Below the pieces are notes generated by a model. The model did not search any database, was not told where the DNA came from, and saw only the letters and a program-made list of their open reading frames with translations. Below, piece by piece: positions 1-25,849 of a stretch of DNA of 25,849 bases. The stretch spans positions 1-25,849 of the IMG/VR virus record IMGVR_UViG_3300025697_000130; one strand, given 5' to 3'. The stretch comes from a virus. Each line of letters starts with the position of its first letter. Within the stretch, counting starts at the first letter, position 1. Position numbers and translations under genes: made by a program.

Positions 1-897
1 GATGGAACAGACGTTCCTGTTGCAGATGGTGGAACTGGAGCAAGTACATTTACAGATGGTGGTCTTCTTGTCGGTGCCACAGCTGGTCCAATTGAAGCTT
101 TAGCTGTTGGTGGAGTAGGAACTATATTAACTGGTGTAGCTGGTTCTAATCCAACATGGACAACAGCTACATATCCAGCAACTGTAGCTCAGGGTGACGT
201 ATTAGTTGCTAGCGCTGCTAATGTTATAGGTGTTGTTGGTGGCGGAACCGCTACGCATGTCTTAACCGCTAATGGTGCAGGCGCAGCTCCTACATATCAA
301 GCAGTTCCAGCGGCATCTTTCTGTTCTGACGCTGAAGCAATTGCAGGAACTGAGGCCGCTAAAGCCGTAGCCCCAGTAACCTTAAAAGCTAAGTTAGGTG
401 CTCAAACCTCGCATGGTTTACCTTATGGTGCTGCTACAACTGGAGCTATAGCATGGACAGCAGAACCTTCTGATGGACAATTATTAATGGGTGATACTGG
501 AGCTATACCTCAACTAGGAACTTTGACTGCTGGAACTGGAATTACAGTAACTAATGCAGCTCATTCAATAACTGTTGCATCAACTGGAACAACTGTTAAA
601 AATGAAACTGGTACAACTTATACATTAACTCTTACAGATGCTGGTAAATTTATAACATTTACAAATGGAGCTGCGATTGCCGTAACTGTTCCAACAAATG
701 CGTCAGTAGCATTTCCAATTGGAACACAAATAGGATTTCAACAAGGTGGTGCAGGACAGGCTACTTTTGCAGGAGCTGCTCCGCCAACATTAAAATCTGC
801 TGATGATGCGTATACAACTGTAAAATTATATTCGGTGGGTGCCCTAATAAAAATCGCAGAAGACGTCTGGGCTGTAGCTGGTGATATGGAAGCGTAG
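1..897 (+). CDS. Tail fibre-like virion protein, C-terminal part (5' end outside window)
   Basis: Reading frame 1 is open from the first base to the TAG at 895-897, so the 298 residues seen are the C-terminal part of a longer protein. The sequence is very rich in Gly, Ala, Thr and Val, with repeated short beta-type units such as GGTGAST, DGGLLVGAT and TAGTGITVT. This is the usual texture of phage tail fibres and other elongated virion proteins. The last 100 residues look like a globular tip (VKNETGTTYTLTLTDAGKFI, IGTQIGFQQGG). An internal ATG at 487 is in frame but has no need to be a start. It heads the rightward group that ends at the terminators near 2600. Exact role and attachment point are unknown. 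Confidence 0.75.
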   Translation, partial: DGTDVPVADGGTGASTFTDGGLLVGATAGPIEALAVGGVGTILTGVAGSNPTWTTATYPATVAQGDVLVASAANVIGVVGGGTATHVLTANGAGAAPTYQAVPAASFCSDAEAIAGTEAAKAVAPVTLKAKLGAQTSHGLPYGAATTGAIAWTAEPSDGQLLMGDTGAIPQLGTLTAGTGITVTNAAHSITVASTGTTVKNETGTTYTLTLTDAGKFITFTNGAAIAVTVPTNASVAFPIGTQIGFQQGGAGQATFAGAAPPTLKSADDAYTTVKLYSVGALIKIAEDVWAVAGDMEA

Positions 898-957
898 ACT
901 AGGAGGACTTATCGACAGATTGTATAAGAAAACTTTTAAAAGATTGGAAGCATAATT

Positions 958-1899
958 ATGATAGGTTTTATGGGTTTAGTTGCAAAAAGAACTAGGGGTG
1001 GCCCTACTGGAGCACCGGTAACATGGACAGCTAGAACGAGTTCATTTGCTGCATCTACTATTTATGGTCTTGCACACGATGGTACGTATTGGGTAGCAGT
1101 TGGTCGCGATGGTAAATTAGCTACAGCTACGAATCCAACTAGTACCTGGACGCAACGAACAAGTTCTTTTGGATCTGAAAGTATTGTTGGAGTTGCTTAC
1201 GGTAATAGCGTGTGGGTGGCTGTTGGAGGTGTATATGATGATCACGGATCAATTGCAACTGCAACGGATCCAACTGGAACTTGGACTCAGCGTACAAATC
1301 CATTTGTAGCCTCTCAAATTAACAAGGTTGCATATGGTAATAGTGTATGGGTGGCGGTTGGCTATCCTACTTATATTGCAACTGCAACAGATCCAACGGG
1401 AACTTGGACAAGTCGTACAAATCCATTTACTGGAGCATCAATAAAAAATGTTTTTTATGGTAATAGTGTATGGGTGGCGGTTGGCGATACTGGTCAAATA
1501 GCAACTGCAACAGATCCAACCGGAACCTGGACGTTAAGAACAAACCCAATGTCTGCAACTGATTATGCACAAGGCGTTGATTATGGTGCAGATTCTTATT
1601 GGGTTGCTAGTGCTAATCCGGATACAATATTAACAGCAACAGATCCAACTGGAACCTGGACAGATAGGACAAATCCATTTGTAGGATCAACTTCTCTAAC
1701 GAATGTAAAACAAGGAATGGGAGCTTGGGTTTGCGTAAGTTATTCGGGTGAATTAGCAACAGCCACGAATCCAACGAGCACATGGACATTAAGAACAAGC
1801 AATGTTTCATCAATGTATACAGTTGCAAATGATGGAAGTGCTTATTGGGTTGCGGCTGGTGCAAGTGGTGGATTATCAACTGCGGTGCCAGGTGTATAA
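958..1899 (+). CDS. Seven-repeat beta-propeller-like protein, probable virion or fibre component
   Basis: The 313-aa protein consists almost entirely of seven imperfect repeats of about 40 residues. Each has the pattern WTxRTxxF, then V(A)YGNSVWVAVG, then a turn and IATATDPTGT. The repeat starts read WTARTSSF, WTQRTSSF, WTQRTNPF, WTSRTNPF, WTLRTNPM, WTDRTNPF and WTLRTSNV. A conserved Trp, a hydrophobic strand and a polar turn per unit fit a seven-bladed beta-propeller of the BNR/sortilin-like kind. The start at 958 is preceded by GGAAG at a good distance. The position directly after a fibre gene suggests a receptor-binding or fibre accessory role, which is inference. No signal peptide or membrane segment is seen. 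Confidence 0.7.
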   Translation: MIGFMGLVAKRTRGGPTGAPVTWTARTSSFAASTIYGLAHDGTYWVAVGRDGKLATATNPTSTWTQRTSSFGSESIVGVAYGNSVWVAVGGVYDDHGSIATATDPTGTWTQRTNPFVASQINKVAYGNSVWVAVGYPTYIATATDPTGTWTSRTNPFTGASIKNVFYGNSVWVAVGDTGQIATATDPTGTWTLRTNPMSATDYAQGVDYGADSYWVASANPDTILTATDPTGTWTDRTNPFVGSTSLTNVKQGMGAWVCVSYSGELATATNPTSTWTLRTSNVSSMYTVANDGSAYWVAAGASGGLSTAVPGV

Positions 1900-1922
1900 A
1901 TTTAAATTTAAAAGGAAAAAAG

Positions 1923-2345
1923 ATGGCTTTCAAATCAGCAAAAGCAACAGCACTTAAAGGTTCAATTGGAATTTTTAAAGCTAATAAAAAAGTAAGCGAT
2001 GATAAAGTAACAGCATTTGAACAAATGTTAAAAAATGATATTGGTGAATATCCATTTCATCTTATTACAGAACAAGGTGAAGCAGACGAAGCGGGATTGT
2101 GCTCATTTAAAGAATTATCATGGTGTTTCTTTCATGGTCCACTTCCAAAGGGCTATGAAGCTGGTTGGCATTTAGTAGTAAGAAGCTTTAAAACAAAAGT
2201 AGAAGACTATGGAAATGAATCTTTATACGAAGATGCAGTAGCAGTTAAACTTTTACTAACGCCTATCATTACTCAAAACGCTGCAATTGCTAAGTTTGAT
2301 GATTTCTTAGATGCATTTAAAGCGATTGTTGATCAATCTCTCTAG
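1923..2345 (+). CDS. Hypothetical small protein of the tail-gene group
   Basis: A 140-aa protein starting MAFKSAKATALKGS. The ATG at 1923 follows AAAGGAAAAAAG, a clear ribosome site. A longer in-frame extension would run back into the propeller gene and is not needed. The sequence is mixed alpha/beta with a central FHGPLPKGYEAGWHLVVRSF segment and a helical C-terminus (DDFLDAFKAIVDQSL). No family is recognised. It lies 23 bases after the propeller gene and 8 bases before the next gene, so it is co-transcribed with virion genes. Confidence 0.7.
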   Translation: MAFKSAKATALKGSIGIFKANKKVSDDKVTAFEQMLKNDIGEYPFHLITEQGEADEAGLCSFKELSWCFFHGPLPKGYEAGWHLVVRSFKTKVEDYGNESLYEDAVAVKLLLTPIITQNAAIAKFDDFLDAFKAIVDQSL

Positions 2346-2353
2346 GAAAAATT

Positions 2354-2572
2354 ATGGCTGATATTAATGGCAGACACCCCCTAGCATATTTGGGTGTCAA
2401 TGCAGAAAATCCAGGAAACATTTATACATTTGATAGTCAACCAACAACAAGTGATTATAAGTTATTTAGAATTGGTGCTGTATGGATTTATGACGATGAA
2501 GCAGGAACAACAGAAGTATATATGTTAACGAAAAAACAAGCCGGCGTGGCCACTTGGCTCCAGCTCGGATAA
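2354..2572 (+). CDS. Small virion-type protein with an IGAVWI...W.Q.G tip-like module
   Basis: A 72-aa protein, last gene of the rightward tail group. The start at 2354 follows AGGAAAAATT. The second half (IGAVWIYDDEAGTTEVYMLT, then ATWLQLG) is the short 'data with a label' module common in phage fibre-associated proteins: a hydrophobic IGxxWI strand, an acidic turn, a V-x-x-L strand and a final W-x-x-x-G. A related pattern occurs at the C-terminus of the leftward gene at 5477-6046. A strong terminator follows within 30 bases. Confidence 0.6.
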   Translation: MADINGRHPLAYLGVNAENPGNIYTFDSQPTTSDYKLFRIGAVWIYDDEAGTTEVYMLTKKQAGVATWLQLG

Positions 2573-2599
2573 AAGAGTCTTCTTCATATCTCCTTTTTT

Positions 2600-2637
2600 G
2601 CCGCTCTAGTCGCTACTACGCTGGGGCGGCTTTTCTT
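2600..2637 (+). terminator. Rho-independent terminator of the tail group
   Basis: The stem GCCGCTCT (2600-2607) pairs with GGGGCGGC (2623-2630), including GT wobbles, and is followed by TTTTCTTT. It ends the rightward tail transcript shortly after the stop at 2572. Read in the other direction there is no T-run. Confidence 0.75.
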
Positions 2638-2805
2638 TAGAATCAAATATATTGTATTTAGATTTTTTTTTAGCTAGCTTTGAATAAGACTTTCTTTCTC
2701 CTATGTGAATACACTACCCTTTCAGTGTAGGATCTGCCGTACTGATCTCCTCGGTACGGCATTTCTTTAGAATCACGATACTTAGAATCTTGATTCTTTA
2801 GAATC
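2633..2805. repeat. TTCTTTAGAATC, three exact copies around the terminators
   Basis: The 12-mer TTCTTTAGAATC occurs at 2633-2644, 2763-2774 and 2794-2805. A shorter relative, TTAGAATC, is at 2782-2789. The last full copy overlaps the terminase stop codon and is itself part of a small palindrome (GATTC TTTA GAATC, 2792-2805). Two copies directly follow the terminator stems. Confidence 0.6.
2735..2768 (+). terminator. Second hairpin with T-rich tail in the convergent gap
   Basis: A perfect 8-bp stem, TGCCGTAC (2735-2742) with GTACGGCA (2754-2761), is followed by TTTCTTT. It acts best on the rightward strand as a back-up terminator. A smaller stem, TACACT (2710-2715) with AGTGTA (2724-2729), lies just before it. 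No equally clear terminator for the leftward transcript was found between 2573 and 2797. Confidence 0.55.
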
Positions 2806-4150
2806 CACGATTAAAAGTATTATTCATCGTAGGCTGATTTCCATATCTAGCATCATGACGAAGCTTCTCGAGCTCAGCTGCCGTTATTCCATCAGATGTT
2901 TTATGTAGAGAGATGCACATGTACCGCATTGCGTCTGCAGCGTGGCTATATTTGTCATGTAGCGGACGATCTCTATAAGTCTGTAACTTATCATTATACT
3001 CTTGACGATAGTTCTCTAGAGCGCGAATTAATCCCTTGCACTTTTCTTCATCGATCCATATTTTAGGGAGAGAAGATCTTACGGCTTCGATTCCGTCCAT
3101 GAATGATTTACTATCTGCGGTGTCAAACTTGATTCCAAGTTGTCTAGCTTTCTCGATTCTAGAAATACCGGTACCAAGTTCTGCGACTGCGATGTCAAAT
3201 GGTGCTATATGCACTCCATAGTTATAATCTTTAGAGTCAAGATACTTAGCGTAATGTTCAAGGCCTTCTTTAGTGTTCTCGTAGTAGTCAATAATACGTA
3301 CTACAGCACCTATTGTCTGGAAGAAGATTATACTTGTACTATCGGTCATACCTAAATCCCAGGCTGTGTGAACTTTAAACTGTGGTTCCCAAGGGACTAC
3401 ACCGAGCTGATTGCTAAGACGCATTTTATCTAAATACTTACAGTAGTAACTTCCCTCAACTCCGGCATCGAACGACACATAATATTCCTGTTCCACAAGA
3501 TCTTTAGACATGAGGCCATCACGAATTTCTTTTTCTATCTCTTCTGGGTCAATGTGATGTGTTTCGTTAAGACCAAGTTTACATGTCCACCAGTCTGGTG
3601 AATGTGATGCAACTTGATAGAGATCATAAAAATGGTTTCTTCCCCTAGGGGTACTTTGAAAGATGGCCCAGCCTTTATTTGCAGCAAGTATAGGAGAAAT
3701 TAATGATGCTATTCTAGGGTTTTGAAGTGCGTACTCGGAATATACAACTCCCCTAGGGTTAGTACCAACAATTCGATCTGGGTTATCTGATCCGATGATC
3801 TGAATAATCGAGCCATTAATGAGATTTATTCTCAATTCTTGGCTGTTCATATTCTGAACCATTTCTTTGGGAATGTAGTCTAGGAAGCGTCTTCCAGAAA
3901 TCGTGACACTGTTCCATAGGATCTTCTTACCTTGGGCATACGTTGGATATATGACGTAATATACGCCTGGGTTTTCGATTGCTTCTCTAATAACGATGTT
4001 CCAGGTACATAGATCTTTACCGGCTCGACGGCACATAACGATTACGAGACGTTTGAACTTGTCTTTAAAGAATGCTTTAAAAATGGGTATTTGATAATCT
4101 CGTGGTTTAAATTTATTGAGGTGAACTTCGACCTCAATAGGCTTTGTCAT
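2798..4150 (-). CDS. terL: Terminase large subunit (packaging ATPase and nuclease)
   Basis: A 450-aa DNA-packaging motor subunit that would dock on the portal and cut concatemeric DNA. The ATPase half has a Walker A-like CRRAGKD (residues 40-46), a Walker B-like GVVYSEY (134-140, Glu139) and a coupling motif FQSTPRG (164-170). The RNase H-like nuclease half has AWDLGMTD (Asp265), HIAPFD (Asp319) and the HDKYSHAADAM block (Asp399, Asp406). The ATG at 4150 overlaps the stop of the upstream ERF gene (TAATG), which favours it over a TTG four codons earlier. It is unusual that the gene ends a leftward recombination operon and faces the tail genes, more than 12 kb from the portal. Asp replaces the usual Ser/Thr of Walker A. 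Confidence 0.95.
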   Translation of the reverse strand: MTKPIEVEVHLNKFKPRDYQIPIFKAFFKDKFKRLVIVMCRRAGKDLCTWNIVIREAIENPGVYYVIYPTYAQGKKILWNSVTISGRRFLDYIPKEMVQNMNSQELRINLINGSIIQIIGSDNPDRIVGTNPRGVVYSEYALQNPRIASLISPILAANKGWAIFQSTPRGRNHFYDLYQVASHSPDWWTCKLGLNETHHIDPEEIEKEIRDGLMSKDLVEQEYYVSFDAGVEGSYYCKYLDKMRLSNQLGVVPWEPQFKVHTAWDLGMTDSTSIIFFQTIGAVVRIIDYYENTKEGLEHYAKYLDSKDYNYGVHIAPFDIAVAELGTGISRIEKARQLGIKFDTADSKSFMDGIEAVRSSLPKIWIDEEKCKGLIRALENYRQEYNDKLQTYRDRPLHDKYSHAADAMRYMCISLHKTSDGITAAELEKLRHDARYGNQPTMNNTFNRGF

Positions 4151-4941
4151 TACTCTAACCAATCATTGTCACTGACAATTTTCTTGCCAGTCCGTCCCTC
4201 TCTAAGTTGTATGATTTTAAGAGCTTGTTCTTTAGAACTTCGGTATTTACTTTTTGGCATGTCTGCAAAAGATTCAATGCTAAGATTTTCTAGCAGATTT
4301 TCAGCAAGATCTGGGTAGTTGCTAAGAATGTATTGAAGTTCTTCTAGCTCAGTTTTGTTTATAAGCTTAAATGACTCTTCTTTTGCCTTGTAACGAGTGT
4401 TTATGCCAGTAGCCTTAGCTTTCTCTATTCGGATCTGACGCATGTCTTTTTCGCCATCGTCGTCGTCGAGATCATCTTGAATAGTAAGGTTTAAGATATT
4501 CATGAAAGAGTTACGTTTTTTGGCTTTCATGTGTGAATTGATAGTTTGGATATCGTTTTTTGAGGGAACAATTCTAGTACGAGTTTCTATAAACTGTGCT
4601 GAACTGTGTAAGAGCTTGGTTGAGAGTATGACTTTTTCGTCTTCAAGCATTTCTTGAAATATTACGGACAGACCGTTTTCTTCTAGTGGGGCCCTGACAG
4701 CGTGAGCCATCTGATCCAGATCGGCATATTGGCGAAACATCGAGAAATTATTGTCTCTGTTAGTAGCAATAACGGGAAATTTGCCTTGTGCCTTGGACAG
4801 GGCCTCACATAGAAGATCAATCTTTTCAGATTGATATTTGTCAACGTACTTTAATTTTAGGCGTTCTTCTACACGCTTATTAATGAATGCTTCGAGCTCT
4901 TCGAATTCCTTCAAACGACCGACGAAATCATTAATCTCCAT
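4150..4941 (-). CDS. erf: ERF-family single-strand annealing protein
   Basis: A 263-aa protein with the layout of ERF recombinases, which anneal complementary single strands during phage recombination. Characteristic blocks are EALSKAQGKFPVI (residues 46-58), YADLDQM with APLEENGLSV (72-93) and the TKLLHSS strand (108-114). An acidic DDLDDDDGE stretch ends the domain near 163. The N-terminus is a charged helix. The C-terminal 100 residues are charged and probably carry oligomer or partner contacts. The start is preceded by GGGAGA. It overlaps terL by one base and follows a second, divergent ERF-like gene. The usual function is recombination or concatemer formation after infection; here that is inferred from family and context. 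Confidence 0.8.
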   Translation of the reverse strand: MEINDFVGRLKEFEELEAFINKRVEERLKLKYVDKYQSEKIDLLCEALSKAQGKFPVIATNRDNNFSMFRQYADLDQMAHAVRAPLEENGLSVIFQEMLEDEKVILSTKLLHSSAQFIETRTRIVPSKNDIQTINSHMKAKKRNSFMNILNLTIQDDLDDDDGEKDMRQIRIEKAKATGINTRYKAKEESFKLINKTELEELQYILSNYPDLAENLLENLSIESFADMPKSKYRSSKEQALKIIQLREGRTGKKIVSDNDWLE

Positions 4942-4956
4942 ATTCTCCCTTTTTTT

Positions 4957-5484
4957 TTACTCTGATTCTTCTCCTGCGTCTATTCCGAGAATAGATTTTA
5001 ACACAACTCGCTTAATATTAGTTACCGCAGAGTTGAAGACTTGTCTATTAGAATCAGTATCTACGTCTTTGCCGCCTGAGAAATAGAGTTTAGGGATAAT
5101 GCTTACAGATCTAAAGTATTGATCGCTTGAATGGGAAATAATTGTCACAACGTAGTTAACGAAATCTACGGTAGAAATTTCTTGAGTGCATTTACATTCA
5201 TACTTTGAGAGTAATGGATTAATTACGTCTAATAATTCATAAAACTTTTGTGACTTAAAACGGTTCATGACGTTGTTGGTAGCAGACATGTTTGGTAGGT
5301 CTAGAATAAATTTGCACAGTGCTGCTGTAATTTGTCCAATCTTGTCAGATTTAAGATCGTAAAAGAAATCTTCTTTAAGCTTAAACGATGTGTATTTATT
5401 AACTGCGACAATGTCATTAAGAAATTGCCGTACGTTTGATTCTTGTTTAACTACTTCTGGTTTGGTTACTTCTGGTTTAGTCAT
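4957..5484 (-). CDS. Divergent ERF-like protein, paralogue of the next gene
   Basis: A 175-aa protein that lines up block by block with the ERF protein encoded downstream. ALCKFILDLPNMSATN (residues 55-70) matches ALSKAQGKFPVIATN. INPLLSKYECKCTQE (88-102) matches the APLEENGLSV...QE region. VTIISHSSDQ (113-122) matches the TKLLHSSAQ strand, and the ending LGIDAGEESE matches the acidic end of the ERF domain. The typical ERF residues are weaker here, and the C-terminal extension is absent. The N-terminus repeats TKPEV twice. The start overlaps the previous gene by 8 bases with GGGAG upstream. It may be a second annealing subunit or regulator; the ERF link is by eye and not database-tested. Confidence 0.6.
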   Translation of the reverse strand: MTKPEVTKPEVVKQESNVRQFLNDIVAVNKYTSFKLKEDFFYDLKSDKIGQITAALCKFILDLPNMSATNNVMNRFKSQKFYELLDVINPLLSKYECKCTQEISTVDFVNYVVTIISHSSDQYFRSVSIIPKLYFSGGKDVDTDSNRQVFNSAVTNIKRVVLKSILGIDAGEESE

Positions 5485-6046
5485 TCTTTAGGCTCCCAAT
5501 TTCTATTTCTTCCCACAAAAATTTACTGTCGACTACTTCTTTTAGAACAAATGCCTTTGCAACTGTCTTATTAATCCAGATGTCTCCAATTTCACCCTTG
5601 CTAATTTCACCTGGAGACATATCAGATACAATTGGTGCTCGATTCCGTAAAATGTTTTCAACTTCAGAACTTTTGCAACTTTCATATTTGAAATCTTTGA
5701 AATCTTTGGATTTGAAATCTATATCAAATTGTTCTTCATCAAATTTTACTTGTTCTTGTACATCGAAATCATAATGTTCAACCATTTCATCAAACCATTC
5801 GATGAAATTTGGTGATATTAGTTCAATTTCTTTTTTAACAGCACCAACTGCTCTACAAATAGATTCTAAACGATTCTTGCAGAAGGTTTGCATTTTTTTG
5901 TCATCATCAGCTGATTCTTGATACAACTGAAACGATGTTTCAACTGCATTTATTACAAGCAATGATGTAGCAAACAATGCTTGCGCACTATTAAAAACCA
6001 AAGTTTTGCTCATTACCGATAAGTCTTTATTGTTAAATACTTTCAT
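5477..6046 (-). CDS. Unknown protein with helical body and fibre-like C-terminal module
   Basis: A 189-aa protein. The first 100 residues are helical and acidic. A DFKSKDFKDFKYESCK stretch follows, then PGEISKGEIGDIWINKTVAK and a final LWEEIEIGSL. The GDIWIN...W pattern resembles small modules found in phage fibre and virion proteins, including the gene at 2354-2572. The start overlaps the upstream stop (TAATG at 6044-6048) and the end overlaps the ERF-like gene by 8 bases, so translation is coupled. Function is unknown. Its place before two ERF-type genes could suggest a recombination partner, but nothing in the sequence proves it. Confidence 0.65.
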   Translation of the reverse strand: MKVFNNKDLSVMSKTLVFNSAQALFATSLLVINAVETSFQLYQESADDDKKMQTFCKNRLESICRAVGAVKKEIELISPNFIEWFDEMVEHYDFDVQEQVKFDEEQFDIDFKSKDFKDFKYESCKSSEVENILRNRAPIVSDMSPGEISKGEIGDIWINKTVAKAFVLKEVVDSKFLWEEIEIGSLKND

Positions 6047-6375
6047 TACAGATCCTTCTTGATTGATTTAAGAATGTTATCAAACTCTTCTTTAGTTATA
6101 AGCTTTGTGATTGATGCGATATGAACATCTCCAGCTTCACCCTTTGGGCACATAATAGAATATGCCTTTGCAAATCTATAATATGAACCTTCTTCGGTTT
6201 CATAGAAACTATCATACGGCTTTAAGATTTCTCCGTAAAGAAGGAAACCAAGCCCCATATCCATAACATAGTGATCGCCTTCTTTAATATCTTTTTGCCA
6301 AGCTTTAACATATTTCTTAGCCTCCTCTTGAGTGGCTGTTTCTTCTTTAACAAAGTCTTTAAAATCTTTCATCAT
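6046..6375 (-). CDS. Hypothetical acidic protein
   Basis: A 109-aa protein beginning MMKDFKDFVKEE. It has a helical charged N-terminus, then a beta-rich centre (GDHYVMDMGLGFLLYGEIL, YYRFAKAYSIMCP) and a Lys-rich end. No family is recognised. Two successive ATGs (6375 and 6372) follow GGAGAT; the second has the better spacing. The first overlaps the upstream stop in an ATGA junction. Part of the overlapped leftward operon. Confidence 0.65.
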   Translation of the reverse strand: MMKDFKDFVKEETATQEEAKKYVKAWQKDIKEGDHYVMDMGLGFLLYGEILKPYDSFYETEEGSYYRFAKAYSIMCPKGEAGDVHIASITKLITKEEFDNILKSIKKDL

Positions 6376-6884
6376 ATCTCCATTGATTTTATATTATTAA
6401 TGCAATCCCAATTAATAATTAAAGAAGATTCGCAGTCCCATGAATCAAAACTAAGTTCCTCAAAAAGAAATGCTGGAAGAATCTTTCCCATTGGTCCTAA
6501 GTTGTTTTCTTCGTATCCATTTTCTGTTAGGTGAACAATATCGTATTTTTGTGCAATGTTTTCATAATTTAGTTCTGGGACGTTACAGTCACCTAAAAGC
6601 GGAAAGTCTTCATATGCTTTTTCTGCATCTTCCTTACTATCTATTGTTAAAACTCTTGCGTTTTCATTTATAGAAAGCATCCATTTTTTTGTATATTCAT
6701 CTTCGTTAAATTCTTCTCTTGCTACCCATTTTTCCCATCCGCATTTATCGTTTATCACATAAGAAGATGTCCATAATCCACCAGCTGGCTTATTAAGTCC
6801 TGCTGCAACATCTCGTATTTTTACAAACTTGTTTACGGTTGGTTTTTCAGTGCCAAAAAATAATTGCTTTGGAAATTCCATCAT
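6372..6884 (-). CDS. Conserved-looking phage protein, KPAGGLWTSS type, possible enzyme
   Basis: A 170-aa protein with a distinctive first half: FFGTEKPTVNKF, NKPAGGLWTSSYV, GWEKWVAREEF, then KKWMLSINENARVLTIDSK. The GGLWTSS, WEKW and L-x-IDS blocks suggest a folded enzyme-like domain, and similar patterns occur in other phage proteins of unknown role. No catalytic assignment is made. As in the next gene downstream, the start is a double ATG after a purine-rich site (AAGGGATATGATG). It ends in an ATGA overlap with that gene. Confidence 0.65.
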   Translation of the reverse strand: MMEFPKQLFFGTEKPTVNKFVKIRDVAAGLNKPAGGLWTSSYVINDKCGWEKWVAREEFNEDEYTKKWMLSINENARVLTIDSKEDAEKAYEDFPLLGDCNVPELNYENIAQKYDIVHLTENGYEENNLGPMGKILPAFLFEELSFDSWDCESSLIINWDCINNIKSMEI

Positions 6885-6889
6885 ATCCC

Positions 6890-7168
6890 TTATATATCAA
6901 ATTGTTTAACGTAAGCTAACTTCCATGTGACTACTGGCGCGCCTCTGTAAAGGTCAAGATTAACGCTTTCAAGCTCTGGAATGTCCTTGTACTGGATAGA
7001 ACCCAAACGTTCGTTAACGGTGTAGGTGTATCCATTCGCAGAGAATGTTTTGTTATCAACAAGGCCTTTAAGTTCTAGCTCTAGCTTTTTACGTTCTTGA
7101 TTTAAAAATGTCATCTTTTCTTGAAGTAACAACAACTCGGCTGCCCTTAAAGTAAATGTGTTTTCCAT
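6890..7168 (-). CDS. Small protein, coiled coil plus conserved C-terminal module
   Basis: A 92-aa protein. Residues 8-40 are a Leu/Lys/Glu-rich coiled coil. Residues 45-92 are a beta-type module with GYTYTVNERLGSIQYKDIPE, then LDLYRGAPVVTWKL. The GSIxYKxIPEL...YRG...WKL pattern recurs, from memory, in small proteins near phage recombination genes, but the function is not known. A run of seven Gs in the mRNA (7176-7182 on this strand) lies just upstream of the start. Confidence 0.65.
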   Translation of the reverse strand: MENTFTLRAAELLLLQEKMTFLNQERKKLELELKGLVDNKTFSANGYTYTVNERLGSIQYKDIPELESVNLDLYRGAPVVTWKLAYVKQFDI

Positions 7169-7193
7169 TTCAACGCCCCCCCAGGCTTAATAT

Positions 7194-7403
7194 TTAATTA
7201 CTTTTTTCTCTAGCATAATGCTCGCGTTCTAGACGAGCAAAATACTCTTTTCGTTGTTTGTCTTGTTCCTCAAACATAGCGTCTAGTTGGGCTATTTCGC
7301 GGTCAGTTTTTCTATCGAGTATCAAGTTATAAATAACTCCAACCACAATTATAAAACATAAAAAAATCAATCCATAAATATTTAATACACTAAGTTTATA
7401 CAT
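7194..7403 (-). CDS. Small membrane protein with charged helical tail
   Basis: A 69-aa protein. Residues 8-28 form one hydrophobic span (IYGLIFLCFIIVVGVIYNLI). A highly charged helix of alternating Arg/Lys and Glu follows to the end. The Lys/Arg next to the span suggest the tail is cytoplasmic. The layout also fits an inner-membrane spanin, but no lysis partner or endolysin is nearby, so this is left open. GAGAA precedes the start. Confidence 0.6.
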   Translation of the reverse strand: MYKLSVLNIYGLIFLCFIIVVGVIYNLILDRKTDREIAQLDAMFEEQDKQRKEYFARLEREHYAREKSN

Positions 7404-7428
7404 TTTATTCTCTTTTCTTTTTAATTAA

Positions 7429-7466
7429 CCTCCCCTGGTCTACCCGGTCAAGGGCCCTCGGGGAGG
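7429..7466. other. Strong GC hairpin without T-run
   Basis: CCTCCCC (7429-7435) pairs with GGGGAGG (7460-7466), and the loop is itself GC-rich (CCCGG, GGGCCC). Neither strand shows a T-run afterwards, so a classical terminator is unlikely. In the leftward mRNA it lies between the 27-codon gene and the membrane protein gene. It could be an RNA stability, processing or pausing element. Confidence 0.5.
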
Positions 7467-7478
7467 AATATCAATAAC

Positions 7479-7508
7479 TCTTCCAGGAACAAACAATAAC
7501 CTGGAAGA
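7479..7508. other. Second perfect hairpin in the same gap
   Basis: A 9-bp perfect inverted repeat: TCTTCCAGG (7479-7487) and CCTGGAAGA (7500-7508) with a 12-base loop. It sits 12 bases from the previous hairpin and again lacks a T-run on either strand. The pair fills most of the 121-base gap between 7404 and 7524. Confidence 0.55.
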
Positions 7509-7524
7509 CTTTACGAAAGATCTT

Positions 7525-7608
7525 TTATTCTGTTAAGAAAGCTGTATATGCGTCCATGAATGCATCTATCTGTTCAAATAGTTCTTTTGGTAATACTTGT
7601 TTTTTCAT
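7525..7608 (-). CDS. Very small protein (27 aa), translationally coupled
   Basis: MKKQVLPKELFEQIDAFMDA then seven more residues. It starts three bases after the stop of the upstream gene (TAAGACATG) and looks like one amphipathic acidic helix. Its coupling position and sensible composition support a real small gene, but no homologue is known to me. Strong hairpins follow it. Confidence 0.45.
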   Translation of the reverse strand: MKKQVLPKELFEQIDAFMDAYTAFLTE

Positions 7609-7611
7609 GTC

Positions 7612-8079
7612 TTAGTTCTCTGTGGTTTTTATTTTTAGTGGTTCTGTGGGAAATCGTTTAGTAATATCGATATCATCTAGGTATGCTTTAGCCACGAAGA
7701 AAAGCGCCCTAGGTTCTATCGTGTTGCTATATCCAAAGTATTCAATAACAGATGCCTCTATGTTATCGTTATAGTACGTAGATTCTATATTTATGATGTC
7801 TTCAAGTATGCATATAAAGGTATGTATGAGCTTAGAGACAGCAGCGTCATCTTTCATATCTACATTCTTAATCAGTTTAGATTGTCTTGCAGCAATATTG
7901 AATGTGCTTTCAGTCTCGATATCACCCATACAGGAGAAGATGCTAGTACCGGTGTCGAGAGTTAACTGTACGTCTTCGTCTTCTTTATTGCTTCTACAAA
8001 GTGTGCCTAGCGTTTCGAAGTCTGGTTTTGCAGTATATTTTAAGAACATTGTAAATGCTTCGAGTAATAATTTTTTCAT
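7612..8079 (-). CDS. Hypothetical protein
   Basis: A 155-aa protein starting MKKLLLEAFTMFLKYTAK. The ATG at 8079 has AGGGACG just upstream and lies 7 bases past the previous stop; an earlier in-frame ATG at 8109 lies inside the upstream gene and is less likely. The protein is mostly helical with several acidic patches (SNKEDEDVQL) and an IHTFICILEDI helix. No signal or membrane span is convincing. No family is recognised. Confidence 0.65.
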   Translation of the reverse strand: MKKLLLEAFTMFLKYTAKPDFETLGTLCRSNKEDEDVQLTLDTGTSIFSCMGDIETESTFNIAARQSKLIKNVDMKDDAAVSKLIHTFICILEDIINIESTYYNDNIEASVIEYFGYSNTIEPRALFFVAKAYLDDIDITKRFPTEPLKIKTTEN

Positions 8080-8086
8080 ATCGTCC

Positions 8087-8629
8087 CTATCTTTTTGCAT
8101 TATATGCATTAGCTCTTTTATTATATTCGTCTGAAAGTTTAAGGAATTCGCTTAATTTTTGTTTGTAGATTTTATCCCGTTCTTTAACAACAGGGCCAGC
8201 TTTGGCTGTTGCATCAAGTATATCCTTAACACTGCCGCCTGGTAGTTTAGCTATAATAACGTCGGTTTCATCTGAGTAGTTTTCAATACGAATTTTCATT
8301 CTTCTGATTTTAGTTAGTAATTTTTTTAGTGATTTATATTCTTCTGATACTGGTTGAGCTGGCGAAGAGTTCTTAACTACAGATTCATTATGTTTATCCA
8401 TTAACTCATTGTATATTTCAACGCGTTTTTCATAAGCAAATTTTCTAGCTTTGAACATTTCTAAAAACTCAGCATGTTCTGATTCAGATCGCTTCTCTAC
8501 TGGCTTGTCGCCGATTATGACGTCCATACCTGTTGGAGAATGTAAAGATCCAGTAAATTGTAATGATTTAAGTTCTTTGCGTTCTTTTCTTAGATACTTT
8601 GCTTCTATTTTTAATTCTTTAAATGTCAT
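8087..8629 (-). CDS. Coiled-coil protein of unknown role
   Basis: A 180-aa, Lys/Glu-rich protein. Residues 1-25 and 50-85 are helical, 95-120 carry a basic coiled coil (YKSLKKLLTKIRRMKIRI) and 145-180 form another helix (KERDKIYKQKLSEFLKL). Between them, TGMDVIIGDKPVEK and the VIIAKLPGG segment look like short loops or strands. AAGGAAATACC precedes the ATG. Unknown function, possibly DNA- or partner-binding. Confidence 0.65.
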   Translation of the reverse strand: MTFKELKIEAKYLRKERKELKSLQFTGSLHSPTGMDVIIGDKPVEKRSESEHAEFLEMFKARKFAYEKRVEIYNELMDKHNESVVKNSSPAQPVSEEYKSLKKLLTKIRRMKIRIENYSDETDVIIAKLPGGSVKDILDATAKAGPVVKERDKIYKQKLSEFLKLSDEYNKRANAYNAKR

Positions 8630-8638
8630 GGTATTTCC

Positions 8639-9037
8639 TTAATGTAATCGTGAATGTGGTTGAGGGTCTGAGTATTTGTACATGATGTCATCAAATTCAA
8701 GAACATTAAGTTCTTTAAAAGATTTTATACTGTAGTCTGAAGTGATTTCGCAACATACATCATCATATGAAGATCCTTCATAGAAATTGCATAGCATTTC
8801 TTCAATTTCTTTAACCATTTCAGGAGTAATTAAGAAGATCTTATACTTTTCAGCATCTAGTATTCTTAAATTATGTTTACAGTTTTCATAATCAGCATTA
8901 AATGCAGTTATTTGATACTTATAGTCAGATATTCGTTCTTCAAGATTGCGTATATTTAAATACCTAGCTCGAACTGATTTAACATGTTCTTGCATGCACT
9001 CAAACCAAAGTGTTTTTTTCATTTCTTTTGAGATCAT
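8639..9037 (-). CDS. Hypothetical protein, first gene of the original leftward operon
   Basis: A 132-aa protein starting MISKEMKKTLWFECMQEHV. The start at 9037 follows GGGGAATATT; a longer reading frame upstream runs through the promoter and is rejected. The N-terminal 70 residues are a coiled-coil helix, and the C-terminus has acidic and Cys-rich stretches (SSYDDVCCEITSDY). It is driven by promoter copy A (9083-9111). Function unknown. Confidence 0.65.
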   Translation of the reverse strand: MISKEMKKTLWFECMQEHVKSVRARYLNIRNLEERISDYKYQITAFNADYENCKHNLRILDAEKYKIFLITPEMVKEIEEMLCNFYEGSSYDDVCCEITSDYSIKSFKELNVLEFDDIMYKYSDPQPHSRLH

Positions 9038-9045
9038 AATATTCC

Positions 9046-9108
9046 CCATAAAATAAGACTTTATACTGCTACTAACTATATTATTATACATTACATAAGT
9101 GTGAATGT
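9046..9108. repeat. 63-bp direct repeat, copy A (promoter and leader)
   Basis: Matches 9689-9751 with only two differences, the first 44 bases being identical. It carries the -10 box and spacer of promoter A plus the untranslated leader. The two copies lie exactly 643 bp apart and bracket the INT_rpt-type gene. Confidence 0.9.
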
Positions 9109-9111
9109 AAA
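9083..9111 (-). promoter_or_regulatory. Leftward sigma-70-type promoter A
   Basis: On the minus strand: TTTACA at 9111-9106, a 17-base spacer and a perfect TATAAT at 9088-9083. It points at the gene starting at 9037. The -10 box contains the stop codon of the upstream INT_rpt gene, so the promoter overlaps coding sequence. Confidence 0.8.
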
Positions 9112-9680
9112 ATGGGTCGAGATAGATGTTTTTTATATCCAAGCCAATCAGGAAGACTAATCCACCCATCATTTTTATAATATGTGCTAGGAGTACTTGG
9201 TATACACGATGGTCTTTTTGTATTGTTCCATTTAGACCATTCTTTTTGACCGACTAGGCTTTGTTTATGCATAAACTTGCGAGCTTTTTTAAATGGAAGA
9301 AATGGGGATCTTTTATAGCCAAGCCACAATTCTAAGCCACTCCAGCCTTTGTCTTTATAAAAAACATTAGGATTAGAAGGAATAAATTTAGGCCTTTTGC
9401 TGTTTTTCCATTTATCCCATTCTTTTCTGTTATTTAAATTTTGCTTATGCATAAATTTTGTAGCTTCTTCGAAGCTTAACAATTGAAACCGTTTATATCC
9501 CAACCAATCTTCTAATCCATTCCACCCATTATCTTTATAAACTCTAAGTGGAGTAGAAGGAATATATGTAGGTCTTTTTGTTTTACTCCATTGCATCCAT
9601 TCTTCTTGGCTTCTTAAATTTTGCTTATGCATAAATTCACGAGCTTCTTTAAACGGAAGGAAGTTTGTATTTTTTGCCAT
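9084..9680 (-). CDS. Protein of three INT_rpt-type (LGYK) repeats
   Basis: A 198-aa protein made of three repeats of exactly 60 residues (180 bp at DNA level). Each runs from FLPFKEAREFMHKQ through a W-x-x-W and KRPxxIPSxP to GWxxLxDWLGYK. This is the pattern of the 'phage-integrase repeat unit' (INT_rpt) seen in some integrases and stand-alone proteins. No integrase catalytic domain is present. The basic, Trp-rich repeats suggest nucleic-acid binding, which is inference. The ATG at 9680 occupies the same position relative to promoter B as the downstream gene's start does to promoter A; an ATG at 9692 is also possible. The last 16 residues are translated from the region containing promoter A. 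Confidence 0.75.
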   Translation of the reverse strand: MAKNTNFLPFKEAREFMHKQNLRSQEEWMQWSKTKRPTYIPSTPLRVYKDNGWNGLEDWLGYKRFQLLSFEEATKFMHKQNLNNRKEWDKWKNSKRPKFIPSNPNVFYKDKGWSGLELWLGYKRSPFLPFKKARKFMHKQSLVGQKEWSKWNNTKRPSCIPSTPSTYYKNDGWISLPDWLGYKKHLSRPILHSHLCNV

Positions 9681-9688
9681 ATATTTAA

Positions 9689-9751
9689 CCATAAAATAAG
9701 ACTTTATACTGCTACTAACTATATTATTATACGTTACATAAGTGTGTATGT
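9689..9751. repeat. 63-bp direct repeat, copy B (promoter and leader)
   Basis: Second copy of the repeat at 9046-9108, differing at two positions. It lies upstream of the INT_rpt-type gene. Together the copies look like the ends of an inserted or duplicated promoter-gene cassette. Confidence 0.9.
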
Positions 9752-9754
9752 CAA
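9726..9754 (-). promoter_or_regulatory. Leftward promoter B, perfect sigma-70 consensus
   Basis: On the minus strand: TTGACA at 9754-9749, a spacer of exactly 17 bases and TATAAT at 9731-9726. Both hexamers match the consensus completely. It should drive the INT_rpt gene and, by read-through, the leftward operon. Confidence 0.9.
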
Positions 9755-9782
9755 CAGGATATGTAATAAATATGAAAGAAGT

Positions 9783-9811
9783 TATTTACGAATGAGCTAC
9801 TTTGATATAAA
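9783..9811 (+). promoter_or_regulatory. Candidate rightward promoter for the replication genes
   Basis: An extended -10 (TGATATAAA, 9803-9811) on the plus strand, with a poor -35 (TATTTA, 9783-9788) 17 bases before it. It would start transcription near 9818, upstream of the iteron-like repeats and the replication gene, divergent from promoter B. The rest of the 9755-9941 gap holds only very short reading frames. Confidence 0.35.
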
Positions 9812-9862
9812 GTGGGGGCCAGTAATCGAATTAAAGACAAAAAAATAAAGGGCTCAACTGCA

Positions 9863-9949
9863 ATGAATCACCCTCTACCTTTTACCATTTATCAAAACCC
9901 AAAGGTTATAACACCAAAGTTTATAACGCCAAAGGCATTTGATGAATAA
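9863..9949 (+). CDS. Possible 28-aa leader peptide over the repeats
   Basis: An ATG at 9863 opens a short frame that translates the 15-bp repeats as PKVIT-PKFIT-PKAFD and stops at 9947-9949, overlapping the start of the replication gene by 8 bases. No good ribosome site precedes it. It may be a coupling leader or may be a by-product of the repeats. Confidence 0.25.
   Translation: MNHPLPFTIYQNPKVITPKFITPKAFDE
9899..9943 (+). repeat. Tandem 15-bp repeats, possible iterons
   Basis: CCAAAGGTTATAACA, CCAAAGTTTATAACG and a partial third copy, CCAAAGGCATTTGAT, follow each other head to tail and run straight into the replication gene's start. Such short tandem repeats beside a winged-helix replication gene are typical of initiator-binding iterons or autoregulatory operators. 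Nothing was tested. Confidence 0.55.
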
Positions 9950-11072
9950 AGCATACAACATCCCTATCTCAAGTCAAGAAGAATTATTAAATATATTTTT
10001 AAGAAAAAGACAAACTGCACATATCTGGTTTTACGACCCGTCTCCAAGCATCGATTTATATAAGAAGCCCAAGAAATACATTGCCAGATTGTCAACTGCC
10101 TCTCAAAGGATACTCAACGAGCTGATTCGTTTAAGCAAGTTTCATCGCGCATTGTATCCATCACAATCTTTCATTGGAAGACAACTTGGATACACTCGTG
10201 AGTATGTTAATAAACAGATCAAGATACTTGAGAAGATGGGACTCGTATTTAGTAACTATCGACACATGAATACCAGTATCTATCGACTGGCTAAATTGTT
10301 CACCACGAAACGTATCAAAAAGAAATTAGGCACTCTTCTACCAGCCCTGCTAATCGGGGCTTTCAGCTTGTTCACACAATATAAGATAATATCTTCTCCT
10401 ATCCCCTCTTTATGTAATATAGAAAGCTACTCTTATCTTACTAAAGACACGCATGCGCGTGCACACTCGTGTGCAAGGCAAGACCACCCAAAAAGTAAAA
10501 CCAACGAGGTAATAAGAAAGACAAATCTAATGACAATTCCGTATGACCAACAAGCCACCGTTGACGCAATTAAACAAATTAAGTCACTTAAACTTACAAG
10601 AGCAGGCAAGATCTACCTTTCCAGATACAATTCCCATGCTATAATCGATACAGACAGGAGGATAAGAGCTAAAAAAGGGGGGATTGTTGACCCATTCGCT
10701 TATTTTGAAGCATCCTGTAATCGTATATGCAAAGATTTAAATATGGGACTCGATAACTCATTGCTCGAGAAAGCGTATCTTTCCGAGGCAATTAGCTCCA
10801 GCGATCCCATGCTCGAGGAGAATAAGATTTTTACGGAAAGTTATTACGATAGACCTGACGCCGGCGCCCGCGCTATCTATGTATCACCAGCAGGGCCTCA
10901 ATACCAAGCGCTGCTAGACGAACGCGAAAAATGTATATCAATGCTCAATAGCCCGTTCAACGAAGCTCACGCCATGATATGCTCAGAAGAATCTTACTAT
11001 AAATGGGCTAAGAAGAAGTTTGATGAAGTTGAACTAAAAATAGAGAACTTTAAAGATGCAACGAATAGTTAA
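9942..11072 (+). CDS. Winged-helix replication-type protein (candidate initiator)
   Basis: A 376-aa protein starting MNKAYNIPISSQEEL. AAAGGC lies 6 bases before the ATG; an upstream TTG is less likely. Residues about 50-115 form a helix-turn-helix or winged-helix domain (ASQRILNELIRLSKFHR, YPSQSFIGRQLGYTREYVNK, IKILEKMGLVFSNYRHMNT), as in phage and plasmid initiators. Residues 120-190 are an odd linker with a hydrophobic stretch (LLPALLIGAFSLFTQY) and a His/Arg/Cys-rich THARAHSCARQ segment encoded by GC palindromes. The C-terminal half is helical and charged. Iteron-like repeats precede it and rusA overlaps its end. It could instead be a transcription regulator. Confidence 0.6.
   Translation: MNKAYNIPISSQEELLNIFLRKRQTAHIWFYDPSPSIDLYKKPKKYIARLSTASQRILNELIRLSKFHRALYPSQSFIGRQLGYTREYVNKQIKILEKMGLVFSNYRHMNTSIYRLAKLFTTKRIKKKLGTLLPALLIGAFSLFTQYKIISSPIPSLCNIESYSYLTKDTHARAHSCARQDHPKSKTNEVIRKTNLMTIPYDQQATVDAIKQIKSLKLTRAGKIYLSRYNSHAIIDTDRRIRAKKGGIVDPFAYFEASCNRICKDLNMGLDNSLLEKAYLSEAISSSDPMLEENKIFTESYYDRPDAGARAIYVSPAGPQYQALLDEREKCISMLNSPFNEAHAMICSEESYYKWAKKKFDEVELKIENFKDATNS
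10448..10474. repeat. Back-to-back GC palindromes inside the replication gene
   Basis: CACGC-ATGC-GCGTG (10448-10461) is followed at once by GCACAC-TC-GTGTGC (10461-10474). They follow an AT-rich stretch (about 10380-10440) and encode the THARAHSCARQ part of the protein linker. This resembles origins that lie inside initiator genes, as in lambda O. Confidence 0.5.
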
Positions 11073-11505
11073 TATCGCCATACCCGGCAAACCAATCCCA
11101 CTTAAACGACCCAGGTTCGGTAAAACACACGTCTACGATTCTCAAGCAGATCTTAAGGAAGACCTTTACTGGGAAATCCGTCAGCAAATCCAGCGACTAC
11201 CATCAACTTACGACGAATTCACAAACCCCCTCGTCTATTCCACCTTTAAAGGGTTTGTAGAAATCCAGTACACGTTTTTCATGCCAATTCCTAAAAGCAA
11301 AAGCAAAGTAAAGAGAGAAGCTTTACTAAATACACCTCATAAGTGTAAACCTGATACCGACAATCTAATTAAGCTATACAACGACGTCTGCGTAGCGCTA
11401 CTATATCATGATGATGCACAGATTTATAAACTAAGCGCAACGAAATTATACTCAGATAATCCACGTACCGAGATGGTCATAACTTACGGAGAATACCGTG
11501 TCTGA
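11056..11505 (+). CDS. rusA: RusA-family Holliday junction resolvase
   Basis: A 149-aa endonuclease of the RusA family, which cuts four-way DNA junctions as a dimer with a divalent metal. The N-terminus has the IPGKPIPLKRPRFG strand. The catalytic block is KPDTDNLIKLYNDV (residues 98-111, Asp100 and Asp102), then LLYHDDAQIYKL (115-126, Asp119/Asp120) and a conserved Lys130 in TKLYS. Length fits the family. The start at 11056 lies inside the end of the replication gene (17-base overlap) after AGAG, and its end overlaps the next gene by 8 bases. With the ERF protein it points to recombination-dependent processing of replicated DNA. Confidence 0.9.
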   Translation: MQRIVNIAIPGKPIPLKRPRFGKTHVYDSQADLKEDLYWEIRQQIQRLPSTYDEFTNPLVYSTFKGFVEIQYTFFMPIPKSKSKVKREALLNTPHKCKPDTDNLIKLYNDVCVALLYHDDAQIYKLSATKLYSDNPRTEMVITYGEYRV

Positions 11506-12040
11506 TAATAAATCTATCAAGGATAGCATACTCGAAAAACCCGCGCAAAAAATACCGTACGGATCGTATAAAGACATATTTACGGGGGAAGAAAAGCTGA
11601 CTGGACCCTTGTTTTTTGCAGAACTTGCTAGGAAATATTTACTTTGGGCTCGTGACGATAAAACAGCAATAAAAGTATCACAATTTCCTTACCTGCACGG
11701 CATCGATGACCGACTTTTTGAAGGATGGATTAGAGATAAAGACATAATGAAAGAGGCCAATCGAAACGTAATTAAACTACTCGGCAATCGCCGGGAACTT
11801 GGAGCAATGATTGGAGTCTACAAAGAAGGAATGACACTCAAGAATCTACACAAATACGATCCATCATGGCTAGACGCAGAAAAAGATCACGCTAAAGTCA
11901 GCGCAGAAGCAACCACCAACGCTGTAGACAAGTCAGACATCGCACAAATATTCAAGGACGCTCTCTATAAAGCCAAGGGTGACAAAGAAAGCCCACTATG
12001 GGAAGATACCGAATCTAACCCATCAAAAAATACACCATAA
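11498..12040 (+). CDS. DNA-binding-type protein, candidate terminase small subunit
   Basis: A 180-aa protein with a GTG start at 11498, eight bases after GGAG. Residues 35-125 have the order seen in many phage small terminase or DNA-recognition proteins: LARKYLLWA, a helix-turn-helix-like VSQFPYLHGIDDRLFEGWI, then EANRNVIKLLGNRRELGAMI and KYDPSWLDAEK. The C-terminus is charged and probably flexible. TerS recognises the packaging site and hands DNA to TerL. Here it would be encoded in the rightward early operon, far from terL and on the other strand. A transcription factor is an alternative. Confidence 0.5.
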   Translation: MSDNKSIKDSILEKPAQKIPYGSYKDIFTGEEKLTGPLFFAELARKYLLWARDDKTAIKVSQFPYLHGIDDRLFEGWIRDKDIMKEANRNVIKLLGNRRELGAMIGVYKEGMTLKNLHKYDPSWLDAEKDHAKVSAEATTNAVDKSDIAQIFKDALYKAKGDKESPLWEDTESNPSKNTP

Positions 12041-12045
12041 TCTAG

Positions 12046-12074
12046 TTGACATGGTCGCATATGTAACCTAAGCT
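12046..12074 (+). promoter_or_regulatory. Rightward promoter of the accessory block
   Basis: TTGACA (12046-12051), a 17-base spacer and a weak -10 TAAGCT (12069-12074). The spacer contains TATGTAAC at exactly the same position as in leftward promoter B. It directs transcription to the gene starting at 12111. Confidence 0.55.
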
Positions 12075-12110
12075 AGTAATAGTTTGGTAATACCGATACA
12101 AAGGGAGATT

Positions 12111-12467
12111 ATGTCAAACATACACGGCATGTTTTTTTCGCTTTCGTATAAGAAGCTCACGTTATCGTGGGTTATTTCTATTAATAAGGAAGTGTTTGCT
12201 GATCCAGAGACTCGCGAAATAGTGCTTGAGCCATTGTGTTCAGTTTTAAAGGCTTGGGGTCTGGATACTGAGCTATACGGTCAGATTGTATGCAAGTTAA
12301 ATTGGCGCGAGGTTCCAGTTACAGATGAGGTTGTTGCTTACGTATGGTGTGATGGAAAGTCATATGATCTTCCTGTCCAGTTTCCTACCTTTGAGGGTAT
12401 TCATTCTACGTTATTACATTTACTTGATGTTGTGCATGAGGACATACTATTGAAGCATGACTCTTAG
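12111..12467 (+). CDS. Hypothetical protein, first gene of the accessory block
   Basis: A 118-aa protein starting MSNIHGMFFSLSYKKLTLSW. The ATG at 12111 follows AAGGGAGATT; an upstream TTG frame is rejected. It is mixed alpha/beta with a beta-rich middle (QIVCKLNWREVPVTDEVVAY) and an acidic helical end. No family recognised. It overlaps the next gene by 11 bases. Confidence 0.65.
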   Translation: MSNIHGMFFSLSYKKLTLSWVISINKEVFADPETREIVLEPLCSVLKAWGLDTELYGQIVCKLNWREVPVTDEVVAYVWCDGKSYDLPVQFPTFEGIHSTLLHLLDVVHEDILLKHDS

Positions 12468-12630
12468 GATTGTTTTTTTTATGGGTCTTGTCTTAGGAAT
12501 ACTTTTGATCATTGATAGTATTTTGCTTACAGAATATAAGTTGATACTGAGAGATAGCTTCATAGTAGTAGAAGGTCTTTCGGATAGAATTGGAGAAGAC
12601 AATTTAGATATAACACATTTGTTTACATAA
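12457..12630 (+). CDS. Small membrane protein (57 aa)
   Basis: MTLRIVFFMGLVLGILLIID begins the protein, giving one N-terminal membrane span (residues 4-24) followed by a 33-residue polar tail. It starts inside the end of the previous gene, a usual arrangement for coupled phage genes. No lipobox. Role unknown; the shape fits holin-like, exclusion or regulatory micro-proteins. Confidence 0.55.
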   Translation: MTLRIVFFMGLVLGILLIIDSILLTEYKLILRDSFIVVEGLSDRIGEDNLDITHLFT

Positions 12631-12686
12631 CAATGAAGGGGGGCATTATCGCGTAACCTTGAACATAAACCCAATATATATTTAAC

Positions 12687-12784
12687 GCGGGAAGAGATGC
12701 GCATTTGAATAACGCAATTAGTTTAAAATTTATTAATAATGACAGATAATATCTATAGAGCTAATCCCCGTGTATCCTTCCCGC
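12687..12784 (+). ncRNA. Candidate structured RNA closed by an 8-bp stem
   Basis: GCGGGAAG (12687-12694) pairs perfectly with CTTCCCGC (12777-12784), enclosing 82 bases with smaller stems (TGCG with CGCA near 12698-12714, an AGATAATATCT repeat near 12744). It lies in the 265-base stretch 12631-12895, which has no convincing gene. It does not fold as a tRNA: there is no T-arm motif. It may be a small RNA or a structured mRNA leader. Confidence 0.35.
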
Positions 12785-12825
12785 TATTTTATGGATCATG
12801 TGATAGTCAACGATACAGATAGATA

Positions 12826-12846
12826 GGCGAGCCAGATCCACTCGCC
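12826..12846 (+). other. GC hairpin before the next gene
   Basis: GGCGAG (12826-12831) pairs with CTCGCC (12841-12846) around a 9-base loop. The following GCCAATTATTTC is only weakly T-rich, so it is a poor terminator at best. It could cap the structured RNA region or act in the mRNA leader of the gene at 12896. Confidence 0.35.
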
Positions 12847-12895
12847 GCCAATTATTTCGTCCGATTGGTAATGTTCGGCTGATATGAGGCAGACA

Positions 12896-13069
12896 ATGAA
12901 AGATAATAAAGAAACAGACGAAAAGCACTATATAAGATCTCAGTTTATCGGTTATCCATTAATCGATGTTCTTGAAAAAGATCCAAAGCTATGGGTAGAG
13001 ATTATGGATCAAGTCATGGATGCACCACATCTTAAAGATCTTAAAGAAAAAATTAAAGAAACAGTTTAA
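12896..13069 (+). CDS. Small hypothetical protein abutting a tRNA gene
   Basis: A 57-aa acidic protein starting MKDNKETDEKHYIRSQFIGY. GAGG lies 6 bases before the ATG at 12896, favouring it over the in-frame ATG at 12884. It has two predicted helices (LIDVLEKDPKLWVEIMDQV and LKDLKEKIKE). Its stop codon ends one base before the first tRNA gene, so mRNA and tRNA come from one transcript. Confidence 0.6.
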   Translation: MKDNKETDEKHYIRSQFIGYPLIDVLEKDPKLWVEIMDQVMDAPHLKDLKEKIKETV

Positions 13070-13070
13070 C

Positions 13071-13146
13071 GCTGGCGTAGCTCAGTTGGTAGAGCAGTTG
13101 ATTTGTAATCAACAGGTCGCGGGTTCGAATCCAGTCGCCAGCTCCA
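13071..13146 (+). tRNA. tRNA-Thr (anticodon TGT), copy 1
   Basis: A 76-base cloverleaf with a perfect 7-bp acceptor stem (GCTGGCG with CGCCAGC), a D-arm GCTC/GAGC, an anticodon stem GTTGA/TCAAC with loop TTTGTAA (anticodon TGT, Thr ACA), a T-loop TTCGAAT and an encoded CCA. The T-stem has one mismatch (GCGGG against CCAGT, position 51-63) and one wobble. ACA codons are common in the phage virion genes. It begins one base after a stop codon, so it has no promoter of its own. Confidence 0.92.
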
Positions 13147-13161
13147 TTTAAGGGAAGATTG

Positions 13162-13188
13162 ATGGAAGAAGTTTTAGAGGGGAATTAA
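13162..13188 (+). CDS. Possible 8-aa leader peptide
   Basis: MEEVLEGN follows AAGGGAAGATTG and ends in a TAATG overlap with the next start at 13188. Likely a coupling leader if translated; the ribosome site is good but the peptide is too short to judge. Confidence 0.25.
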   Translation: MEEVLEGN

Positions 13189-13376
13189 TGGATGAATTTG
13201 ATTTCAAAGCAATTGTTACAATTGTTCTTGTTTTAATAGCAACGTTTTGTTTAGGTATGGGCGCTATGAAGTGTTTACCTGCGTACAAGTGCGGTATGGC
13301 AAAAGCAAGAGTTATGAATGCGATGGCTGATAAGAGTGACTTTAAGAATGATAAGTTACTTGCTTTGTTAAGTTAA
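13188..13376 (+). CDS. Small membrane protein (62 aa)
   Basis: Starts MDEFDFKAIVTIVLVLIATF. There is one membrane span (residues 8-28, ending in FCLGMGAMKC), then a basic, helical tail with two Cys. The acidic N-terminus and Lys/Arg after the span suggest the C-terminus is in the cytoplasm. It lies between the two tRNA-Thr genes. Function unknown. Confidence 0.6.
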   Translation: MDEFDFKAIVTIVLVLIATFCLGMGAMKCLPAYKCGMAKARVMNAMADKSDFKNDKLLALLS

Positions 13377-13384
13377 AGCAGAAG

Positions 13385-13403
13385 AACCAAAGGAAGACTG
13401 ATG
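13385..13403 (+). promoter_or_regulatory. Example of the recurring AACCAAAGGAAGA leader
   Basis: AACCAAAGGAAGACTGATG is a ribosome site plus start that recurs with small changes before many genes of the block (near 13691, 13996, 14184, 14687 and 14943, with shorter forms at 13150, 14352, 15656 and 23081). Conservation extends upstream of the Shine-Dalgarno core. Confidence 0.6.
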
Positions 13404-13610
13404 GTAGATGAAGAATCTACGCCAATAGAAGATGGTTTGCCGCTTACAGGGCATTCGTCCATAGAGATTGATACATTAAGAAAACTATGGGATTTGAAGA
13501 AAAAACAATTGAAAGCCGAAGACTATGTTTGTGGAAGATGCGGAAGTACTAAGTGTGTTTTTTTAGACCCGTGTCTTGAATTGATATGTCTTGCGTGTGC
13601 GTACGACTAA
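13401..13610 (+). CDS. Small zinc-ribbon protein
   Basis: A 69-aa protein with a C-terminal zinc ribbon: YVCGRCGSTKC (residues 42-52) and, 12 residues on, ICLACAYD, giving CxxC...CxxC. The N-terminus is acidic, followed by a basic helix (TLRKLWDLKKKQLKAEDY). Such phage proteins often bind nucleic acid or host RNA polymerase, but that is not shown here. Its stop lies one base before the second tRNA gene. Confidence 0.65.
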   Translation: MVDEESTPIEDGLPLTGHSSIEIDTLRKLWDLKKKQLKAEDYVCGRCGSTKCVFLDPCLELICLACAYD

Positions 13611-13611
13611 T

Positions 13612-13687
13612 GCTGGCGTAGCTCAGTTGGTAGAGCAGTTGATTTGTAATCAACAGGTCGCGGGTTCGATCCCCGCTAGTCCCGCCA
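13612..13687 (+). tRNA. tRNA-Thr (TGT) copy 2, chimeric with mismatched acceptor stem
   Basis: Bases 1-58 are identical to copy 1, including the D-arm and the TGT anticodon arm. The 3' end differs: the T-stem is perfect (GCGGG with CCCGC) but the acceptor strand is TAGTCCC-G-CCA, which gives only one Watson-Crick pair and two wobbles with GCTGGCG. It would fit a tRNA beginning GGGACTA. The gene is therefore a fusion of two tRNAs and is probably not a normal tRNA. It again begins one base after a stop codon. Confidence 0.75.
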
Positions 13688-13708
13688 CTTAACCAAAGAA
13701 AGATAGAT

Positions 13709-13804
13709 ATGAACACTAACTATATACTTATGGGTGTGATAATTATGTTGTTAATAATTGGTTATTTTGTTGGTGATAGATTTAGTGGACTGCCTTGGCG
13801 ATGA
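13709..13804 (+). CDS. Tiny membrane protein (31 aa)
   Basis: MNTNYILMGVIIMLLIIGYF then GDRFSGLPWR: almost the whole protein is one membrane span with a short basic tail. AACCAAAGAAAGA precedes it and it ends in an ATGA overlap with the next gene. Function unknown. Confidence 0.55.
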   Translation: MNTNYILMGVIIMLLIIGYFVGDRFSGLPWR

Positions 13805-13983
13805 GTAGATTTAAGAATCCAATACTTTGGAGAAAACTTACAAATAGACGTATACGGGTAAAGCTTAGCAGATTCTTACTGACGGCGCCCCTACCTGCAA
13901 ATTTATTAGGTATTAGAATTCCTAAGCCTCATATGTCAGTTAATCCAGGAGGTGTTTTGCGCATGAGACGATATGAAATTTGA
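13801..13983 (+). CDS. Small, very basic protein
   Basis: A 60-aa protein starting MSRFKNPILWRKLTNRRIRV. It is rich in Arg and Lys with several Pro, has no membrane span and ends RMRRYEI. The ATG overlaps the stop of the membrane protein (ATGA); an upstream TTG is rejected. The charge suggests nucleic-acid or ribosome contact, with no family support. Confidence 0.5.
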   Translation: MSRFKNPILWRKLTNRRIRVKLSRFLLTAPLPANLLGIRIPKPHMSVNPGGVLRMRRYEI

Positions 13984-14011
13984 TATTGCTTAAGTAACCA
14001 AAGGAAGATGA

Positions 14012-14200
14012 ATGAAGTTAACTGCCACCGCGTACGACTCAGATAACAAAGAAATAGAGCTTATTTGTGATACATGTGGTTGTAAAGAGTGTGGTATTAC
14101 AATATATCAGGGCATTGATTCAATGGCAATGCAATGTGATAAGTGTTCGGGTACAGATTACGAAGCAAAGTTTATGTATATTCCACCAAAGGAGAACTAA
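14012..14200 (+). CDS. Second small zinc-ribbon protein
   Basis: A 62-aa protein with ICDTCGCKECG (residues 18-28) and MQCDKCSG (about 41-48), a CxxC...CxxC zinc ribbon like that of the gene at 13401, though the rest differs. The start follows AACCAAAGGAAGATGA. Its stop overlaps a start in TAATG. Confidence 0.6.
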   Translation: MKLTATAYDSDNKEIELICDTCGCKECGITIYQGIDSMAMQCDKCSGTDYEAKFMYIPPKEN

Positions 14201-14364
14201 TGTTTTGTTGTAAGAGTAGCGCTTTTAGATAGTATAAACTTCCCTTGGGACAATAAAGATAGTTATAAGGCGGAGTTTGCACGGCTGCTAAAATGAAAGC
14301 ACTAGAAGATAAAGTAGCTGGTGAATATGCCGACTTTAAGAACTCAAGCAATGAGGAAGATTGA
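14200..14364 (+). pseudogene. Probable broken small gene with two homopolymer frameshifts
   Basis: The ATG at 14200 (TAATG overlap, GGAGAA upstream) reads only ten codons before a stop. Removing one T from the TTTT at 14203-14206 opens a sensible frame (VVRVALLDSINFPWDNKDSY, then KAEFARLLK). Adding one A at the AAAA at 14290-14293 joins it to MKALEDKVAGEYADFKNSS, which ends at 14364 in a TGATG overlap with the next gene. The restored product would be about 54 aa. This may be a real decay or two sequencing errors; the 23-codon piece from 14293 could also be translated alone. Confidence 0.45.
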
Positions 14365-14702
14365 TGGAAACAGGTATTAAATTCATTGTTCATTTAAATG
14401 ACGTTTGTATTTCATGGAACGCGTTTATGAATACAGAAAAAGAATTTAATTCTTTAGAATATCTTAAGGAACTGTATGAAATTATTCCTATAAATATTCT
14501 AAAAAGTATTTTTAAAAATCTAAATGAATATAGTCTATCGGTAAGACTTGATCTAGAGGGAGAGACTGGAGGGGAAAGGTGGGACAGTTATATTGGTGGA
14601 ACTTATAAAGCTTTTATTTGTTCTGTAGAAGACTTTGCATTTGAATTATACAGATACGGAAAACAGGATGATGAGCGAGAAAACAAACCAAAGGAAGATT
14701 AA
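14364..14702 (+). CDS. Hypothetical protein
   Basis: A 112-aa protein starting METGIKFIVHLNDVCISWNA. Beta-rich at the start, then a helical middle (LEYLKELYEIIPINILKSIF), then SVRLDLEGETGGERWDSY. The last residues (NKPKED) are translated from the next gene's leader motif, so the two genes are joined end to end with no gap. No family recognised. Confidence 0.6.
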   Translation: METGIKFIVHLNDVCISWNAFMNTEKEFNSLEYLKELYEIIPINILKSIFKNLNEYSLSVRLDLEGETGGERWDSYIGGTYKAFICSVEDFAFELYRYGKQDDERENKPKED

Positions 14703-14942
14703 ATGAGACAAGATTATATAGACAGACTTACTGGTGTAGCGCTTACAACTGCATATGTTGTTGGATTAGCTACTGCCATTCTGTGCCTTACATTTATTGG
14801 GGGCTGTTCAGTTATATGTATTCGTGAAGCAAGGGCAGAACTTGAGGTAACAAAAGCCAAGGCGTTGTTTATTGAAAAGCAATCAGACAATAAGAATGCC
14901 AACTTGCGCGGTGTTCTTTTAGCGTTAACAAAAGCTAAATAA
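14703..14942 (+). CDS. Small membrane protein or lipoprotein candidate (79 aa)
   Basis: Residues 11-39 are hydrophobic (LTGVALTTAYVVGLATAILC, then LTFIGGCSVIC). FIGGC is lipobox-like, so signal peptidase II cleavage is possible, but the region also fits a plain membrane anchor. The tail is a charged helix. It begins directly after the previous stop, using AACCAAAGGAAGATTAA as ribosome site. Confidence 0.55.
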   Translation: MRQDYIDRLTGVALTTAYVVGLATAILCLTFIGGCSVICIREARAELEVTKAKALFIEKQSDNKNANLRGVLLALTKAK

Positions 14943-14951
14943 GGAAGACTG

Positions 14952-15377
14952 ATGGGAAGACTACCAACGATAACTGAATTAATTACTGAAGATCCTATTT
15001 CGTTACATCTTAGATTAGATGCAGAGGAAGAAGAAGAAGAGTATAGGGACACTGTGCACATATCGATCTCATTTGGAGAAATTTCATTAGATGTTTACTT
15101 TGAGCGTGATATGGAGAAGCCATTTAATTTTGAAGGCATGTATGCAGAGCTTTTTAAGCAGATACCGGAAGATGCAATTGTCTCACTTTTAGATAAATAC
15201 GCACCAAGAGACTATGTTGTTAATGCGTATACAGAAACATGCGGAGAGGTAGACGATAATGGTTCATCTGAAGATGCTCCAAAAGATGCGACTTTAAGAG
15301 AACGATGTAAGCTAGCGTTTAAAAACTTACATAGTGAAATTGTCAGATGGAGAAAAATATTAAGTAAGGCAGACTAA
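14952..15377 (+). CDS. Hypothetical acidic protein
   Basis: A 141-aa protein starting MGRLPTITELITEDPISLHL, with a run of six Glu at residues 25-30, a beta-rich part (TVHISISFGEISLDVYFERD) and a basic C-terminal helix. TAAGGAAGACTG precedes the start. It overlaps the next gene in TAATG. Unknown function. Confidence 0.6.
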   Translation: MGRLPTITELITEDPISLHLRLDAEEEEEEYRDTVHISISFGEISLDVYFERDMEKPFNFEGMYAELFKQIPEDAIVSLLDKYAPRDYVVNAYTETCGEVDDNGSSEDAPKDATLRERCKLAFKNLHSEIVRWRKILSKAD

Positions 15378-15544
15378 TGTTTGATTTTTGGCGTAAGTCC
15401 AAGGACGTTAAGCGTGACTACGATCAAGATTGTGATGAAGGGCATCATAAGAAAAGCAAAAGACAAGAATTAGATGAGTTTGAGCGTGAACTGCTACGGG
15501 GTTGGTGTTCCAAAAAGCACTCAGGAGAAGAGGATAAGAAATGA
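15377..15544 (+). CDS. Small, highly charged protein (55 aa)
   Basis: Starts MFDFWRKSKDVKRDYDQDCD. Lys, Arg, Asp, Glu and His make up most of it, with two Cys and a short helix (RQELDEFERELLRGW). Junctions are TAATG at the start and ATGA at the end, so it is translated in a chain with its neighbours. Unknown function. Confidence 0.55.
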   Translation: MFDFWRKSKDVKRDYDQDCDEGHHKKSKRQELDEFERELLRGWCSKKHSGEEDKK

Positions 15545-15639
15545 ACGTTGAACTCCTTATTAACTTTACTATTTTAGGGGTCTTGTCTGTTTCTTTGTTA
15601 TTTACAACATTGATTATGTTTAAGACCTGGAAGGACTGA
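15541..15639 (+). CDS. Tiny membrane protein (32 aa)
   Basis: MNVELLINFTILGVLSVSLL then FTTLIMFKTWKD: a single span with an acidic N-terminus and Lys-containing C-terminus, suggesting C-in topology. It starts in an ATGA overlap. Unknown function. Confidence 0.5.
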   Translation: MNVELLINFTILGVLSVSLLFTTLIMFKTWKD

Positions 15640-15642
15640 CTG

Positions 15643-15687
15643 ATGATTCTATTTTACACTTTTACTAGGAAGACAAATGAAGAATAA
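15643..15687 (+). CDS. Possible 14-aa peptide
   Basis: MILFYTFTRKTNEE lies three bases after the previous stop and overlaps the next start at 15677. It may only be a coupling leader; there is no independent support. Confidence 0.2.
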   Translation: MILFYTFTRKTNEE

Positions 15688-16078
15688 TAATTTAGATGAT
15701 TTCGGTGAAATACTGGAACACAAAGAGGCGTTTCTAACTAAGTACAAAGAGTCATTAAAGAAGTACTTTGATGATGAGATTGCTCGGTTAAAGAAGCGTG
15801 AAGAAGAGCATATTCAAGATCTATTTCGTTTTAATGATAAGGAGTGGCGCCTAACAAAAAACGAAGAAGCGCTGGATAAAGATCGTGAATCGTTTCTTAA
15901 AGACCTCGAAGAGTTTCATGAAAAGAAGCGTAAGTTAACAATCAAGCAGCTTATGTACGACGAAAGACGCAAGTTTCTACCTTATTATGGAACATTAAAG
16001 AGACTTATACTTATTACGGTACTTGTATTATCATTTCAAAATGCTGCTATTTACCTTTGGAAGCTGTTCTTTAAATAA
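15677..16078 (+). CDS. Tail-anchored coiled-coil membrane protein
   Basis: A 133-aa protein. Residues 10-95 are a long, strongly charged coiled coil. A C-terminal membrane span (about 107-129, LILITVLVLSFQNAAIYLWK) follows. With basic residues just before the span, the coiled coil should be cytoplasmic. CTAGGAAGACAA precedes the ATG. It pairs with the next gene, an N-terminally anchored coiled-coil protein. Function unknown; superinfection exclusion is one possibility, without direct evidence. Confidence 0.6.
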   Translation: MKNNNLDDFGEILEHKEAFLTKYKESLKKYFDDEIARLKKREEEHIQDLFRFNDKEWRLTKNEEALDKDRESFLKDLEEFHEKKRKLTIKQLMYDERRKFLPYYGTLKRLILITVLVLSFQNAAIYLWKLFFK

Positions 16079-16095
16079 AAATAAAAGGAGAACTA

Positions 16096-16644
16096 ATGTA
16101 CATTATTTTAATTTCATCTGCATTCGCTATTTGTTGTAATATAGCACTTTTTATAGCCTTTGATTGGCTATGTAAGAAGGTTTACTCTCTTAAAAGAGAA
16201 GTCCACAACTTGGAGTTCGACAAAGTAACTAATTTTAATAATTTTACAAGTATGAGCAATCAGGCGCGTTTAGAACGTGAAGAACTGCGTAGAGATGTTC
16301 AGAAGGTTTATTCTGAACTAGAAAAAGAACGTGAAGAGCGAAAAGAAATTCGTGAGGATATTCGTAGCTTCCAGAAGATCAAGTCAAATTCCAGTCTCAT
16401 GTTCGAGCCTGTCTTTGTTGAGTCACTTAAGAAGTTCCAAGATGATTACGTTTTAAAGATTGCTAAACTCAGTGACGCTGTAGATATGAAGATTGATAGC
16501 ACTTTTAAACACCTACTATTAAGGCATGAAGAAGAAACATTAATGATGAAGACTCAATTTGAGGAAGCTAAACGTTTACTTGCTTTGTTTAAGAAGAATG
16601 CTGTACGCGAGCTTTCTGAAAAGCAACCAAGTCGTGACAAATAG
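16096..16644 (+). CDS. N-terminally anchored coiled-coil membrane protein
   Basis: A 182-aa protein with a span at residues 2-24 (MYIILISSAFAICCNIALFI), then CKKVYSLKREVH, whose positive charge puts the rest in the cytoplasm. Residues 35-110 form a coiled coil with ELEKEREERKEIREDI, and a second helical part follows. AAAAGGAGAACTA precedes the start. Last gene before the portal promoter. Function unknown. Confidence 0.6.
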   Translation: MYIILISSAFAICCNIALFIAFDWLCKKVYSLKREVHNLEFDKVTNFNNFTSMSNQARLEREELRRDVQKVYSELEKEREERKEIREDIRSFQKIKSNSSLMFEPVFVESLKKFQDDYVLKIAKLSDAVDMKIDSTFKHLLLRHEEETLMMKTQFEEAKRLLALFKKNAVRELSEKQPSRDK

Positions 16645-16684
16645 TCACAAGTTGGCATAAAACATTTCTATCTGTTCAATAATC

Positions 16685-16713
16685 TTGCTATAAGTTAGCA
16701 ACAACTTTAGAAT
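16685..16713 (+). promoter_or_regulatory. Candidate promoter of the portal operon
   Basis: TTGCTA (16685-16690), a 17-base spacer and TAGAAT (16708-16713). The -35 is the left half of an inverted repeat TTGCTA-TAAGT-TAGCAA (16685-16701), which could be an operator. It lies in the 126-base gap before the portal gene. Confidence 0.5.
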
Positions 16714-16770
16714 AATATCAAAGTGTCAATTCTATTGCTGTTATTAACTTAACCTATAAGGGAGCGAGAT

Positions 16771-18843
16771 ATGCTTTTTCCAGAATTAGGTACTGAGTTC
16801 TACGAGGAAAACGATAACTCTGTACTCGCTATGATGTCCCAGGCGTATCGAGATTCGATTACTGTGAATCAGGGTTTTTGGGAAGAGGCTCAAATTGACA
16901 CTCGTTTCGAGGCAGGCGATCAAGCAATTTGGAATGATATGTACGGTAAGATTCCCGCATATCAGTTAAAGCAATTCAACTTCAACCGTATCAGACGTGT
17001 TATTAATATGGTGAGTGGGTGGCAACGTCGCAATCGTAAATCAACCATCGTTAGTCCAATAGAAAACGGAGATATGGAGACGGCAGATCAGTTTACTAAG
17101 CTTATGATGTGGGCTAATCAGCAAGAAGGCGTCTTGGATACTGTTTCAGATGCGTTTCATGGTGCACTTGTTACCGGTCTTAATGTCATGCAAGTATGGG
17201 TCGATTACCGATCAGATCCAGTATCAGGAAACATTAGAGTCGATAATTGTGCTTACAATACATTTCTCATAGATCCATTTTTTAAGAAAAAAGACTTTGC
17301 TGATTGTAACCATATTTGGAAACGATCATTCCTCACACGTAAAGAATGCGTATCATTATTGCCAGATAGCAAAGACAAGATCATGACATTACCGGTTAAG
17401 AACAACCGTGATGACAAATTCAACTACATGCCTGAATCGTATAATAATGGCACTAAGAACTTAATGTCATACGATGAGTTCTTCTACCGTGATTATCGCG
17501 ACCAGCGCATTCTAATTGACTCTGAAACTGGTGAAACAATGGAATGGCGTGGCGATGATGAGCAACTTCGAGCCTATTTAAGCAAATTTCCTCGTGTTAC
17601 GACTTCTAAAACAGAAATTCCTACAGTTAAACTAGCTATCGTTGTTAATGGCATGGTTATGTATGATGGCCCTAATCCAATGGGCATTGATAAATATCCG
17701 TTTGTTCCAGTGTTTGGTTACTTCAATCCACAAATGGAAGATTACCGTTGGCGTATTCAAGGCATGACTCGTGGCCTTCGCGATAGTCAGTTCCTCTATA
17801 ACAGACGTAAAGCAATTGAGCTCGACATCTTAGAGTCTCAAGTTAACTCAGGCTTTAAATACAAAGTAGATTCTCTTGTAAACCTTGATGATGTGCATCG
17901 TTTCGGGCAAGGCATTGGTATTGCTATCAAACAGACTGCGCAAATGACTGACGTTGAAAAGATTGCTCCAGCACAAGTTCCACCTTCGATGATGCAACTC
18001 TCTGAGCTTTTAGGCAAAGAGATTCAAGAAATTTCAGGTGTTAATGAAGAGCTTCTCGGTACAGCTACAGATGATAAAGCTGGTGTACTAGCAATGCTTC
18101 GTCAAGGTGGCGGACTGACAACCCTTCAAATTTTACTCGATCAACTAGATCACTCTCAAAAGTTACTTGGTGGTATTATGCTTGATGTCTTTCAATCTAA
18201 CTTCACACCTGGGAAAGTTCAGCGTATTATTGCCGATCAGCCAAGCCCACAATTCTACAATAAGGCTTTTGGTAAATATGATGCAGCAGTTGAAGAAGGT
18301 ATTAATACAACGACTCAACGTCAGATGCAATTTGCCCAACTTCTTCACCTTAAAGAAATCGGCATGCCTATTCCTGACAAGGTTATCCTATCTGCTTCAA
18401 CCGTTCAGAACAAAAAAGAACTTATTGATGCAGTTGAAGAAGTTACTAATCAAGCTCAACAAGCTCAACAAATGCAGCTTCAAGTTCAAATGCAAGAAGC
18501 TAAATCAAAGTCTAACCTTTCAGATGCACAAGCACAATCGCATATCGGACTTGGTATCGAACGCGTCAGTCGTGTTAAAGAAAATGAAGCGTTTGCAATT
18601 GAACGTAGAGCAGAAGCAAGAAAAGATTCGGCACAAGGTATGCTTAACATTGTTAAAGCAATTCAAGAGATTGACGACATCGATCTTGGTCAACTCGAAA
18701 AAATGTTATCACTTGCAAGAGTCTTGAATGTTCAAGGTAAACTTGATGAACAAGATGCAAAAGATTCAACAATGGGTGTAGTTGCTCAAACCTCGCAGCA
18801 AATAACGCCTCAACAAGGTTCTACAGCTCAGCAAATTGGTTAG
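16771..18843 (+). CDS. Portal protein, P22 type
   Basis: A 690-aa portal, the dodecameric ring at one capsid vertex through which TerL drives DNA. Length and sequence fit the P22 gp1 family: FNFNRIRRVINMVSGWQRRN near residue 70, YNTFLIDPFFKKKDFADCNH (about 162-181), WRIQGMTRGLRDSQFLYNRR (about 330-350) and EISGVNEELLGTATD (about 424-438). The C-terminal 120 residues are Gln-rich and helical, as expected for the portal crown and barrel. AGGGAG precedes the ATG. It opens the late head operon. Confidence 0.9.
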   Translation: MLFPELGTEFYEENDNSVLAMMSQAYRDSITVNQGFWEEAQIDTRFEAGDQAIWNDMYGKIPAYQLKQFNFNRIRRVINMVSGWQRRNRKSTIVSPIENGDMETADQFTKLMMWANQQEGVLDTVSDAFHGALVTGLNVMQVWVDYRSDPVSGNIRVDNCAYNTFLIDPFFKKKDFADCNHIWKRSFLTRKECVSLLPDSKDKIMTLPVKNNRDDKFNYMPESYNNGTKNLMSYDEFFYRDYRDQRILIDSETGETMEWRGDDEQLRAYLSKFPRVTTSKTEIPTVKLAIVVNGMVMYDGPNPMGIDKYPFVPVFGYFNPQMEDYRWRIQGMTRGLRDSQFLYNRRKAIELDILESQVNSGFKYKVDSLVNLDDVHRFGQGIGIAIKQTAQMTDVEKIAPAQVPPSMMQLSELLGKEIQEISGVNEELLGTATDDKAGVLAMLRQGGGLTTLQILLDQLDHSQKLLGGIMLDVFQSNFTPGKVQRIIADQPSPQFYNKAFGKYDAAVEEGINTTTQRQMQFAQLLHLKEIGMPIPDKVILSASTVQNKKELIDAVEEVTNQAQQAQQMQLQVQMQEAKSKSNLSDAQAQSHIGLGIERVSRVKENEAFAIERRAEARKDSAQGMLNIVKAIQEIDDIDLGQLEKMLSLARVLNVQGKLDEQDAKDSTMGVVAQTSQQITPQQGSTAQQIG

Positions 18844-18895
18844 AGGTTTAAAACCTGGTAGTGTAAAACATTACCGTTTCCAAGAAAGGCCAAAG

Positions 18896-19102
18896 ATGGC
18901 AAAGAAATTCTATAGCGACGAAGGCATGTTGAGTGGTAAAGGCGGAAATGCTGGATTACCTTCAGAAACAGTAATTAAATCATATGACAGCGTCAGCAAA
19001 TCATTGAACATCACTGTTAAAGATGGCGTTGCAGAATATGACAAACAACAATCTGAAGACTTAAACGGAATCAAAAAACAATTATCAAAAACCCCTTATT
19101 AA
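18896..19102 (+). CDS. Small hypothetical head-operon protein
   Basis: A 68-aa protein starting MAKKFYSDEGMLSGKGGNAG, then a short beta part (SKSLNITVKDGVAEYDKQ). AAAGGCCAAAG precedes the ATG at 18896; an earlier frame overlapping the portal lacks a good start. A hairpin follows. Unknown, probably virion-related. Confidence 0.6.
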   Translation: MAKKFYSDEGMLSGKGGNAGLPSETVIKSYDSVSKSLNITVKDGVAEYDKQQSEDLNGIKKQLSKTPY

Positions 19103-19109
19103 TTGTTAT

Positions 19110-19136
19110 TGGGCGGACTAAAAATCCGCCCACTTT
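19110..19136 (+). terminator. Hairpin with short T-run (weak terminator or attenuator)
   Basis: TGGGCGGA (19110-19117) pairs with TCCGCCCA (19125-19132) around CTAAAAA, followed by CTTTT. It lies between two genes of one operon and would lower, rather than stop, downstream transcription. Confidence 0.5.
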
Positions 19137-19148
19137 TAAAGGAATACT

Positions 19149-19304
19149 ATGCCAACAAGCGTACGTAAAGACGGTAAAGCAAAAAAAGTAGTACTTGATC
19201 TGCTTGGTGAGCCAGCCGGTGGAAACACTGATTCACAGGGCAAAAAGAAGAAGTTTAAGAAGAGTAAAACTGCTATAAAGGAAGATAGAATTAAGGGTAA
19301 ATAG
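19149..19304 (+). CDS. Small Lys-rich protein (51 aa)
   Basis: Starts MPTSVRKDGKAKKVVLDLLG, with many Lys later (GKKKKFKKSK). AAAGGAATACT precedes the ATG. No membrane span. Such very basic head-operon proteins may bind packaged DNA or scaffold, but this is only composition. Confidence 0.5.
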   Translation: MPTSVRKDGKAKKVVLDLLGEPAGGNTDSQGKKKKFKKSKTAIKEDRIKGK

Positions 19305-19323
19305 GCTTTAAAAGGAGAGATGA

Positions 19324-19533
19324 ATGCAAAAAGTAGTAGCAAAGAGACCCATGCGCAAACGAGGAAGACCAGCTAAACTAGTATACGTAACAGGGCCTGG
19401 AAAATCTGAAAGGCTTCTAATGAAATTCGAAATCATACTCAATGTTTTACTCGACTACATTCATAGAAAAATTGAGACATTTAAAACAAGTCGACTATTT
19501 AAGAAGACATATGATCTTGATAAGCCGGAATAA
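19324..19533 (+). CDS. Small basic protein with AT-hook-like N-terminus
   Basis: A 69-aa protein whose start, MQKVVAKRPMRKRGRPAKLV, contains the RGRP core of AT-hook motifs, which bind the minor groove of AT-rich DNA. The rest is a helical, basic segment (FEIILNVLLDYIHRKIETFK). AAAGGAGAGATGA precedes the start. It lies between portal and scaffold genes. Confidence 0.55.
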   Translation: MQKVVAKRPMRKRGRPAKLVYVTGPGKSERLLMKFEIILNVLLDYIHRKIETFKTSRLFKKTYDLDKPE

Positions 19534-19536
19534 TAC

Positions 19537-20037
19537 ATGAAAAGCATTATACATGATCGTGATACAGTAGGAACTCTTTCTAGCAAGTTAATAGAAAGCG
19601 AGCTAAGAAATCCGTCTCAACATAGCGCAACTGATCAAATGCGCGAACAACTCAAAGACTATGATTACAATATTCATTTATGTATCAAGGACAATAAGAA
19701 GAAGTACGTAGGTAATTTTTATGTAATAGTTCTTATTAAAAAAGAAAAGCTTATGCAGAATGTACTGCGTGCGTACTTTCTTGCTCGTGAAACGTGTCCA
19801 ACTCCTCAGCATGACCAAGTTGTGTATCTATATAATTGCAGAGAAGATAAGATTGATTTCTTATGGGTTGTCCCTAATGCAGATACTGCTAGCTATATGA
19901 AATGCAACCCGCATATAGTTTTACCAAGAGATTATGAATTATTACGTTATGTAGTAGAATTTTATGACGGTTCACTGTTAAGAAAAGCAAAAGAATTAAA
20001 CGGAGAGAAACGTAATTCTAGTTTTTTAGAAATCTAA
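19537..20037 (+). CDS. Conserved-type phage head-region protein, unknown function
   Basis: A 166-aa alpha/beta protein. Notable blocks: SATDQMREQLKDYDYNIHLC, YVGNFYVIVLIKKEKLMQNV, then PQHDQVVYLYNCREDKIDFL with WVVPNADTASYM. From memory, proteins of this kind lie between portal and scaffold in other podovirus-like genomes, but no function is known to me. It starts 3 bases after the previous stop. Confidence 0.65.
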   Translation: MKSIIHDRDTVGTLSSKLIESELRNPSQHSATDQMREQLKDYDYNIHLCIKDNKKKYVGNFYVIVLIKKEKLMQNVLRAYFLARETCPTPQHDQVVYLYNCREDKIDFLWVVPNADTASYMKCNPHIVLPRDYELLRYVVEFYDGSLLRKAKELNGEKRNSSFLEI

Positions 20038-20047
20038 AAGGGAAGAT

Positions 20048-20815
20048 ATGATTGATAACGAATTAAATGACAACGCTGTTGTTGAAGAAACTAGCGTTGA
20101 CAATACAAGTGTTGAAGAAACAGTCGTTGAAAACACTGAAGTTGAAGAGCCAGTTCAACCTGTTGAGGCTGAAACTGCAAAAGAAGCTCCTGTAGCAGAA
20201 GATGCAGATGAGCGAGCTAGTAACTTTAGGCAGATGCGTATTGACAAGGCTCGTGCTGAACGTGATCTTGCAGAAACACGCAAACTTTTAAGTGAAATTC
20301 AAGAGAGTCGCAAGCCCGTCCAGCAAAAAGAAGAAGAGTCTACTTTTGGCGACGATGATCTTATCGAAGGAAAACATCTTCGTAGAGAAGTCGAACGCTT
20401 AAAGAATAATCAGAAGCGTTATGAAGAAGTTATGAAGCAACAGGCTGATGAGAATCGCTTACAATCAAAATACAGCGACTTTAAAAAGGTTGTTAATGAT
20501 GATACTTTAATGCTTCTTAAAGAAGAAGATCCTGAGTTTGCTGAAACAATTGCAACATCAAGTGCATCTTTATATGCTCGTGGTTCTTCAACTTATAAGC
20601 GTATTAAAGACTTGGGTCTCTATGTTGAAGATAAGCATGAACCAGATCGTTTAAAGGCTCAAGCCAATATGGCAAAGCCTAAGGCGGTTAATAGTATTTC
20701 ACCGCAACGTGGCAATAGCCCTTTAGAGCAAGCCAATGCGTTTGCTAATTCGAATTCAAAAGAAGCTCGTGAACAACTATGGCGTGAAGTTCAGGAAGCA
20801 ACTAAAAATCAATAA
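20048..20815 (+). CDS. Capsid scaffold protein
   Basis: A 255-aa protein with the features of phage scaffolds. The first 55 residues are Val/Glu/Thr-rich and disordered (VEETSVDNTSVEETVVENTE). A charged coiled coil follows at 60-135 (RIDKARAERDLAETRKLLSE, EVERLKNNQKRYEEVMKQ). Then comes a KYSDFKKVVNDDTLMLLKEE helical region, and the C-terminus is Asn/Gln/Ala-rich. It lies between portal and capsid genes, the usual scaffold position. AAGGGAAGAT precedes the start. It guides capsid assembly and leaves or is cleaved before packaging. Confidence 0.75.
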   Translation: MIDNELNDNAVVEETSVDNTSVEETVVENTEVEEPVQPVEAETAKEAPVAEDADERASNFRQMRIDKARAERDLAETRKLLSEIQESRKPVQQKEEESTFGDDDLIEGKHLRREVERLKNNQKRYEEVMKQQADENRLQSKYSDFKKVVNDDTLMLLKEEDPEFAETIATSSASLYARGSSTYKRIKDLGLYVEDKHEPDRLKAQANMAKPKAVNSISPQRGNSPLEQANAFANSNSKEAREQLWREVQEATKNQ

Positions 20816-20829
20816 GCCTACGTCACATT

Positions 20830-20876
20830 TGGTCGGTCGTGGATAATATCAGCGCGTCTGCGGCCGGCTATTTTTA
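20830..20876 (+). terminator. Strong rho-independent terminator after the scaffold gene
   Basis: TGGTCGGTCG (20830-20839) pairs with CGGCCGGCTA (20861-20870), with GU wobbles and likely extension inward, followed by TTTTTATC. It separates the portal-scaffold unit from the capsid unit, which has its own promoter. The 246-base gap 20816-21061 has no gene. Confidence 0.8.
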
Positions 20877-20885
20877 TCTAAATCT

Positions 20886-20915
20886 TTGCAATTATATCTA
20901 ATCAGTTTGTATACT
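20886..20915 (+). promoter_or_regulatory. Candidate promoter of the capsid operon
   Basis: TTGCAA (20886-20891), an 18-base spacer and TATACT (20910-20915), placed directly after the terminator. A TATAAT at 21021-21026 has no -35 partner and lies in a small palindrome (TGCATT-TTAT-AATGCA). Confidence 0.5.
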
Positions 20916-20925
20916 TACGTTGGCT

Positions 20926-21006
20926 GTATGGAATTCGCCATCCCAAAATCTGACGTATTGGAACTCGTCAATCCACTGACCGTATGAGACTCGTCAACTC
21001 GCAGAG
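20926..21006 (+). repeat. Three imperfect 27-29-bp repeats in the capsid mRNA leader
   Basis: Units start at 20926 (GTATGGAATTCGCCATCC), 20955 (GTATTGGAACTCGTCAATCC) and 20982 (GTATGAGACTCGTCAACTCG). The first two are followed by TGAC or CTGAC, and the third runs into a CAACTC-GCA-GAGTTG hairpin (20995-21009). They lie between the promoter and the capsid gene. Confidence 0.6.
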
Positions 21007-21061
21007 TTGTGATTGCATTTTATAATGCAGTTTATGTTGTTTTTAATTGTTAGGGAAACCT

Positions 21062-22012
21062 ATGGCTATTGTAACAACGAGTACCCTCACTTCGCCGGTA
21101 CAAAGAAGTTTCGATTCAAAACTTCTTGCTATTCCACACGCTACATTAATTCATAAAACATGCGCTAGTTTGAAAACTATGCCTGCTCGAAGCGGAAAAA
21201 CTTTGAGAATGCGTCGTTATGAAAAATTAGGAACCGCAACCGTACCTTTAGGCAATTCAGGGGTAACTCCTCCAGGAAAATCACTTGAAGCAGTCGATAT
21301 CGACGCAACAATTGGTTTTTATGGAACATACATCCAAATCAACGAACAAGTAACACTTCAAGCAGCAGATCCAGTATTGAATGAATCTGTTAAATTACTT
21401 GGTATCTGTCTTCGCGAAACAGAAGATTCACTTACACGTGACATGCTTGCAGCAACAGCTTCGGTTGTTCATTGTGGCGGTGGCGTAAATGGTGACAACC
21501 CAACCGAACTTACACACTCAGACATTGATGGTATTGTTAAGAGTTTATTAAGCTCAAATGCAAATACTATTACTGATTCAATTCAAGGTGAAGATCGATT
21601 TGGTACAGCACCCGTCCGAGACGCTTACATTGCAATGACGCATTCTAATATGGCATCTGAACTTGAAGGTGTAGCTGGCTTCTTACACAAGAACCAATAT
21701 CCTTCAAATATGGCAGGTCTCAGATCAGAATGGGGCGCAATCGGTAACGTTAGATTCCTAACATCTTCAGAAGGTTCTATTACTGAACATGGATCGGCTG
21801 ATGGCGAAGATGTATACAATACATTTATTACAGGCCTCGATGCATATGCAATCGTAGATCAAGCTGAATATTCATCGCAATTCATTTACTTGCCTCCATC
21901 AATTGCTGGTGGCCCATTGGCATTAAATGCTTCTGCTGGTTTCAAAATGGCTACAGCACAAGCCATCTTGAATGATGAGTGGATTCTTAACCTTAAATCT
22001 ACACTTTCGTAA
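21062..22012 (+). CDS. Major capsid protein, N4-gp56 family
   Basis: A 316-aa capsid shell subunit. It shows the N4-gp56 family order: a basic SGKTLRMRRYEKL segment (residues about 45-57), TPPGKSLEAVDIDATIGFYG (about 71-90), YIQINEQVTLQAADPVLNES, then GICLRETEDSLTRDMLAATA. The middle has a typical AYIAMTHSNMASELEG segment. Length fits the family. AGGGAAACCT precedes the ATG at 21062; an upstream TTG is rejected. It has its own promoter, which suits the need for many copies. Confidence 0.9.
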   Translation: MAIVTTSTLTSPVQRSFDSKLLAIPHATLIHKTCASLKTMPARSGKTLRMRRYEKLGTATVPLGNSGVTPPGKSLEAVDIDATIGFYGTYIQINEQVTLQAADPVLNESVKLLGICLRETEDSLTRDMLAATASVVHCGGGVNGDNPTELTHSDIDGIVKSLLSSNANTITDSIQGEDRFGTAPVRDAYIAMTHSNMASELEGVAGFLHKNQYPSNMAGLRSEWGAIGNVRFLTSSEGSITEHGSADGEDVYNTFITGLDAYAIVDQAEYSSQFIYLPPSIAGGPLALNASAGFKMATAQAILNDEWILNLKSTLS

Positions 22013-22021
22013 GGAATAAAT

Positions 22022-23038
22022 ATGAACGGCACAATTATTCAACAAGGCCATTTTACTTCTGACGGAATTGATAAAATTATCCCTTTACGTTCGGATGTAG
22101 ACTGGGTTGAAGTATATAATTTGACAAACATTGCTGCATCCACACAGTGGGCAGCAACAAAATGGTACTGGCAACGTGAGCTGGCTTCTGATGACTCAAT
22201 TCTTGAGTTCCATTCAACAGCATCTCAAATTGCTTCGTCATCGACATCTGCTATTGGTTTTAACGGAGCAGTCTATAGAGGTATTTCCCTTATAGATTCT
22301 TCTGATAAAACTCCTGGTGGAGCAGTCGCTGTAACAGCTGGAACAAATGCAACTCAACCTGTATATAGCACGGCTGATACAGGAAGATTAGTAGCTGGTA
22401 GTATCGTAAGAATTCAAGGTACAGACCATGACAATCTTAATGGTTTGGATTTTTCAGTTGATACACTTGTTTTGAACACAAGTTTTAGACTTGCAAACAC
22501 AATAGCTACAGCTCCTGGAGTTGTCGCTGGCGCAGCTGGAACATATAGATATATCGCTCCAAGTGCAGCAGTTTATGACATGTTCAAACCAAAACAACGC
22601 GTAATTGCAAATATTACACAAGCAGCAGCTGGTGTTGTTACAACATTAGTAGATCATTCCTATACAACAGGCCAAAAAGTAAGAATGAACATTCCTACTG
22701 GTAATGGCATGGTTGAATTAGATGGTCAACTAGTAACAGTAACATACCTAACAGCAGCAACGTTCTCAATAGATGTTGCTACAACTGCTTATACAGCATT
22801 TACGTTCCCACTTCCTGCAGCAATTCCTTACACACCGGCTTCAGTAGTTCCGGTTGGAATTGATATTGCTCTTAACACATCAAGTGATACAGCTTTCGAG
22901 AACACAGGCTTTATTGGCATGGTTCTTGGAACATCAAGTGATGCAGCTATTGCACTTGGAAGTCCTGGTGGAACAGCTAATGATGTAATTAAATGGCGCG
23001 CTGGCAAGTCTTTTGCTACAGACGTACCAACTCTTTAG
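22022..23038 (+). CDS. Virion structural protein with two FCCH-like beta domains
   Basis: A 338-aa protein following the capsid gene. It has two beta domains of the type often annotated as FCCH-like in phage virion proteins. The first is at about 124-178 (GSIVRIQGTDHDNLNGLDFS) and the second at about 197-262 (GQKVRMNIPTGNGMVELDGQ, VTVTYLTAATFSIDV). The N-terminus is a separate domain (WVEVYNLTNI, KWYWQREL). Thr, Ala and Val rich. Likely a head decoration, connector or tail part. AAGGAATAAAT precedes the start. Confidence 0.7.
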   Translation: MNGTIIQQGHFTSDGIDKIIPLRSDVDWVEVYNLTNIAASTQWAATKWYWQRELASDDSILEFHSTASQIASSSTSAIGFNGAVYRGISLIDSSDKTPGGAVAVTAGTNATQPVYSTADTGRLVAGSIVRIQGTDHDNLNGLDFSVDTLVLNTSFRLANTIATAPGVVAGAAGTYRYIAPSAAVYDMFKPKQRVIANITQAAAGVVTTLVDHSYTTGQKVRMNIPTGNGMVELDGQLVTVTYLTAATFSIDVATTAYTAFTFPLPAAIPYTPASVVPVGIDIALNTSSDTAFENTGFIGMVLGTSSDAAIALGSPGGTANDVIKWRAGKSFATDVPTL

Positions 23039-23046
23039 TAGTATCT

Positions 23047-23072
23047 GGAGAGGGGGAATAATCCTCCTCTCC
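23047..23072 (+). other. 10-bp hairpin between structural genes
   Basis: GGAGAGGGGG (23047-23056) pairs with CCTCCTCTCC (23063-23072), with one GT wobble and an AATAAT loop. It is followed by TTATTAAAA, so termination would be weak. It may reduce read-through from the highly expressed capsid genes or protect mRNA ends. Confidence 0.55.
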
Positions 23073-23089
23073 TTATTAAAAGGAAGATT

Positions 23090-23497
23090 ATGATAGAAAC
23101 AAATTCAGCTCTCGGCGCTAAAGCAGCTAAAAAAGCTAAACCAAGTCTTAAATATCTAAGAGATAAAGACAGAGAAAAAGTAACTGGTATTTTTAACTAT
23201 AAAGAAATGCCAAATGGCATATTACGCTTTAGTTGCAAGTTTCATAAAGATGATCAAATCGAACGATTCGAGTTTGTAGATGGCGAAACTTATACAATAC
23301 CACTTGGAGTTGCTAAGCATTTGAACAGAAATGGTTGGTATCCAGTTAATAAACATGCGGTAGATAAGAATGGACGACCTGTTGCAAGGCTAGGCGCTAA
23401 AGTTCGTCGTTTTGGGTTCCAAAGCTTGGAATTTATCGATCCGGAGGATTTCTCAACAGTAGAGTCAGACCTAGTTACCGTAGAACATATACTGTAA
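23090..23497 (+). CDS. Hypothetical virion-operon protein
   Basis: A 135-aa basic protein. The first 35 residues are Lys-rich (LGAKAAKKAKPSLKYLRDKD). Then comes a compact beta domain with LRFSCKFHKDDQIERFEFVD, IPLGVAKHLNRNGWYPVNKH and VRRFGFQSLEF. AAAAGGAAGATT precedes the start. The order after the capsid gene suggests a head-completion role; not recognised further. Confidence 0.65.
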   Translation: MIETNSALGAKAAKKAKPSLKYLRDKDREKVTGIFNYKEMPNGILRFSCKFHKDDQIERFEFVDGETYTIPLGVAKHLNRNGWYPVNKHAVDKNGRPVARLGAKVRRFGFQSLEFIDPEDFSTVESDLVTVEHIL

Positions 23498-23558
23498 TTT
23501 ATAAGCCTACGTATCTTGATACTACGTATCAGGGTAATTAAAATTTAGGAGCATCGAT

Positions 23559-24545
23559 ATGTCAACCGATTCAGACCTTTCTAAGTTAAAAGCAATTAGA
23601 ACTAAGGTGCGTAGGCTTACTCGAACTACTTCAGAAGCGCAACTTTCAAATGATGATATTGATAACTATATCAATACATTTGTTCTATACGACTTCCCAG
23701 AGTTCTTAGTCGATAAAAAGATCCCATTCTATCTTATGCCCAACATAGATACATATGGTGATAACACAAAGAATTTAACCGACCCTCTTTATAACTTTAA
23801 GAATATTTATACCAATATTAAAGCTCCTATATATGTTGGTGGAACTGAAATCTATCTCTCAACAGATAGAAATGAGTTCTTTTCGATGTATCCACAAGTG
23901 CTGTTTGAAGAAAATGTAGGTACCGGAAATAGTATTATTACTGCTTATTCAGGAACACTTTCCCATCATCCAATAAATCCAAAATCAATAAACTTTAGTT
24001 CAGTTGATGCAAGTGGAAATGGAATAGTTATTAAAGACCTTCCACAAGTAGATGGAACATCAGGCGTTATCACCACTACAGGACTTTTAGTCATTCCTGA
24101 TACAACAACATCGGTTGGAACAATAAACTATCATACAGGTGTATATACATTCACTTTCCCAGTAGCTCCTGGTACATCCGAACCAATCATTGCTCAAATG
24201 TATGCATACGAAGCTGGAAAACCTAATGCAGTGTTATTTGACAATCAAAAACTTACTTTTAGACCTATTCCTGATAAGACCTACAAAGTTGAACTCAGTG
24301 TATTTCAACGTCCAACTGCTTTAATAGCTGCTGATTCAGTTCCTGAACTTGCTCAGTGGTGGCAATACATTGCGTATGGTGCGGCTAAAAAGATATACGA
24401 AGATCGCATGGATACGGCTTCACTTGAAACACTTATGCCTGAATTTAATAATCAACGCTTATTAGTGCTCGAAAGAAACATTATTCAACGTGGCGGACAA
24501 CGAACAGCTACGATTTACAGCCAGGGAGGAAGTTTTAGATGGTAA
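23559..24545 (+). CDS. Head-tail adaptor or tail accessory protein
   Basis: A 328-aa protein with the features of podovirus adaptor proteins that close the portal channel. It has an N-terminal helical part (KLKAIRTKVRRLTRTTSEAQ, LSNDDIDNYINTFVLYDFPE) and a long beta-rich insert. It ends with the family-like block ELAQWWQYIAYGAAKKIYED, RMDTASLETLMPEF and RTATIYSQGG. The role is inferred from sequence texture and from its place between capsid and stopper-like genes. A TGATAC-TAC-GTATCA palindrome lies in the gap before it. Confidence 0.65.
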   Translation: MSTDSDLSKLKAIRTKVRRLTRTTSEAQLSNDDIDNYINTFVLYDFPEFLVDKKIPFYLMPNIDTYGDNTKNLTDPLYNFKNIYTNIKAPIYVGGTEIYLSTDRNEFFSMYPQVLFEENVGTGNSIITAYSGTLSHHPINPKSINFSSVDASGNGIVIKDLPQVDGTSGVITTTGLLVIPDTTTSVGTINYHTGVYTFTFPVAPGTSEPIIAQMYAYEAGKPNAVLFDNQKLTFRPIPDKTYKVELSVFQRPTALIAADSVPELAQWWQYIAYGAAKKIYEDRMDTASLETLMPEFNNQRLLVLERNIIQRGGQRTATIYSQGGSFRW

Positions 24546-24652
24546 GCAGACTGTTTACAGAACCATACCCACAAATAATTGTTTCCATAATGGTATGCGT
24601 TATAGTTGCTTTATTTATTATTGAATTTACTAAAGATCATGGAGAAAGATAA
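24539..24652 (+). CDS. Tiny membrane protein inside the tail operon (37 aa)
   Basis: Starts MVSRLFTEPYPQIIVSIMVC, followed by VIVALFIIEFTKDHGER: one span with a charged C-terminal tail. A strong GGGAGG lies 9 bases upstream, inside the end of the adaptor gene (7-base overlap), and the stop overlaps the next start (TAATG). A membrane protein among virion genes could be a holin-like or entry protein; unproven. Confidence 0.6.
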   Translation: MVSRLFTEPYPQIIVSIMVCVIVALFIIEFTKDHGER

Positions 24653-25230
24653 TGGCATATAAACCAAACATCCCAGCAGCAAGCGATATTCCGTACCAAT
24701 CTCAGGCAGATATCGCGACTAACTTTTCAGGACTTAAAACATTCATTGAAGTTAATCATGTAGCTATTGATAACGCTAGTGAAGGCAAACACAAATACTT
24801 ACATTTCCCTGTTCAGGGAGCAGCAGCTCAATTAACGCCATCTGCATCTGAAATAGGTGTCTATTCTAGATTATCAACTAAGACCTCCAAGAATGAACTT
24901 GTTTTTGCACGCTCATCTATAGCAGCAGCAGCTGCAACAGAAATGACTGCGTGTAAAGAACATGTAAATGGTTGGACAAGGCTTCCATCAGGCATACTTA
25001 TGAAATGGGGACAATATACAGTTGCTGCAAATGGAGAAACTACAATAACATTTCCAACCGCAGCTACAGATCAAGCTTTTGCTGCAATATATTCTGCTCA
25101 ATTAACAATGGATGGTACATCTGGAAAAGATAAAGGTGTATTCGTAACAAGCATTGATACAACAAATATTGTAATGTGGAATGCAAATTCAACTGGCGGA
25201 ACCGTTAGATACTTAGCAATAGGAAAATAA
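24652..25230 (+). CDS. Fibre-tip-like virion protein
   Basis: A 192-aa protein. The N-terminal 60 residues are a helical or attachment part (NIPAASDIPYQSQADIATNF). The C-terminal 80 residues have the fold signature of phage fibre tips of the gp53-like C-terminal type: GWTRLPSGILMKWGQYTVAA, TTITFPTAATDQAFAAIYSA, then TTNIVMWNANSTGGTVRY and LAIGK. This suggests a short fibre or base structure at the tail. Start in a TAATG overlap. Confidence 0.65.
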   Translation: MAYKPNIPAASDIPYQSQADIATNFSGLKTFIEVNHVAIDNASEGKHKYLHFPVQGAAAQLTPSASEIGVYSRLSTKTSKNELVFARSSIAAAAATEMTACKEHVNGWTRLPSGILMKWGQYTVAANGETTITFPTAATDQAFAAIYSAQLTMDGTSGKDKGVFVTSIDTTNIVMWNANSTGGTVRYLAIGK

Positions 25231-25231
25231 T

Positions 25232-25849
25232 ATGGCAGCTCTATTTGATAAGTTTGTAATAGCGCCATATAAAAATGGGCTTAATACAGACCAAAGTCCT
25301 TGGCTTATTCCAGATGACGCATTTGAGCGACTTGATAACGCGTATGTTTTTAGGGGAAAGGTTCGAAAGAGATTTGGAACTAAACTTACTGGATATGCTG
25401 AATTATCTGAGGCAACTAAGCAACTTAATTCTCGTTTACGGGTTCCTCTCTATGTTGCAGTTGAAAGTCTTGGTGATACAAATGGTGGCGGTGACATATC
25501 TGGAACTGTTGCAGGTGGTTACTATGCCATCGGTCAAACATTCAAGATTGGCCAAGAAATCTTTACAGTTACAGCTCTTGGAACTCCCGGAGTCATGACA
25601 ACGACCGGAGCTGCAACAACGCATACATTTAATACGACTACAGGAGCTTTTGTTATTGTTGCCTCAGAAGCAACAACTGCAGCCTACTTTGATTCAAATA
25701 AAGCAGTCGTAACAAATTCAGATACAAGCATTGCAACAACTGGTACAGTACCTGGATCATCGTTTACAATAGGACAGACTTTCTCAATTGGAACTGAAAT
25801 ATTTACCGTATATCAAGATGGAACACTACATCGTTCAAGTGGAGACGTT
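25232..25849 (+). CDS. Tail stopper/hub-like protein, N-terminal part (runs off window)
   Basis: The ATG at 25232 opens a frame with no stop before the window end (206 codons seen). The start, MAALFDKFVIAPYKNGLNTD, continues QSPWLIPDDAFERLDNAYVF and RGKVRKRFG, matching the opening of a large conserved podovirus tail protein. Further on, two similar units, IGQTFKIGQEIFTVTALGT and IGQTFSIGTEIFTVYQDGT, suggest beta-domain repeats. It continues beyond the window, so its full domain content is unknown. Confidence 0.7.
   Translation, partial: MAALFDKFVIAPYKNGLNTDQSPWLIPDDAFERLDNAYVFRGKVRKRFGTKLTGYAELSEATKQLNSRLRVPLYVAVESLGDTNGGGDISGTVAGGYYAIGQTFKIGQEIFTVTALGTPGVMTTTGAATTHTFNTTTGAFVIVASEATTAAYFDSNKAVVTNSDTSIATTGTVPGSSFTIGQTFSIGTEIFTVYQDGTLHRSSGDV

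Follow-up and report, generated by a model that had tools for sequence, protein, structure and literature searches.

It has long been asked how phages can acquire orphan genes and still keep their essential operons intact, and the locus described here bears on that question. The window, meaning the whole stretch of DNA that was analysed, comprises 25,849 nucleotides (positions 1 to 25,849 of the IMG/VR virus record IMGVR_UViG_3300025697_000130) from an uncultured phage with a P22-like portal and a Pelagibacter-podovirus-like TerL. At the head of its leftward operon, one gene lies between two nearly identical promoter regions, an arrangement that an initial annotation had read as a whole gene inserted or duplicated together with its promoter. 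We asked what is repeated and how it came to be doubled. Our analysis suggests that the repeat is the main leftward (early-type) promoter of the phage with its leader and start, and that it was probably doubled by the addition of a gene through one illegitimate join. The features concerned are as follows.

9678-9754, minus strand: PL_A, promoter-leader-start copy A (TTGACA-17-TATAAT, leader, ATG at 9692 or 9680)
9084-9692, minus strand: INT_rpt-like gene, 202 aa, three repeat units of about 60 aa, probably 3'-truncated
9112-9131, minus strand: probable join of INT_rpt fragment and resident promoter, placed from the repeat register and the alignment
9035-9111, minus strand: PL_B, promoter-leader-start copy B (TTTACA-17-TATAAT, GGGG-bearing leader, ATG at 9049 or 9037)
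8639-9037, minus strand: g8639, first gene behind PL_B, 132 aa from ATG 9037, relatives not found
7194-8629, minus strand: three more lineage-specific leftward genes (8629-8087, 8109-7612 and 7403-7194)
6890-7186, minus strand: g6890 with a remnant of the ancestral leader, GCCTGGGGGGGC, a leader that directly follows PL in L009 and L024
4150-5484, minus strand: two ERF-like single-strand annealing proteins (4941-4150 and 5484-4957; Pfam ERF, PHROG 2324)
11056-11505, plus strand: RusA-type Holliday junction resolvase (Pfam RusA, E 3e-21)

Results

A recount confirmed the direct repeat as first annotated: 9046-9108 and 9689-9751 are 63 bp long, agree at 61 of 63 positions (96.8%, two mismatches) and lie 643 bp apart, the longest exact run being 44 bp. 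Searched as a pattern with at most three mismatches, the repeat matched both sites, and shuffled sequence gave 0 matches (zero expected). The repeated unit is a promoter-leader-start module: a repeat finder extended the register to 77 nt (9035-9111 and 9678-9754, 90% alike), reaching from the -35 hexamer as far as the start codon, with likeness at chance level upstream of the one and downstream of the other. On the minus strand, TTGACA-17-TATAAT begins at 9754 (12 of 12 consensus positions) and TTTACA-17-TATAAT at 9111 (11 of 12), each with a perfect -10 box. A scan of the first 20 kb gave 45 promoter-like sites, among which these two leftward sigma-70 sites, PL_A and PL_B, rank first and second, and the annotation of two near-perfect promoters stands. 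It had the hexamers and spacers right, but the -35 hexamers reach 3 bp past the 63-bp repeat in which it had placed them; the 66 bp that include both complete -35 hexamers carry three mismatches, one of them within a -35 box. From sequence and conservation, both sites would be expected to act as promoters. Copy A has no Shine-Dalgarno-like run, and the leader of copy B has one, GGGG. A leader hairpin or attenuator was rejected, the predicted leader RNA fold being no better than that of shuffled sequences (z 0.65 and 1.21).

An assembly artefact is unlikely because a second public contig, IMGVR_UViG_3300031227_000554, has the same arrangement: it is 100% identical over 14,045 bp, both repeat copies included. 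A short contig from sample 3300005918 is also identical around TerL. When viral contigs were searched for the promoter, only the identical contig matched, and searches among them for leaders of the window and L017 types returned only that contig, or nothing.

The protein encoded between the promoters matched PF14882 with E 8e-5 and 23.2 bits, under the Pfam gathering cut-off of 26.5. We therefore call it only INT_rpt-like, whereas a relative in the related phage L040 passes with 31.1 bits. The L040 protein, the only INT_rpt relative among the related phages fetched, is 571 aa long; it contains five repeat units and, at its C terminus, an HTH_17 domain, and the units in the window are 36-39% identical to its repeats. 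The L040 gene belongs to this same operon, but lies downstream of g6890. The gene in the window was said to lie exactly between the repeat copies, with its stop codon in the downstream -10 box. The stop is indeed there (TAA, 9086-9084, in the -10 box of copy B), but the start at ATG 9692 falls inside the upstream copy; the alternative, ATG 9680, is at the end of the 77-nt register. The protein ends after its third unit, at about 9132, and roughly the final 13 codons consist mainly of promoter DNA, the -35 box of copy B beginning at 9111. Since the L040 relative has 571 aa and a C-terminal HTH, the gene in the window is probably a 3'-truncated copy joined to the resident promoter. Codons drawn from promoter DNA and a stop in the -10 box are what a truncating join just before a promoter would leave. 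Truncation is not certain, as some INT_rpt-like matches, found on plasmids of Vibrio and Shewanella, extend over about 197 codons, and a short three-unit form may therefore be natural. No terminator was found on the minus strand between 9084 and 9111; the only terminator-like match near the cassette is on the plus strand, inside the INT_rpt gene.

What the repeats do is suggested by an uncultured phage, LR745208, in which the same repeats stand C-terminal to a region matching HNH and endonuclease VII families, so that DNA binding is their likely activity. A search of solved structures gave no meaningful match, a single-sequence AlphaFold model (mean pLDDT 41) was not used, and a search of genome contigs for the repeat units confirmed none. 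The LR745208 protein and the naming of PF14882 after integrases would also fit a mobile-element gene, with DNA-binding repeats derived from a homing endonuclease, that inserted itself and duplicated the promoter as a by-product. We consider this very improbable: the protein in the window consists of repeats only, with neither a nuclease nor an integrase domain found, homing does not itself produce a promoter duplication, and in the related contigs L023 and L007 repeats of this kind surround unrelated genes.

A related TerL was found in 30 other contigs (36-75% identity), and the nearest relatives reach only about 70-75% in this protein. Among relatives whose TerL is 69-75% identical, one promoter of this type occupies the equivalent place. 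About a dozen relatives have a leftward promoter there, before the g6890 homologue or one gene earlier. Each has a single copy, and none of the relatives fetched has two. INT_rpt is absent from that place, and 20 records from the TerL search, checked for INT_rpt and g8639, gave no match to either. In L009 and L024 the promoter is followed by a GC-rich leader (GCCCGGGGGGGC...) and then g6890, with nothing in between; a search with this leader found the known relatives and one chance match, L120. In the window, the leader remnant GCCTGGGGGGGC before g6890 at 7186 lies 1.9 kb from PL_B, and five lineage-specific genes separate it from the upstream promoter. Of these five, only INT_rpt has a homologue at E<=0.01 in about 110 related loci, namely the one in L040, and among named phages no relatives of g8639 or of the 8629-8087 gene were found. 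These comparisons support the first suggestion of a gene added with its promoter at the operon head; what is repeated, though, is the entire promoter-leader-start module, and the gene is probably truncated. Tandem duplication of a promoter-gene unit was rejected, since g8639, behind the second promoter, is unrelated to INT_rpt.

L023 reads as an independent parallel. Here an unrelated 107-aa gene lies between PL and g6890 with leader sequence on both its sides (37 nt, 89%), a different part of the leader having been copied than in the window. The related viruses suggest that new genes were repeatedly added at the operon head by copying of promoter or leader.

The promoter type itself is conserved. 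A GTTA..AGTA-like element lies just downstream of the -10 box in several relatives; as the pattern GTT(A/G)..A it occurs in 6 of 13 cases against 0.45 expected (0 of 20,000 shuffles), a statistic that is optimistic in that the pattern was picked after the sequences had been viewed. L017 shares GTTAGTARCAGTATAA and the ribosome site GGGG-ATATT-ATG with the window. The first 16 nt of the leader, common to the window and L017, the perfect -10 boxes, a whole leader identical in both copies and an arrangement unchanged in the second record would all agree with a pair of promoters that is a standing feature, selected for boosting or staging the leftward operon, whose likeness comes from selection or gene conversion and not from a recent insertion. 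We think this unlikely. Leader stretches that are not conserved in L017 are identical between the copies as well, which points to recent copying; a second copy occurs in no fetched relative; and a stop of the upstream gene within the -10 box is what an accidental join would give.

Repeats at gene starts are not confined to this phage. The TerL relatives contain 37 short direct-repeat pairs, of which 13 put start codons in register before different proteins, counting pairs with a Shine-Dalgarno-preceded start codon in both copies (1.2 expected with randomly transplanted segments). The 13 come from five contigs and are concentrated in L013, with seven, and L007, so that they are not independent; the window pair is not among them because copy A has no Shine-Dalgarno-like run. 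L007 has three GGGAGATAGAAG-ATGGAAGAAGAAA copies (3347-3380, 3727-3753 and 4251-4282) at the starts of three unrelated leftward genes. In L013, several CAACCTGCCNGAGGAGACCAAGTGA copies between 5487 and 7850 stand at unrelated rightward gene starts and resemble the SAS elements of mycobacteriophages. L081, a GC-rich phage, has a 59-bp perfect direct repeat at 9317 and 9900, 583 bp apart, whose two copies run up to the start codons of two different small genes.

Such start regions before unrelated genes, together with ACATAAGT-like words in the spacers of several PL promoters, raise the thought that the repeat is a start-associated regulatory signal comparable to SAS/ESAS, through which a phage protein or RNA, by binding there, would control a number of early genes. 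This is quite improbable in our judgement: the window has two copies only, each with a complete sigma-70 promoter, and the leader RNA fold is not unusual, as noted above.

Several other features of the window were recorded. TerL (2798-4162) lies at the end of the leftward operon, adjoining ERF. In relatives it belongs to the rightward operon, with g11498 on one side and the portal gene on the other; it seems to have been moved and inverted in this phage. A strong hairpin (7395-7480, -23.8 kcal/mol, z -2.6) precedes the 7403-7194 gene of the leftward operon. Two tRNA-Thr(TGT) genes (13071-13146 and 13611-13683, 541 bp apart, differing by one mismatch and one gap in an alignment of 66 bases) enclose two small ORFs, a second cassette-like duplication. 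Tandem words of about 16 bp (CCAAAGgTTATAACaCCAAAGtTTATAACgCCAAAGG) at 9895-9940, just before a replication-initiator-like gene (9939-11072), are possible iterons of an origin.

Discussion

We favour the addition of a gene at a resident promoter. As donor we envisage a molecule in which this promoter stood before INT_rpt, whether from a relative or from a second copy of the region. One illegitimate crossover between this PL-INT_rpt molecule and a PL-g8639 molecule, a few bases upstream of the resident promoter, would give the order PL_A, truncated INT_rpt, PL_B, rest of operon. PL_A would drive the INT_rpt fragment and read onward, and PL_B would keep the older genes under their own promoter, for which reason the insertion may not have disrupted them. 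The edges of the repeat argue for this join, falling as they do at the -35 box and the ATG, both functional boundaries, outside which the sequences are unrelated. Against it, neither a donor molecule nor a close relative without the 643 bp was found.

Enzymes of the ERF and RusA types act on short homologies. Since the phage has genes for RusA and for two ERF-like annealing proteins, and the repeats share a 44-bp exact run, loss through the repeat is plausible: these proteins could delete or exchange the gene via that match. The clean deletion by homologous recombination foreseen in the initial annotation is plausible on the same grounds, but a record lacking the 643 bp did not turn up, and the sole other record with the locus keeps both copies unchanged.

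Three known systems bear comparison. A phage moron is an accessory gene that brings its own promoter to a site between resident genes. INT_rpt, with its own promoter-like site and its absence from the 20 TerL relatives, resembles one; it differs in that the added promoter copies the resident operon promoter and in that the gene lacks a terminator and stops within the promoter that follows. The closest known idea is that of the PeSL (promoter early stem-loop) cassettes of T4-type phages, for which the original work is said to be that of Arbiol in 2010 and Comeau in 2014. In the passages that describe them (PMC4503421) or cite them (PMC4177764), near-identical early promoters lie between accessory genes of a plastic early region and are thought to permit recombinational shuffling. 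The window likewise repeats between accessory genes a unit that is promoter-like by sequence and putatively early. However, it has a single pair that ends at the start codon and no conserved stem-loop (terminator), and the phage is a small one with a P22-like portal, not a T4-type myovirus. The SAS of Cluster K mycobacteriophages, an element resembling a ribosome site, is 13 bp long, has no promoter and is present in 11-19 copies, and SAS/ESAS are repeated at the translation starts of unrelated non-structural genes (PMC3203893). The start-region repeats of L007, L013 and L023 are strongly similar to these in placement, whereas the repeat in the window is a promoter-leader unit of 63-77 bp in two copies only, not a short non-palindromic repeat that recurs 3-7 bp ahead of many start codons. 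The window differs from both PeSL and SAS.

More tentatively, and with considerable doubt, the operon head may be a standing gene-capture site in this group of phages with P22-like portals, where genes would be added by copying of promoter, leader or start, expressed, and removable by ERF and RusA. The related genomes display a before state, PL-leader-g6890, and two after states, one with the promoter duplicated (the window) and one with the leader duplicated (L023). A captured gene that was probably cut short where it was joined is the kind of scar to be expected. Collectively, the before state and the two after states suggest a simple rule that can be tested, namely that genes enter at a copied expression signal.
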